Made by a program: the position numbers and the translations under genes. DNA of 64,000 nt, from positions 1-64,000 of the forward strand of contig JAJTID010000050.1 in the NCBI GenBank assembly GCA_021300155.1, written 5' to 3'. Source of the DNA: Pirellula sp. (GTDB taxonomy: Bacteria > Planctomycetota > Planctomycetia > Pirellulales > Pirellulaceae). Of this stretch, positions 1 to 64,000 are shown one piece after another. The notes below the pieces were generated by a model. The model saw only the letters and a list, made by a program, of their open reading frames with translations, did not search any database and was not told where the DNA came from. Position 1 is the first letter of the stretch, and each line of letters begins with the position of its first letter.

Positions 1-168
1 CTTCCCTGACATCTTGCTGACTCCTACGTTCTAACGCTTTTCTAGCTAATCCACCTTCCTTAGGTGACTTCCATTTCAACAGAATGGCAAAAATAGCTAA
101 AACAGGAAAGGTCGATTCACCTTCAAAGGGCTGGGACAATGGTCCCGAGCGGTGCGATGCGTCTCAGC

Positions 169-1143
169 TTACTGACGAGGCACTGGCTTTGCGCGGACTA
201 CGTCTGTTGCAAGACCGACTTTCTCCATGAGAAGAATGACCCACCAGGACATGTCGAACTCGAACCAGCGATGACCGTGGTGGGCTGCACGTGGCTGGGC
301 GTGATGGTTATTGTGCCAACCTTCACCGTGCGAGATGAGAGCTACAAGCCAATTGTTGCGACTATCGTCTCGAGTTTTGTAATTTTTGTAACCGAACATG
401 TGACCTAGCGAATTGACGCTCCATGTTCCATGGAGGACGAAAACGGTGCGTACGAAAACACCCCAAACGAGCCAACTCGAAGCGAGTTGTATCGACGCTG
501 CTAATCCACCATAAAGGAACCCAACCAAGCCACCAGCCAGGGCGAAGCATGCGGCGTGCAACCAGAATATCTTGACCCAGAGGCCTCGCTTTTCGAGTTT
601 CAGATAGAACGGGTCTTTCAATAAGTCGCGAACGTATCGTTCAAAGCTCGTGACGGAATCATGGTCTCGGTTGCGATGGAGCACCCAACCCACATGCCCC
701 CAAAGCAAATTGACGAGAGGAGTGTGGGGGTCTGGCTGTTGATCACTGTGTTGATGGTGCATGCGATGTATTGCAACCCATCGCGCGGGGCTATCTTGAA
801 GATTGCAAAGGCCCAATATCGCAAAAGTGTGTTCCAACCATTTTGGGCAATTGAACCCACGGTGCGTGAGCAATCGATGGTAGCCGATGGTGATGCCTAA
901 CATTCCGAATGTGAAGTGACCGAGAATTGCCAATATCAATCCCGACCAACTAAAGAACCAGGGCAAGAAAGCCAACAAAGCGAGTGCGTGCAAGACTATA
1001 AGGGGTATTACATAAAGCCAATACACTCGAAGCGGAGTGGCACTTTTGGGAGGAGGGACATGAGGAACTTTACTCGAGGAGACCCCTTGCGAGGCCAATT
1101 CAGCGTCTGCGTTTGCGATTTCGATTAAGTCAGATGTGCTCAT
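169..1143 (-). CDS. Acyl-CoA (delta-9 type) fatty acid desaturase
   Basis: Histidine boxes HRLLTH, HRMHHQHSD and HNNHH with several hydrophobic segments, typical of membrane fatty acid desaturases. Confidence 0.93.
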   Translation of the reverse strand: MSTSDLIEIANADAELASQGVSSSKVPHVPPPKSATPLRVYWLYVIPLIVLHALALLAFLPWFFSWSGLILAILGHFTFGMLGITIGYHRLLTHRGFNCPKWLEHTFAILGLCNLQDSPARWVAIHRMHHQHSDQQPDPHTPLVNLLWGHVGWVLHRNRDHDSVTSFERYVRDLLKDPFYLKLEKRGLWVKIFWLHAACFALAGGLVGFLYGGLAASIQLASSWLVWGVFVRTVFVLHGTWSVNSLGHMFGYKNYKTRDDSRNNWLVALISHGEGWHNNHHAQPRAAHHGHRWFEFDMSWWVILLMEKVGLATDVVRAKPVPRQ

Positions 1144-1232
1144 GGAGCCACGAAATTCTATATTGGAGGACAGTTTTCTGGTCAGATCCGTAGTATCTCA
1201 GGTGAGATCCAGTTGGTCGACAGGGCAAATTA

Positions 1233-1268
1233 AAAAACGAGGTACTAAAAACGAGGTACTTATGTACC
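1233..1268. promoter_or_regulatory. Perfect 14-bp tandem duplication (aaaaacgaggtact x2) running into inverted repeat GGTAC-TTAT-GTACC; possible operator
   Basis: Direct reading: copies at 1233-1246 and 1247-1260, inverted repeat 1255-1268, in the divergent intergenic region between desaturase and epimerase. Confidence 0.4.
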
Positions 1269-1492
1269 GTTCTTGATTCCATCGACGCAACATGGTTAAA
1301 TCCGCCTCCTGATTTTTGTTAGGATTGATTGGCATTGCAACTGTGACCGGCAGTCACATTCGTGCGATCCCTAGAATTGCTTGGTTCTTTTCTGCACACC
1401 TAGCTTCGACAGCTTAGCTTGCATGGGCGTAGCTTCCATTGTTAGTGTGTGCATGCATTCCGATGAATTGAATTTACCAATCGAATTGATGC

Positions 1493-2521
1493 ATGGCTGC
1501 AAAGAGAGTATTAGTCACCGGAGCCTCAGGTTTCGTCGGAGGAAATCTGGTTCCTACATTGGTGAAGCAGGGATGCAAGGTTATTGCGACATCTCGAAAT
1601 CGTTCAAGCGATGTGGCAATCCTTCGATTGGGAGCTGAACCGGTCCGAGCGGATTTGGCCCAAGACAGTGCAGAAGCCCTCGCCGATGTTTTGCCAAAGG
1701 TCGATTGGGTCTTTCATTTGGCAGGGCAACTCGCAGGGCCTCCATCAGAATTGGCCAAGGTGAATGTTGACGGCAGTTACAAGATCGCCTCAGTTTGTGC
1801 TTCCTGGCCCCATGCGCCTCTCTTTGTCAACCTGAGCTCCGTTGCTGCTGGCGGACCATCGAGTTCTCAAGCTCCCAGGGATGAAACTGCCATTCCAAAC
1901 CCAATTTCGGATTATGGGAGAAGCAAGCTTGCTGGCGAGCGCATCATTACAAAGTATTGCTCTTCCGTGCCTATGTCTATTGTTCGGCCAGGAATCATCT
2001 TTGGCCCGGGGGATAAGGAGTTCAATCGTTTGCTTCAATCCATGTATCGCGTTTTTCTCAACCCGCTGATCCGAGGTGGTAGGCAGCCCTTAGCCATTAT
2101 TGAAGTTACCGACCTGATTCGGCTTTTGATCGCTGTCGCTGAACGAGGGGAGCGAGTTACAGCCGCTACAACAGAGGGGGACCCAGTGGGAGGTGTTGGT
2201 GTGTATTATGCAGCCGCTTTGGAGCCAATCTCTCTTCGGCAACTTGGCGCGATATTCTCTTCGACACTAGAACGCCCGGTTGTCCCATTGCCGGTGGTAC
2301 CGCCTGTGGCATGGATGCTGGGTTTGCTAGGTGAGCAATGGAGTAGATTGACAAAAACCAAGTCCACATTGAATCGAGATAAAATTAGGGAAGCGCTAGC
2401 CAAGGGTTGGTGGGTCGATGTCAATAAAGCTGTTTCCCAATTAGACTGGCAACCCGGTCGATCGATCGAAGAAGAAATGAAAAACTGGATTCAGCGGGCG
2501 AAAGAGGAAAGATTGCTATAG
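1493..2521 (+). CDS. NAD(P)-dependent epimerase/dehydratase (extended SDR)
   Basis: N-terminal VLVTGASGFVGGNL Rossmann motif; YGRSKLAGE catalytic YxxxK. Confidence 0.9.
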   Translation: MAAKRVLVTGASGFVGGNLVPTLVKQGCKVIATSRNRSSDVAILRLGAEPVRADLAQDSAEALADVLPKVDWVFHLAGQLAGPPSELAKVNVDGSYKIASVCASWPHAPLFVNLSSVAAGGPSSSQAPRDETAIPNPISDYGRSKLAGERIITKYCSSVPMSIVRPGIIFGPGDKEFNRLLQSMYRVFLNPLIRGGRQPLAIIEVTDLIRLLIAVAERGERVTAATTEGDPVGGVGVYYAAALEPISLRQLGAIFSSTLERPVVPLPVVPPVAWMLGLLGEQWSRLTKTKSTLNRDKIREALAKGWWVDVNKAVSQLDWQPGRSIEEEMKNWIQRAKEERLL

Positions 2522-2541
2522 AATCATTGATCTAAATAGCA

Positions 2542-4065
2542 GTGCCGAAACAAAAAGAAAGTAGGAACCGAATGGAATCATTTCCTCGCGAATGGATGTT
2601 GACCCAGGATTGTGGTCGATTCTTATGGATATGTGTCGCATGGATGATCTGTTGTGTCGAAACGGCGGTTTGCGAAGACTCCGCAGGTAACCCTTCAAGA
2701 AATCCTCGGGTGCTAGTCGATGCGTATCATGCACACTCGTGGATCGATACCATGCCAAGTATGGCAATGAATCAGTACCATCTGCTTCACGGTCCGTCTC
2801 GAATCATCCATGCTCTGCGTGCAGCGGAGTGGAAATGTGAGGCTCAACTAGGGCCCTGGACAAACGAGGTGTTAGTCAACTGCGAAGTTATCTACATTAA
2901 TTTGGTTTCCGCGGATCGACCGCCGTTCACTGTAGATGAAGTCTTGGCGATTGAAAATTTTGTCAAGCAAGGCGGAGGATTGTTCTTAGTAACGGACCAC
3001 ACTAATTGTTACTTCCACAATCATGTGCTTGGGAGTTTGGCAGAGCGACTCGACTTGGAGTTGACAAGTGAGCTACTTTGCGATCGCCCTCCGCATACGG
3101 CTGGACCGGGGAATGCGTGGGTGTTCTTGAGTTCGTTCCGTGAGCATCCAATCACCCGGGGGTTAGAGCGGATCGCTTTTCAGTCGGGAGGATGTGTCGA
3201 TTCGCGACATGGCATCATTCATTCGAGTAACCGCAGTTGGGGTGATTGGGCCAACATCCCAACGTATGGTGAATCGAATAGCCCCGGATTCTATGGGGAC
3301 TTTCAACAGCAACCCATCGAGCGTACAGGTCCTCTGGCGGCTGTGGCTGCAAAAGAATATGGCAATGGGCGAATCGTTGTTCTAGGCGATCAGAACTGCT
3401 TCGGCGGAGTGTTTCTCAATTATTTGGATAATAGGAAACTTGCACTTCAAACGTTTCACTGGTTAGCTAAGCGAGAATGTAACGAGAACCTCGTCGAGAA
3501 CAATCGAGAAAAGAAACGGCCTCTTGTTTGGTGTCTGGAAAATCCTATCGGGAAAGAGTCAGATTTCGGCGACGGTTCTAATGCAGGGCTTTATCACCTA
3601 TATGCTTGGTTGGGAAAAATGGCGGATGCGCGAGCGACCAACCGAGAGAGGATGGATGCGAAATTGATGATATTGTCATGCACTAAAGACCCATTGTCGC
3701 CTCAAACAATGGCGCTCATCCAGCGGTTTTTGGCAAAGCATTCGAAAGCAGTGTTGATTCTGGATTTGCAATCGGTTGATACAAAATCAAACGAGATTGA
3801 CCTATTGACTCTTGGGTTTGCGAGAGGAAAGACCGAGAAAGTTGGAGAACTGGAGTATACGAAATGGTATAATCCATTGGAGTCCAGCGTGGTCATTTGT
3901 AAAAACAACCTCGGATGGAACAATAAACATTTCCCAGGCCCAGAGGCGACGATGAACGCGACCCAACATGCCATGTGCAAGCAACTGATCCTGTTGCTAT
4001 CGGAACTTGGCGTCCAGCAGGAAACACAAAGTACCAAGAGTTGGCTAGAGGAGCGTGACGAGTGA
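2542..4065 (+). CDS. Secreted hypothetical protein with DUF4350/GATase-like fold features
   Basis: 507-aa ORF (GTG start, alternative ATG 2572), hydrophobic N-terminus, segment AIENFVKQGGGLFLVTDHTN; same direction as neighbours. Confidence 0.65.
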   Translation: MPKQKESRNRMESFPREWMLTQDCGRFLWICVAWMICCVETAVCEDSAGNPSRNPRVLVDAYHAHSWIDTMPSMAMNQYHLLHGPSRIIHALRAAEWKCEAQLGPWTNEVLVNCEVIYINLVSADRPPFTVDEVLAIENFVKQGGGLFLVTDHTNCYFHNHVLGSLAERLDLELTSELLCDRPPHTAGPGNAWVFLSSFREHPITRGLERIAFQSGGCVDSRHGIIHSSNRSWGDWANIPTYGESNSPGFYGDFQQQPIERTGPLAAVAAKEYGNGRIVVLGDQNCFGGVFLNYLDNRKLALQTFHWLAKRECNENLVENNREKKRPLVWCLENPIGKESDFGDGSNAGLYHLYAWLGKMADARATNRERMDAKLMILSCTKDPLSPQTMALIQRFLAKHSKAVLILDLQSVDTKSNEIDLLTLGFARGKTEKVGELEYTKWYNPLESSVVICKNNLGWNNKHFPGPEATMNATQHAMCKQLILLLSELGVQQETQSTKSWLEERDE

Positions 4066-4107
4066 ACCAGCGAGAATTCCTGAAGCTTTTCGAGCGAGAT
4101 TCGGACT

Positions 4108-5145
4108 ATGAAAGACGTGTGCGTATCGGCGCAAGGTGTCACTCATCGAGGGAACGTACGAGAAGAGAATCAGGACCAATACTTGATCGCTGAGTTAGCC
4201 CCGTCTGCAAAGGTCTTGGGAAACTCGGTAGGTCTTAACAACCATTCGCGATTAGTCTCCCCACCGACAAGCTATTTGTTTGTGGTGGCAGATGGAATGG
4301 GAGGTCATCTGGGAGGTCGCGAGGCTAGCACTCGTGCTATTCAGTTCTTTCTTTCTGCGATCCTACATAGTCCGTCGTTTCGTCTTCAACCGTCTCCAAA
4401 GGAACCACTTGCCTTTACGGACATATTGCGAACGATGCTCGTCGGTGCGCATCGAGAGCTCGTTCGATTTGCACTAAGTGATCCCGACTTAAAAGGGATG
4501 GGCACGACGTTGACGGCGGCGTACATCGTCTGGCCGACGATGTTTGTAGTACACGCCGGTGATACTCGATGCTATTTGAAGCGTGATGAAGAATTAATAC
4601 TGTTGACTCGCGATCATACGGTAGCTCAACAAATGATTCGAGCAGGACGCATGGATGCTGCGGCGCAAGAGCGTTCTCCTTGGTCCAACGTACTGGTGAA
4701 TGCCTTGGGAGCTGGAGCTGAAGAAGTTTTCGCTGACATCACTACCGTTGACCTACAGTTCGGTGATAGGTTGTTGATGTGCAGCGATGGCATCAATAAA
4801 CATGCCACCGACGAACAAATCAAACAGATGTTGATCGCGTCTTCGCCGCTAGAGGACTGTGCGAACCGTCTTGTGGAGTTTGCCCTCTCAGATGGGGGAA
4901 CCGACAATATTACCGTTTTGCTGTCAGATTTTGCATCGACGGATTCCAATGAAGTTCGAGTTCTTGGTGGGATTCCATCCGGCGAAAAAGTTGTGATTGA
5001 GTTTCCTGAACCCTACACAGACTCTGACACGAATGATGCTGACACCGCCGCTGACGAGAAGAAAACCGCGACATTTGAATTGGATACACCGAGTGAAGAT
5101 GAAAAGTCGACAGGGGATTTTTTGAATGAATCTGTTCCCCATTAA
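4108..5145 (+). CDS. PP2C-family serine/threonine protein phosphatase
   Basis: RGNVREENQDQY, VVADGMGGHLGGREAS, GMGTTLTAAY, HAGDTRCY, CSDGINKH, GGTDNITVLL motifs. Confidence 0.95.
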   Translation: MKDVCVSAQGVTHRGNVREENQDQYLIAELAPSAKVLGNSVGLNNHSRLVSPPTSYLFVVADGMGGHLGGREASTRAIQFFLSAILHSPSFRLQPSPKEPLAFTDILRTMLVGAHRELVRFALSDPDLKGMGTTLTAAYIVWPTMFVVHAGDTRCYLKRDEELILLTRDHTVAQQMIRAGRMDAAAQERSPWSNVLVNALGAGAEEVFADITTVDLQFGDRLLMCSDGINKHATDEQIKQMLIASSPLEDCANRLVEFALSDGGTDNITVLLSDFASTDSNEVRVLGGIPSGEKVVIEFPEPYTDSDTNDADTAADEKKTATFELDTPSEDEKSTGDFLNESVPH

Positions 5146-6172
5146 GAACTGGCTCTTGCTGCTAGTTATCCCATTGGTTTTTAGCCAAAGCGTTGTCACT
5201 CCTATTGCAGCCCAGGAACCATGGCTGCGTGCACCTGCATTGAAGCCTGGTGACACGATCGCATTTGTTGCTCCGGCTGGTCCCGTCGAGATTGAGCCTG
5301 TAAACCAATACATGAAACAGCTCGAAGCGGCAGGCTTCCGTGTTTTGGTTCCACAGAATATTGAACGTAATTGGGAGTATCTGGCCGGAACCGATGAGCA
5401 ACGAGCAGATGAACTGAACAGTGCGATTCGCAATCCTGAGGTCGACGCTATCTTTGCAATCCGAGGTGGTTTCGGATTAACGAGAATCCTCGATCGAATC
5501 GATTACGATGCGCTTCGCAAGTCCCCGAAAGTGGTGGTTGGTTATTCTGATTTGACTGCTTTGCATCTCGCGATCGCTCGTAAGATCCAATTGATATCCT
5601 TTCACGGTCCCATGCCGATGTCCAATCTTTGGCAAGGCGATGCGCCGAAGTACAAGTATGCGAACGACACGTTGCATCGAACCATTTTTGCGGAGAAGTA
5701 CGCAGTAGATTTGGTCGGTTTTGCGATCCCGCTACCAGCTAACAAAAACATGCGAGCGCTGTTTGCCGGCAAAGCGACAGGTCGTTTGATTGGCGGGAAT
5801 CTATCGCTGATTTGTGCGACGCTTGGTACTCCGTACGCGATTACCCCCAAAGGTGCTATCTTATTTTTGGAGGATGTGAACGAAGCACCGTACCGCGTCG
5901 ATCGGATGCTGTCGCAGTTAAGGCTGGCCGGGGTATTGGAGGAAGTTTCGGGGGTTGCGATTGGGGATTTTTCGACAAGAGACACAGAGGATCGATTAGC
6001 AACAGATCGAGTCCTCGTAGAGTATTTTGGTCGATTGCATGTCCCTGTCGTGATGAATTTCCCGGTGGGACATATTCCAGATAACGCAACGATTCCCCAC
6101 GGTGCACTCGCAGAAATCGACTCAGATAATTTATCACTTCGACTACTTGAGAACCCCGTTGAGTGGAAATGA
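5126..6172 (+). CDS. LD-carboxypeptidase (peptidase family S66, muramoyltetrapeptide carboxypeptidase), with signal peptide
   Basis: LKPGDTIAFVAPAGP, AIRGGFGLTRILDRIDYD, GYSDLTALHLAI, FHGPM, GGNLSLICATLGTPY; overlaps the PP2C 3' end by 20 bp. Confidence 0.92.
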   Translation: MNLFPIKNWLLLLVIPLVFSQSVVTPIAAQEPWLRAPALKPGDTIAFVAPAGPVEIEPVNQYMKQLEAAGFRVLVPQNIERNWEYLAGTDEQRADELNSAIRNPEVDAIFAIRGGFGLTRILDRIDYDALRKSPKVVVGYSDLTALHLAIARKIQLISFHGPMPMSNLWQGDAPKYKYANDTLHRTIFAEKYAVDLVGFAIPLPANKNMRALFAGKATGRLIGGNLSLICATLGTPYAITPKGAILFLEDVNEAPYRVDRMLSQLRLAGVLEEVSGVAIGDFSTRDTEDRLATDRVLVEYFGRLHVPVVMNFPVGHIPDNATIPHGALAEIDSDNLSLRLLENPVEWK

Positions 6173-6222
6173 GTTACAATAGCTGTCTGTCGGTTTCGTA
6201 CCTTGGTCTTTGTTCCTAGCAC

Positions 6223-7491
6223 TTGAATATCATGCACTTTCATCGCACTCTTTGGATTGCATTTCTCCTCATTGCCGTTCCGTCCGCAAGTAGATTGTTC
6301 GCGGAAGACGGTGCTGTAGAGTGGTCGCGATTTCGGGGTCCGAATGGCACTGGGGTTCACCTGCAAAACAACGTTGCTCTCCCTTGGAAAACGGAACGCG
6401 TTCGCCGAGTCAAACTACCTGGTGTTGGGCATGGTTCCCCCAGCGTCTATGCTGGCGTAGCGTACCTCATGTCGGGAGACCCAAACAATGCGGAACGAAC
6501 GCTGTTGGCTATCGCATTGGAGTCTGGAAAGGTTCTATGGAAAAAATCGTACGCATCGAAACCTCATCCATTGCACAAATATAGCTCGTATGGGTCGAGC
6601 ACCCCGTGTGTCGATAGCCAGAACGTCTATTTCGCTTGGGCCGATCCAGAGCACACGATCGTTCGTGCGTTGGCACACGATGGTACCGAAGTTTGGAATC
6701 GCGACTTCGGAAGGTATGTGACGCAGCATGGTTTCGGCACGTCACCGATACGGGTTGATGATCTTTTGATTCTGCTCAATAGCCAAGATGCAGAGGAGCT
6801 ACCGCCGGGAGTCGCCCCCGGCAAAGATCGAATGGTCGCGCTCGATTTCCGAACAGGTGAGACCAAATGGGAAGTTGACTTGCCAACATCGCGAGTCTGC
6901 TACGGTGTGCCATCCGTATGGGAGAAAGACGGCAAGAAACAGCTCGTATGTAGTACGACGGCTCAAGGGATGTTCGGAATGAGTTTAGATACGGGCAAGA
7001 TTCTTTGGAATTACGATTGTTTCACTGCTCGGGTTTGTTCATCGACGTTATTGGTGGGCGATTTGATGATTGGAACTCACGGTTCCGGAGGTGGTAAAGA
7101 CAACCGTTTGGTCGCTTACGATTTGATCTCACAAAAGGAAAAGTTTCGAGTCACTCGTTCTGCACCTTATGTCCCGTCGCCTGTCGCATCGGGAGATACT
7201 TTGTTTTTGTGGAGCGATTCGGGAATTGTCACCGCAGTTGACATCAACAACGGTGAGACAGTCTGGACCAAACGCGTCGGTGGTGACTACTCCGGTTCGC
7301 CAATCATCTTGGGAGACAAGCTCATCAACGTATCGCACACAGGTACCGTCAATGTGATTCGAGCCAGCCGAGAGTACGAATTGGTCTCAACCTTTGAGAC
7401 AAACGCAACGGTTCGATCCACGCTAGTACCGACCAAAGACAAGATTCTTATGCGAGCAGATTCCGAGCTGTTCATTATCCAGGGCGATTAG
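6223..7491 (+). CDS. PQQ-like beta-propeller repeat protein (outer membrane assembly-like)
   Basis: Start 'WSRFRGPNGTGV' and repeated GxxxWxxD / TGExxW blades; signal peptide. Confidence 0.88.
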   Translation: MNIMHFHRTLWIAFLLIAVPSASRLFAEDGAVEWSRFRGPNGTGVHLQNNVALPWKTERVRRVKLPGVGHGSPSVYAGVAYLMSGDPNNAERTLLAIALESGKVLWKKSYASKPHPLHKYSSYGSSTPCVDSQNVYFAWADPEHTIVRALAHDGTEVWNRDFGRYVTQHGFGTSPIRVDDLLILLNSQDAEELPPGVAPGKDRMVALDFRTGETKWEVDLPTSRVCYGVPSVWEKDGKKQLVCSTTAQGMFGMSLDTGKILWNYDCFTARVCSSTLLVGDLMIGTHGSGGGKDNRLVAYDLISQKEKFRVTRSAPYVPSPVASGDTLFLWSDSGIVTAVDINNGETVWTKRVGGDYSGSPIILGDKLINVSHTGTVNVIRASREYELVSTFETNATVRSTLVPTKDKILMRADSELFIIQGD

Positions 7492-7677
7492 GCTTTGCGT
7501 GCTCCGCCGAACACCTTCGAGCGTTTCAAACCCTGCCGCTTGCAATGTGAATGTGGCTATCTGTCGCAGCGAAGTCGAGTCGTCAACGACTAAGGCTGTT
7601 TTCGCTATTTTTTAAAATCTCCCAAAAGTGAAATGGAATAGAGTTTCCGCGACAGCCCCATTGGTTGGGACGGGTGA

Positions 7678-8007
7678 TTATTCAGCGGAGTTGAACTGGT
7701 TGGGGATGGCGCTCCCATCGCCCCCCAAGTAGCTTGAAAATCCTCCATGCTCGAAGCGTTGGGCATCTTCACTGTCTAGAAACGAGATAGTTAGCGGTTG
7801 AGATGCCTCGCGTTTCGCCGCAATCAATAGCTGAATACAGGCAGAATCTATCGACTCGACTCTCGAACAATCCACAGTGGCAGGTAGTTCATCCAAACAT
7901 AACTCTTGAAGAGAAGAGCGAAGCTCGCTAGCGATGCGGACATCGCACGATCCGGACAGCTTTAGCTGTCGGGAGTGACCAATTTTTTTTGATTCGAGAA
8001 AAATCAT
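7678..8007 (-). CDS. STAS-domain protein (anti-sigma factor antagonist / CheA-associated type)
   Basis: Pattern LSGSCDVRIASELRSSLQELCL...VDCSRVESIDSACIQLLIAAKR with the conserved IDSA phospho-serine context. Confidence 0.75.
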   Translation of the reverse strand: MIFLESKKIGHSRQLKLSGSCDVRIASELRSSLQELCLDELPATVDCSRVESIDSACIQLLIAAKREASQPLTISFLDSEDAQRFEHGGFSSYLGGDGSAIPNQFNSAE

Positions 8008-8240
8008 TAACCGCCCGTGGAATCGAGTAAGAGCGTCCCGAAGTCATTTCATGGAAATGCTGGGTGGAAAAGATAACACTGGAAACATGTGTTACTTTCT
8101 TCCCGAAGTCCAGAATCTCTCTTCGTTTTTATTGATTTTTCTCGCGACTCCCAAAATTAAACGAATTGCGTTACGTTGATGGAGCTATTACGCTGCATAT
8201 TGATGCCAGGTAGCAAAACTCGGCGAGCAAAAACAAAAAA

Positions 8241-8420
8241 CTAGATTCGAAGAGATTTTTCGTAGACTCGATACGTTTTGTAGTGTGTGGCGCCAACGGT
8301 TTCGATGATCTTGCGCATCCCGAGGTTGTCTTCTAGGACCCAGGACATTTCCACATGCTTCACGCCGCGCGATAGATGGTACTTTCGAACTGCCATAATG
8401 ACCGCGAAGGCGAGCGCCGC
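8241..8420 (-). pseudogene. C-terminal remnant of a GNAT-type N-acetyltransferase
   Basis: Minus-strand translation gives ALAFAVIMAVRKYHLSRGVKHVEMSWVLEDNLGMRKIIETVGATHYKTYRVYEKSLRI*, resembling the C-terminus of large GNAT proteins; in-frame TGA just upstream; no N-terminal part found. Confidence 0.6.
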
Positions 8421-8519
8421 ACATTGCGTGGTTCAAAGTAGAGCGGTGCCACCCAGCAGATTTGCTCAGCAAGAAATGTTGCAGTCATCTTTCGACATCG
8501 AAACTGTATGACCAGGAAC

Positions 8520-8713
8520 GATCACAGTCGGGGAACGGTGGAAAGACTGGAGCCAATGGGAAATTTCAAGTGGGTTGGGGACATATCCCGGGTGTAAAAT
8601 TTTTCGAGATGGAAGTGTCAAAAACGGGCTATGAGGCGGACAGCAGACTCGTACTCGCAGACGGGCATAGCATCCGAATAGTCCTTTCCGTTGCCGGAAG
8701 CAAAGTGGAGTAA
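8520..8713 (+). pseudogene. Possible remnant of a carboxypeptidase-regulatory-like (beta-sandwich) domain protein
   Basis: GANGKFQVGWGHIPGVKFFEMEVSKTGYEADSRLVLADGHSIRIVLSVAGSKVE* resembles the end of a CarboxypepD_reg-type domain; no credible 5' half or signal peptide upstream. Confidence 0.35.
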
Positions 8714-8846
8714 CCTGTCAGTTACTCCTTCGCAGGGTGTGGATATCCACTACAATTCTTGGCAATGCTTAAGCTATTTTCGCCGTGTATCAAATCGTAA
8801 ATCGTATTCACGTCCCTTTCCTTTAGATTCATCTGAAAATCTCCGC

Positions 8847-9782
8847 ATGGTCAACGAGATAAGCCCGATCCTAGTTCGTCTAGAAAAAAATATTGAGTCG
8901 GTCGTACTCGGAAAAAAAGAGGTTGTCCGCCGAATATTGATTGCATTGCTTGCGGGAGAGCATTTGCTCCTTGAAGACGTTCCTGGTGTGGGTAAAACGT
9001 TGCTTGCTAAAGCGATTGCCAAAAGCATCGACGGAAAATTCTCTCGCGTGCAATTTACTCCAGATTTGCTCCCGTCGGACATTATTGGTAGCAGTATCTA
9101 CCATGATGGTGAATTCAAATTCAATCAGGGGCCAATCTTTGCAAACATCGTTCTGGGGGATGAAATCAACCGAGCTCCGCCAAGAACACAGAGCGCATTG
9201 TTGGAGGCGATGAGCGAGCGACAAGCGAGTGTGGATGGAAAAACCTATTCCTTGCCTAATCCGTTCATGGTCATCGCGACACAAAACCCGTTTGAGTTCG
9301 AGGGGACGTACGTTCTTCCTGAAAGTCAGCTCGATCGGTTCATCATGCGGATCGATGTTGGCTATCCGGGTCGTGAGGCAGAACGAAACATTCTTCGATC
9401 GCACCAAGCGGGTGAACCTGTAGAGACGCTCCAGTCTGTCGTGGCTGTCGGTGAGGTTCTTGCGATGCAGCAATTGGTTCGAGCGATTGACATAGAAGAA
9501 TCCATCTTGAATTACTTGCAAGATATTGTCGATGAGACACGGAGGAGCAACGAAATTCAGGTGGGAGTAAGTACGCGAGGTGCTCTCTCCTTTTATAGGG
9601 CTGCCCAAGCCCAAGCGTTTCTCAACGGCCGCGCGTTTGTAGTACCCGACGATGTAAAATCATTAGCGATTGCAGTGCTCGCCCACCGAATCATGCCAAG
9701 AGGTTTTACTGCTGGCAGCGAACGGTCCACAGCGGAGTCGATTATCGATCGATGTCTTCGCAACGTCGATGTTCCTGTTTGA
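8847..9782 (+). CDS. MoxR family AAA+ ATPase
   Basis: GEHLLLEDVPGVGKTLLAKAIA Walker A, ILGDEINRAPPRTQSALLEAMSE Walker B/sensor; ATG 8847 preferred to the longer ORF start 8691. Confidence 0.95.
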   Translation: MVNEISPILVRLEKNIESVVLGKKEVVRRILIALLAGEHLLLEDVPGVGKTLLAKAIAKSIDGKFSRVQFTPDLLPSDIIGSSIYHDGEFKFNQGPIFANIVLGDEINRAPPRTQSALLEAMSERQASVDGKTYSLPNPFMVIATQNPFEFEGTYVLPESQLDRFIMRIDVGYPGREAERNILRSHQAGEPVETLQSVVAVGEVLAMQQLVRAIDIEESILNYLQDIVDETRRSNEIQVGVSTRGALSFYRAAQAQAFLNGRAFVVPDDVKSLAIAVLAHRIMPRGFTAGSERSTAESIIDRCLRNVDVPV

Positions 9783-9810
9783 TCGATAACTTGAATTCGA
9801 AGAGGTTTCG

Positions 9811-11166
9811 ATGCAAACGCAATCCACTCCGATGCCGATCTCAACCGCGACTTTAACCAACGACCTGCTGTCGGTAAAGCCAAAACGTAATCCGTCTTGG
9901 TTGTTAGCACCGTGGCGATTGATTCGTTCTGCAAAGCGAGCAGCGACACCGGTAACCACGCGATTGACACGCGAGGGATGGCAATTCGCTTTCATGGTCG
10001 CGTTTGTTGTGCTAGGAGCGGTGTTACGTGATGTCAATTTGTTGGTCATCTTAGCCGGTACGTTACTTGCGTTACTCCTCATTCAATGGCGAGTTTGTTC
10101 CAAGAGTATGTATGGTTTAACGTTGTATCGAAAATTGCCACGCTCGATCCAAGCAAGGAAAGATTTTGAGATTGAAGTGACGGTCACCAATCCGAAGCGT
10201 TGGCTTGGCGCATGGTTGGTGTTGGCCCAAGATCGCATCATTCACAAACCGTTCCGCCCAGTTTCCAAACAGGTCTCGCAAACGATAGGGTTGTTGTTCT
10301 CGTCGGTCCCACCGGGCGCAGGTCGGACACAGAGGTATCGTTGCAACGTTCAGCAGCGAGGAAGTTACGATTTTCTAGGATCCGAGATCACAACACGATT
10401 TCCCCTCGGCTTGATGCGTGGAATCTTGCCTGTCAAATCGGCTGGAAGCTTCACTGTCCAACCCGCTATCGGAAAGCTGCTGCCGGGGTGGGTCGAGTTG
10501 TTCGACGGAAAAATCACCGGTTTCAAGCATCGTAAGTCTCGTTCGATTTCGGACGAAGGCGAGTTTTTTGGACTCCGTGCCTATCATCCTGGTGACAGTC
10601 CGCGTTGGATACATTGGCGTTCTTCAGCCCGAATGAATGAATTGATGGTGAAGCAGTTTCAACGCACGGACAGCCGTGAGTTGGTCATTGTCCTCGATTT
10701 GCATTCACCATCTTCAACAAAGAAGGATGCGTTCGAAGCCTATTGTCGTGCAGAGGATTTAGCCGTTGAGTTCGTTGCCTCGATCGCACAAAGTGTGGCT
10801 ACTTCCAACTACGCTGTTCTTACTGTTGCCATCGCAGATCACGATCCTACCCTCGCTCTTCGTGTTCAAACGCGGGGCCAGAACACGGCACTACTCGATC
10901 GACTTGGTATAGCGCATGGATTAGAAGTCGACACACTACCGAAGACGCTGGAGCTATTAGAACGAGAGTATCGACGTGTAGAAAATCTTATTGTCGTAAG
11001 TACGCGATCCAAACAACTAGGATTGCAGGTCCAAAACCCCGAAGAATCGAGCAAAAACGTATCCTCTTCGGTTGTATTCTGGAGAAGAGTCGTTTGGCTC
11101 GATTCCTCTCAAGACGAACTTTCAAGATTCTTCGATCCCGCAACTGCTTCGATGAATGGCAATTAA
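9811..11166 (+). CDS. DUF58 domain-containing protein
   Basis: GEFFGLRAYHPGDSPRWIHWRSSARMNELMVKQF signature; two TM segments; directly downstream of moxR. Confidence 0.93.
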   Translation: MQTQSTPMPISTATLTNDLLSVKPKRNPSWLLAPWRLIRSAKRAATPVTTRLTREGWQFAFMVAFVVLGAVLRDVNLLVILAGTLLALLLIQWRVCSKSMYGLTLYRKLPRSIQARKDFEIEVTVTNPKRWLGAWLVLAQDRIIHKPFRPVSKQVSQTIGLLFSSVPPGAGRTQRYRCNVQQRGSYDFLGSEITTRFPLGLMRGILPVKSAGSFTVQPAIGKLLPGWVELFDGKITGFKHRKSRSISDEGEFFGLRAYHPGDSPRWIHWRSSARMNELMVKQFQRTDSRELVIVLDLHSPSSTKKDAFEAYCRAEDLAVEFVASIAQSVATSNYAVLTVAIADHDPTLALRVQTRGQNTALLDRLGIAHGLEVDTLPKTLELLEREYRRVENLIVVSTRSKQLGLQVQNPEESSKNVSSSVVFWRRVVWLDSSQDELSRFFDPATASMNGN

Positions 11167-11184
11167 CTCTCGATCGGTGGACGC

Positions 11185-14100
11185 ATGTTCTCTTTAGTCA
11201 TTCGAACGATCCTTCATTATCGCCGTGTGTTACTGCCAGTAGTCGCAGGCGTCAGTGTCGCTGGCGCCGTCATTATCGGAGCGTTGATCGTCGGTGATAG
11301 TGTCCGGGGATCGTTGCGTCACATCGCCATGGATCGAATCGGTGCCATCGATTATGTCGTGGTAGCGCCGCGATGGTTCTCGCCGTCTATCGTCGATCGT
11401 TCAGATAAGGCTGTCGAACTTCATGATGTCGTCTTCGTTCAACAGGTAACCGCTAAGAAGGAGCTACGCGTCGATGACAAACAAGTGGTCCATCGCGCCA
11501 ATGAGATGGCATTGTTCGGTGTAGACGATACGTTTTGGAAACTTGGTTCCAGTCGTCCCCAGAAACTACCTGTTGGCGAACAAGTTGTACTGAATCAATC
11601 GCTCGCATCCGTGTTGCATGCAAAGGTTGGAGACAAAATCAATTTATACATTCCAGCGCAGTCTGTGGTTCCAGCGGACAGTGCACTGGGAAAACGCGAT
11701 ATCGATACATTTGCGCTGCCGCGATGGGAAGTGATCGATGTACTTCCCGATGAAAGTCTAGCTCGGTTCTCTCTCCGAAGCGATCAGCGCCCAGCTTGGA
11801 ACGCATTCGTGGATCGGTCCTCGTTGCAATCCGGAATCAAGATTGGAGAAAAGGTCAACGCAATCTTTGCCAAAGGTCAGAGTGGCTCTTTGTTGCAAAA
11901 ACTAAAGCCATCCTTGGCTGACTTGGGATTAGAAGTCAAGCATGTTACCAAACGATTCCCGGCGGATGGCCCAACGGTCCTCGATTACAGTATCGTGACG
12001 ACCGACCAAATGATGTTGCAGGATGCAATCGTCAAACCGATGCTAGCTTCCACCAAAGAATTGAATCCGTCGCCGATTCTCACCTATCTGGCCAATGGCG
12101 TCGAACGAGAGGCGAACGATCGTGCATCGCTGGCGTCCGATCGATCGAGCGTTCCCTATTCGACGATTAGCGCGGTCCACTGGGAAACGCTTTCTGGCAT
12201 GCTGGGTAGTTCATCCGTCGATCAAGCAATCGCAACGGAGCCGAAGCAACAAGATTGGTGTGTCGTCAATCAGTGGTTGGCGAGCGAACTTCGAATTCAA
12301 ATCGGAGATAAGTTAAACATCGACTACTTTTTGCCTGAAACAGTCGAAGGTACCAATGTGGAGAAAAGCTTCTCTGTGAAGGTGGTGGCTATCGCTCCCT
12401 TGACAACACCGAAAAAGCCCAACGTTTTTGACATTTCGCCAACTCCGTTCAACGATTCGAACTGGACACCCACTGTACCTGGAATTACTGACAAAGATTC
12501 TATAGACGATTGGGATACTCCGTTTCCCTTAAAGCGAAAAATTGAAAAACAAGATGACGATTATTGGAGTTTGCAAGGGCTGACTCCGAAACTCTTCATC
12601 GACTACGACTTGGGCGTTTCACTCTTCGGTTCTCGATTTGGTAATGTAACTGGGATTCGTTACGAAAATGTCGACGCAGCAGGCCGGGATCGAGTCGCAA
12701 GTGAATTGCTCGATGTATTGAAGTCGGATTGGGGGAGTATTGGTTGGCGAGATATCCCATTGCACGAGCAACAACTCCAACGGTCAAGCGGTACAACGCC
12801 CTTTGATGCACTGTTTCTTTCGCTTAGTTTCTTCTTGATCGCAGCGGGGCTTCTGCTCGTGGTTCTGCTGTTTCGGCTGTCGATTGAAAAGCGAGCGGAC
12901 CACTGGGGACTGTTGGTAGCAACAGGTTGGACGAGAAAATCGGTAAGACGATTGTTGTTGATGGAGGGTTCTATTCTGGCGGCGATAGGAGCTTCCGTGG
13001 GAATTGTTTTGGGTATCGGTTATGCGTATGCGATGATTGCGTTGCTCAAGACATGGTGGGTAGGAGCGATCTCGGTATCGTTCTTGGATTACTATTTGCG
13101 ACCGCTGAGTCTTGTGATGGGCTGGGGTATAACCTGGATAGCGGCCATCGGGGCGATCTTGGTCGCGACTCGCAAACTCAACCATAGCCCTATCGCGTCA
13201 TTGCTTAAAGGGCGCATCGAAGAATTGCAGTTCCATCAAAGACCTTCGAACTGGTTGCGTTGGGTTGGCGTTTTTTGTGCGGTAGCTGGAGTCGGAACGC
13301 TCGCGATGGGGAGTGGGTTGCAAGGGCAAGCGCAAGCGGGTGCATTTGTTGGCGGCGGCATGTTGTTCATGATGTTCGGGCTGTCCTATGTTTGGCAAAA
13401 ATTGAAGACAGGCAAAAGCCGTTGGTCGGCCATTCCATCCGGCGTGGATTTGGCTCGGAGCAATGCGAAGCGGTCACCCACCCGCAGTATTCTCGCGATT
13501 GCCTTGGTATCGATCGCATCGTTTCTTATTCTGTCGATGAGTTTATTCCAAGCGACACCGACAGAGCCAGGCTTAGGCGGCTTTCAGTTCCTCGGCAAAA
13601 GCTCTAGTCCTATTTATTCCGAGATTGGAAATCCTGTTGTACGCAAAGAGGCTCTTGGTGGTCGATCGGAAGAATTAGGCGACATAGAAATCGTATCGAT
13701 GCGACTGCGTGGAGGGGATGATGCGAGTTGTAATAATCTCTACCAAGCGAGCGAGCCACAGATTCTCGGCGTCTCGCCCAGAATTTCGGCGATCGATGTC
13801 GATGCAAAAGGCAAATCCCGTTTTGCATGGTTTCAAACAGCGACCACGAGTCATTCTCCTTGGCGATCACTCGAAGAATCTGCGACGGGTGAAGCCGAGG
13901 CTCCGCTTCCTGTCGTCATTGACCAGAATACTGCCTTATGGGCATTGCATCTGGGTGGGTACGTAGGCGAGCGATTTGCCTATGAGTTTGATGGCAAGAA
14001 GATACATTTTCGAACCGTGGGAGTTTTGCAAAACACCATTCTGCAAGGAAGCTTGTTGATCGGAGAATCGAATTTTGAACAGGTCTTTCCAGCCATCACG

Positions 14101-14631
14101 GGTTATAGAAGCTTCTTGGTCCAGGTCCCGGCGAAATTGCGGTCGAAATCGGATGAAATCAAAGCGGTACTGGAGGACGGATGGGAAGAACCTGGGCTGA
14201 GTTTGGTTCGCAGCGATAGTGTGCTGTCGCAGTTATTGGCAGTGCAGAACACCTATCTCTCCGCATTTCAACTTCTTGGAGCGCTCGGACTATTATTAGG
14301 AACGATTGGTCTTGGAGTTGCTCAACTTCGGGGAGCCATGGAACGCAGTTCCGAGCTTGCAGCCATGAGGGCGATCGGCTTTACGAAAGGTCGCCTGACC
14401 TGGTTGCTCTCTTTAGAAAATGGTTGGCAACTGATGCGAGGAATGTTGATTGGGACCGTGGCAGCAGCGTTCGCAACCATTCCTGCGTTGATGAGCGGTC
14501 AACCCTTTGGCGGGATCGTGAATCCGATGTTGATGTTGCTGCTTATTGTGGTTCTCGGCGCGCTAACGAGTTGGTTGTCTGCTTGGCTAGCCATGCGAGC
14601 GCCATTATTGCAGTCTTTGCGTGCGAAATGA
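11185..14631 (+). CDS. FtsX-like/ABC-type permease (1148 aa)
   Basis: N-terminal TM plus long periplasmic domain, mid and C-terminal TM clusters, ELAAMRAIGFTKGRLTWLL motif typical of FtsX/MacB permeases. Confidence 0.88.
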   Translation: MFSLVIRTILHYRRVLLPVVAGVSVAGAVIIGALIVGDSVRGSLRHIAMDRIGAIDYVVVAPRWFSPSIVDRSDKAVELHDVVFVQQVTAKKELRVDDKQVVHRANEMALFGVDDTFWKLGSSRPQKLPVGEQVVLNQSLASVLHAKVGDKINLYIPAQSVVPADSALGKRDIDTFALPRWEVIDVLPDESLARFSLRSDQRPAWNAFVDRSSLQSGIKIGEKVNAIFAKGQSGSLLQKLKPSLADLGLEVKHVTKRFPADGPTVLDYSIVTTDQMMLQDAIVKPMLASTKELNPSPILTYLANGVEREANDRASLASDRSSVPYSTISAVHWETLSGMLGSSSVDQAIATEPKQQDWCVVNQWLASELRIQIGDKLNIDYFLPETVEGTNVEKSFSVKVVAIAPLTTPKKPNVFDISPTPFNDSNWTPTVPGITDKDSIDDWDTPFPLKRKIEKQDDDYWSLQGLTPKLFIDYDLGVSLFGSRFGNVTGIRYENVDAAGRDRVASELLDVLKSDWGSIGWRDIPLHEQQLQRSSGTTPFDALFLSLSFFLIAAGLLLVVLLFRLSIEKRADHWGLLVATGWTRKSVRRLLLMEGSILAAIGASVGIVLGIGYAYAMIALLKTWWVGAISVSFLDYYLRPLSLVMGWGITWIAAIGAILVATRKLNHSPIASLLKGRIEELQFHQRPSNWLRWVGVFCAVAGVGTLAMGSGLQGQAQAGAFVGGGMLFMMFGLSYVWQKLKTGKSRWSAIPSGVDLARSNAKRSPTRSILAIALVSIASFLILSMSLFQATPTEPGLGGFQFLGKSSSPIYSEIGNPVVRKEALGGRSEELGDIEIVSMRLRGGDDASCNNLYQASEPQILGVSPRISAIDVDAKGKSRFAWFQTATTSHSPWRSLEESATGEAEAPLPVVIDQNTALWALHLGGYVGERFAYEFDGKKIHFRTVGVLQNTILQGSLLIGESNFEQVFPAITGYRSFLVQVPAKLRSKSDEIKAVLEDGWEEPGLSLVRSDSVLSQLLAVQNTYLSAFQLLGALGLLLGTIGLGVAQLRGAMERSSELAAMRAIGFTKGRLTWLLSLENGWQLMRGMLIGTVAAAFATIPALMSGQPFGGIVNPMLMLLLIVVLGALTSWLSAWLAMRAPLLQSLRAK

Positions 14632-14652
14632 TCGCCCGCTGTTTTCTTTCGA

Positions 14653-16170
14653 CTAACGCGGCAATCGTGGGCGAGACGAGTCTGATTTCGAAGTCGAAAC
14701 AGCGGCACCTTCGGGTTTCGACTCAGGTGTGGTGGTTGCTGAGGCTGCTTCCACGGACTTGCTATCCAGTTTGGTCGGCCAATTGATCAGTTCAAAGGTG
14801 CTGATGATCTGTGCGTCCTCTGCCGCAAACTCTTGTAGTTGATCTGCATTGAGCATGAAGACGGCAATGGCGCGTCGCCCATCATCGTTCGAGATGTGAT
14901 AGTGTATCCATACGATATCTACCCCTTGGGCTGAACCACGTGATGCTACGCGTAGCGCGCGCATGCCACTGGACGTCACCCGCTCGGAAGATTCTAAGAT
15001 CTCTACGAGACTGGTTCCGAGCGACGTTTTCACGTCAGCGACAAATCCATCCATGCTCAGTTGTCGACCTGATTCATAGTCAATCATGTTGGTTACGTTG
15101 CATTGTGCAACACGATGATTGTCAATAATATATCGGTACGTCGCTTCTTCCCCGCTGTCGCGATAGGTCATCCAGTTGCGGCTTGCCAAGAAGCGGAAAA
15201 AGCCCAGATCCGACTGGAATTGCTGGAGCGAAGCCGCTTCCAATGTTGGTGTTCGGGAAGCAATCGATTGGAGAGTGAGGCCGCTAGAAATCTCCTCGAT
15301 TCTAGCACGACGCATTTGAATTTGAGCCATCACCTTGAAGCCTGGTGAACGTTCAGAGATATCGCGAGTCTCCTCGACATTCGCTGCAAACCAAGTGACG
15401 CACCCCGAGCTGCGATCCACTTGTGCTTTTCCATCCACCGTGATGGTTGTCGCAACATTATGAACCGAAGCAGCAACGGATCCTTTCAATTCGAGCTGGG
15501 CACTCTTGTCGTCGTTCTTGACAAGATAAACGCTCAATCCACCATCGAGAACCGCTTCGACTCCCAATAGATAGCATGTAGAATCGTTATCCACTTTCCA
15601 GCTATCGTTGACTCGGACTTCTTTTTTGGTCAAGAGGCTGTCAAGGAACATGGAATTGATTGGAATGTCAATCAATTCTCTCTCCGAAGCAAACAGCGGA
15701 TTGTCCAAACATGCCGTCATCATCTCACGATCGTTACCCATCTTTACGATATCGCGGCACGATTCCCGCAATTTTGTCTTGGTGATCGTGCGATCTACTT
15801 GCACTTCTGACTCTGCTTCGAGAACACGCACGTACGATTTGCATTCGGCTAGCGACATACCGATTTGGATATGTTCCTCGACGTCCACTAACGTACTGGC
15901 CTGAATCGGGGCGGTTTTCGCAGTAATCGCAGTGCCCTTGCTTGTCTTGGCATCGTTGATTTGACTCTTGAGACGAATCTCCCCATTCAGTTTGACGACT
16001 GTCCGCACTCGAAACATCGAGCTGGGCTTATTGGCTGACGCGAACGAACGATTGTGAACATTTCCAATAACCAACCCAGCGGCGAGACTGCCCAGAATCC
16101 AGGAACGACGATCCATCATCGGCTTTGGTAATGTCATGATTTGCAAGATAGCATTCGGCGAGGGAAGCAA
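14653..16170 (-). CDS. Exported hypothetical protein
   Basis: 505-aa ORF with N-terminal hydrophobic segment (RRSWILGSLAAGLVIGNV) and no convincing family motif. Confidence 0.6.
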   Translation of the reverse strand: MLPSPNAILQIMTLPKPMMDRRSWILGSLAAGLVIGNVHNRSFASANKPSSMFRVRTVVKLNGEIRLKSQINDAKTSKGTAITAKTAPIQASTLVDVEEHIQIGMSLAECKSYVRVLEAESEVQVDRTITKTKLRESCRDIVKMGNDREMMTACLDNPLFASERELIDIPINSMFLDSLLTKKEVRVNDSWKVDNDSTCYLLGVEAVLDGGLSVYLVKNDDKSAQLELKGSVAASVHNVATTITVDGKAQVDRSSGCVTWFAANVEETRDISERSPGFKVMAQIQMRRARIEEISSGLTLQSIASRTPTLEAASLQQFQSDLGFFRFLASRNWMTYRDSGEEATYRYIIDNHRVAQCNVTNMIDYESGRQLSMDGFVADVKTSLGTSLVEILESSERVTSSGMRALRVASRGSAQGVDIVWIHYHISNDDGRRAIAVFMLNADQLQEFAAEDAQIISTFELINWPTKLDSKSVEAASATTTPESKPEGAAVSTSKSDSSRPRLPR

Positions 16171-16347
16171 CAGTTACAATACGTGTTCGATCGGTTGTTA
16201 CAGGGTACTGCCCTCATACGAATCTGAATATTGATTAGATTCTGCCTGGATAACCTCATGTGCCTACTTTGACACCCGGTTTTTCAAAGGGATAATGTTA
16301 ATGCCAGCACAAAGCGTTAGCGAAGTGGATTAACATGATAATGCAAA

Positions 16348-16851
16348 GTGCCTGTGCTTTTCTCTTCCTCTTTTCCTGAAGTTGCCCGATACGTTTCGGT
16401 TAATCCCATGTATTACAGACTTGTTCCAGACAATCCGATCACAGGTGTTGGTCCGCAAGGCTGGAATCTCAGCCTTCCATGCACAGTAGGACGAAACCCT
16501 GATTTGCAAGTTTGTATTGATGACGACTCGATCAGTCGATCGCATTGCCAGCTATTGCTGGGGCCAGATGAAGGTGTCCAAATTCGGGACCTTGGTTCGT
16601 TGAATGGCACTTATGTCAACGGTGAGCGAATCAAAGGAATCCACTCTTTGGTTCCAGGTGACGTGCTTCAAATCGGATCAGTCTCGGTGCGGGTTGATTA
16701 TGCATCCGACACAGATCCAGGTAAACCTCCTCCCAAACGAGTGTCTGCACCGAACAATGCAACACAACCGATGAAGGTGATTCATCCGGAAAAATTCACC
16801 ATGCGCGAGATCGTCGAACCTGAAAGGAAGTGGTGGGAGTTTTGGAAGTAG
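16348..16851 (+). CDS. FHA domain protein
   Basis: VGRNPDLQVCIDDDSISRSHCQLLL...IRDLGSLNGTYVNGERI; the real start may be ATG 16408. Confidence 0.92.
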   Translation: MPVLFSSSFPEVARYVSVNPMYYRLVPDNPITGVGPQGWNLSLPCTVGRNPDLQVCIDDDSISRSHCQLLLGPDEGVQIRDLGSLNGTYVNGERIKGIHSLVPGDVLQIGSVSVRVDYASDTDPGKPPPKRVSAPNNATQPMKVIHPEKFTMREIVEPERKWWEFWK

Positions 16852-16928
16852 TCTTGGCTAGCCCAACCGACGTTTGAAGCCTTCTAAAGGACTTCAAGGG
16901 CTAGGGATTGAATCCTAAAGCTTAAGGT

Positions 16929-18548
16929 CTATTTCAATTCCAGCGAATCTCGGTTGCTCTCATTTCCGCAACGATCGATTGCGGAGCAAACTACAGGCCC
17001 TTTCTCTCCGGATGCGTAGAGACTAGAAAGGTCAAAGGACCATTCGTTGCTGTAAGGTGCCACCGACGGAACAATCTTTAGTTTCCAATCGACTCCAGAT
17101 TTAGTCCAAATGGCTAAGCTCGAAACATCATCACTTTTTGTCAAGTTGACTACCAAGGTCTTTTTTCCATTGATGTCACGAATATTCAATGTTGGTTTTG
17201 CCGGTGGATCGTTATCGAGCCATGGAAAGGCAGGTGTTACCGCAGGCGATTGGTAAATCCCTGCAAGCATCTGATCATTCAAGCCTTTTCGGTTCTCCAG
17301 CAAACACTTCATACTAAAGTGAACGTGCCCGATGACGCGATCATCCTTTGCTCCATACTCACGAGTCATCTTGATTTGGTTCATAATCTCCGATGGCTGC
17401 CAAGAGGATTCCGAATTGTTGACTCGGCTCGTGTAGATTCCGGGCCACACGTACCGCTTCAGCTTGTTCTCTTTTGCCCAGTAATCAAGGAGAACTCCAA
17501 AGGCTTGGGGCGATTGTTCGATTTTCCAATAGAGTTGAGGTGTGAAGTAGTCTAGCCAACCTTGCTCAAGCCATAGTTCGGCGTCGGCATATAGTTTGTC
17601 GTATTGACTAAAGCCCACGATTCCTGGTGGTCTTTTTGATGGTTTGCCGATTCCGAAGGGACTGATCCCAAACTTGACGTGTTTCTTTTCCTTTTTGATC
17701 TCTGTATAGATCTTTTCGATTAATCGATCGACATTTCGCCGACGCCAGTGATCGCGGCTAAGCTTGTTTCCTTTTTCAAGTTCACTTGCTAGATAGGTAT
17801 GCCAAGATGGCTCATCGGGAAACGGAACTTCGACCGCGGACTTCTGCGTTGTACTGTTATTACTATCTCCCAGGCCATTGGAAGTTTCCGTCACTGGGTA
17901 TGGATAAAAGTAATCATCCATGTGGACACCGTCGATGTCGTAACGTCGAACAACATCGAGAATGACGCGGATAGTTTGCTCGGCTGCCACTGGTTCTGCA
18001 GGATCCATCCATTCATAACCACCATAGAACTTCACCGCTTCTGGGTTTCGATTAGATATATGACTTGGTGCGTTCTTCGATTTTGCGGCTGTATGCCTGG
18101 CGCGATAGGGATTGAACCATGTATGGAGTTCCAATCCTCGAGCGTGTGACTCGCGAACCCATTCCTCGAGCGGATCGTATTGCGATGGTGGGGCCTTGCC
18201 CTGTTCACCTGTCAAGAACTCTGACCATGGTTCAAGTTCCGAGCGATAAATTGCGTCGGCACATGGTCGAACTTGAAACACGACTGCATTAAGTTGGAGA
18301 GATTGACATTTGTCCAAGATCGCAATCATCTCTTTGCGCAACTGTTCGACCGGAAGTCCGGGCTTCGAGGGCCAATCAATATTGGCGACCGTCGCGACCC
18401 ACACCGCTCGAAATTCACGAGGTAGTACAGGTGGAGTCGCGGGGGCTTGGCCTAGTGACGCAGTTGCCCACGTACAACAAAGAGTTGCAAGAAGACAAAG
18501 ATTGAAGAATGACGATCGCATGCTGCTTGGGTCTTGATGGGACTTCAA
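16929..18548 (-). CDS. Glycoside hydrolase-like family 10 (DUF187/GHL10) secreted protein
   Basis: FRAVWVATVANIDWPSKPGL, GLELHTWFNPYR, YDIDGVHMDDYFYPYP, FGISPFGIGKPS. Confidence 0.92.
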   Translation of the reverse strand: MKSHQDPSSMRSSFFNLCLLATLCCTWATASLGQAPATPPVLPREFRAVWVATVANIDWPSKPGLPVEQLRKEMIAILDKCQSLQLNAVVFQVRPCADAIYRSELEPWSEFLTGEQGKAPPSQYDPLEEWVRESHARGLELHTWFNPYRARHTAAKSKNAPSHISNRNPEAVKFYGGYEWMDPAEPVAAEQTIRVILDVVRRYDIDGVHMDDYFYPYPVTETSNGLGDSNNSTTQKSAVEVPFPDEPSWHTYLASELEKGNKLSRDHWRRRNVDRLIEKIYTEIKKEKKHVKFGISPFGIGKPSKRPPGIVGFSQYDKLYADAELWLEQGWLDYFTPQLYWKIEQSPQAFGVLLDYWAKENKLKRYVWPGIYTSRVNNSESSWQPSEIMNQIKMTREYGAKDDRVIGHVHFSMKCLLENRKGLNDQMLAGIYQSPAVTPAFPWLDNDPPAKPTLNIRDINGKKTLVVNLTKSDDVSSLAIWTKSGVDWKLKIVPSVAPYSNEWSFDLSSLYASGEKGPVVCSAIDRCGNESNRDSLELK

Positions 18549-18837
18549 TTACTTCATCCAAAACTGAAAGCTAACGTTTTTCAGTTCACAATACCAGTCG
18601 GTACCGCTGCAGTTTTTGAAAGAAACTAAGGAGTCCTAGGTAAAGTACAGAATCCCCCAACGTTGCCATCTCTTGCTTTATTCTAGGCTAACACGGATCG
18701 TCAGTTTCCTGGTTGTCAAAGTGTATTGGATTGTGAAACTGCCGATTGAGGTCGCAGCCAAACTCGGCTCGGCAATAGACCTTGAATTGAATCTGATTGG
18801 AATGGCTCTTGGACAAGCTTCGAGCTTCGCCGCACAC

Positions 18838-19278
18838 TTATCGTTTTGCATGTCGCATGTAACGGTGGCATTCGATGCACTGAACGGTGGTGTTCACGTA
18901 CGCTAAAGCAGCCCGGTCCAAGTTCTTTTCACTGGCCGCTTCGGTCATCATTCGAACAGCTCGGCGAAAGTCGGTGCTCAACGCTAAGTACTCGGGTGTC
19001 GTGTATGCGTTCCAACTGCTTTCTAAACTCAATGTGGCTAGCCCCTGTGCGTTTTGGGAAATCGCGTTGAAGTCTTCGTTCGAAAGCCCTTCGAGAATTC
19101 CTTTGGCATGATCCAGTTTCAGTTGCATGAAGCCATTGAGTCGATCTTGTCCATCTCTCTTCTCTTGTGTTTTCCCCCAGCCAACCCAGAAACAAACGAT
19201 GGCTAGAACCCCGACCCCGATCCCGACGGTATAGCGATGCATGAAAATACTCCAGCTTTTGGATGCGACGGAGGACAA
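18838..19278 (-). CDS. Small cytochrome c-like protein with C-terminal CIECH heme motif
   Basis: N-terminal TM helix, helical body, ...TTVQCIECHRYMRHAKR. Confidence 0.72.
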   Translation of the reverse strand: MSSVASKSWSIFMHRYTVGIGVGVLAIVCFWVGWGKTQEKRDGQDRLNGFMQLKLDHAKGILEGLSNEDFNAISQNAQGLATLSLESSWNAYTTPEYLALSTDFRRAVRMMTEAASEKNLDRAALAYVNTTVQCIECHRYMRHAKR

Positions 19279-19638
19279 ACGGAATTCGTCTGTCCTTTTC
19301 TTAGGAGAAGGAGCTACGCAAATCTAGTACCGTAGCAATCTTGCGACGGCCCGACTGTTTTCTGTTTGAAAATAGGGCAAGATGCGCGGGCTCAGGCTGT
19401 TCAGACTGTGCCGCTTGGTCTCGGTCGTGGCGCGCGATCTGCGATTTTCGGGCTTTTTTCGATTTTTTGGCTTTCTGCCGTTCGTTTCTTTTTTCTCTAG
19501 AGACCGCGTCTGGCGTGACCAACCTAGTCCCGGCAGGTCGTCTAATCAGAATCCTTTGGACCTGCAGGCGATGGAATGCTAGCATTAGCCGATAGAGCCT
19601 TCAGGATTGCAGCTCTGATTTTTACCTCGGCGGTTCCC

Positions 19639-20448
19639 ATGTCCCAAACGCTTGATTTCTCCAAACCATTGCAAATCGTTCAGTCCTTAGGGCTGCAAAT
19701 TCGCGATATGGAGACGCGGGCACGGCCTCGCGGAATCACCATCTCCAGTGGTTGCCCTGCCATCGATCGTGTGTTGCCAGATGGCGGGTACGCGAGCGGC
19801 AGTTTGGTCGAACTCTTGGCCAACGGCGGTCAACCGCTAGGCAGCACTACCATGGCGTTAAGTACTGCTCGACAGGCTTGCGAGGCTGGCAAGTATCTCG
19901 TTCTGATCGATACGCCAACCCAGTATTATCCACCGGTTCTACAGCGTCTTGGGCTGCCAGTTGACCGAATCGTTGGCTTGCGTCCGAAAACGTATGAAGA
20001 CATCATCTGGGTTATCGATCAATCGTTGCGAAGCAGCGCGGTGGGATGTGTGATCGCATCGATCGATCGCCTCAATGACAGGACTGCTCGACGTTTTCAA
20101 TTGGCCGCCGAAGCGGGTGGCGGTTTGGGCATATTGCTTCGCGATGCCACGATCGCCAAGAGCGAACCGAGTTGGGCTGACGTGCAGTGGTCGCTTGCTC
20201 CCTACTCGTGCCATCGTTCCTCAAGCCAGCATTCGGAAATGGATGCGTATTCCACGCGATGGTTTGAAATGATATTGCGACGCTGCCACGGTGGACGATC
20301 GGGTGCGCGCGTGCGAGTCGGTATGAACGCATCGGGCGAGTGGATTGACATGCCCTCCAAAGAGGTACCGTATGGAAAAACGAGTCATGTGCATTTGGCT
20401 GCCGAACTGGCCAAGTCAACGCGCATTCGTCGCGAAGCTGCAGGCTGA
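19639..20448 (+). CDS. imuA: ImuA-like RecA-fold protein (translesion synthesis cassette)
   Basis: RPRGITISSGCPAIDRVLPDGGYASGSLVELLANGG; directly overlaps a Y-family polymerase homologue; ATG 19639 preferred to 19576. Confidence 0.8.
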   Translation: MSQTLDFSKPLQIVQSLGLQIRDMETRARPRGITISSGCPAIDRVLPDGGYASGSLVELLANGGQPLGSTTMALSTARQACEAGKYLVLIDTPTQYYPPVLQRLGLPVDRIVGLRPKTYEDIIWVIDQSLRSSAVGCVIASIDRLNDRTARRFQLAAEAGGGLGILLRDATIAKSEPSWADVQWSLAPYSCHRSSSQHSEMDAYSTRWFEMILRRCHGGRSGARVRVGMNASGEWIDMPSKEVPYGKTSHVHLAAELAKSTRIRREAAG

Positions 20449-22189
20449 TCCTCAGCCTGCGGATCTCGCAAAAGATTCCGACCAGAAGAAAGAGCTTGTC
20501 GGCCCGATCGTGTTGTATCGCCGCGATCCTCGGCGAGGGAACATCGTAGCGACCGCGAATCAAATGGCGCGCCAAGCGGGTATACTACCTCAAATGCCAC
20601 TTAGCCAATGCGGCTCGCTCTGCCCCTCGGCAACCGTCGTAGAACATGATCCACAAAGTGACATTGAAGCACTCGTACAACTAGCCGAATCTGCGCAATG
20701 CTTCAGCCCAATCGTCGGACTTGAATCGCTCGATACCCAAATTTGGGCTGGTCGCTCTCTGCACGAACCGCAATCGATCTACATGGATGTTACTGGAATC
20801 TCGCCACTCTTTGACGGTGAAGATCGACTCGCTACAGAGGTTATATGTTGGTTTCGTCAACGAAAGCTGATTGTCACTGTCGCGATCGCAAATCAAATCG
20901 GCCAAGCGTGGGCTATGGCCAACTATTCCTTTCGAACGAAAGTAGCCCAAACGCTTCTCCAGATGGAATTAGGGCAATGCAACGATTCCGAAGAGAACAC
21001 AATAGAGCAACCCTTTGTGGCGATCAACGACGAAGCGATGGAGCAACAAACTCGTTCAATTTTATCCCTTCCGATCGAAGCATTGCGAATCGATTTGCCC
21101 ACGACAGCCAAATTGCATCGGCTTGGCATTCGAAATCTAGCTCAACTCTCCGAACTGCCACGAGCTTCGTTGCCGTCACGATTTGGCCCTGGTCTTCTAA
21201 GACGATTGGATCAATTCTTTGGCCGTGAAGAGGAACCGTTCCAAACGATTTGCTCGACACCTGAATTGCATGTGAACGAGTCCTTTGAATATGCGACGCC
21301 CAACCGCGAAGATGTCCTGTCGCGATTGCAATTACAGCTTCGACTGTTGTGTTCACGGCTAGACACGTTGGGGCACGGAGCGCTCCGAGTCGTTTGTCGT
21401 ATAAGCCTGGAAAAGAACGCACTCGATGTTTCCTCGCTTCTAACAACGGATACGTCTCTAGATCCGTCCTCGCGTCACAGACTGGCTAGTGTTCTCCAAG
21501 TTGGGCTCTACATTCCATCCAATGATCCAGAACATGTCGAATGCCTATTGAGAACTCAGTTGGAATCTCCAGCGTGCAAGATTGGCGGTATGTACTGGGC
21601 TAAAGGGCTAGCGACGCAAATCACGATATCGGCTCCTATGGTTTGGCAACAGAACAGCCTCTTCGAAGTAGAATCGTTGAAGCATCGTGATTCGATCGCG
21701 AAACTGATCGACAATCTAAGTGTCCGACTCGGACGCGAAAATGTCGTCGCTCCCACGATCTTGAACAATCCCCTTCCGGAGCTGACTTACTCGTGGCGAC
21801 CACTGACTGGCTGGCGCAAAGATGGACAGCAACAAGAGATCAAGAGAAAACTAGGCCGTGCACCGAAGCGAGACTACCAATCGGAGGAACCAGTAATTGG
21901 TCCGAAGAAAGAAGACGTATGGAGTCGGCCTACTCGATTGTTCTCTCCACCGATCGCTTTGAATGTCACAGAATTTTCAAAAATAGGTTTACCTGCCATC
22001 GTGCGATACCCACGTGCCAATAGCAACGTTCTTCGCTGGACAGGCCCGGAACGGCTAGAGAGCGGTTGGTGGCAAGGTACCACGCAGCAAAGAGACTACT
22101 ATCGCATCGAGTTAGAGAACGGCGTCTGGCTGTGGTGTTTCCTTGACCAACGGAAAAAGGGTTGGTTCCTGCACGGCATTTTTGATTAG
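20345..22189 (+). CDS. imuB: ImuB-like Y-family DNA polymerase homologue
   Basis: MCIWLPNWPSQRAF, CFSPIVGLES, SIYMDVTGISPLFDGEDRLA, LGIRNLAQLSELPRASLPSRFGPGLLRRLDQFFG; start probably 20372 (MEKRVMCIW). Confidence 0.88.
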   Translation: MTCPPKRYRMEKRVMCIWLPNWPSQRAFVAKLQADPQPADLAKDSDQKKELVGPIVLYRRDPRRGNIVATANQMARQAGILPQMPLSQCGSLCPSATVVEHDPQSDIEALVQLAESAQCFSPIVGLESLDTQIWAGRSLHEPQSIYMDVTGISPLFDGEDRLATEVICWFRQRKLIVTVAIANQIGQAWAMANYSFRTKVAQTLLQMELGQCNDSEENTIEQPFVAINDEAMEQQTRSILSLPIEALRIDLPTTAKLHRLGIRNLAQLSELPRASLPSRFGPGLLRRLDQFFGREEEPFQTICSTPELHVNESFEYATPNREDVLSRLQLQLRLLCSRLDTLGHGALRVVCRISLEKNALDVSSLLTTDTSLDPSSRHRLASVLQVGLYIPSNDPEHVECLLRTQLESPACKIGGMYWAKGLATQITISAPMVWQQNSLFEVESLKHRDSIAKLIDNLSVRLGRENVVAPTILNNPLPELTYSWRPLTGWRKDGQQQEIKRKLGRAPKRDYQSEEPVIGPKKEDVWSRPTRLFSPPIALNVTEFSKIGLPAIVRYPRANSNVLRWTGPERLESGWWQGTTQQRDYYRIELENGVWLWCFLDQRKKGWFLHGIFD

Positions 22190-22342
22190 GGAGAAAGCAA
22201 AAAATGCAAAACCAAACCGTTTAAGCACTGGTTCGAAAGTTTCCTTGTTTAATTGACAGTCGTATACGCGTACTCGCTGTTCTAGATTTGCGTATGCCTG
22301 CGGCTAACGGTTAAAGTTCAATGATTATTGCCAACTTGAAAT

Positions 22343-22379
22343 AAAAAAGGCGAGCAGTATTGCTCGCCTCTGTTTTTTT
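22343..22379. terminator. Bidirectional Rho-independent terminator
   Basis: aaaaaa-GGCGAGCA-GTAT-TGCTCGCC-tctgttttttt; perfect 8-bp stem between convergent imuB (+) and the small basic protein gene (-). Confidence 0.88.
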
Positions 22380-22402
22380 GATAATTTGCCAGGAGTTGAA
22401 GA

Positions 22403-22627
22403 CTACTTCTTTTTCTTCTTCTTGTCGTCGGCTTCGTCTTCCTTCTTAACCTTCTTCTTCTTCTTCAAGGAGATCTTCGGAACACGGACTTTGGCCATAC
22501 CGACAACAATGCTGTCCTCTGTCCACTTATCGAGGTCTTGAAGTCTCTTGATTCGCTCAGCACGAGTGAGCACATTTCGGGACTTGATCGATCCTGCGCG
22601 GACTTTCAAGCTCTTATCGAGGGTCAT
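22403..22627 (-). CDS. Small basic Lys-rich protein (TIGR04137-like, planctomycete/verrucomicrobia/chlamydia type)
   Basis: MTLDKSLKVRAGSIKSRNVLTRAERIKRLQ, followed by a KKKKKVKKEDEADDKKKKKK tail; own terminator downstream. Confidence 0.8.
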   Translation of the reverse strand: MTLDKSLKVRAGSIKSRNVLTRAERIKRLQDLDKWTEDSIVVGMAKVRVPKISLKKKKKVKKEDEADDKKKKKK

Positions 22628-22926
22628 GGAAATTCAACTCCTGAGGACAGTTGGCCATGGTTCTTCAGAACCTGACCTTATGTTTAATTCGTAAGGGGAC
22701 GGATTGTAACGCTGCCCCACTTCCCCGACAAGGCAAAAAGAGCAGCGAAAAACATTGCTTTTGTATTCTTTAGCGCATCTTTGCGGTGGACCAAGAATCC
22801 GTTGCAAAGACAACATTTTCCCCGACGTTCCAAAAGTGCTATAATCGGACTCGTAGCCGTCGAACCACTTGTCTTTGTCCGATTTTTCTTTGATTTTGGG
22901 GTCCATCGATCCTCTGAGGTTCCAAA

Positions 22927-24597
22927 GTGTCGCAAAAAACCTCAGATTCCACATCAATTCCACCCATCGCTCCTCCAATTTCACAATCTTCGCCGAATTC
23001 GCCCGCAGCGCAAATTGCACCGATGGCATTCCCTCCGTCCGTGACCGGTGTGCCTAATCGGCCCCCGTTGGCGCCACCTTCCGCACCGTTTCGCCAGGAC
23101 GCTCCTGTTTTATTTAATCAGCCGTCTGCCCCAAAACTGCCAACAACGGATCAAGAATCGGAGGCTCCGGACAGTCTAAAACTGTTCGATTTCAAAAAGT
23201 GGATTGGACTCGTTAAGGAAAGATTCTCCATTCGGGAGACCCCATCGTGGATGGCGAGTTTGATGGTCCATTTGGCCATTATACTCCTGCTTGCTATCGT
23301 GCCGCTCTCTCAGAAACTCGGTTCTACTATTCGGATTCTCTCCGGCGATTCGGAAACGTTGGGAGAAGAGGACATGATCTCGACTCAACTTGATTCCCCC
23401 GAAGACACCTTGGAAGTAATGGATGTGCCTTCGGATCAGCTAACGCTCGATACCTTAAAGCTCGAAGAAGTTGTCCCAGTTGTCCAGACATTTTCGATCG
23501 ATAATTTAAAGATCGATGCTCCGATTCAAAGCGGACTCACAGGCCGAGCTGGTCCGTTGAAGCAAGCGTTGTTGAAAGCGTACGGTGGCACCCAAGGGAC
23601 CGAGGACGCAGTCGCATCGGGACTGAAATGGCTAGCCAAACAACAACGTTCCGATGGATCATGGTCGCTCATCGGTCCCTATCGTGGTGGTGCATCGAGC
23701 GAGAATAAACCTGCAGCGTCGGCCATGGCGATGCTCGCCTTCCTCGGAGCAGGAAGCACGCATAAATCGGGTGAGTATCAGAACACTGTTAGCAAAGGAC
23801 TGAAGTACATCCTATCCTTGCAAGATGAAGATGGCTTCTTCGCACAAGCGGCAGTCGGCAACCAGCGAACGTACGCGCAAGCACAATGTACGATTGCGAT
23901 TTGTGAACTTTATGGAATGACTGGGGACGCGAACTTGGAGCCCGTGGCCATGAAGGCGATCCGCTACGCACAGGATGCCCAAGGGAAGAATGGCGGTTGG
24001 CGATACGCTCCCCAAGAACCTGGCGATATGAGCGTTACTGGTTGGTACGTGATGGCGCTCATGAGTGCCCGTATGGGCGGACTTTTGGTCGATAGCGACG
24101 TTCTCGAAAACGTGCACAAATTTCTAGACTTAGTCCAGAGAGCAGCTCGCGGAAACAACCGAGATCCTGAGGGTGACCGTTATGCATATCAGTCGTACGC
24201 GGCTAGCACTCCCGCAATGACAGCGGAAGGAATGCTTTGCAGGCTGTATCTAGGCTGGCCAGGCAATGACAGACGCATTGAAAAGGGTAGCGAGATGCTT
24301 TGCAACAATCCCATTTCGCGCGACCAAAACCGAAGGTCGTTTTACTATTGGTACTATGCGACGACCACGCTCCACCACATCGGCGGAGATTTTTGGAGGC
24401 GATGGAATGACGAGATGAAAGTGGAGCTGCCTGCTCTGCAAGAAAAGTCCGGCCCGAACCAAGGGAGTTGGTCCGCGGAAGATGACCCTCATGAGGGCGG
24501 TGGCGGACGATTGTATTCAACATGCTTTGCCATCTATTGCCTGGAGACCTATTATAGGCATCTTCCGTTGAACAACCTTCAGGCAGAACGCGAATAA
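22927..24597 (+). CDS. Membrane-anchored prenyltransferase/squalene-cyclase-like alpha-toroid protein
   Basis: GTG start; Pro-rich N-terminus, one TM helix (WMASLMVHLAIILLLAIVPL), then GLKWLAKQQRSDGSWSL / GLKYILSLQDEDGFFA / AIRYAQDAQGKNGGWRY repeats. Confidence 0.87.
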   Translation: MSQKTSDSTSIPPIAPPISQSSPNSPAAQIAPMAFPPSVTGVPNRPPLAPPSAPFRQDAPVLFNQPSAPKLPTTDQESEAPDSLKLFDFKKWIGLVKERFSIRETPSWMASLMVHLAIILLLAIVPLSQKLGSTIRILSGDSETLGEEDMISTQLDSPEDTLEVMDVPSDQLTLDTLKLEEVVPVVQTFSIDNLKIDAPIQSGLTGRAGPLKQALLKAYGGTQGTEDAVASGLKWLAKQQRSDGSWSLIGPYRGGASSENKPAASAMAMLAFLGAGSTHKSGEYQNTVSKGLKYILSLQDEDGFFAQAAVGNQRTYAQAQCTIAICELYGMTGDANLEPVAMKAIRYAQDAQGKNGGWRYAPQEPGDMSVTGWYVMALMSARMGGLLVDSDVLENVHKFLDLVQRAARGNNRDPEGDRYAYQSYAASTPAMTAEGMLCRLYLGWPGNDRRIEKGSEMLCNNPISRDQNRRSFYYWYYATTTLHHIGGDFWRRWNDEMKVELPALQEKSGPNQGSWSAEDDPHEGGGGRLYSTCFAIYCLETYYRHLPLNNLQAERE

Positions 24598-24614
24598 TTT
24601 AGACAAAGAAACGA

Positions 24615-25061
24615 ATGACAAAGATCTATCAAGGACTCGGTTTGTCCTGCATGTATCCAGAGAATTGGACGATCACAGAGGATACTGACGCAGGTAACGT
24701 GACTGCCTTTACTCTCGAAAGTCCGACGTCATCCTTTATGACAGTGACCGAGTTCCCCTGGACCGTGGCACCTCGTGAAGCGATCGAGCAAGCTCGCGAA
24801 GCGATGATGGAAGAGTATGACGAAACGGAGTTCGAACCCTTCGAACCGGACCTCATGTTTCGCGGCGAAAAAATGCAAGATTGTCGAGCTGGCGACGTGC
24901 GTTTCTATTACTTGGACTTGCTCGTCATCTCTCGCTTGATCTCCTTTAGTGTCGACAAGAAAACATTTCTCGTTCAAATCCAAGCCGAGGATCGTGACTT
25001 CGATACGCTGGAAATGGTCTTTCGAGCGATGATGGTCAGCATGCTCAAATCGCTTGAGTGA
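24615..25061 (+). CDS. Conserved hypothetical protein
   Basis: 148-aa ORF (LSCMYPENWTITEDTDAGNVTAFTLESP...), in line with flanking genes. Confidence 0.7.
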   Translation: MTKIYQGLGLSCMYPENWTITEDTDAGNVTAFTLESPTSSFMTVTEFPWTVAPREAIEQAREAMMEEYDETEFEPFEPDLMFRGEKMQDCRAGDVRFYYLDLLVISRLISFSVDKKTFLVQIQAEDRDFDTLEMVFRAMMVSMLKSLE

Positions 25062-25099
25062 GTAGTCAACCGAGCAAGCATCATACTGAGCAGAGGACG

Positions 25100-26026
25100 A
25101 TGGCGAGCACAACCCAGCGATTGATGGAAAAGGGACTTGCCCCGGATGCCCCGAACTTCTTGCGTAGCAATGTTCACTACGAAACGATCATGGGTTCACA
25201 CGCATACGGGGTTGCTGACACGTCCGTGAAAGAAAAGGTTGCCGATTACGACCTCTATGGTTTTGCGATACCACCCAAAGAAATGATCTTTAAACATCTT
25301 GCCGGATGGATTCCCGGATTTGGGCCCGAACCGATCGGATTCGACCAATGGATACGACACCACATCCTCGACAAAGAAAGTGGTGGTCGAGGGAAAGAGT
25401 GGGATCTGCAGATTTTTAGCATCGTCAAGTTCTTTGAGTTGTGCCGGGAGAACAATCCGAACATCATCGATGCACTGTTTACGCCGGAAGAATGTGTAGT
25501 TCATTGCACGCAGGTCGGTAGAATGGTTCGAGACTCGCGAAACCTCTTTTTGAGCAAACTATGCTGGAAGAAATTTCGAGGTTATGCCTACGCTCAACTA
25601 AAGAAGCTAAAAGACAAACAGCCCATCGGCGGTCGATTGGAGATTATCGAACGGTTTGGTTACGACGTAAAGTTCGCATACCATATCGTTCGGTTGTTTG
25701 ATGAAGCGGAGCAGATATTGCTCGAAGGAAACCTCGACTTGCGGCGATCGAGCGAAGTGATGAAAGCGATTCGACGCGGAGAATGGACTGAGGAAGATTT
25801 GCGATCATGGGTCGTCGAGAAAGATCGAGCGTTGGAGGTCGCGTACACACGATGTCAGCTTCCTGAACAGCCACCTATTGAGCCGATCTATCGATTGTTG
25901 ATGAGTTGCCTAGAACAGCACTATGGGTCCCTTCACGGGTGTGTTCAGGAAGCTGGCTGGGCCGAACGGACGCTACAAGAAATTGATAATGTACTACAAA
26001 GTTGCCGTGGCAAACTCTACACATGA
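25100..26026 (+). CDS. Predicted nucleotidyltransferase (polymerase-beta superfamily)
   Basis: ETIMGSHAYGVADTSVKEKVADYDLYGFAIPP matches GS...D.D pattern; ATG 25100 chosen within ORF 25058..26026. Confidence 0.8.
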   Translation: MASTTQRLMEKGLAPDAPNFLRSNVHYETIMGSHAYGVADTSVKEKVADYDLYGFAIPPKEMIFKHLAGWIPGFGPEPIGFDQWIRHHILDKESGGRGKEWDLQIFSIVKFFELCRENNPNIIDALFTPEECVVHCTQVGRMVRDSRNLFLSKLCWKKFRGYAYAQLKKLKDKQPIGGRLEIIERFGYDVKFAYHIVRLFDEAEQILLEGNLDLRRSSEVMKAIRRGEWTEEDLRSWVVEKDRALEVAYTRCQLPEQPPIEPIYRLLMSCLEQHYGSLHGCVQEAGWAERTLQEIDNVLQSCRGKLYT

Positions 26027-26043
26027 TTTACCCTTGCCGAGGA

Positions 26044-26541
26044 TCATTCGAGGCCCGCAATCTCTCCTAGGTTGCGAGTTCCATGTGCTCGCCAAATTTG
26101 CATGTCGATAGAATCCGAGATACTGGTAACTCTTCCATCACCGAATACAGCTTGAACCAGTCCGGAATGTCGATAGCTGTAGCTCATCTCAACATCTTCG
26201 ATGAAGGGCCGGGGGGATTTTTGCTAGGCATTTATTGGCGCTGCTGTTGAGCCAAGCGTTTCAGGCATTTCGTTGTCTCCCATGGAAGGGGATCCGATGT
26301 ACCAATGATCAATCAGCTGAACATCCCCGTTATGATCAGGTCCTGTGACATCGACTAGGAACAAAAATTCCGCAACGAGCATCGTATTGCTCAAACCATC
26401 CGTAATATCGATATCGGCTTCGCGGATCCTGCTATCTTCGAAGAAGACTCCATCCAAGGAACGCTGGGAAATCAATGTCCCCGAACCTATTTCACGAGCT
26501 GTCACACCCGAGGCACATGGGCACATGCGAGGTAAGTGCAT
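26044..26541 (-). pseudogene. DUF1559 (type II pseudopilin-like) C-terminal remnant, interrupted by an in-frame TAG
   Basis: Minus-strand: ...DITDGLSNTMLVAEF...DHWYIGSPSMGDNE...INA(TAG)QKSPRPFIEDVEMSYSYRHSGLVQAVFGDGRVTSISDSIDMQIWRAHGTRNLGEIAGLE*; same frame on both sides of the stop; N-terminus missing. Confidence 0.75.
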
Positions 26542-26544
26542 GGA

Positions 26545-27158
26545 ACTCGCGTCGATACCCAGTGCTCAAGACTTTCAGGGGCATTCGCTGATGGGCATCG
26601 ATTGAAACCGGTGTTTGCCATTTGCTTGCTCGAAGGGATTCTGTGGCAAGATTCACATCGAGTCCATCACACGTTTCGATTGGTTGATCAGGAAACGAAT
26701 CACGTACTGAAAGATACGATCGAATTTCACATCTTGGAAATGGGATGGTATAATTTAGCGAAGAGTGAGCTGGCGGCAGCCAGTCCTCTCGAGCGTTGGC
26801 TTTGTTGGCTGCTGCACGCGCATGAGCATACAGAGACGGAGCTAGTGAGGCTTTTCCCGGAGTCGGAGTTTCGGCAAGCGACCCGGACGCTAGTGGCTAT
26901 CCAACAGATTACAGAGGACAAGCAGAGGACGAGCAAATGTACGATGCAACAGAAAAAGCTCGACGCGACCATCAATGGGCGATCAACGCAACTCTCGCGA
27001 AAGGCACGATCGAGGGTAAGGTCGAGTTGATTCGTACCCTGGAAGGACTTCTAGAGCAAGTTCCGAGCGATGAGGGGCAACTGAAATCGAGAACACTTGA
27101 AGAGCTTCAAAAAATGGTGATCGAGCTACAGTCGCTGCTCCGCAGCCGCATGGCATAA
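26545..27158 (+). pseudogene. 5'-truncated, frameshifted Rpn/PD-(D/E)XK family nuclease-transposase remnant
   Basis: LKPVFAICLLEGILWQDSHRVHHTFRLVDQETNHVLKDTIEFHILEMGWYN...QQITED / DEQMYDATEKARRD... aligns by eye with the homologue at 63137-64000; frame changes at an 11-bp tandem duplication. Confidence 0.8.
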
Positions 27159-27163
27159 ATCTC

Positions 27164-28108
27164 ATGCGATGCAAAAAACGCGTGGAGGAAGAATGCCAAA
27201 AAATGTCCCGAAGATTGACATCGACTTTTTTGATTGTGTGCGTTTGCATCCTTACTCAGTTTGCTTCATCGACTGCGCAGGAGAAAGCGACAAAACCGAC
27301 TGGTCCTTATCGTTTGGAAAGGGACATTGCCTATCGCAGTGCCGACAATCAAAGTGCCAACAATCAAAGTGCCAACAATCCTGGCGAAAGCAAAGAGAGT
27401 TTGTATAGGTCGGAGCGATGCAAGCTTGATGTCTATATTCCGACGGACAAGAAGGACTTTTCTACGGTAGTCTGGTTTCATGGCGGTGGGTTGACCAAAG
27501 GAAACAAAGCGATCCCCGATGGGCTGAAGGAAAAGGGGATTGGGGTCATCGCAGCCAACTATCGCTTGAGCCCGCAAGCAGACTCGCCTGCTTATATCGA
27601 AGACGCAGCGGCGGCGGTTGCCTGGGTTTTTCAAAACATCGAACGCTATGGCGGATCTCGCAAACGCATTTTTGTGAGTGGCCATTCGGCAGGTGGATAC
27701 TTAACGAGCATGATCGGGTTGGATAAGCAGTGGTTGGCTCAACATCAATTGGACGCCAACGACATTGCTGGATTGATTCCGTTCAGTGGTCAATCGATCA
27801 CTCACTTTACCATCCGCAAGGAACGTGGAATCGATGAAAAGCAGCCGATCGTAGACAACTTGGCGCCACTGTTTCACGTTCGCAAAGATGCCCCTCCAAT
27901 CTTGTTCATTTCCGGCGACCGCGAGAAAGAGATGGTGGGCCGTTACGAAGAGACAGCATATATGTGGCGTATGCTCAAAGAGGTTGGGCACACCAACGTG
28001 GAACTCCTGGAACTCCAAGGCTACGATCACGGCGGCATGGCCGAACCGGGATTTCCTTTGCTACTTCAGTTCGTCAAGAAGTGGTCCCATTCAGTCGAGG
28101 CGAAATGA
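27164..28108 (+). CDS. Secreted alpha/beta hydrolase (esterase/lipase-like)
   Basis: VVWFHGGGLTKGNK oxyanion region, FVSGHSAGGYL nucleophile elbow, GYDHGGMAEPG catalytic His; signal peptide. Confidence 0.92.
   Translation: MRCKKRVEEECQKMSRRLTSTFLIVCVCILTQFASSTAQEKATKPTGPYRLERDIAYRSADNQSANNQSANNPGESKESLYRSERCKLDVYIPTDKKDFSTVVWFHGGGLTKGNKAIPDGLKEKGIGVIAANYRLSPQADSPAYIEDAAAAVAWVFQNIERYGGSRKRIFVSGHSAGGYLTSMIGLDKQWLAQHQLDANDIAGLIPFSGQSITHFTIRKERGIDEKQPIVDNLAPLFHVRKDAPPILFISGDREKEMVGRYEETAYMWRMLKEVGHTNVELLELQGYDHGGMAEPGFPLLLQFVKKWSHSVEAK
27345..27374 (+). repeat. 15-bp perfect tandem repeat (acaatcaaagtgcca x2) encoding an NNQSA linker
   Basis: Direct reading of the hydrolase N-terminal linker (SADNQSANNQSANNPG). 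Confidence 0.85.
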
Positions 28109-28585
28109 GGCTTCTTCGCATGCGGGAAAACGATCGGTGGCTGGAGCAAATCGGACGCACACTAGCTGAAATCCACTCTTCTCCAAGATGCGCATCGAAG
28201 CGCCATTGCTTGTAGCGGCAGTCGCGTGAATCGGCCGAACATCGCATTCCGCCAATATCAACTGTACAGCGCGCGTTGCGATCCCTTTTCCCCAGTGTGT
28301 TCGGTCGATCCAATAACCGAGGTTCATCGCGTCATTGATCAGAAAACAAGATATGTAGCCCACGAACGTTTCGTCCAACAAAATCGCACGAGGAGTGACG
28401 TCGTCTTGCTGAAGCGATAGCAGCCAGTGTTCGTAGAAGGTTTCTTGGGTCCGTGGGATCGTGACAGCCATAGCGTTGGATTCGGGATCAACTTGCATCG
28501 CGAACAAAGCATTGAGATCACCTAGTTCTATTGGCCGCAATCGAACGACTTCTTCTTTCGCGGGTAGTGTGTCAAAAAAAGTCAT
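28091..28585 (-). CDS. GNAT family N-acetyltransferase (RimJ/RimL-like)
   Basis: VRLRPIELGDLNALFAMQVDPESNAMAV, GYWIDRTHWGKGIATRAVQLIL, NGASMRILEKSGFQLV; convergent overlap with the hydrolase. Confidence 0.9.
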   Translation of the reverse strand: MTFFDTLPAKEEVVRLRPIELGDLNALFAMQVDPESNAMAVTIPRTQETFYEHWLLSLQQDDVTPRAILLDETFVGYISCFLINDAMNLGYWIDRTHWGKGIATRAVQLILAECDVRPIHATAATSNGASMRILEKSGFQLVCVRFAPATDRFPACEEASFRLD

Positions 28586-29003
28586 GTTTTCGAAATCGGC
28601 GACGCGATAAAAACAGATAACAACTCGAGAATTAGTTACGTCACTCCGAGAAATGATTTGTGTACAAATTGGTGAGATCTACCGCTAAAAGATCTAATGT
28701 TTGACGAGACAATTTCTAGCATTAAAGCTAATGCTCGACAACTCCATGCAGTCCCCGTGGCGATACACCAATCGCCGGTTGCATGACAGTTCCTGCTTAA
28801 AAGGATTCCACATTCCCAATCCGAACTAGGTGCGACGGACAGTAGAATCCCTGGCTCACGCTTTTCTAAACCGGATTGGAATACTTCTCGCTTCGGCTCT
28901 TGAAAGCTATCCGCTGTCGGGGGGGGGTAGCAAGCCTTACGAAGGGGAGCGTCTGCTACTACAATTTCGGAGGACCAGGAGCACCTCTTACTCACCGATA
29001 AAA

Positions 29004-30689
29004 ATGATGCCGGATACAAAATTAAATAAAATCTCGTCGCGAATCACTCAACCAAAGAGTCAGGGAGCGTCCCAGGCGATGCTTTATGCGACCGGGATGA
29101 CACCCGAGGATATGAACAAGGGACAAGTCGGAATTGGTAGTGTTTGGTACGAGGGAAATCCGTGCAACATGCATTTGCTGGGTTTAGCAAATCATGTGAA
29201 GGACGCCGTCGTTAGCGAAGGGCTCGTCGGTATGCGATTCAATACGGTCGGTGTTAGCGACGGGATCAGCATGGGGACGGACGGAATGTCTTTCTCATTG
29301 CAGTCTCGCGATTTGATTGCCGACTGTATCGAGACCATCATGGGTGCGCAGTGGTACGATGCTCTGATCGCATTGCCCGGTTGTGACAAGAACATGCCGG
29401 GCTGTCTAATAGCGATGGGGCGATTGAATCGACCAGCAATCATGATCTACGGAGGAACGATTCGCGCCGGCAAATGGAATGGCCATTCCTTGGACATCGT
29501 TTCCGCATTTCAATGTTACGGTCAGTATCTTGCGGGCCAGATCGACGAAGAAACTCGCGCTAACATTGTGCGACACTCGTGTCCTGGCGCCGGCGCATGC
29601 GGTGGGATGTACACCGCGAACACGATGGCATCTGCTATTGAAGCGTTAGGAATGTCACTTCCATACTCCGCTTCGATTCCAGCCGAAGATCCAGCCAAGA
29701 TCGATGAATGCAAACGAGCAGCGAAGGCGATCCGAGTGTTGATGGAACGGGATATCAAGCCTCGCGAAATCATGACGCGCGCGGCCTTTGAGAATGCGAT
29801 GGTAATCGTGATCGCATTGGGAGGGAGCACGAACGCGGTTCTCCATTTGATTGCGATGGCGCGCAGTGTTGGTATCAACCTCACTCTTGCAGACTTTCAA
29901 AAAGTTAGCGACCGAGTTCCTTTTCTTGCAGACCTCAAGCCGTCGGGAAAATTCGTTCAAGAGGATTTGCATTCGATCGGCGGAACACCTGCCGTGATGA
30001 AGTATTTGCTCGGCGAGGGGTTGCTCGATGGATCTTGCATGACGGTCACAGGCAAAACCATGGCGGAGAATATCGAGTCCTTACCGGGACTCAAAGAAGG
30101 GCAGAAGATAGTTCAGCCCATGTCGAACCCTATCAAGAAAACGGGGCACATTCAAATCTTGTTCGGCAACTTGGCAACGGAAGGCTCGGTAGCCAAGATC
30201 ACGGGCAAGGAAGGATTGGTGTTCACCGGTCCTGCTCGGTGCTACAACAGCGAAGAAGAAATGCTCGAAGCTCTGGAAAACAAAAAGATACAAAAGGGTG
30301 ATGTCATCCTCATTCGCTACGAAGGCCCGAAGGGTGGCCCTGGGATGCCAGAGATGCTTACCCCGACTTCGGCCATTATGGGAGCAGGGCTTGGGTCGGA
30401 CGTCGCATTGCTAACTGATGGTCGTTTTTCAGGAGGTTCCCACGGATTTATCGTTGGCCACATTACTCCGGAAGCTCAAGAGGGTGGACCTTTTGCGTTG
30501 GTCGAGGATGGGGATATTGTGACAATCGATGCCGAAAAGAACCGTCTCGACGTTGCCGTTTCCGAACAAGAGCTGGCTCGGCGACGTTCGTTATGGAAAG
30601 CTCCGCCATTGAAGGCGACTCGTGGTACACTCTACAAATACATCAAAAATGTCAAAAGCGCTAGCGAAGGTTGCGTAACTGACGAATAG
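29004..30689 (+). CDS. ilvD: Dihydroxy-acid dehydratase
   Basis: [72 protein letters not shown] 29004 preferred to 28830. Confidence 0.97.
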
Positions 30690-30706
30690 CCTCGGAGAAT
30701 CACAAC

Positions 30707-32542
30707 TTGTCTACCGGCAGTTCAGAACAACTTAGTTTCACATGCCCTCAATGCGATAAAAAATTGAGGGCTCCAGCGAAACTCGCAGGGCAGAAGCTGA
30801 GTTGTCCGAAGTGCAGTGCTCCTATCCGTGTACCAGGCGTTGCTCCTTCGAAGAACGATGACGACGATTGGTTATCGCTCGACAATGATTCAGGCACACG
30901 AGCCACAATCGCGAAAGCTGCTTCTGGCGAATTGGAAGTGAAAGCAGCTTATCCATCCGTGGACGCTTCGGAGCAAGACGATCTTCTGTTGCAGCCGTTA
31001 CCGGTAAGCAGTGAAGCAAAGCCAACAACCAGCGGTCTTACAACAAACAGTTCCGCATCGTCCAGTAGTGGCACACCAAACAGCAGCGGTGCGAAGCGAA
31101 GTGTCTTTGACGACGATCTTCCTGATCTGCTTCCGCTGGAAACTCCGCCAGCCACACCAAAGCCGGACGTACCAAATCCAGCCGCGTTAAAGTCAGCCAC
31201 CCCAAAGCCTGGATCATCGAAATCTGTGGCGTCAAAACCGGTGACGCCGGAACCAAAATCTTCAAAACCTCCAGCGTCAAAGCCTGCATCTGGGGCGAAG
31301 CCTGGATCGAAGTCGAGCAATATAGATACATCGCTCCCAAGTTTTGGCGAAGTAGATGATTTTCCTCTTGCTCCTCTAGAGCCACAGGGCAACGCGAGGT
31401 CATTGCCTGGTCCGATGTTGGTCGGAAGCTTAGAAGAGATCATGCTCGAGAGCAAAGCACTGGAGGTATCCAGCGTTCGTCCTCAAGACGAAGAGTTTGC
31501 GTTCCCGTGCAAGGTCTGTGGGACGCGTTTGCATACTTCGATTTCGAAGGTTGGATCTCGCACACGTTGCCCCGATTGTTACTCCGAGTTCAGTGTACCG
31601 TCGCCACCGCCTCGCAAGAAGCAACAGGAGATAAAGCTAGACAAGACGGGTGATGTTACGTTTGCTCCCATCGATGCGCGTTCATTGAATAGTCCTGAGA
31701 GTACAAAATCGCAATCCGACAAGATATTGGATAAAGCCAAAGAAGACCTGCAAAAGGAGAGGGAGGAACAATCGCATCTCACGACAGCCTTCAACTCGCA
31801 ACGTTGGTTGGCTTTGGTGTTCTGGTTTTGTCGAGACCCTGTTGTTGTCATTTTGATGGTGATGTGGGGATGCATTTGCGCTGTTTGGCTTACGGTAGTG
31901 ACGATGATTCCTGAGGTGTTTCAAATCGATGGAACGGTGGCCGCATTGATACAGTCGTTCGTCTTCTTTGGGCCAGGGGTTATGCTCCTAGGGGGAATAC
32001 TCATCATTGCGATGTCGATTTTGTCCACGGTAGCGAATCAACTAAATCGCATTCAGGAGTGGCCCTTTGGTAAAATCGGAGAGTCGATGGGTGAGCTCGT
32101 CGTTCTTTTTGCGGCTATGGTATTAGCATCCATTCCTGGTGGTATTGCGGGTGCAGCACTCTCGACAATGATGGATTCGTATTTGGGAACCGTGTTCGGG
32201 ACATTGGCATCCATATGGGCGTTGCTACCATTTTTTCTATTGAGCATGGCGGACACGAATTCGATGATGGAACCATTCTCCAAGTCAGTTTTCGATTCGA
32301 TGAAAACACGAATCGATGCTTGGGGTGCGATGTACTTCCAAACGATGCTTGCTGTTTTTGGAATATTCGTCACCATGGCGATGGCGATGATGCCGGGAAT
32401 CGTGGGGGAAGTGCTTTGTGGCCTAACATTGCCATTCTTGATTCTCTTTATTTTTAATCAATACGGATTGCTTGCCGGAAGAATTAGCGGGTTAACGGAT
32501 CTCGGTTTTACCGGTGATTTCTCTGAAGATGATGCTTCCTAG
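30707..32542 (+). CDS. Zinc-ribbon / low-complexity / multi-TM membrane protein
   Basis: N-terminal FTCPQCDKKLRAPAKLAGQKLSCPKCS, second CKVCGTRLHTSISKVGSRTRCPDC, Pro/Lys/Ser-rich linker, several C-terminal TM helices; TTG start. Confidence 0.8.
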   Translation: MSTGSSEQLSFTCPQCDKKLRAPAKLAGQKLSCPKCSAPIRVPGVAPSKNDDDDWLSLDNDSGTRATIAKAASGELEVKAAYPSVDASEQDDLLLQPLPVSSEAKPTTSGLTTNSSASSSSGTPNSSGAKRSVFDDDLPDLLPLETPPATPKPDVPNPAALKSATPKPGSSKSVASKPVTPEPKSSKPPASKPASGAKPGSKSSNIDTSLPSFGEVDDFPLAPLEPQGNARSLPGPMLVGSLEEIMLESKALEVSSVRPQDEEFAFPCKVCGTRLHTSISKVGSRTRCPDCYSEFSVPSPPPRKKQQEIKLDKTGDVTFAPIDARSLNSPESTKSQSDKILDKAKEDLQKEREEQSHLTTAFNSQRWLALVFWFCRDPVVVILMVMWGCICAVWLTVVTMIPEVFQIDGTVAALIQSFVFFGPGVMLLGGILIIAMSILSTVANQLNRIQEWPFGKIGESMGELVVLFAAMVLASIPGGIAGAALSTMMDSYLGTVFGTLASIWALLPFFLLSMADTNSMMEPFSKSVFDSMKTRIDAWGAMYFQTMLAVFGIFVTMAMAMMPGIVGEVLCGLTLPFLILFIFNQYGLLAGRISGLTDLGFTGDFSEDDAS

Positions 32543-32599
32543 CCAATTGTTCAGGACAACTGCCTACGTGATCGAACACACTCGCGACTTTGAAACGCC

Positions 32600-35500
32600 A
32601 TGAAGGCACGCAGGCCAAAATCAAGAACTCTCGCAGACTTCCTAAAGCGAGGCGCGGATGCTGAGGTCTCCTCAGAGTTCCATGACGATCCCAACGCGAT
32701 CGAATCTGTCGAGTTGGCGATCGAATCTGTATCTGAGGAATCGAAAGCAACGAAGCGTAAACCTCGTGCGGCAAAGCGGAAACAGAGTCCCAAGCCGAAA
32801 TCGACAACGACCGACGATTCCGATTTTTCACCGGAGAAAAAGAAGGCGGAACGAGCGTCACTCATCGAGCTGTCTGAAAGCCTCGAACACCAATCCAAAG
32901 CGATCGGTATTCAAGCGCAGGCTGCGGAGTTGCTCGACGGGATTCTCGATATCCCAGACTATGAGCGATGCGCCAGGATGTGGGCCCAACGCGATCCGGT
33001 TTGCTGGGATGGAGCCTGGTTAGGGGCTGTCGCACCGATGGCGGCGGCGGCTTGGCGCAAGTATCAACGTCCGATGCTGGTTGTCCTGTCGCAACATCAA
33101 GATGTGGAAACGGTCGCGCGCGACCTCGAATTCTATATCGAACACAACTGTGAGGTTTTCCCACCAGCCGCGGACGAGATTGCGGAAGACGCACTGCAAC
33201 AATTGGAAGTGATTCAACGGCTTCAAGTTCTGTCGCGACTGCAACGGTACAAAGAGAATGCAAAACAATCGGTTGCACCTGTGATTGTGACGACGATTCA
33301 AGCGTTGATGCACAATGTGCCTAGTCAAAAGCAATTGGAACACGACCGACGGAGTTTGACCGTTGGGCAAAAGGTTGATTTAGGGAAATTGAAAGCTTGG
33401 CTTTCAGAGAATGGCTATCGATCGACGACGAGCGTACAGTTACCAGGTGAGTTTACGGCGCGAGGTGGTATACTCGATGTTTTCCCACCCGATTGCAGTG
33501 AACCTCGGAGAATCGAGTGGTTTGATGACGAGATCGAGTCCGTGCGATCGTTTGATTCCGTTACGCAACGTTCTTTGGAACGACTCGAGCGCATTGATTT
33601 GATCGCTGCCGACGAAGCGATTAAGGATGACGCCTGTTTCCTCGAGTTCCTGACCAACGATGCGATGGTCCTGTTGCATGAGCCGATCGCGGCGCTCCAT
33701 CATGCCGATGCGTTTCTCGCGCGCGTGCCATTTCCCGAACGATTTCGCAAGCCAACGGAGTTGTATCAAACACTGACGGGCTATGCGTTTGCGCAGATTA
33801 CACAATTGGCCGGTGAAGGTTACTTGGGAACACTCGAGCGAGTGCCGATTCACGATGTGCAACGCATCGGCGGCGAGATGGAAAATCTCGCCAAAGATAT
33901 TGATACCGCGATTGGAAAGGAGAGGCGCGCGTTGGTCGTTTGTATCAACGAAGGGGAACTCTCTCGTATGCATGATATCATGCAACACAGCGAAGCCTAC
34001 AAAGGAGGCAGGCTGTTATTGGAGATCGGTTTGCTTAGCGCGGGGCTGGAATTGGCACCCCATGGACCCTTCGTATTAACGGTCAATCAGCTGCTCCGCC
34101 GCACCACATTGCGAAGATCTTCCAGAAAGCATGCCTCGCGCGCGATTGATAGTTTTCTCGATCTCAAGCCGGGAGATCTCGTCGTGCATTTGGCCCATGG
34201 CATCGGTGTCTACCTCGGAATGGAGATGATCGAGAAGCAAGGCCAGAAGTTCGAGCATCTCACGATCGAGTTTGACGCGGGCACGAAGCTCTTTGTACCC
34301 AGTAGCAAAATCGACTTGGTTCAACGTTATGTCGGTGGCACGAAAACAAGACCAAAGTTAGCGAAGATCGGAAGCCAGTCGTGGGTACGTCAGAAAAAGG
34401 CAGCAGAAGCGGCCGTTACGGATATGGCGGCTGAACTCATCGAGCTTCAAGCGCAGCGGCGTGGAATGGCAGGTATCGTATTTAAGCCCGACTCTGTTTG
34501 GCAAAATCAGTTTGACACGTCCTTCCCGTATACGGAAACCACAGACCAACTGACGGCCATTGCCGCGACCAAGCAGGATATGATGTCATCGCGCCCCATG
34601 GAACGTTTGATTTGTGGTGACGTTGGCTTTGGAAAAACAGAAGTAGCCATGCGAGCCGCGTTCAAGGCGGTAGAGAGCGGCTATCAAGTCGCGGTGCTCG
34701 TGCCGACAACCGTTCTGGCAGAGCAACACTACAAAACCTTTACTGCCCGCATGGCCGAGTTTCCTTTCGAGATCGCAAAGCTGAACCGATTTGCGTCTGC
34801 TGCGGATCAACGAGAAACCGTCAGACGGTTAGCCAAGGGCCAGATCGATATTATTATCGGAACGCATCGCGTCGCTTCTGCGGATGTCAAGTTCTTCAAT
34901 CTGGGGCTTTTAATTATCGACGAAGAACAGAAGTTCGGGGTGGAGCTCAAGGAGCGAATGAAGAAGACTTCGACGCAGGTCGATGTCCTCACGTTGTCGG
35001 CAACTCCGATTCCACGGACCTTGCACATGTCCCTTGTGGGAGTTCGCGATATATCGAATCTTGAGACGGCACCGGAGGAACGGATGGCAGTCGAAACTCG
35101 AGTGGCTCGTTTTGACGAGACATTGATTCGAAACGCCATTCTTCGAGAACTTAACCGCGATGGACAAGTTTACTTTGTACATAACCGGATTGAAGATATG
35201 CCCGTTCTCATGTCGAGGCTGCAACGCATCGTACCTGAAGCTCGAATCCTCATCGGACATGGACAAATGGAGGAGGGGGCACTCGAACAAGTGATGATCG
35301 ATTTCATCGAGCATCGTGCGGATATCCTGCTCTCCACTACCATCATTGAAAGTGGATTGGATATCTCGAATGCAAATACGATGTTTATCGATGAGGCAGA
35401 TCGATACGGACTTTCGGAGTTGCATCAATTGCGAGGCCGTGTGGGACGATACAAAAACCAATCGTACTGCTATTTGTTGGTCGATAAGACAAAGCATTTG

Positions 35501-36229
35501 AGCCCAGACGCAGCGCGAAGACTTCATGCCATCGAAGAGTTCTCCCAATTGGGTGCCGGATTCGGAATTGCGATGCGAGATTTGGAAATTCGCGGTGCAG
35601 GAAATCTATTAGGTACCCAGCAAAGCGGTCATATCGCAACGGTTGGTTACGAGCTTTATTGCCAAATGCTCGAGAACGCAGTACGAGAACTGACCAAGCA
35701 GCCGACGAAATTGAACCTCGATGTCGAATTGAATTTGCCTATCGAAGCTTATTTGCCATCGGACTACGTCCCTGAAATGCGTCACAAGATTGATATCTAC
35801 CGGCGGTTGAGTCGAGTTCAGGATATTCAATCGATCCAGGAAATCCGCAAAGAACTCGAAGACCGATTTGGAAAGTTGCCCTCGGTAGTGCATCGGTTAT
35901 TGCAGGTAGCTGAGCTCCGTATGGATGCCACGCTTTGGTCGATTCGCTCGATCGGAATTGAAGATGAGTTCCTCGCGTTTCACTATACCGATCGGCGGCG
36001 TATTGAGCAGCTCTCGCGATCGCATAACGGAAACCTTCGCATCGTCGATAGCACGAGCTGTTATTGGCCACTTCGTCCGGTTCCTACTGTATCTCCTCAA
36101 CCGCCTCGCTGGAGTATGAGTGAGACCACTGCCAAACGTCCCAAAACCCCAGAACCACCGGAACCGATTGAGGCCATCATTCGTCGGACCGATATGCTAG
36201 CGTTGGTCCAATCGATCTTGCAGGTTTAG
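32600..36229 (+). CDS. mfd: Transcription-repair coupling factor
   Basis: RID region LKPGDLVVHLAHGIGVYLGME, ATPase GDVGFGKTEVAMRAAFKAV, DEEQKFGV, SATPIPRTL, HQLRGRVGR, TRG-like C-terminus. Confidence 0.97.
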   Translation: MKARRPKSRTLADFLKRGADAEVSSEFHDDPNAIESVELAIESVSEESKATKRKPRAAKRKQSPKPKSTTTDDSDFSPEKKKAERASLIELSESLEHQSKAIGIQAQAAELLDGILDIPDYERCARMWAQRDPVCWDGAWLGAVAPMAAAAWRKYQRPMLVVLSQHQDVETVARDLEFYIEHNCEVFPPAADEIAEDALQQLEVIQRLQVLSRLQRYKENAKQSVAPVIVTTIQALMHNVPSQKQLEHDRRSLTVGQKVDLGKLKAWLSENGYRSTTSVQLPGEFTARGGILDVFPPDCSEPRRIEWFDDEIESVRSFDSVTQRSLERLERIDLIAADEAIKDDACFLEFLTNDAMVLLHEPIAALHHADAFLARVPFPERFRKPTELYQTLTGYAFAQITQLAGEGYLGTLERVPIHDVQRIGGEMENLAKDIDTAIGKERRALVVCINEGELSRMHDIMQHSEAYKGGRLLLEIGLLSAGLELAPHGPFVLTVNQLLRRTTLRRSSRKHASRAIDSFLDLKPGDLVVHLAHGIGVYLGMEMIEKQGQKFEHLTIEFDAGTKLFVPSSKIDLVQRYVGGTKTRPKLAKIGSQSWVRQKKAAEAAVTDMAAELIELQAQRRGMAGIVFKPDSVWQNQFDTSFPYTETTDQLTAIAATKQDMMSSRPMERLICGDVGFGKTEVAMRAAFKAVESGYQVAVLVPTTVLAEQHYKTFTARMAEFPFEIAKLNRFASAADQRETVRRLAKGQIDIIIGTHRVASADVKFFNLGLLIIDEEQKFGVELKERMKKTSTQVDVLTLSATPIPRTLHMSLVGVRDISNLETAPEERMAVETRVARFDETLIRNAILRELNRDGQVYFVHNRIEDMPVLMSRLQRIVPEARILIGHGQMEEGALEQVMIDFIEHRADILLSTTIIESGLDISNANTMFIDEADRYGLSELHQLRGRVGRYKNQSYCYLLVDKTKHLSPDAARRLHAIEEFSQLGAGFGIAMRDLEIRGAGNLLGTQQSGHIATVGYELYCQMLENAVRELTKQPTKLNLDVELNLPIEAYLPSDYVPEMRHKIDIYRRLSRVQDIQSIQEIRKELEDRFGKLPSVVHRLLQVAELRMDATLWSIRSIGIEDEFLAFHYTDRRRIEQLSRSHNGNLRIVDSTSCYWPLRPVPTVSPQPPRWSMSETTAKRPKTPEPPEPIEAIIRRTDMLALVQSILQV

Positions 36230-36300
36230 TACTCTTTTTACTACAACACCGACAGGTCGCGCATTTCTTTCCGGGGCACATGCATAACGTGTGAACGGTC

Positions 36301-37632
36301 GTGGAACATATTTGGACGTCTATGATGCATTTACCATTAAACAACGGTTACAAAACGCGGCGTGCTGGCCACGGTCTGTTGGTGTGGAATGGAATCGTCA
36401 CTCTGATGGCTCTCGTGTCGACTGCAGTCAGCACGGCCTATTCTCAGTCTCTCTCAGAGCAGTATCAGTCGAACTCACCGCCCGTTGTCGGAGGATTGCC
36501 TCCGGGTTCGAAAGGGCTTCAGCAGCCGGTCTATGTGGCGGACAGATCCGTACCCCGAGGAGCGTACTCATCCCTTTCAGGCCAACAAGATCTCTCAGAG
36601 TACTTGGATGAACGAGTTGGTCTTGTTCCATCGAATGCACCGCCATTGGATCTCAATCGTTTTGCCGCGGGTGAGTTGATCGCCATCGTTGGGAAAGAAC
36701 CGATCCTGATAGGGCATTTGATCGACCCTAAGAAGGTAACCGAAGAGCGGATGAATACGCCTAGTTTCGAAAAGGACCTTCGCAAGGCTCTAGCTGAGGT
36801 CATCATGCGAAAGGCACTTGCGCAACGCTTCGTCAATGATCAAGTCTCTGGGAAGTCCGTAAAAGAACGGGAAGAAGGGGAGAAGCATATTCGTCGCAAG
36901 GTAACACAGATTTTTTACGACAGCATTGTGCCTGACATGAAGAAGAAACAAAAATGCGAAACAGACGAGGAGTTTTACGCCTTCCTCGAGAAAGCGGAAA
37001 TGACTCTTCAGACACTTCAAAATGACTATGCTGAAACAATGCTAGCCCGTCAATGTATCAACGAAAACGTGCCCGAAAAGCCTGCAGCGGAACTAATCGA
37101 CTTGGCGGAGTACTATGACGAGCATATCGACGAATTCAAACAACCGGCCAAGGCGAGATTTCAAATACTAACGGCTGAGTTCTCGAAGCATCCCTCGAAA
37201 GAAGCGGCATTCGGTGCGATTGCAGAGATGGGGAACCAAGTGATTGGTGGGCGCCCCTTTGAGACTGTAGCACGTTCTATGTCGAATGGATACGCGGCAT
37301 CGGAGGGGGGCTACTATGACTGGACCACTAAGAGCGCGCTAAAGAGCAAGGTGATTGATGACGTTGTCTTTAGCATTGAGCCACAAAAGTTGAGCCAGAT
37401 CATCGAAGACACAGATGGCTTTCATATCGTGCGCGTCATCGAACGAAAGAACGCTCAAACCGTTCCTTTTCATGAAGTGCAACCCGAGATCAAAAAGAAG
37501 ATTGTCGAAATCAAAAAGAAGCAATTGGAAAAGGACTATATGCAAAAAGTCCGAGAAACCACTCCGGTATGGACAAGATGGCCGGAGGATTTCCCCGGTG
37601 CAATGCCCATTTCGGATGTGATTGGACAGTAA
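36301..37632 (+). CDS. PpiC/SurA-like parvulin peptidyl-prolyl isomerase
   Basis: ARFQILTAEF...FETVARSMSNGYAASEGGYYDWTTK...IIEDTDGFHIVRVIERK; N-terminal signal/TM segment. Confidence 0.88.
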   Translation: MEHIWTSMMHLPLNNGYKTRRAGHGLLVWNGIVTLMALVSTAVSTAYSQSLSEQYQSNSPPVVGGLPPGSKGLQQPVYVADRSVPRGAYSSLSGQQDLSEYLDERVGLVPSNAPPLDLNRFAAGELIAIVGKEPILIGHLIDPKKVTEERMNTPSFEKDLRKALAEVIMRKALAQRFVNDQVSGKSVKEREEGEKHIRRKVTQIFYDSIVPDMKKKQKCETDEEFYAFLEKAEMTLQTLQNDYAETMLARQCINENVPEKPAAELIDLAEYYDEHIDEFKQPAKARFQILTAEFSKHPSKEAAFGAIAEMGNQVIGGRPFETVARSMSNGYAASEGGYYDWTTKSALKSKVIDDVVFSIEPQKLSQIIEDTDGFHIVRVIERKNAQTVPFHEVQPEIKKKIVEIKKKQLEKDYMQKVRETTPVWTRWPEDFPGAMPISDVIGQ

Positions 37633-37636
37633 TCCT

Positions 37637-40600
37637 ATGATTGCAACGCGACGTAACACCTTCGTTTCTGCATTCGCTTGTTTCGTCGTTTGGCTTTTGA
37701 ATTCATGTCTGTTCGCAGACGTTCTCGTCAACGGCGACGTTGCAAATTCGCAATCCGTTCGAACGGTTGCCGATGGTACGCTTCACAATTGCCAAATTGT
37801 CTCCTTGGATAGAACTATCGCGGTCGGTGATCGCGGTCTCATTCTTCTGTCTGTGAACGGAGGCAAGAATTGGTCGGTCCAGCATCATCGTTCTGATGCT
37901 ACGCTTTACGATGTACGCTTCGAAAACGAATTCGATGGCTGTATTGTTGGTGGATCGATCGAGCCCTTTACTCACCGGAGCAAGGGGACGATTCTTACAT
38001 CCAACGATGGCGGTAAAACTTGGCAGAGTATCGACTCACAGTTACCGCGGCTTCTCGGAATTCGATCACTGAGCAAAGGACATTTGGTCGCGTGGGGAGA
38101 TTGGTCCGTTCTCTATCAATCAGCTTTGTTTGAATCGTTCGATAACGGAAAAACCTGGTCCGCGATTGCGATTCCCTGTGGTCCATTACGATCGATCGCT
38201 TTGAGTAAGGCCGATTCTGCCAACGCTTTGGTACCGATGTTACTTGTCGATCGATTGGGACGGTGTTACGCAACTGCGGATCGCCTGTCGTTCCGACCCG
38301 TGGAGGTTCCAACCTCACCGTATGCACCGTTCCTTTTTTGTGAACACGATGGTAAGCGTTGGTGGTTAGGAGGCGAGCAGGGGCAACTTTATGTTTCGGA
38401 AGATGGCCAACATTGGCAACAAACATTCCTCCCAGGGAGCCCCAAGGATCATGAGCTTATCACACTCCACACTCTGACGTCCCATGGAGACACGATTTGG
38501 GTGGCTGGCAATCCTGGGTCCGTCGTATGGAAGTCTACGAATGGTGGGGCTTCTTGGTCGATACTACCAATGAAAAGCTCCATTCCCATCCATGATCTAC
38601 ATGCTCTCAATGACCAAATTATTGTAGGGTGCGGTCCGCTAGCCTCGGTATCCATCTCTCGGAATTCTGGGCAAGCTTGGTGGTTACAGCATCAGTCTGG
38701 ATCCCGGGTGGGAACACTGAATCTAGCATCGACATCTGAGGTGGTTGCGTGGGATGCCATGGCCTTCCTTCACGAAGAATCGCGACGCACTGTCGGATCT
38801 ATCGTTGTGCATGATCAAAGCATTGAGAAAAAATCCAGCCATATCCCCGATCCGACAGAACGGAATCGGTTCGCTTCGCAACTTCTCGGGCTAACATCCT
38901 GTGCGACATGGAGTGCATTCCCTGTCAGTGCGAATGTTGCTTCACCACGTAATACTGATTTCGAACATTATCGAAACGTCGGCTCGTTGCATGCGCCCCC
39001 CGAGTCGACACTCGTTCGCAAATTGGTCCAAGAGATTCGGCTACAAAGCCCGGATTTGTTGATCACCGATTGCCCAATCTCGGGTACACAACTGCACAAG
39101 AACTTGGCGGATGCCGTCGAGTTGGCTGCTGCGTGGTCGCCACGCAAAGATTTTCAACTCTATTCCACAGAAAGCGGCATTCCGAATGCTCCGTGGACCG
39201 TTCAACGGATTCTTTTTCGGGGAACAAAGTCAGGTAGCTTGCAATTCCCCTCAACGATGTTGTTGAAAAAATCGGGTTCGATTTTGGGGGAATCACTTTT
39301 TGTCGTCGACAACATCGTTCATGAAAAGAATCACGCAACCAAGTACCTTGCACCACGAGCCATCACGTATCGAACCATCGGTTCTAAGTTCTCAACGCTA
39401 AAGGAACCGTTGGAGGGGCTCACTTTAAGTGCCCAAACGCAACGTTTCGAAAAGCCACTCGGAGTTGGTCGTCCCACCACGCTCATGGCAACTGCAGTTT
39501 GGTTCAACACTAAGGATTTTGTCGTTGCTACCCAAGGCAACGTATTTATTCGTGATCGTCATTGGGATGAACGACTCCAACAAGCAATGAAGAAAGTCGA
39601 GCCTGCGACGCACGGTCCAGTTCTACTCGAGATTGCAGAAAAGAGTCGGCGGCTCGGCAATTGGAACCATTGGTCCTCCGCGTTGGAGTTGTTGCTGGCC
39701 GAAGTACCAGAATCCCCAGTGATGGAAGCTGCCTACTGCGAACTGCTTGTTCATTTAGGCAGCGCTGAGGTGCAACAACTTGTTCAAAAGCAGTTGCGAC
39801 AGGTGGAGAATCGCTTCTCTGAAGAATCAGGACAGTTCGCTTCGACAGTCCCCGTTTCTTCCCCCTTTGCAAAGCAGAACGAGCAAACTTGGGTCCAACA
39901 AGCCGCATTCGCTCATGCTCCTCGAAGGATTCCCATCGCCGTATCGAACGGTATCCCTGAGGTTCGTCGATTGTTGAGAAAATTCCCTGACTCTTGGGCC
40001 TCCAAACGCACAGAACCGGAATGGGGATGGCTCATCGCCTCTCGCTATCGACTTGACCAAACATCAAAGAAGGGACTCAATGCCGAAGCGGGTGACTACA
40101 GCGCCTTCTGGCCACGAACTTCCGCCAGTCTGCTTCATTGGCAACAAGTGGTCAACGAAGAACAACTCTTGTTACGCAGCTTTCAAGGTCGAGCGGCCAC
40201 TTCTTCATCTTCGAAGGCATGGCCAAAGACGCAAACTCGGCCCTTTCTCGACGGTCTCAAGAATGAATCGACCTGGAATGATGCCATCGAGTTGACGCTT
40301 CAAGATCCATGGGGGCAAAGCCAACAACGAACGGTGCTCTCCTTAACCCGCGACGACGAGTTCTTGTACTTGTTCAGCCGGTGCGAATCTAACGATGCCG
40401 TACAACCCTCGCAGCCAGTCGCTGAGCGTCGCCGCGATGCCGTGTTGCGGGAACAAGATCACGTTCGCTTTCGTATTGACCTCGATCGTGACTACTGCAG
40501 TTGGTTTGAATTTGGTTGGAACCGTCGCGGAGAGACCATCGATCAATGCAACGACATGATACTCTGGGATCCTCAATGGTATGTTGCCATCACGGAGCAT

Positions 40601-40789
40601 GATCGAGGTTGGCAAGCAGAGATTGCTATTCCACTCGATGAACTATTGGCTCAAGAAAATCGGTCTCAACTTCTCCATTGGGCTGTGAATGCGATCCACA
40701 GCCAGCCCAACGCAGGCTCTCGAACTATTGCACCTGCAATTTCCGATAACTTCCAAGACGATCAATGGACCATTTTGACCGTCGAATGA
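37637..40789 (+). CDS. YCF48/BNR-like beta-propeller protein with C-terminal CBM9/DOMON-like domain
   Basis: LLSVNGGKNWSVQ, LTSNDGGKTWQSI, ESFDNGKTWSAI, KSTNGGASWSIL repeats; C-terminal VRFRIDLDRDYCSWFEFGWNRRG...GWQAEIAIPLDEL; signal peptide. Confidence 0.75.
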   Translation: MIATRRNTFVSAFACFVVWLLNSCLFADVLVNGDVANSQSVRTVADGTLHNCQIVSLDRTIAVGDRGLILLSVNGGKNWSVQHHRSDATLYDVRFENEFDGCIVGGSIEPFTHRSKGTILTSNDGGKTWQSIDSQLPRLLGIRSLSKGHLVAWGDWSVLYQSALFESFDNGKTWSAIAIPCGPLRSIALSKADSANALVPMLLVDRLGRCYATADRLSFRPVEVPTSPYAPFLFCEHDGKRWWLGGEQGQLYVSEDGQHWQQTFLPGSPKDHELITLHTLTSHGDTIWVAGNPGSVVWKSTNGGASWSILPMKSSIPIHDLHALNDQIIVGCGPLASVSISRNSGQAWWLQHQSGSRVGTLNLASTSEVVAWDAMAFLHEESRRTVGSIVVHDQSIEKKSSHIPDPTERNRFASQLLGLTSCATWSAFPVSANVASPRNTDFEHYRNVGSLHAPPESTLVRKLVQEIRLQSPDLLITDCPISGTQLHKNLADAVELAAAWSPRKDFQLYSTESGIPNAPWTVQRILFRGTKSGSLQFPSTMLLKKSGSILGESLFVVDNIVHEKNHATKYLAPRAITYRTIGSKFSTLKEPLEGLTLSAQTQRFEKPLGVGRPTTLMATAVWFNTKDFVVATQGNVFIRDRHWDERLQQAMKKVEPATHGPVLLEIAEKSRRLGNWNHWSSALELLLAEVPESPVMEAAYCELLVHLGSAEVQQLVQKQLRQVENRFSEESGQFASTVPVSSPFAKQNEQTWVQQAAFAHAPRRIPIAVSNGIPEVRRLLRKFPDSWASKRTEPEWGWLIASRYRLDQTSKKGLNAEAGDYSAFWPRTSASLLHWQQVVNEEQLLLRSFQGRAATSSSSKAWPKTQTRPFLDGLKNESTWNDAIELTLQDPWGQSQQRTVLSLTRDDEFLYLFSRCESNDAVQPSQPVAERRRDAVLREQDHVRFRIDLDRDYCSWFEFGWNRRGETIDQCNDMILWDPQWYVAITEHDRGWQAEIAIPLDELLAQENRSQLLHWAVNAIHSQPNAGSRTIAPAISDNFQDDQWTILTVE

Positions 40790-40808
40790 TGAAGCAGGCC
40801 GATGGATA

Positions 40809-41825
40809 CTACGAAACCTTCCAAGTGTCGCCACTCATGAAGAGTTTCTGAAGGTTCCCAGGTCCCTTCTTCGCGATTGCTTCGTCGATTTGGCCGCGGA
40901 CGGCTTCTTCGAAAGTCTCGCTTACCACGTCGCGGAAAACGCCGATCGGTTCAGGGAAGTGTGGATGTCGCATGCGTGACAACATGTAGACCAATGTCGA
41001 TGGCGCTTTTTCGTCATGGAACAACAAATCATCTTCCTTGATCTTGCCCTCTGCGAGATTGACGATTTCAAAATTGAATCCATTGAGGCGGATTCCTTTG
41101 TCGCGATCTTTGCCAAAGATCATCGGCTTGCCATGCTCTAGCTCGATGGTGGAATCATCGCGCGTCGCTTTATCTTGAGCGTATGCGAAAGCTCCATCGT
41201 TGAACACATTGCAGTTCTGGTAAACTTCGACGAACGACGTGCCTTTGTGGGCAGCAGCTCGCTTCAAAGTGTAGGCCAAATGCTTGACGTTGCTATCGAC
41301 CGATCTTGCGATAAAGGTCGCTTCGGCCCCAACCGCTACACTGATTGGATTGAGAGGGTGGTCGACAACCCCCATCGGTGTGCTCTTGGTCACTTGTCCT
41401 TCGACGCTCGTCGGTGAAAACTGTCCCTTGGTCAATCCATAGATTCGATTGTTGAACAATACGATGTTCAAATCGACGTTGCGGCGAAGCAAATGAATGA
41501 AGTGGTTTCCTCCGATACTCAACGCGTCGCCGTCACCCGTGATAACCCATACGCTCAAATCAGGACGAGTCAATTTGAGCCCTGTGGCGACCGCAGGAGC
41601 GCGCCCGTGGATGGAGTGAACCCCGTACGTATTCACATAGTATGGGAAACGACTGCTGCATCCGATCCCTGAAATGAAAACGGTCTTCTCCGGTGGAACA
41701 CCGATTTCAGGAAGCACCTTTTTCATTTGCGCGAGGATCGAATAATCTCCGCATCCAGGGCACCATCGAACATCCTGGTCGCTGGTGAAGTCGTCTGCTT
41801 TCAGTACAGGTAGTGCAATACTCAT
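40809..41825 (-). CDS. korB: 2-oxoacid:ferredoxin oxidoreductase subunit beta
   Basis: DVRWCPGCGDYSILAQ, GIGCSSRFPYYVNTYGVHSIHGRAPAVATGLKL, ITGDGDALSIGGNHFIHLLRRN. Confidence 0.95.
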   Translation of the reverse strand: MSIALPVLKADDFTSDQDVRWCPGCGDYSILAQMKKVLPEIGVPPEKTVFISGIGCSSRFPYYVNTYGVHSIHGRAPAVATGLKLTRPDLSVWVITGDGDALSIGGNHFIHLLRRNVDLNIVLFNNRIYGLTKGQFSPTSVEGQVTKSTPMGVVDHPLNPISVAVGAEATFIARSVDSNVKHLAYTLKRAAAHKGTSFVEVYQNCNVFNDGAFAYAQDKATRDDSTIELEHGKPMIFGKDRDKGIRLNGFNFEIVNLAEGKIKEDDLLFHDEKAPSTLVYMLSRMRHPHFPEPIGVFRDVVSETFEEAVRGQIDEAIAKKGPGNLQKLFMSGDTWKVS

Positions 41826-41915
41826 GGTCTTTGATTTATGTTGTTGAATCGGAAGTTGCTTTGAAGAAGCGACCGCAGCATTGGGTCGCTTTAAGATTGG
41901 CGGTCCAGTGATGCC

Positions 41916-43802
41916 TTAGGCTCTCGCTGGAGACCGCGAAGGGCTCTTGCTATGCTCATGGATCTTTTCCACAAGTTCTCGGACCGTAAATGGTTTGCCT
42001 TTGACTTTGTTGAAACCAACGGCGTCAACCAAATATCGGCTGCGAATCAACAGTCTCAATTGCCCCATGTTCAATTCTGGGATGAGGACGTTTTCGAATC
42101 GCGAGATGATCTCCCCTAGATTGCTTGGGAATGGGTTCATGTACCGAATATGAGCCAATGAGACACTGCGACCTTCCGCTTGTGCTTGTTGAACTGCGGT
42201 CAAGCAAGCGCCGTAGGTGCCACCCCACGAGATCACTAACAGATCGCCACTTTGCGGTCCAATAACTTGTTGCGGAGGTAAAAGCTTGGCTGCATTCGCG
42301 ACCTTTTGTGCACGAATGTTCACCATCTTTTGGTGGTTGTCCGGGTCGTAGCTGATGTTGCCGGTGCCGTCTTCTTTTTCCAAACCGCCGACACGATGCA
42401 TCAGTCCCTCTGTCCCAGGGATTGCCCACGGGCGAGCGAGAAGTTCATCACGCATGTAAGGCTTGAATGGCCCATCGGGATTATTGTTGTGTTCGGGATG
42501 ATTGACGGGTATCGGAGCCAATTTCGAAACATCAGGGATCGGCCATGGCTCTGCACCGTTTGCAATGTACCCGTCGGATAACACAATGACGGGCAACATC
42601 AACTTCGTGGCCAACATCCATGCTTCCTGAACGATTTCAAAACAATCGCCAGGGCTTTGTGCGGCCAAGACTGGCAATGGAGCCTCACCGTTCCGTCCAA
42701 ACATGACTTGCAACAAGTCCGCTTGTTCCGTTTTTGTAGGTAGCCCCGTGCTAGGGCCGCCACGTTGAACATCGATTACCAGCATTGGAAGCTCTAGCAT
42801 CAATGCTAGGCCCATCGCTTCTGCTTTTAGCGCGATGCCTGGACCACTCGACGTCGTGACCGCCATTTTGCCGCCATAGGCTGCACCAATCGCGGAGCAA
42901 ACCGCAGCGATTTCGTCTTCTGCCTGGAAGGTGCAAACGCCGAAATTCTTGAACTTTGCAAGCTCATGAAGAATATCGCTGGCAGGCGTAATCGGATACG
43001 TTCCGTAGAACATCTCCTTGCCAGAACGTTGGGCGGCAGTCATGAGGCCCCAAGCCATGGCTTGATTGCCCATAATATTTCGATAGGTACCAGGCGGTAG
43101 CTTTGCAGGTTCAATGCTATACGAATGACCGATCCCTTCGATGGTTTCGCCAAAGGCCCAGCCAGAGCGAAGGGCTTTTTCATTCGCTTGTGCAATGACG
43201 GACTTCCCGTCACCGAACTTGCCATGAATGAATCGCAACGTAGCATCCATGTTGCGACCGTACAACCAATAGACCAGTCCCATGGCAAAGAAGTTTTTGC
43301 AACGGTCCGCTTCTTTGACACTTAGCCCAAACTCCGCGACGGCCTCTTTCGTGAGGCGAGTCATCGGCACTTTGATCAATCGATAGTTTTCCATCGCCGG
43401 CTCTTCGAGTGGACTCGTCTTGAGCTTAGCCAGCTTTAGATCTTTGTCTTCGAAACTATCTTCGTTGACGATCAGCAACCCGCCTTTGGGCAGATCCGCC
43501 AAGTTTGTTACGAGTGCCGCTGGATTCATGGCCACCAATGCATCCAACGTGTCACCAGGTGTATGCACCTCGTGTGAAGCGAACTGCACTTGAAATCCAG
43601 ACACGCCCGCACGCGTACCGCGCGGAGCCCGAATCTCGGCCGGAAAATCCGGGAACGTTGCAACGTCATTCCCGAGCAAGGCAGATGTGTTTGTTAATTG
43701 CGTGCCCAAAAGTTGCATACCGTCGCCTGAGTCACCAACCAATCGTACGGTGATCCCTTGTACAGGCTTAACAGGCTTATTCAAAGTCGCTTCTGTAGTC
43801 AT
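41916..43802 (-). CDS. korA: 2-oxoacid:ferredoxin oxidoreductase subunit alpha (gamma-alpha fusion)
   Basis: N-terminal gamma domain VRLVGDSGDGMQLLGTQL; alpha domain GNQAMAWGLMTAAQRSGKEMFYGTYPITPASDILHELA; directly upstream of korB. Confidence 0.95.
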   Translation of the reverse strand: MTTEATLNKPVKPVQGITVRLVGDSGDGMQLLGTQLTNTSALLGNDVATFPDFPAEIRAPRGTRAGVSGFQVQFASHEVHTPGDTLDALVAMNPAALVTNLADLPKGGLLIVNEDSFEDKDLKLAKLKTSPLEEPAMENYRLIKVPMTRLTKEAVAEFGLSVKEADRCKNFFAMGLVYWLYGRNMDATLRFIHGKFGDGKSVIAQANEKALRSGWAFGETIEGIGHSYSIEPAKLPPGTYRNIMGNQAMAWGLMTAAQRSGKEMFYGTYPITPASDILHELAKFKNFGVCTFQAEDEIAAVCSAIGAAYGGKMAVTTSSGPGIALKAEAMGLALMLELPMLVIDVQRGGPSTGLPTKTEQADLLQVMFGRNGEAPLPVLAAQSPGDCFEIVQEAWMLATKLMLPVIVLSDGYIANGAEPWPIPDVSKLAPIPVNHPEHNNNPDGPFKPYMRDELLARPWAIPGTEGLMHRVGGLEKEDGTGNISYDPDNHQKMVNIRAQKVANAAKLLPPQQVIGPQSGDLLVISWGGTYGACLTAVQQAQAEGRSVSLAHIRYMNPFPSNLGEIISRFENVLIPELNMGQLRLLIRSRYLVDAVGFNKVKGKPFTVRELVEKIHEHSKSPSRSPARA

Positions 43803-44134
43803 TTAGAAAGTGAACAATTAGGTTGTGAACATTCCTGAGGATGCTCATCACTTGAAAGGATACCCACGTCAGGACAGGGCAGTTCTGCAATTCGCTTGTC
43901 CAGCAAATCGTGTGAATCTGTATCGGTAGTATCGATTCTCCGGACCCACCGATTTAAAGTATTCTGGCAAATCCCAGGGATGTTGAGTATCGCAAAAATT
44001 CCTAAAACCCGCAGACTTCTCTTTTTCTCAACGATGATCCGCAGAATAGACTCGGATCGGCACAGTAAAAGCCCAGTGATCGCTATACTCATGCAAGGGT
44101 CGTTCTTCCGAAAAGCTTTCCAAAGGAACTCAGC

Positions 44135-45478
44135 ATGAGTCGTACTAATGTCTGTGCCGTGATCTTTATTGTTACCTCTCTGTTTTCATTGGGGGCAAAT
44201 GCTTTTGGACAGTCCCGCGAAGAGAAGGTTCGAAACGACCGGCTCCGAGTTTCGAAATCTGGACTTTGGCACTACAACGATTTAGATGCTGGTTTCGCAG
44301 AAGCTCTTCGAACGAACAAGCCGTTGATGGTCGTCTTTCGATGCATACCATGCGTCGAATGTGTCAAACTGGATGACGATCTGTTGGAACAGAACGATTC
44401 GGTAGTCGAGTCGATGCGTAAATTCGTTCGTGTCCGACAAATCTCCACCAACGGCATCGACCTGAATCGGTACCAATTCGACTTTGATCAATCGTTTTCG
44501 GTAATGTTCTTTCATCCAGACGGTACGTTGCTGGGGCGATTCGGAACCAGATCCCACCAAACCGAATGGGAAGACGACGTTTCGATTGCTGGCCTTGGAG
44601 CAGCCATGAAACAAGTTCTCGAATGGCATGCGAATTTCGACTCCGTTCGCGACTCGCTCGCAAAAAAGCAATCGTCTAACCTGAAGCACATTCCGGTCGG
44701 ATCACCCGAGAAGTATCCCACGCTTGAACGGTTTCCCGCGAGTTTTGATCTAGCGAACGTCACGATCAAGAACTGCATCCATTGCCATCAAGTGGGGGAA
44801 GCTCAAAAGTCGTTCGCATGGAGCGAGAGCGAAATGGAATCTATCCCTATGGATTTGTTGTTCCCCTACCCGCATCCAAAAATCCTAGGACTGATATTCG
44901 ACGTGAACACCTGTGCGACAGTAAAAGAAGTAGCCGAGGATTCGATAGCACATCGCGCTGGATTGAAAGCCGGCGATCGGATTGTACGATTCGATGACCA
45001 ACCGATTATCAGCATTGCAGACCTGCAATGGGTGCTAAATCTGAAACCTAACACTGACATCGCAATTCCAGTATCGCTTCTCCGCGATGGTAAACCGATG
45101 ACCGTTTCATTGAGTTTGCCAGACGACTGGAAAGCCTTGGGGGATATCTCTTGGCGTGCCTCTAGCTGGGAGCTTCGAAGACTGGTGTTGGGTGGCATGG
45201 TCTTAAAGGAAATCGACAAAAGCGAACGGCAAAACCTCGGCATCGCTGATGAAGCCACGGCATTGAGAATCGGGCACGTCGGCCAATACTCCCCGCACAA
45301 CCGCGCAAAGCTAGCAGGCCTTCAAAAAGACGATGTGGTTGTTAGCGTGCTCGGCAAAAAGAACTTCATGCGCGAAGTCGATATCATCCGATTCCTTCTC
45401 GATCAACGCCACACCGTGAAGCAAATTCCAATTGAGGTGTTGCGAGCTGGCAAACCGATGACTTTCGAACTGAATTGA
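44135..45478 (+). CDS. Thioredoxin-like / c-type heme motif / tandem PDZ protein
   Basis: CIPCVEC in a thioredoxin-like region; CIHCH; two PDZ-like regions (AHRAGLKAGDRIVRFDDQPI, HNRAKLAGLQKDDVVVSVLGK); signal peptide. Confidence 0.82.
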   Translation: MSRTNVCAVIFIVTSLFSLGANAFGQSREEKVRNDRLRVSKSGLWHYNDLDAGFAEALRTNKPLMVVFRCIPCVECVKLDDDLLEQNDSVVESMRKFVRVRQISTNGIDLNRYQFDFDQSFSVMFFHPDGTLLGRFGTRSHQTEWEDDVSIAGLGAAMKQVLEWHANFDSVRDSLAKKQSSNLKHIPVGSPEKYPTLERFPASFDLANVTIKNCIHCHQVGEAQKSFAWSESEMESIPMDLLFPYPHPKILGLIFDVNTCATVKEVAEDSIAHRAGLKAGDRIVRFDDQPIISIADLQWVLNLKPNTDIAIPVSLLRDGKPMTVSLSLPDDWKALGDISWRASSWELRRLVLGGMVLKEIDKSERQNLGIADEATALRIGHVGQYSPHNRAKLAGLQKDDVVVSVLGKKNFMREVDIIRFLLDQRHTVKQIPIEVLRAGKPMTFELN

Positions 45479-45486
45479 TCTAGGTT

Positions 45487-46893
45487 CTAGGCGACGCCGA
45501 GTAATTGATTCAGGGCTTCTCGAAGAGTCGGGGCGCGAAAAGCAAAACCTTCCGCGAGCAATCGTTTTGGCAGAGCTCGCGTGCTTGCAAAGAGTAATGG
45601 GTCCGCCATCTCACCGATCAACAGCCGAATTGGGGCCTTGGGAGCAGGAAGAATCGTTGGGCGTTTCAACACACTTCCCAATGTTTTGGTAAAGTCGCGA
45701 TTGGTTAACGACTCGGGTGCAACCAAGTTGTATGGACCGGTAGACTCTGGATTTATCGCCAAATGCAAGAACGCCGAAGCGGCATCATCCACATGAATCC
45801 AACTCCAATACTGCTTTCCTGAACCAACAATGCCACCCAATCCAAATTGGAACAGAGGTAGCATTTTGGATAGGGCCCCCTCCAAAGGATGCAGTACCAT
45901 GCCTAGCCTGCCGACCACTGCTCGCCGCCCTTTGTTCGCATATCGAAACGTTTCCGATTCCCATTGCTGGGCAAGCTCTGGCAAGAAACCTGTCCCGGCT
46001 TTGTGATCTTCATTGCAAACCGCGTCATCGCAGTCTCCATAAAGTCCAACACCAGAAGCAGCCACCAAAGCGCGAGGTGGATTTTCCAGACGAAGCAGAT
46101 GCTCGACTAAATGCCTTGTTCCTTCAACGCGACTCGAACGTATCAGCTCTTTCGTATCCGCTGACCATCGACGGGTTGCGATCCCGAACCCAGCCAAATG
46201 AATAACAGCATCGATCCCATCGAGAATTTTCGGGTTATCAAATCCATGCTTCGCGTCGAACACAACAGATTCGAGGGGGAGTTCGCTTGTGGACTGAGTC
46301 GATTTCGATGCAGTCCTTTGAACGCGGATGACTCGAAATCCCAAGACGCTCGCCAGCGCGCAAAGCCTGCGACCAATCATTCCGGTTGCACCCGTTACAG
46401 CAATGGTCGACCCTTCTTTGCTCCCGCCTCGCAACCCTTGAAGTGAATTGTAAAGCTTCAAATCCTGTTCGGTCGTTTGATGACGATAACGGAACATGGA
46501 TTCCACTTTCGATCGAATGAAACCAGCCGTTAGCCAATCCAATGGCCCTGGAAATTTCGAACGAAAATCGACACGATCAGTCAGCTTCGAGTGTCGATCG
46601 TCTATCGCGTCAAACAAATGGTCGTGAACCCACTTCGAGAATGGTCCAGAGAGCTGGATGTCCTGGAAATGGGACGGAGGATCAAAGATCGTGTGCTCCG
46701 CGTTCCATCGCACTGGTACGGGGCCGATTTTATTTTGAATCGAAACCCGTGTGCCAACCGCCAAAGAGCCCCCACGCTGAAGCATCCTCACGGATTCCCA
46801 AGGTGGTATCAGTCTATCTATCGCGCCCGGTCGGGCGTGATAATCAAAGAGAGTCTGCTGCGAGACTGGTACAATCGTAGAGTACTCAAACAA
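45487..46893 (-). CDS. SRPBCC domain fused to TIGR01777-family SDR epimerase (YfcH-like)
   Basis: N-terminal MFEYSTIVPVSQQTLFDYHARPGAIDRLIPPWE; then IAVTGATGMIGRRLCALA, NPPRALVAASGVGLYGD, PKRLLAEGFAFRAPTLREAL; TTG start 1 bp after the sigma factor stop. Confidence 0.9.
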   Translation of the reverse strand: MFEYSTIVPVSQQTLFDYHARPGAIDRLIPPWESVRMLQRGGSLAVGTRVSIQNKIGPVPVRWNAEHTIFDPPSHFQDIQLSGPFSKWVHDHLFDAIDDRHSKLTDRVDFRSKFPGPLDWLTAGFIRSKVESMFRYRHQTTEQDLKLYNSLQGLRGGSKEGSTIAVTGATGMIGRRLCALASVLGFRVIRVQRTASKSTQSTSELPLESVVFDAKHGFDNPKILDGIDAVIHLAGFGIATRRWSADTKELIRSSRVEGTRHLVEHLLRLENPPRALVAASGVGLYGDCDDAVCNEDHKAGTGFLPELAQQWESETFRYANKGRRAVVGRLGMVLHPLEGALSKMLPLFQFGLGGIVGSGKQYWSWIHVDDAASAFLHLAINPESTGPYNLVAPESLTNRDFTKTLGSVLKRPTILPAPKAPIRLLIGEMADPLLFASTRALPKRLLAEGFAFRAPTLREALNQLLGVA

Positions 46894-46894
46894 C

Positions 46895-47950
46895 CTAGTC
46901 TTCCATTTCTGGGAGCGGCGCGACGGATGTCATCCCTCGGAGCTTGTCCAAAGCGCGCTTCTCCAATTGTCGGATTCGCTCCTTGGATACACCAAGGACA
47001 TCCGCAAGTTTCTGCAACGTTTGCACTTTGCGATGACCACCCAGTGAAAAACGTGCACGTATGATGAGCTTCTCTCGACGATCGAGATGATCCAGCATGA
47101 AGGAAAGTTTCGATCTCAGATCGTTCCATCTTCCCTCGCTCATCGAGGAGTTCTTTTGATCCTCGGTGAAGTCCATCCCCGACTCGTGAATGCTCGCAAT
47201 GTTTCGTTGACGCTCTTTTTGCTTTTCCATCACCTTGCGATACGTGTTGCGTCGCACGACCTGAGTCGCATAGGTGCTGAATCGAAAACCAAGTCCAACA
47301 TCAAACTTCTCGACAGCCTTGATCAAGGCAACGATACCATCGCTCAGCAAATCGTCGAATACATTGTTCGCGTTAACGAATTTCTTCACGATCGAAATGA
47401 CCAATCGCATATTGGACTTCACCAAGCAATCTCGATGCCAATCGGCTGCGTGTAGCAAACCGTCGATACGTCGGAGTAGCCATTCATCTGGGCTCTCAAG
47501 ATCGATCTTTGACTTCAGTTGGTTGGCACGGAATCGAAGAAAGTTCATCCGTGCGAAAAGAGCTTTCTCCTCATTCGGAGTCAGTAACTTTGTTTCGCAA
47601 AGTCTTGCCAAATGGGAGGGGAGGTCAGGTGTCTTCGCAGTCTTTCCTCCTGCTTCTTCGCAGCCCGTTCCAAGAAGGATATCGCCCAGAATTTCGGCCT
47701 CAGCACCAGGCTCAGAAAAGCTTGGGCTCGCGATGAACTCTAATTCGGTGGACAGAAGTTTCTTCGCATGAGCGTTCAGTTCTGCGGAGTCCTTCACGCA
47801 GGGGCTTGTGGCTTGGATAAATTGGACAAAGGAGCTTTCGACTGCTGCACGTCGAAAAGTACGCGCTAATTTCTTAGAAGTTTCTTTGCTTGTTACGGAC
47901 TTCTTGCGGTTCGCCGTCTTTTTTATTGCTGGGGGGCATTTTGTTGTCAT
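46895..47950 (-). CDS. Sigma-70 family RNA polymerase sigma factor (non-canonical region 2.4)
   Basis: SNMRLVISIVKKFVNANNVFDDLLSDGIVALIKAVEKFDVGLGFRFSTYATQVVRRNTYR; region 4 LQKLADVLGVSKERIRQLEKRALDKLR; ATG 47950 preferred to 48049. Confidence 0.92.
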   Translation of the reverse strand: MTTKCPPAIKKTANRKKSVTSKETSKKLARTFRRAAVESSFVQFIQATSPCVKDSAELNAHAKKLLSTELEFIASPSFSEPGAEAEILGDILLGTGCEEAGGKTAKTPDLPSHLARLCETKLLTPNEEKALFARMNFLRFRANQLKSKIDLESPDEWLLRRIDGLLHAADWHRDCLVKSNMRLVISIVKKFVNANNVFDDLLSDGIVALIKAVEKFDVGLGFRFSTYATQVVRRNTYRKVMEKQKERQRNIASIHESGMDFTEDQKNSSMSEGRWNDLRSKLSFMLDHLDRREKLIIRARFSLGGHRKVQTLQKLADVLGVSKERIRQLEKRALDKLRGMTSVAPLPEMED

Positions 47951-47985
47951 GACCAACCTGTTCCTGTAATGGATTACGAATTGCC

Positions 47986-48204
47986 TGAACGTTTTATCGG
48001 TCAACGACCATTCGAATCGTTCAAATCGTTCACGAGAACTGTTATACAAGTCGAACTTCCTGGAAGCAAGGGTTGCTAAATCGAAAACTCAGAAAGAATC
48101 TAGCTTTTGTTTTCCAAGGAAATTTGCCAATTTTGAGGAAAAAACTGAATCCAGGAAAGAAGTGATGCCTATACTGTCGACAGCGGTGCAATTGAACGTT
48201 TTAT
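47986..48204. promoter_or_regulatory. Divergent regulatory region with two 12-bp TGAACGTTTTAT copies (47986-47997, 48193-48204) and a 9-bp tandem AATCGTTCA x2 (48015-48032)
   Basis: Direct reading of the intergenic region between the sigma factor and the MerR/B12-like regulator. Confidence 0.45.
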
Positions 48205-48230
48205 TACCAACTGGACGATTTGGACGTTTT

Positions 48231-49148
48231 GTGGAAGACAGCTTTACCCCCAAACAGGTTGCAACAGCTCTTCAGGTCAGCGAATCCTCTGTAAAAAGAT
48301 GGTGCGACCGTGGCGTTATACGAACGGACCGAACGCTCGGCGGCCACCGCAGGATCCCCCTTGAGAATCTCATGGAGTTTCTGGAGTCCACGAATCGCCG
48401 GGTACTGGACCCAAAAGCCATAGGCCTGGCCTTGAATTCCAAGCTGCCGAGCGCGGAGGGTGTCGAGATTGCGCCGATCAACCTTGCTGAGCAGGCTGCA
48501 CTTCGAGAACGTTTTGAACGATCTGTTGTTTCTGGCAATGAACCAGATGCCAGACGTGTTATCAGCCAATGGTACGCATCGACAGGAAGCGTCGTCTCTG
48601 TAGCAGATGATCTTTTGGCGCCAACGTTTGCGTCGATCGGGCACTTATGGCAATGTGGCGAACTCGAGATATATCAAGAAAGAAGGGGTTGCGAGATTTG
48701 CATGCGACTGGTGCACGAGCTTCGACGCCTTCTCCCCGAACCGACCGGTGCGGCACCATTGGCAATGGGTGGAACTGCAGCGGGAGATCAGTATCAAATG
48801 CCAACGCAGCTAATCGATCTGGTCTTTCGAGAGAACGGCTGGCGATCTGAAAACTTGGGATGCGATCTTCCCTTTTCCAGTATGCTTTCCGCTGCGAGGA
48901 AGCATATGCCAAAGATCTTTTGGTTAAGCATCTCTCATGTAAGGGACGAATCGCAATTCATCGTCGATTGCGATCATTTCGCCAAGCAACTGCCGAAAGG
49001 AATATTGCTTGTAATTGGTGGGCACGCGTTGCACGAAGGACTTCGCCGAAAGCTTACGTACTCGTCGCACTGTGATAACATGAATCAGTTAGCGACCTTA
49101 GCAAGAACGATTCGTTCCTCTTCACCGCCAGCATCCGGTCAGATCTGA
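48231..49148 (+). CDS. CarH/LitR-like MerR-type regulator with degenerate B12-binding-like domain
   Basis: FTPKQVATALQVSESSVKRWCDRGVIRTDRTLGGHRRIPLENLMEFL; C-terminal W-x9-ER and GDQYQMP...FRENGWRSENLGCDLPFSSML align with W-x9-EH and xHxxG of B12 folds; GTG 48231 proposed within ORF 48162..49148. Confidence 0.8.
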   Translation: MEDSFTPKQVATALQVSESSVKRWCDRGVIRTDRTLGGHRRIPLENLMEFLESTNRRVLDPKAIGLALNSKLPSAEGVEIAPINLAEQAALRERFERSVVSGNEPDARRVISQWYASTGSVVSVADDLLAPTFASIGHLWQCGELEIYQERRGCEICMRLVHELRRLLPEPTGAAPLAMGGTAAGDQYQMPTQLIDLVFRENGWRSENLGCDLPFSSMLSAARKHMPKIFWLSISHVRDESQFIVDCDHFAKQLPKGILLVIGGHALHEGLRRKLTYSSHCDNMNQLATLARTIRSSSPPASGQI

Positions 49149-49254
49149 GACATAAGGACTCCCCTGCCCTCTACCGAGAGGCTGCTGATTTAATGGATAT
49201 ACCCTATGTCAAGGGACCGACTGCAGAAGCCTGAGGGCTTGTTGCTTTTATCCC

Positions 49255-49315
49255 AACCCGACGTGTAAGCGAGGGGTTCTGTGGGATTGTACGTCCCTCG
49301 CTCACGCATTGAGTT
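49255..49315. repeat. REP-like imperfect palindrome
   Basis: Left arm aacccgacgtgtaagcgaggg (49255-49275) pairs with right arm ccctcgctcacgcattgagtt (49295-49315), ~19-nt spacer. Confidence 0.7.
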
Positions 49316-49360
49316 GAGTTTAAGTCATAGGCCTTTACTGATCCGTAAAGGGCAATCCAG

Positions 49361-50278
49361 CTAAAAGAAAACTCTCTGTGCTGTGCGTCGAAGCATCCAT
49401 TGCTTGTCCTCTTGCGTCAAGAAGCCGAGCCGGTCTCGTACGAGTCCAATAGAGTCCGCGTACTTGTGACCCTCGACCACTTGATAGGGACAATCGGATG
49501 CCCACATCAAGCGGCTGGCTCCAAACTCGCCGACCAAGCGTTGAATCATCGCGCCGAGGTCCGTGTATGGCGATTGCTTCTTTCCCAATGCATAAAAAGC
49601 GCTCGTCTTCACGAACACATTCTCAAACTTTGATAACCGACAGAGATTGTCCAGGTCCGTGCGGTTGATCGCACCTGACACACCAATTCTTGCAAAATGA
49701 TCGACGACTACTCGTGTCTTGGGAAAACGCTCGCACATGGCGATCACTAATGGCAATGCATCGGGGTTGGCAAGCAAGCACATACTCTGTCCAGAATCTG
49801 CTGCATGACTCCACATTTGTTTTATGCCTACCGAATCTTTCCAGCCATTTGCCTTTTGACGATCCGCGTAAATGCGAAAGCCTCGGACTCCCTTTTGGTC
49901 CATCTTTTTCATCGTGGTTACAACATCTGACTTGGTCTCGTCGATGACAGCGACACCGGCAAACACACCCGGATGTTTCTCCAAGCAGTCCAACATGTAC
50001 TGGTTGTCGAATCCATAGAAATTCATTTGAATGAGAACGATTTTGGTTACTCCCTCGGGCCTGCAAAATGCAAACAACTCTTCGGGAGTAAAGCTTGCAG
50101 GAGCCATGTCGGCTACTTGAAAGGAAGATGCGATCGGATACTTCTGCGTGTCTGGTGTCCAGACATGCACGTGCGCATCGATCCAATCAGTCGCAACCCA
50201 AGGGCCCGCCCCATGCAAGGAACCGACGGCCAATCCACCCAATGCGGTGGTCTGCAGAAAGTCACGTCTCGAGATCAT
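49361..50278 (-). CDS. Amidohydrolase (TIM-barrel, amidohydrolase_2 type) with Tat-like signal
   Basis: MISRRDFLQTTALGGLAVG; DAHVHVW; GVRGFRIYADR; VVDHFARIG; LMWASDCPYQV. Confidence 0.9.
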   Translation of the reverse strand: MISRRDFLQTTALGGLAVGSLHGAGPWVATDWIDAHVHVWTPDTQKYPIASSFQVADMAPASFTPEELFAFCRPEGVTKIVLIQMNFYGFDNQYMLDCLEKHPGVFAGVAVIDETKSDVVTTMKKMDQKGVRGFRIYADRQKANGWKDSVGIKQMWSHAADSGQSMCLLANPDALPLVIAMCERFPKTRVVVDHFARIGVSGAINRTDLDNLCRLSKFENVFVKTSAFYALGKKQSPYTDLGAMIQRLVGEFGASRLMWASDCPYQVVEGHKYADSIGLVRDRLGFLTQEDKQWMLRRTAQRVFF

Positions 50279-50289
50279 CGCGTCACCTA

Positions 50290-51486
50290 TCAAAATGCCA
50301 ATATACAGCCTCGATAAAATTCGAAAGCCTGAACTACTTGCTTTAACTCAATATACTCGACTGCACTATGCGCTTGGTCGATGCTCCCCGGTCCAAAAAT
50401 AATTGTTGGAATTCCCTTTCGTCCTAGTTTGCTGGCATCACTCCCGAAAGGTACTCCAATAGGTTCCGCGTTTAGCCCTAGATTTGATAATACGGAGCCA
50501 GCGACTCGAACGATCGCGCTCGAGGGATCGACACCCCACGCTTCGTCTACTAGCATGGGTTGCTCCATTCGAACATTCATGCCTGGCACCGTTTTACGTA
50601 CCCCTTCAAGCAATTGTTCGTAGTGATTCCATACGTCAGTGACGGTCTCCTGCGGGAGTAATCTGCGATCGATTTCCATCGTGCAACTGTCGGGAACAAA
50701 GTTGACTTGAACGCCCCCCGAGATAACTCCAACATTGCAACTGGCAGGCCCTAGCATTGGATCGTCGCTATGCGAGAGAGCGACATGGTCCTGTTCGATC
50801 GCTAATGCGATTCGAGCCATGGGGTAGATGGCATTCACTCCCAAGTGGGCTTTCGAGCTATGGGCGGATTTCCCAGTCGTAATGATGCGCCATCGCAAAA
50901 CTCCTTTACTCGCAATCGCGACTCGCAACTCAGTCGGCTCCGCGACGATGGCAGCGTCCGCAACCAAATTTTCGCACAGTTTCTTGACGCCAAGGAAAGA
51001 GTACTCTTCGTCGACAACGGCAGCCAGTACCACATTGCAGGGTGGTTTCTCGCCGCTCGCATGAATGGCGGCCACTGCATGCATCATCGCGGCCAATCCC
51101 GCTTTAGTATCACAGGAACCACGGCCATACACGCGTCCCTCACGGACGTTGGGCTCGAAGGGCGGTATCGACATTCCTTGGACAGAGACCGTATCCATAT
51201 GAGCTTCGAGCAGCACGGTCCGACTCGAATCGACTCCAGGCAGGCGAGCGATGATGTTTTGTCGCGCCTCGGCGGATTCGCTCGCATCCAAAACATTTTG
51301 TCGCGAAGTTTCGATTCCACGTTTCTGAAAGAAATTTTCGACGTAGCAAGCTACCTCCGCTTCGCCAGGTCCGCCGTCATAAAATGCGTTGACGCTGTTG
51401 ATGTGAATCAAATCGGCTAGCGTTGCGAATAAATCTTTCAAAGACGCCCCTTTCGCGGATCGTATGAGCGACCGGTAGTGACCCAA
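50290..51486 (-). CDS. M20 family metallopeptidase (ArgE/DapE-like)
   Basis: VLLEAHMDTVSV, GRGSCDTKAGLAAMMHA, AAVVDEEYSFLGVKKL, AHSSKAHLGVNAI. Confidence 0.93.
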   Translation of the reverse strand: MGHYRSLIRSAKGASLKDLFATLADLIHINSVNAFYDGGPGEAEVACYVENFFQKRGIETSRQNVLDASESAEARQNIIARLPGVDSSRTVLLEAHMDTVSVQGMSIPPFEPNVREGRVYGRGSCDTKAGLAAMMHAVAAIHASGEKPPCNVVLAAVVDEEYSFLGVKKLCENLVADAAIVAEPTELRVAIASKGVLRWRIITTGKSAHSSKAHLGVNAIYPMARIALAIEQDHVALSHSDDPMLGPASCNVGVISGGVQVNFVPDSCTMEIDRRLLPQETVTDVWNHYEQLLEGVRKTVPGMNVRMEQPMLVDEAWGVDPSSAIVRVAGSVLSNLGLNAEPIGVPFGSDASKLGRKGIPTIIFGPGSIDQAHSAVEYIELKQVVQAFEFYRGCILAF

Positions 51487-51585
51487 TCGCTCTACATCCA
51501 GTCGCTTTATCGTGCAGCCTAGTTTTGTCGAGGCATCGACTGCAAGGAATCCAAACCTCGGATCAAATCAAAAAAATGGCAACGA

Positions 51586-51888
51586 CTAACGATACAAAAC
51601 GGTTGCGTACCAACCGTTTGCACCGCGTGCGACTCCAATGCCAACCGGGGATCGCTGTCCCCAGTAGCAACACTTGCGAATCGCATCGTCCGCAGAGACC
51701 GTCGAGAATCCTACGCCCTCATAGCGACCCGTACCCATAGAGCCACCGACGTGTCGCATGCGACCATCTGCGGCCTGTCTCGCAGCTTTCTGCTGCGCAA
51801 CACAGGTATCACATGCCGAAACACTCGCGGCAGAAAATACTGCTAAAAGCATCGCAACACTGATCATTCGAAATGCAAACCTTTGCAT
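51586..51888 (-). CDS. Small secreted hypothetical protein
   Basis: MQRFAFRMISVAMLLAVFSAASVSACDTC... signal peptide; ~100 aa. Confidence 0.6.
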   Translation of the reverse strand: MQRFAFRMISVAMLLAVFSAASVSACDTCVAQQKAARQAADGRMRHVGGSMGTGRYEGVGFSTVSADDAIRKCCYWGQRSPVGIGVARGANGWYATVLYR

Positions 51889-52127
51889 CACTACACTCCG
51901 TTCACTTTTAGTCGAGAAAAGCTTCGTGCTAAAGAAAACGAGCATCCTGCCAGTTTATCTAACCTGTAAACAACAATCGATCTAGATCGCCCTCTAGGTT
52001 CGCTTCGTTGTCTCAGACTGTCAACCTCAATTCGCAGACTTCAAGCCTTCATTTATTCGCTTCTATTGCAAATAAAGGTGACATACGGTAAGAGATCAGA
52101 ATTCGATGATGGAAAACTTTTGGGTAA

Positions 52128-52670
52128 TTAAGCAGCCCTACGAAGATCCTGTGACGCAACGGCATTCGACGGTACAGGTATCGACTCCAGAACACCGCCC
52201 TGCACCGATGTTGCAAAGATGGCTGAATTGCCATGACACAGCCGAGGCAACCAATCGCGGATCGCTTCACCCGACTCGGATTGCAAATTCCATTCACCAT
52301 CGATGATGATCAGATCGCTAGGAAGTACCGAGTGTGCAACACGCGTAAGCGCTGATTTGGTTTCCCCAGGAATGAGGTGCGCCTTGACACCTAATTCAGC
52401 CAGCATGCGATGCGCTTGTTTTAGATTGAGGTGCGGCGTTCCTGCTGGAGCGGACTCGAATCGATCCACTCCTGCGTATCGAATGTAGCTCACGTCCGAA
52501 GCTTTCGTACAGAGAGGAATCAATCGACGCGCTCGATCGCCTGCTCCGATTCCGATCTCTAGGATCGAAGCAATCGGGTTCTCCAAAACGTACAGAAACA
52601 GGGTACGTTCACACGCTGGCTTGGAAAGATAACGCCAATAGAGACGTTGAATCCAACTCAGGCGAGCCAT
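52128..52670 (-). CDS. Putative class I SAM-dependent methyltransferase-like protein
   Basis: SILEIGIGAGDRARRLIPLC motif I-like, YAGVDRFE, DLIIIDGEWNL. Confidence 0.65.
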   Translation of the reverse strand: MARLSWIQRLYWRYLSKPACERTLFLYVLENPIASILEIGIGAGDRARRLIPLCTKASDVSYIRYAGVDRFESAPAGTPHLNLKQAHRMLAELGVKAHLIPGETKSALTRVAHSVLPSDLIIIDGEWNLQSESGEAIRDWLPRLCHGNSAIFATSVQGGVLESIPVPSNAVASQDLRRAA

Positions 52671-53099
52671 GATTTCCTCGGTAGTGGAAGCGGTTGCGAA
52701 AAGGCGAAGCGCCGAGAACAGAATTAGTGAAGCCGCGTTGATGTCAAGAATCGCATCCTTGCGAAACCCGTTACACCATCGCGGCTAAGCACAGGAGTGC
52801 TGAGGTGTTCCACTCGGCTAGCTTCCTTGCTAACGAGAGTGACTCCGCACAACTGGGACGACTGTCTCCAACCGTCCAGCTAACCTATCGGTTGTTCCGA
52901 CTGTACTTATTGAATAGGCAGATTCCGCGACCTTAGAGTCGCGCCAGCTTGCCGATTTTGCCACCTGTGCCGGCATTGCTAGCGAAGATCAGGCGCTTTA
53001 GGAGGTTTCGCCATCGGCTCTTCACAGGTCCAGTGATTCCGACCTAGGTTTCTACGCTTGTTAATCTATGCAAACCCACATTTTTTATATTCATCAGAT

Positions 53100-55856
53100 A
53101 TGTTCCCGTATTTCAAACGATTTGTGTCGTCCGCGCCAGCCGGTAACGCACCGTCTGTCGATTTATGGAATCATGTCGGCAAATTGGAGCGGTGCGAGCA
53201 ACGCCTTGCGCTTTCCTCTATGCCTTGGCATCCCCTGGGGATGGGCCCGCTCGAACCACAAACCATTCCGACAATAGAATTTCCCGAGTTCCAATCGCCA
53301 TGGAATGACAATCCAGTGGCATTGCCCAGCATCGATTCGCATCTTGCCGAAGCTCACCAGCAAACGGGCTGGAATGGAGTGAATTCTCAATTCGGTTTGG
53401 ATGGTAAAGGACAGACTGTAGCGATCATCGATAGTGGCATTGCATTCGATCATGTGGCGTTAGGACGCGGGTATGGTGCAGGTTATCGCGTAGTCGGTGG
53501 GTGGGATTTTGCCGAGAACGATAATCGCCCTTACGACGATGCGCCAGCTGGTTTTCACGGGACTCACGTTGCAGGAATCGTGGGTGCAAACGATGGTGTG
53601 CATTTCGGCGTTGCTCCCAATGTCGACTTGGTCGCTTTGCGAGTATTCAACGATATTGGCAAAGGAGAGTTAGCTTGGACTGAATCAGCACTGCGTTGGG
53701 TTTATGACAATCGCAATACTTTTGCCAATCCAATCACGACCGTGAATCTCTCCTTGGGATCGAGTTGGAATTCAAGCACGATTCCTGTTTGGGCAACGCT
53801 CGAAGACGAACTCGCTCAATTGAATCAAGCTGGCATTGTTGTGGTTGCGTCCGCAGGTAACTCCTTTCAACAACATAAAACTCCCGGGTTAGCTTACCCG
53901 GCTGCAAGCCCGTTCGTTATTCCTGTAGCGAGTATCGACAGCAACAATCAACTAAGCGACTTCAGTCAACGCGACTCCCGTGTAATCGCTGCCCCTGGAC
54001 GAGGTATCGAAAGCACGGTGCCTGACTATTTCTTCGGTCGCGACGGCAACCCGAACGATTGGGCCAACGCGAGCGGTACGAGTATGGCCGCCCCCTATGT
54101 AGCAGGCGCTACGGTGCTAATCCGTGAAGCCATGGAACTCGCGGGCATTGAGAACATTACATCGCAGTCGATCTACGATACGCTCCGTAATACCGCCAAT
54201 AGTGTATTTGACACGATAACCAATCAAGCCTACCGAAGCTTGGATCTGGATCGAGCCATTGAGTCTATTCTGCCTCGAGATAACGTCGGCGATTCGTTTG
54301 CGGATGCGTCCCTGCTCAATGTCCAATCTAGTGGTGCAACGAACGGCTGGATCAATTCGTTGTCGGATCGAGATGTTTATCGATTGAACCCCACACAAAA
54401 TGGTGAATTACGATTCCAGTTAGACAGTACGCATTTGGAAAAGGAAACGGTTCATTTGATTCGCAATGGCCAGGAATCACTGGTCAGTCTTTCCAACGGT
54501 CTAGGTTCGATTCAAGTCAATGCGGGAGAGTCGATAGGATTGCGAATCTCCGATGGCCAATCGATTGGTCAATACAAACTGGATTGGAGCTTTGCAGCAT
54601 CCTCCTCCGGTACCAAGCAAGTCCCTTCCTTTGCGTCCATTCAAGGAGATACGCTCACGATTCTCGGCACATCCGGCGCGAATCAAATTGCCATAGATTT
54701 GAGTGCAGGAATTCGAGTCGACGTCGATGGTGCCACCCATCAATGGAACAACAACTCCATTCGTAATGTCGTTATCGACGGGGTGCAAAACAACGACTCG
54801 ATTCGAATTGTTGGCTCCACCCTTGCTGATCGAATTGATTTGCGTCCCAACCAAGTTGAGTTGAACAACGAATTGCTTTCGGTACGAGTCAACAATGTTG
54901 AAAACGTCCAGTTTGTCGGAGGTGGTGGTCCAGACCGAGCCTATCTCTTCGATGGTGCGACGGACGATAGACTGAGCATTTGGCCCAATAGAGCCGAACT
55001 CACCGGCGTGGGCTACGCATTCTCAGTGGAACAAGTCAATCGCATCTTCATTCATGCATTGCAGGGAGGAGATGATCAAGCGTTCGTATACGACTCTATT
55101 GGAAATGACACCCTCAGTGTGCGACCGCAATTCACGAGCATGAGCGGCCAGGGGTACTTTAACTATCTGTCAGGTTTCGAACGGGTCTTCGCATATGCCA
55201 ACACAGGTGGAGTGGACCGGGCCCAGTTGTATGACTCCGTTGGTAACGATCTGTTTAGTACCAGCGGCGAAGTGACCTCCCTCGTGGGCTCCGGCTTTTC
55301 TACGTTTGCACGCGGCTTTGAAAATGTCGAAGCGTACGCCAATGCAGGCGGAGTCGATCGAGCGTTGGTTTATGCACCAATTGGAGGACGGCTAACATCG
55401 GGAGTCGATTTCGTTGGCATGGAAGGCACGGGTAGAAGCAGCGTCGCGAGAGGCTTTGAGCGAACCGAACTATTTGCCAACGGAGCATCGACAAACCTCA
55501 ATGCAATTCGAACGAACTCGCTTGAACCCGACTCCGATCAACCAACGGCCATGACCCCAGCCCCCATTCTGCCTGGAATTGCCCTCGGGGCGATGGCAGA
55601 GACGGGATACACCAGGATCGCCATGAATATAGGATCCTCGATTGATCTCGAAGCGGACTCGGGCACTCCATTGCATTCGGCTCCATCGCATTCGGCGGTA
55701 GACGGTATCAGTCGATTGGGCAGCTATGCAAGATCGATGGATTTGGCCATGGATTCGCAAATTCTGCGGGAGGTAGAGGAAGCGTTGGAGGCGTTGATTG
55801 CAGCCGAGTCGGAGAGCGATCGTGACATCCTGGATCAGATTTTCGGCAGATTGTGA
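53100..55856 (+). CDS. S8 family (subtilisin-like) secreted serine peptidase with C-terminal repeats
   Basis: QTVAIIDSGIAFDH, FHGTHVAGIVGAN, NASGTSMAAPYVAGA triad; ERCEQRLALS N-terminal motif. Confidence 0.93.
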   Translation: MFPYFKRFVSSAPAGNAPSVDLWNHVGKLERCEQRLALSSMPWHPLGMGPLEPQTIPTIEFPEFQSPWNDNPVALPSIDSHLAEAHQQTGWNGVNSQFGLDGKGQTVAIIDSGIAFDHVALGRGYGAGYRVVGGWDFAENDNRPYDDAPAGFHGTHVAGIVGANDGVHFGVAPNVDLVALRVFNDIGKGELAWTESALRWVYDNRNTFANPITTVNLSLGSSWNSSTIPVWATLEDELAQLNQAGIVVVASAGNSFQQHKTPGLAYPAASPFVIPVASIDSNNQLSDFSQRDSRVIAAPGRGIESTVPDYFFGRDGNPNDWANASGTSMAAPYVAGATVLIREAMELAGIENITSQSIYDTLRNTANSVFDTITNQAYRSLDLDRAIESILPRDNVGDSFADASLLNVQSSGATNGWINSLSDRDVYRLNPTQNGELRFQLDSTHLEKETVHLIRNGQESLVSLSNGLGSIQVNAGESIGLRISDGQSIGQYKLDWSFAASSSGTKQVPSFASIQGDTLTILGTSGANQIAIDLSAGIRVDVDGATHQWNNNSIRNVVIDGVQNNDSIRIVGSTLADRIDLRPNQVELNNELLSVRVNNVENVQFVGGGGPDRAYLFDGATDDRLSIWPNRAELTGVGYAFSVEQVNRIFIHALQGGDDQAFVYDSIGNDTLSVRPQFTSMSGQGYFNYLSGFERVFAYANTGGVDRAQLYDSVGNDLFSTSGEVTSLVGSGFSTFARGFENVEAYANAGGVDRALVYAPIGGRLTSGVDFVGMEGTGRSSVARGFERTELFANGASTNLNAIRTNSLEPDSDQPTAMTPAPILPGIALGAMAETGYTRIAMNIGSSIDLEADSGTPLHSAPSHSAVDGISRLGSYARSMDLAMDSQILREVEEALEALIAAESESDRDILDQIFGRL
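54921..55497 (+). repeat. Degenerate ~45-50 aa protein repeats at the C-terminus of the S8 peptidase
   Basis: Recurrent [GFE]xVxAYANxGGxDRAxLYDSxGNDxL...GxGF/Y pattern, four to five units. Confidence 0.75.
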
Positions 55857-55994
55857 GTATTGGTGGGTTTTTGCAGCCTCCGCAGGCGTCAAATCTTACC
55901 CAGCCTTCTTGAACTACCGTCCTTTCCGGCTATTCTCAGGGTATAGGAAGTTGCGGGATGTCGCGACGATACACGAGGATCTTGGAGGAGCTTC

Positions 55995-57176
55995 ATGAGA
56001 AATAAATTGGTTCGATGGTTGTCCGGTGCTGCCGTTGTTGCGAGTTTCGCAGCGTTCGCCGGGCTGGTTAGCGCTGGGTATGGTTCCGGTGGCTCGTATG
56101 GTGGGTACGGCTCGAGCGGTGGCTCTTCTGGCTACGGCTCGAGTGGCGGATACGCAGCGGGCTATGGTTCTAGCGGCGGATACACCGCAGGTTATGGATC
56201 GAGCGGAGTGGCCAGTTACGGTGGCTCCTCAGGCGGATATGTTGGCCCGCTTCGACGGTTGCACAACCACATTCACGAAGGAATCCACAACCGAATGGCC
56301 GCGCGCGCTGCTGCACGAAGCTACGGTAGCTCGGGTGGAAGCTCCGGAGTTCTCTATTCCTCAAGCTATGGTTCGTCCGGTGGTTCTTCGGGCGGAAGTT
56401 ATTTGAGTAGCGGTTCATCTGGCGGAGGTTCGTCCGGTGGCAGTTATTTGCACTCCTACAGCCATGGATCCTCAGGTGGCGGTTCGTCCGGTGGAGGATC
56501 CTCAGGCAGCTATACCCCGACTTATTCGGGAGGCTCATCCGGTTCCATTCACAATTATGGTTCTTACGACGGAGTGATCATGGATAGCTCCGTGCCTTTG
56601 AGCAGCAATGCTTCTGGGGTATCGCGAAACGCGAATAAAGTATCCACTTCCAAGTCGGTAGATCCCCGCGAGATTCATCTCGTGGTGAATTTGCCCGAAG
56701 AGGCCAAGATGTTTGTCAACGGGAACGCAACAACATCAACAGGTGCTTCGAGGCATTTCGTTAGCCGAAACTTAAACGAGGGAGAGAGCTATCGATTCGA
56801 ACTAAAGGCCGTCTTGGCCGATGCCAATGGAAATGAAGTCCACAAAACGAAGACGGTCGTGCTGAACAGCGGCAACGGCGAAGAAATCAACTTTGACATG
56901 CAGTCGAACGATGAACCGACCGAAACCGTATTGACACTGAACGTACCGGAAGATGCGTCGGTCATCTTGGCGAACAATGTTACTAAGAATTCTGGTTCGG
57001 CTCGGGTTTTCCGTACCAAACAACTCCGTGACGGCGAATCGTGGGACGACTACAAAATTCAAGTGACGGTTGCAGGAGTTACCAAGGAAAAGGTGATTCG
57101 ATTGATTGGCGGTGACAATCTCGAATTGACCTTTAACTTTGACGACGCTGCTGATGCAAAGCTGGCAATGCAATAA
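55995..57176 (+). CDS. Gly/Ser/Tyr-rich surface-type protein with two TIGR03000-like domains
   Basis: SSGGYGSSGG-type low-complexity N-half; IHLVVNLPEEAKMFVNGNATTSTGASRHFVSRNLNEGESYRFELKA and TVLTLNVPEDASVILANNVTKNSGSARVFRTKQLRDGESWDDYKIQV. Confidence 0.88.
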   Translation: MRNKLVRWLSGAAVVASFAAFAGLVSAGYGSGGSYGGYGSSGGSSGYGSSGGYAAGYGSSGGYTAGYGSSGVASYGGSSGGYVGPLRRLHNHIHEGIHNRMAARAAARSYGSSGGSSGVLYSSSYGSSGGSSGGSYLSSGSSGGGSSGGSYLHSYSHGSSGGGSSGGGSSGSYTPTYSGGSSGSIHNYGSYDGVIMDSSVPLSSNASGVSRNANKVSTSKSVDPREIHLVVNLPEEAKMFVNGNATTSTGASRHFVSRNLNEGESYRFELKAVLADANGNEVHKTKTVVLNSGNGEEINFDMQSNDEPTETVLTLNVPEDASVILANNVTKNSGSARVFRTKQLRDGESWDDYKIQVTVAGVTKEKVIRLIGGDNLELTFNFDDAADAKLAMQ

Positions 57177-57204
57177 CGACTTGGTTGGTTCTACATATGT
57201 TCTC

Positions 57205-57240
57205 CACAAAGGCTCCGATTTCATCGGGGCCTTTTTTTGT
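57205..57240 (+). terminator. Rho-independent terminator
   Basis: cacaaaGGCtCCGATttcATCGGgGCCttttttt directly after the TIGR03000-type gene. Confidence 0.85.
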
Positions 57241-57346
57241 GGACTCCCCTAATTTTGAGCGATTCACTTGGCTGGGAGTGCTTCAATCGCGAGTCCAGGT
57301 TATCATCAAAGAGTAAACTTTTGCACGACTTTATAGACGGATTTCC

Positions 57347-58933
57347 ATGTCGACCGATTCAACGCAACGGCCTGCTGCATCTACCACGCACCCTCAAACT
57401 CGAACGGTCGCGGTCGTTGACATTGGAGCGACCAGTGTCCGGATGGCGATCGCTGAAATCGATTCCCGATCGTCGGTTCGAATCCTCGAGGAAGTATCGC
57501 AAGTAGTCTCGCTCGGTCACGATACTTTCTCGACTCAGCGGATTAGTCGAAAGAGTATTGAGGAATGCGCCATCGTATTGCGCAGTTGTCGTCGATTGAT
57601 GCAGGAGTATGGCATCACTCGCCCGGAACAAATGCGAATTGTGGCAACGAGTGCCGTGCGCGAGGCTAGCAATCGACTTGCGTTTGTCGACCGAATGTTT
57701 ATCGCGACCGGTTTCGAAGTGGAATCTCTCGACGAAGCGGAAGTGAACCGCATAACGTACATGGGGGTCCAGCCACTCCTGCAGGGGACCCCCTCGCTAT
57801 CTTCTGTCAAAACGATTGTGGTCGAAGTGGGTAGCGGTAGTACCGAAGTGCTGGTCGTCCGCGGTGGAAACGTTTTGTTTTCCAATACCTACCGCCTGGG
57901 GTCGCTCCGAATGCTTGAACAAGTAGATCGGCTCAATACTTCAATGGCTAAGCAGCGGACGATCATCGAATCCCAGGTGCACCGCTTTGTTCATCAGATT
58001 TTTGAACATGTAGATTCAGATAAACTAGTCCAAATGGTCGCATTGGGTGGTGACATGCGACTCGCAGCCAACAACTTGAACTCGACCCATCTAGGTCGCG
58101 ATTTGAGAAGCGTGTCACTGGCCGACTTGACGGACTTTGCACGCATGATCGGTGGATTGCGAGAAGAAGACTTGGTCGCTCGATTTGGAGTCAGCTACGC
58201 AGACGCGGAAACGTTGTGGCCAGCATTGCTTAGCTACATTTATTTGGCGAGAGAATTCCAATTGCCCGTGCTGCATGTCGCAGAGACGAATTTGCGTGAT
58301 GGACTGCTGAGCGATTTAGCTGTCCGCGATGCTTGGACGGCAGAGTTTCGCAATCAGATTATTCGATCGGCGATCAATCTGGGTCGAAAACTGGCATTTG
58401 ACGAGACGCACGCCCGGCATGTCGCGACTCTCTCTCGCAAGTTGTTTTCCGATTTGGCTGCCGAGCATCAATTGGACCAACGAATGGAGTTGATCCTTTA
58501 TCTCGCGGCTCTCCTGCATGAAGTGGGCCTTTTCGTAAACGCGAGAAGTCATCATAAGCATGCGATGTACATTATTCGCAACAGCGAGCTCTTTGGCTTG
58601 TCGGTCAAGGATCTGCTGCTCGTTTCTTTGATCGTTCGCTACCATCGTCGATCATCTCCGCAACCAGATCACGAAGGCTACGCGACATTGGATCGCAGCG
58701 ACCGCGTCGCGGTAGCCAAACTTGCCGCCATACTAAGACTCGCGATTGCGTTGGATGAATCGAGATCGCAGCGTATCGGCAACATCCGATGCCACCGAGA
58801 CGACGACAGGCTCATCATCACAACGCACGGAATCGAAGATGTTTCCTTGGAACAACTAACGGTCAGGCAATCAGGTGACCTGTTCGAGGAAATCTTCGGG
58901 ATGAGTGTGTTCTTGAGAAGCGATCCGGGATAG
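57347..58933 (+). CDS. Ppx/GppA phosphatase family protein with HD-like C-terminus
   Basis: VAVVDIGATSVRMAIAEI, ATSAVREASNR, VVEVGSGSTEVLVV, ALGGDMRLAA; C-terminal YLAALLHEVGLFVNARSHHKHAMYII. Confidence 0.92.
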   Translation: MSTDSTQRPAASTTHPQTRTVAVVDIGATSVRMAIAEIDSRSSVRILEEVSQVVSLGHDTFSTQRISRKSIEECAIVLRSCRRLMQEYGITRPEQMRIVATSAVREASNRLAFVDRMFIATGFEVESLDEAEVNRITYMGVQPLLQGTPSLSSVKTIVVEVGSGSTEVLVVRGGNVLFSNTYRLGSLRMLEQVDRLNTSMAKQRTIIESQVHRFVHQIFEHVDSDKLVQMVALGGDMRLAANNLNSTHLGRDLRSVSLADLTDFARMIGGLREEDLVARFGVSYADAETLWPALLSYIYLAREFQLPVLHVAETNLRDGLLSDLAVRDAWTAEFRNQIIRSAINLGRKLAFDETHARHVATLSRKLFSDLAAEHQLDQRMELILYLAALLHEVGLFVNARSHHKHAMYIIRNSELFGLSVKDLLLVSLIVRYHRRSSPQPDHEGYATLDRSDRVAVAKLAAILRLAIALDESRSQRIGNIRCHRDDDRLIITTHGIEDVSLEQLTVRQSGDLFEEIFGMSVFLRSDPG

Positions 58934-58940
58934 CGATCGT

Positions 58941-60251
58941 ATGTTTTTGATTCCCCTCATCGCGATCATTCTGTTGATCGGAATCGTGACAGGTTCCAAC
59001 TGGTTCGCTTTAGGGGCGTGCACGTTGCTGGTTGTCTTTCACTTTGCCAGGTACTTTTCGGAGAAGTGGGCTTCGAGCATTGAAGTGGAGAGAACCGTCT
59101 CAACAAACGAGACGAACATCGGAGAATCTGTTAATGTCGGACTCAAGCTAGTCAACAAAACTAAGTTTTTTATTCCGTGGTTGTTGTTGGAAGACACGTT
59201 GCCTAAGCGAGCGATCTCGCGACCGAATCGTGCACTCGAGTTGGTTGGATCTGCGGCCAAGCTCTATTTCTTTCGACCCGGTCAACTGGCTATGTTGGCT
59301 TACAAATTGATTCCGCGACGACGCGGATACTTCCGCCTTGGCCCAACATTGCTAGAGACTGGAGACTTGCTGGGGTTGCACCGACAGCATCGCATCGTAT
59401 CGGAGACCAACTTTTTGCTCGTGTTGCCAAAACTGATTCCGCTCGAAGGCGTGAATGTTACGACACGCAGGCCGATGGGCGAGCTTCGAGCCAATGAACG
59501 AACGCTGGATGATCCGACTCAAATGGTTGGCATTCGAGCGTATCGACCAGGCGACCCATTGAATCGAATTCATTGGAAAGCCACAGCGAGAACGGGTGTA
59601 TTGCATTCAAGAGTCTTTCAGCCGACTTGTTTGCAAGGAGCAATGCTCGTCTTGGACATGCACCGCGATTCGAATCCGGATCGTAATGAACCGATGCGAA
59701 CCGATCTGGCAGTAACGGCGGCAGCGTCGATCATTCATACACTGTACTTGATGAATCAACCGTTCGGTTTGATCAGCAATGGCCGTGATGCTGCAGACCG
59801 TTTCCGTCAAGAAGAGTTAGCTTCAGATTATTCCAATCGAGATGCGATTCGACTCTCGGTTCAAAAGGAAGAAAAGAATGATCGGCTCAAGCCCTTGATC
59901 ATCGACGCCGGTGTTGGACCGGAAAAGTTTTCCGAAATTCATCGCACGCTTGCACGACTGGAGCGAACCGACGGTCTAAACCTTTGTCAGTTGCTCAGTG
60001 AAACGCAAAGTCGATTGCCTCGCCAATTGGCAATTCTGGTGATACTACAAACAGTCGACGAAGAGGCGGCGCTTTCACTCGCACTGTTGCGAAAGCAAGG
60101 TTTTTCTGTATCCGTCATTGTGAATCAACACACAATGGATGGAGCAGACGATGCAGCTGCGATGCTCGTTGGTCAACGGCTTCCTGTGTACGCATTACCA
60201 GACGAGCAATCGGTACCCACCGTTTGCCAAAACATGCTTCTAATGCGATGA
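58941..60251 (+). CDS. DUF58 domain-containing protein (second DUF58 gene in window)
   Basis: MVGIRAYRPGDPLNRIHWKATARTGVLHSRVFQPT; two N-terminal TM segments. Confidence 0.92.
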   Translation: MFLIPLIAIILLIGIVTGSNWFALGACTLLVVFHFARYFSEKWASSIEVERTVSTNETNIGESVNVGLKLVNKTKFFIPWLLLEDTLPKRAISRPNRALELVGSAAKLYFFRPGQLAMLAYKLIPRRRGYFRLGPTLLETGDLLGLHRQHRIVSETNFLLVLPKLIPLEGVNVTTRRPMGELRANERTLDDPTQMVGIRAYRPGDPLNRIHWKATARTGVLHSRVFQPTCLQGAMLVLDMHRDSNPDRNEPMRTDLAVTAAASIIHTLYLMNQPFGLISNGRDAADRFRQEELASDYSNRDAIRLSVQKEEKNDRLKPLIIDAGVGPEKFSEIHRTLARLERTDGLNLCQLLSETQSRLPRQLAILVILQTVDEEAALSLALLRKQGFSVSVIVNQHTMDGADDAAAMLVGQRLPVYALPDEQSVPTVCQNMLLMR

Positions 60252-60255
60252 TCTT

Positions 60256-61362
60256 GTGATGCAAACACTCGACACCAACACAATATCCCAGACATCATCC
60301 GACGCTGCTGAGCCTCTGTACCGATCGCTGAACATCGGAAACGTTCATGTAGGATTTCCAGTCGTCCAAGCGGCCTTGAGCGGTTATAGCGATTGGGCGA
60401 TGCGCGTGATCGCACGACGGATGGGTGCATCGTATTCGCTATGCGAAGTGATGCTCGATCAATTCTTAGTCGGCCTGAAAGATCGTAAACGGACGCAGCA
60501 CTTTCTTTACAATACCCCCGAAGAGCATCCTGTTGCCGGTCAGTTGATGGGCGCGGAGCCTGAGCAGTTCGCATTAGGGGCACAGAAACTCGTCGAAGCG
60601 GGCTTTGCAGTGATCGACATCAATTTCGGGTGCCCTGTACGCAAGGTGCTTGGACGATGTCGCGGTGGCTTTCATTTGAGCCAACCCGCAGTGGCATTGG
60701 AGATTGTGCAACGAACGCGGGATATTGTTCCGAGTCATATTCCAGTCTCGATCAAGATGCGACGAGGGATCGATGATACTCCAGAGAGTCGCGACCGTTT
60801 CTTTGAGATTCTGGATGGTGCGTTCAACTATGGCATCTCTGCGATCACCGTCCACGGCAGAACGGTCGAGCAACGATATATCGGTCCGAGCCGTTGGCAG
60901 TTTTTGACCGATGTCAAAAAACATGTCGGCACGAAGACAATACTCGGGAGCGGCGACTTGTTCAGCGCGATGGATTGTTTGCGAATGATGCAAGAGACGG
61001 GCGTCGACGGGGTCACGGTTGCGCGAGGCTGCATCGGCAACCCCTGGATCTTCGCCCAAGCTCGCGAGATTTTCGAGGGACGACCACTTCCACCTCCGCC
61101 GAGTCTCTTTGAACAGCGAGAGATCATTTTAGAACACTTCCGTTTAGCAGAACAACTTTATGGTCATGAACGAGCGGGTGTCCCGATGCGAAAGTTCGGA
61201 ATCAAGTATTCACAGCTCCATCCGAACGGCATCGAAGTGCGAACCGAGTTTGCCCGAGTAAAAAATCTGAACGAATGGAAGAACGTCCTGGATAAATGGT
61301 ACGCGGAAGATCTACCAGGTAACTATCCGAAATTTTCTGAACTTGAGACTGAGTGTGAGTGA
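60256..61362 (+). CDS. dusB: tRNA-dihydrouridine synthase (DusB-like)
   Basis: VQAALSGYSDWAMRVIARRMGA, AVIDINFGCPVRKVLGRCRGG, PVSIKMRRGID, AITVHGRTVEQRY, GSGDLFSAMDCLRMMQETGVDGVTVARGCIGNPWIF. Confidence 0.93.
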   Translation: MMQTLDTNTISQTSSDAAEPLYRSLNIGNVHVGFPVVQAALSGYSDWAMRVIARRMGASYSLCEVMLDQFLVGLKDRKRTQHFLYNTPEEHPVAGQLMGAEPEQFALGAQKLVEAGFAVIDINFGCPVRKVLGRCRGGFHLSQPAVALEIVQRTRDIVPSHIPVSIKMRRGIDDTPESRDRFFEILDGAFNYGISAITVHGRTVEQRYIGPSRWQFLTDVKKHVGTKTILGSGDLFSAMDCLRMMQETGVDGVTVARGCIGNPWIFAQAREIFEGRPLPPPPSLFEQREIILEHFRLAEQLYGHERAGVPMRKFGIKYSQLHPNGIEVRTEFARVKNLNEWKNVLDKWYAEDLPGNYPKFSELETECE

Positions 61363-61717
61363 ACCCGGCGTGAGTGAACCCAGTGTGAGCGAGCCGCATC
61401 GAATCTATCTGCGTTCCCATATAGGCTGGAGTTTCGAGCGAACCGAAGAGAGAATCATTGCCCGTAGAACATTTCGACGCTCAGAAGGGCTCGCAGCAGC
61501 CAAAAGTGTAGAGCTCGTTATTGAATCCGCACACATGCCTGTGAGTGTACGATTGAATCAAAAGATTTTGAGCGACTCTCGTCAAACATCCCCTTGGCAT
61601 TGGCCGATTGCCGATTCGCTAGCCCTTTCGAATACGATTGAGTTAGAATGGGAAACTCACGAGCTTACAACTCATCCTCCCTCCTTTGAAGTACGGTTAG
61701 AAATATGCGAATCATGA
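61343..61717 (+). CDS. Conserved hypothetical protein, overlapping both neighbours
   Basis: 124-aa ORF; overlaps dusB 3' end and the DUF1080 gene 5' end; several in-frame candidate starts. Confidence 0.6.
   Translation: MRLSVSEPGVSEPSVSEPHRIYLRSHIGWSFERTEERIIARRTFRRSEGLAAAKSVELVIESAHMPVSVRLNQKILSDSRQTSPWHWPIADSLALSNTIELEWETHELTTHPPSFEVRLEICES
61354..61398 (+). repeat. 15-bp tandem repeat (tgtgagtgaacccgg type), three units
   Basis: Direct reading; encodes VSEP-x VSEP-x VSEP and contains the dusB stop codon. Confidence 0.8.
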
Positions 61718-62892
61718 GATTGTTCCCTGCATTGCTGAGTGGCCTATGCGCTTTGAACATGGCGTCCAATACGAATGCACAGGAATCATTCAAGCTAGAG
61801 GAACTACTTGCAGCCCGATTGTCGGACGCTGAGCTCGAGCAAGGATGGATTCGTTTGTTTGACGGCCAAACGATGCTCGGATGGAAGGATGCTGGTAAAG
61901 CCAATTGGCGCGTGCAAGACGGAGCATTGCAAGCGGACGAGGGCGAAAATGGTCTATTGTGCACGACCGTTCCGTTCAGCAACTATGAACTCACGATCGA
62001 ATTCAAAGCGGCAGAGAAAACCAATAGCGGCGTTTTTTTGAGAACGCCGTTGAAGCCGAAGGATCCAGCCAAAGATTGCTTTGAGTTGAACATTGCTCCT
62101 ACGGACAACCCGTTTCCAACGGGCTCATTTGTTTACCGACAAAAGGTATCCGAACAAGTGGCTGCACCGAAAGCGAACGAATGGCATACGTTTCGAGTGC
62201 TACTCGACGGAGCGAAAACCTCAGCTTGGTTGGATGGAAAACAAACCGTGCATTACGCCGATACGACGGATCTCAGGTCTGGTTGGATTGGGCTTCAATT
62301 TCGCGAGGGGCCAATCGCTTTCCGAAACATTCGAATTCGCCCCATTGGCGAGACGTTGATCCCTGGCAAGCCCGATGCGTTTTTGCCCGGCGTTAAAGTC
62401 GATGCCACATGGGATGCGAATGGTTCGCTAACGATTGTCGGCGGGCGAGGGCATGTAGAGAGCAAAGCGAAGCTAGGAGATGGATTCGTTCAATTTGCAG
62501 CCAAGACATTGGTACCCAATGTAAACTCAGGCGTGTTCTTCCGTTGCATTCCGGGCGAAGACATGAACGGTTATGAATGTCAGTTGCATCATGGCTTCAA
62601 AGAGAACCGGTTGCAACCCGTCGATTCCGGCTCGGGAGCTATTTTCCGTCGCCAAGCAGCCAGGGCAGTGCTTTCTGACGAAGGATCCAAAACCCATATC
62701 ACGATCGTCGCCCATGGCCCCAGAATGGCGACTTGGGTGCAGGGAGTGCAGGTCGTCGATTGGGAAGATACACGCAAAGCAGATGCGAACCCACGCAAAG
62801 GGCTGCGAACCGAAGCTGGATCTCTGATGCTCCAAGGTCACGATCCCGAATGCAAAGTTCGTTTCGAGCAATTACGCATTGGTGGCATCTAA
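61705..62892 (+). CDS. DUF1080 (3-keto-disaccharide hydrolase-type) protein, two domains, with signal peptide
   Basis: GWIRLFDGQTMLGWKDAGKANWRVQDGALQAD, FEIxF...NSGVFLRTP, second copy NSGVFFRCIPGEDMNGYECQLHH. Confidence 0.92.
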   Translation: MRIMRLFPALLSGLCALNMASNTNAQESFKLEELLAARLSDAELEQGWIRLFDGQTMLGWKDAGKANWRVQDGALQADEGENGLLCTTVPFSNYELTIEFKAAEKTNSGVFLRTPLKPKDPAKDCFELNIAPTDNPFPTGSFVYRQKVSEQVAAPKANEWHTFRVLLDGAKTSAWLDGKQTVHYADTTDLRSGWIGLQFREGPIAFRNIRIRPIGETLIPGKPDAFLPGVKVDATWDANGSLTIVGGRGHVESKAKLGDGFVQFAAKTLVPNVNSGVFFRCIPGEDMNGYECQLHHGFKENRLQPVDSGSGAIFRRQAARAVLSDEGSKTHITIVAHGPRMATWVQGVQVVDWEDTRKADANPRKGLRTEAGSLMLQGHDPECKVRFEQLRIGGI

Positions 62893-63136
62893 TCAAAGTA
62901 CTGATGGCGTCCATTGCGGCGTTATCCGTTTTCGCTCTCAAAGGGATGCTCGATTACTCGCTCCGCTTCTTTCTTTGTTTCCACGACGGCTTAGCAAGTA
63001 TCATTCGTGGGTGGCAACGAACGAAGCGGCCCGTCATGGCGAGTAGATCCATTGCTCGTGAGCCGGTTTTGGCTACTGCTCTACGCAGGCAAGTTGCTTA
63101 GTTGCAATTTCCTCGGATGAATATCAATTGACCGCT

Positions 63137-64000
63137 CTAGGCGTTTCTCTCGCGAAGTTTAGATTGAAGACTCTTCGTCGTTGCCTGAAGCCCCTCTAGC
63201 GACATCTCGTTCAATTCCTGATTGCTGAGCGCAGGCTCACCAAGCAACTCCCGAAGCAATTGAATCCTCCCTTTTTCTATCCCAATCGCTTCGCCTTCTT
63301 CGCGTCCTTCTTCACGCCCTTCTTCACGCCCTTCTTCACGCCCTTCTTCACGGGCGTCGATGAGATTGGATTCGTAGTCCAAGATCGCTTTTTCTCGTGA
63401 ATCGTACATGGCTTTCTCCTCCGTTATCGTTTGAATGTCCCCAAGCTCCTTCGTCGCTCGCAAAAATGCCAATCCTGGCAAAAGCGCTTGTAACTCTTCG
63501 GCCGTATGTTCGCCTGAGTATTTGATCCAATAGCACCATTGCTCCAACACGCTCGATCGAGGCGGCACCAGCCCGAATGTTCCATTGTACTTGGATAATT
63601 CTACGATGTGAATCTCAATAGAATCTTCCAACACTTTGCCTGTCGCTCGCTCCACTAATTGAAACTGATGGTGCAACCTGTCGTCATCCCACAGCTTGCG
63701 CATTAACAAGCACACAGAATACGTCGCTTTCAGTTTGCTGTACCCTTGCCCAGCCTGCAATTGGTCGGAATACCCTTTACAAGCGTAGTATACGGCACGC
63801 TTCGCGAAGCTCGGATGAACGACAATCTGAACCTCGACAATGAAAACCCGCCCCGATTGATCTGTTGCCTTGACATCGACACAGATGAGTTTGTCGTCCT
63901 CAAAATCCTTGTGAGAAAAGGGATTCATGAATTCCACCGACTCGATCGCTTGTGGCAAATCGAGAATGGCATTGAGCAAACTGATCAAGCAGATCTCATT
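63137..64000 (-). CDS. Rpn/PD-(D/E)XK nuclease-family putative transposase, N-terminus beyond window
   Basis: DDKLICVDVKATDQSGRVFIVEVQIVVHPSFAKRAVYYACKGYSDQLQAG; frame stays open to the window edge (NEICLISLLNAILDL); (REEG)n tail. Confidence 0.88.
   Translation of the reverse strand, partial: NEICLISLLNAILDLPQAIESVEFMNPFSHKDFEDDKLICVDVKATDQSGRVFIVEVQIVVHPSFAKRAVYYACKGYSDQLQAGQGYSKLKATYSVCLLMRKLWDDDRLHHQFQLVERATGKVLEDSIEIHIVELSKYNGTFGLVPPRSSVLEQWCYWIKYSGEHTAEELQALLPGLAFLRATKELGDIQTITEEKAMYDSREKAILDYESNLIDAREEGREEGREEGREEGREEGEAIGIEKGRIQLLRELLGEPALSNQELNEMSLEGLQATTKSLQSKLRERNA
63295..63354 (-). repeat. 12-bp tandem repeat encoding (EEGR)n in the Rpn-like gene
   Basis: ttcttcacgccc repeated about four times plus degenerate flanking units. 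Confidence 0.9.

Follow-up and report, generated by a model that had tools for sequence, protein, structure and literature searches.

A candidate photo-oxidative stress module in Pirellula and other Planctomycetes, with a CarH-fold regulator of altered B12 pocket and a sigma factor without region 3

In Streptomyces coelicolor, a MerR-B12 type regulator, LitR, adjoins a sigma factor for light-induced genes, and that factor, LitS, is an ECF sigma that drives carotenoid genes. The planctomycete module described here likewise has a regulator of the MerR-B12 type next to a sigma factor, and no carotenoid genes were seen among its recurrent neighbors. CarH and the class I LitR proteins (Thermus, Myxococcus), along with CtMerR (PDB 8JBS), share with our regulator a MerR-type DNA-binding domain, a helix bundle and a Rossmann B12 fold. 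CarH is defined by a Wx9EH plus an E/DxH motif, and the operator of the Thermus protein consists of 11-bp repeats (PMC8156234). The class II LitR proteins of Pseudomonas (PplR/PmlR2) are LitR-like repressors, thought not to bind B12, that have lost the Rossmann domain and keep only a 4-helix bundle; their regulon includes the photolyase gene phrB and ufaM (PMC9758184). BldC of Streptomyces has only 68 residues and no effector domain, and its protomers bind 9-bp direct repeats with the consensus AATTxxxxC (PMC5859096). In the RpoE-ChrR (ECF11) response to singlet oxygen, a sigma factor is tied to photolyase and to furan-fatty-acid genes, the latter being part of the core sigmaE-ChrR regulon (PMC6852236). 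For the planctomycetes, we found no described regulator of a light or singlet-oxygen response in open PMC papers.

The window, a 64,000-nucleotide stretch of a Pirellula contig, contains three open reading frames that an initial annotation had described as a sigma-70 gene 1 bp away from an SRPBCC-TIGR01777 fusion, with a regulator transcribed divergently. The reading frames and their domains confirm this arrangement, and the features used below are as follows.

45487..46893, minus strand: fusion of an SRPBCC domain and a TIGR01777 epimerase; the gene lies 1 bp past the sigma stop codon
46895..47950, minus strand: sigma-70 family factor, likely start ATG 47950 (open reading frame 46895-48049)
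48015..48032, minus strand: predicted operator, a 9-bp direct repeat in tandem, TGAACGATT TGAACGATT; no other exact copy occurs in the genome
48041..48046, minus strand: TATAAC, predicted as the -10 box for the sigma gene, 8 bp upstream of the operator; TATAA in most congeners
48064..48069, minus strand: TTGCTT, a weak predicted -35 box, 17 bp upstream of the -10 box
48193..48229, plus strand: imperfect repeats TGAACGTTT (48193), TGGACGATT (48212) and TGGACGTTT (48221), just before the regulator start
48231..49148, plus strand: MerR/B12-fold regulator, likely start GTG 48231 (open reading frame 48162-49148)

The regulator probably starts at GTG 48231, since homology begins at about residue 24 of the reading frame and, in several congeners, the frame is not open further upstream. 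The sigma gene probably starts at ATG 47950, because the first 33 codons of its reading frame run through the operator repeats; the apparent upstream peptide is read-through of these regulatory sequences, with ERFERF corresponding to GAACGATTTGAACGATTC. The sigma gene and the fusion gene probably form one operon. Two other genes lie nearby: 44135-45478 encodes an all-Cys form of the Trx7/PDZ domain-containing (seleno)protein family NF041199 (361 bits against a cut-off of 300), and 40809-43802 encodes a two-subunit 2-oxoacid:ferredoxin oxidoreductase (TPP_enzyme_C; POR and POR_N domains).

We think it probable, at roughly 0.7, that the module is a repressor-sigma switch for photo-oxidative stress, similar to LitR and CarH in its working and using BldC-like 9-bp repeats. 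The regulator would bind head-to-tail on (TGAACGWTT)2 just after the sigma -10 box, keeping the sigma gene off, and binding to the weaker repeats at its own start would provide autoregulation. Exposure to light or singlet oxygen would release the regulator, allowing the sigma factor and the SRPBCC-TIGR01777 enzyme to be made, with the AdoCbl photochemistry of CarH presumably lost. In other genera, the same predicted operator is found at furan-fatty-acid genes (ufaD/ufaO/ufaM-like) and fasciclin. The sigma factor would then drive further photoprotective genes. Of this picture, the sequences show the gene set, the operator as a conserved element, its company with sigma genes both linked and unlinked, the remodeled pocket and the fold; repression, the nature of the signal, the loss of AdoCbl photochemistry and the sigma regulon are inferred.

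Profile searches assign to the regulator an HTH_17 domain, a B12-binding_2 domain and a sub-threshold B12-binding domain, and it is built of a BldC-like winged helix-turn-helix (BldC family model, 1.5e-10; PDB 6ama is related), a helix bundle and a Rossmann domain. The nearest solved structure, by both sequence and fold, is the AdoCbl photoreceptor CtMerR (Foldseek E 3e-16, the query being an AF2 model with a mean pLDDT of 86.8), and the predicted structure also matches CarH. In the window the pocket reads Wx9ER and GDQY, as opposed to the Wx9EH and E/DxH of CarH. Across 115 regulators, the tryptophan is present in 113 and the glutamate and aspartate in all 115; Arg occupies the position of the Wx9EH histidine in 114 (His in one), Tyr occupies that of the lower-ligand histidine in 106 (His in none), and the last position of ERRxC is Cys in 109. 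The CtMerR row in the pocket alignment and tree was copied from its printed sequence-match alignment. The initial annotation was right that the pocket is altered, and the alteration is clade-wide; its suggestion that the protein had drifted does not hold up, as the pocket has an alternative form that is fixed across the order. By the published definition (PMC8156234), and judging from these motifs, the regulator falls outside CarH, although its way of working may be similar.

Regulators from other planctomycete classes keep EH, mostly with GDxY, and form a well-supported group on the midpoint-rooted tree, so DxY is widely shared and ER marks the window's class and some others. One genome (G036) has a second MerR-B12 protein (L113:6969-8099) that keeps W, EH and ExH; thus canonical-looking CarH proteins coexist with the altered family. 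The G172 regulator (L330:8040-9035) has EH and GDAH and sits in a module of the same kind (SRPBCC-SDR, photolyase-like). We considered this protein (G172a on the tree) as an ancestral B12-binding form and found no support for that, since it is nested among Tyr members, and the EH and GDAH are probably a secondary change. Duplicated regulators occur in G212 (L322), in tandem and with the pocket residues gone from the second copy, and in G105 (L328), adjacent and in opposite orientation.

Several views of what this pocket senses can be weighed. Tentatively, the E-R-R-x-C ... G-D-x-Y pocket might accommodate some other chromophore or ligand (a tetrapyrrole ligated by Tyr/Arg, a bilin or an oxidized lipid) or might read singlet oxygen through its Cys or Tyr. 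It is rather doubtful that the domain works without a chromophore, the repressor being released by a partner protein or by direct oxidation. There are precedents in class II LitR with a LOV protein (PMC9758184) and in CarA with CarS (PMC8156234), and the conserved Cys would suit direct oxidation, but there is no recurrent adjacent photoreceptor or antirepressor gene among the neighbors, and the charged residues of the pocket (E, R, D and Y) are so strongly conserved as to suggest a ligand. We also regard it as unlikely that the regulator has remained an AdoCbl photoreceptor in which Tyr, water or nothing serves as the lower ligand and light breaks the Co-C bond as in CarH. The fold match to CtMerR and CarH and the retention of W, Glu and GxxxP in nearly all of the 115 proteins favor this view, as does the evidence from CtMerR that the light state can vary (PMC11796333); against it, the histidines of the two motifs that define CarH (PMC8156234) are almost entirely replaced.

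On the other side of the proposed switch, the sigma factor has Sigma70_r2 and r4 domains and no region 3 according to Pfam, with a short linker family-wide. The trait of Group 1-3 sigma-70 factors, a region 3 between regions 2 and 4, is therefore absent here. ECF (group 4) sigma factors have regions 2 and 4 only and no region 1.2; Pfam recognizes just those two regions here, but the SigA alignments reach upstream from residue 137 and there is a conserved stretch that resembles region 1.2. Region 2.4, previously noted as looking altered, does differ from that of SigA (WW to QV, Q to R and T to Y), and the changes are clade-wide. Apart from the tryptophan pair, the altered residues are those with which sigma-70 region 2.4 reads position -12. 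The E. coli RpoD row in our alignment serves as a guide only; the statements about regions 2.4 and 3 rest on Pfam and the SigA alignment. Like the sigma factor of the RpoE-ChrR system, this one is associated with furan-fatty-acid genes and photolyase, but by its anatomy it does not appear to be an ECF factor, and it appears to be under a transcriptional repressor; we found no ChrR-like anti-sigma among the recurrent neighbors. The fusion protein contains Polyketide_cyc, Epimerase and DUF1731 domains in the profile search and clears the TIGR01777 cut-off (272.9 against 207.35 bits). Some genomes have a second sigma factor of the same type (L076/L148 in G032, L254, L257 and L269), the one in G032 being 2 kb from a DUF1365 gene and without an operator.

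Recurrent partners of the module are a class II CPD photolyase (PDB matches of ~1e-75), an AmOx-DUF1365-CMAS-DUF1295-CMAS operon and fasciclin. In furan-fatty-acid synthesis, DUF1365 corresponds to the UfaO family (PMC7380195), and by family resemblance AmOx is UfaD-like and CMAS is UfaM-like. In view of the LitR and ChrR precedents, the photolyase and the furan-fatty-acid operon make the module's output look photoprotective. The initial annotation had suggested a drift away from B12 photosensing; these neighbors and operator targets (photolyase, furan-fatty-acid genes related to singlet oxygen, and fasciclin) speak against the module having left light biology. In the window's own genus the ufa operon is absent and the photolyase is unlinked and has no operator, so the link to light depends on the relatives. 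Upstream of photolyase genes we found neither an operator with a convincing score nor a motif in common. In G049 (L197), a spacing of 79 bp separates a class II photolyase from a TIGR01777 gene of the same strand, which is another connection of TIGR01777 to light repair.

It is improbable that the signal is neither light nor singlet oxygen but, say, membrane stress or oxidative stress in general, with the photolyase as an incidental neighbor. Fasciclin and fatty-acid genes would suit envelope stress, and a genus without the ufa operon fits with this, but the photolyase adjoins the regulator or the sigma gene in several families and in other classes, and ufa genes are a hallmark of the singlet-oxygen response (PMC6852236).

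The proposed repressor-sigma switch presupposes that regulator and sigma factor belong together. The initial annotation had named co-conservation in relatives as a refutation test, and the link survives in our survey of 60 relatives, including 27 congeneric genomes. The trio is adjacent in 25 of the 27 congeners; in one of the others (G016) it is split at contig ends, and the remaining genome (G004, 83% complete) has no trio. Reading all 60 by eye, we found a non-RpoD sigma factor in 44 genomes, every one of which also has the regulator (44/44), while 12 of the 16 genomes without such a sigma factor lack the regulator as well. The arrangement is far beyond chance. The SRPBCC-TIGR01777 protein is a frequent, but not universal, partner.

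The predicted operator, with tandem 9-bp direct repeats (TGAACGWTT)2 as its consensus, strengthens a regulator-sigma link that had previously been drawn from arrangement only, as it stays with sigma genes that are unlinked from the regulator. Words resembling TGAACGATT (<=2 mismatches) occur 259 times upstream of the regulator in 26 congeners, where 81 would be expected, and they show a strong 9-bp period. The scoring of operators was set up with the genus sites already in view; named loci, phylum loci and unlinked sites were scored afterwards, with no change except in threshold (15 or 16). The order-level loci gave 52 matches (0 in reversed-sequence controls) and 80 named loci gave 109 occurrences (0 in controls), and the operator also recurs in loci of other planctomycete classes. 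Among loci with a divergent sigma gene, 53 of 56 have it, as do 4/4 with a divergent fasciclin gene; with neither gene it occurs in 1 of 17, and a contig end truncates this single locus. In eight genomes (G033, G035, G038, G042, G057, G039, G172 and G318) it precedes a sigma gene unlinked from the regulator, whereas it is missing at sigma paralogues that are more distant, namely the second copies of G030, G032, G035 and G039. Perfect sites in a whole-genome scan of 34 genomes are found at regulator loci or, when unlinked, before module genes: fasciclin (G041, G090, G104, G172), sigma (G035, G039, G172) and a desaturase-AmOx operon (G138). At the G277 locus, where no sigma gene was seen, the operator directly precedes an AmOx-DUF1365-CMAS operon. 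Conserved synteny without regulation is thus scarcely credible: close relatives can keep gene order without function, but this association holds across families and orders, and the operator accompanies the sigma gene to unlinked sites.

Several genera have two operator pairs about 55-60 bp apart before the sigma gene (L083:9812-9887, L109:5843-5919, L146:8460-8535 and L093:9417-9489), as if two arrays were bound together. We looked for further operator targets in the window's own genome; the other near matches examined fall within coding sequence or at start codons. A generic sigma-70 promoter scan gave no match at the sigma gene, so the -35/-10 call depends on conservation within the genus and is weak outside it. 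Inspection by eye of operator-free regulator intergenic regions for a sigma-dependent promoter gave nothing convincing, and no motif for promoters read by the sigma factor emerged. The position of the predicted operator after the -10 box fits repression, and activation would also be possible. The imperfect repeats before the regulator start suggest possible autoregulation.

The operator also helps to place the regulator within the switch we favor among known families. As with CarH and class I LitR, there is a (predicted) direct-repeat operator and photoprotective targets, but the repeat is a 9-bp TGAACGWTT and not the 11-bp nAnnTnnACAn of CarH, and the partnered sigma factor has no sigma3. Class II LitR is similar in its photolyase and UfaM regulon; our regulator does not belong there, because its Rossmann domain is intact, with conserved residues. 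Nor is it a BldC, since it carries a sensor-like C-terminal domain of B12-like fold and has different targets, although the winged helix-turn-helix is related and the operator repeat in the BldC frame, GATTTGAAC, may be set beside AATTxxxxC. We regard it as a new variation on the CarH/LitR theme.

The module provides a candidate regulator for the planctomycetes with a named, predicted operator and predicted targets, and it is present in cultured organisms such as Adhaeretor mobilis, Stieleria, Rhodopirellula and Roseimaritima. In this CarH-fold protein both B12 signature motifs are replaced by other fixed residues while the apparently photoprotective outputs are kept, which makes the range of signal change in CarH-type sensors directly testable. 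If the pocket does hold another chromophore or ligand, or reads singlet oxygen itself, the regulator would represent a new class of sensor built on the CarH scaffold. Such a class would have a 9-bp operator code of its own and would control a photo-oxidative regulon in planctomycetes by way of a sigma factor that has no sigma3.
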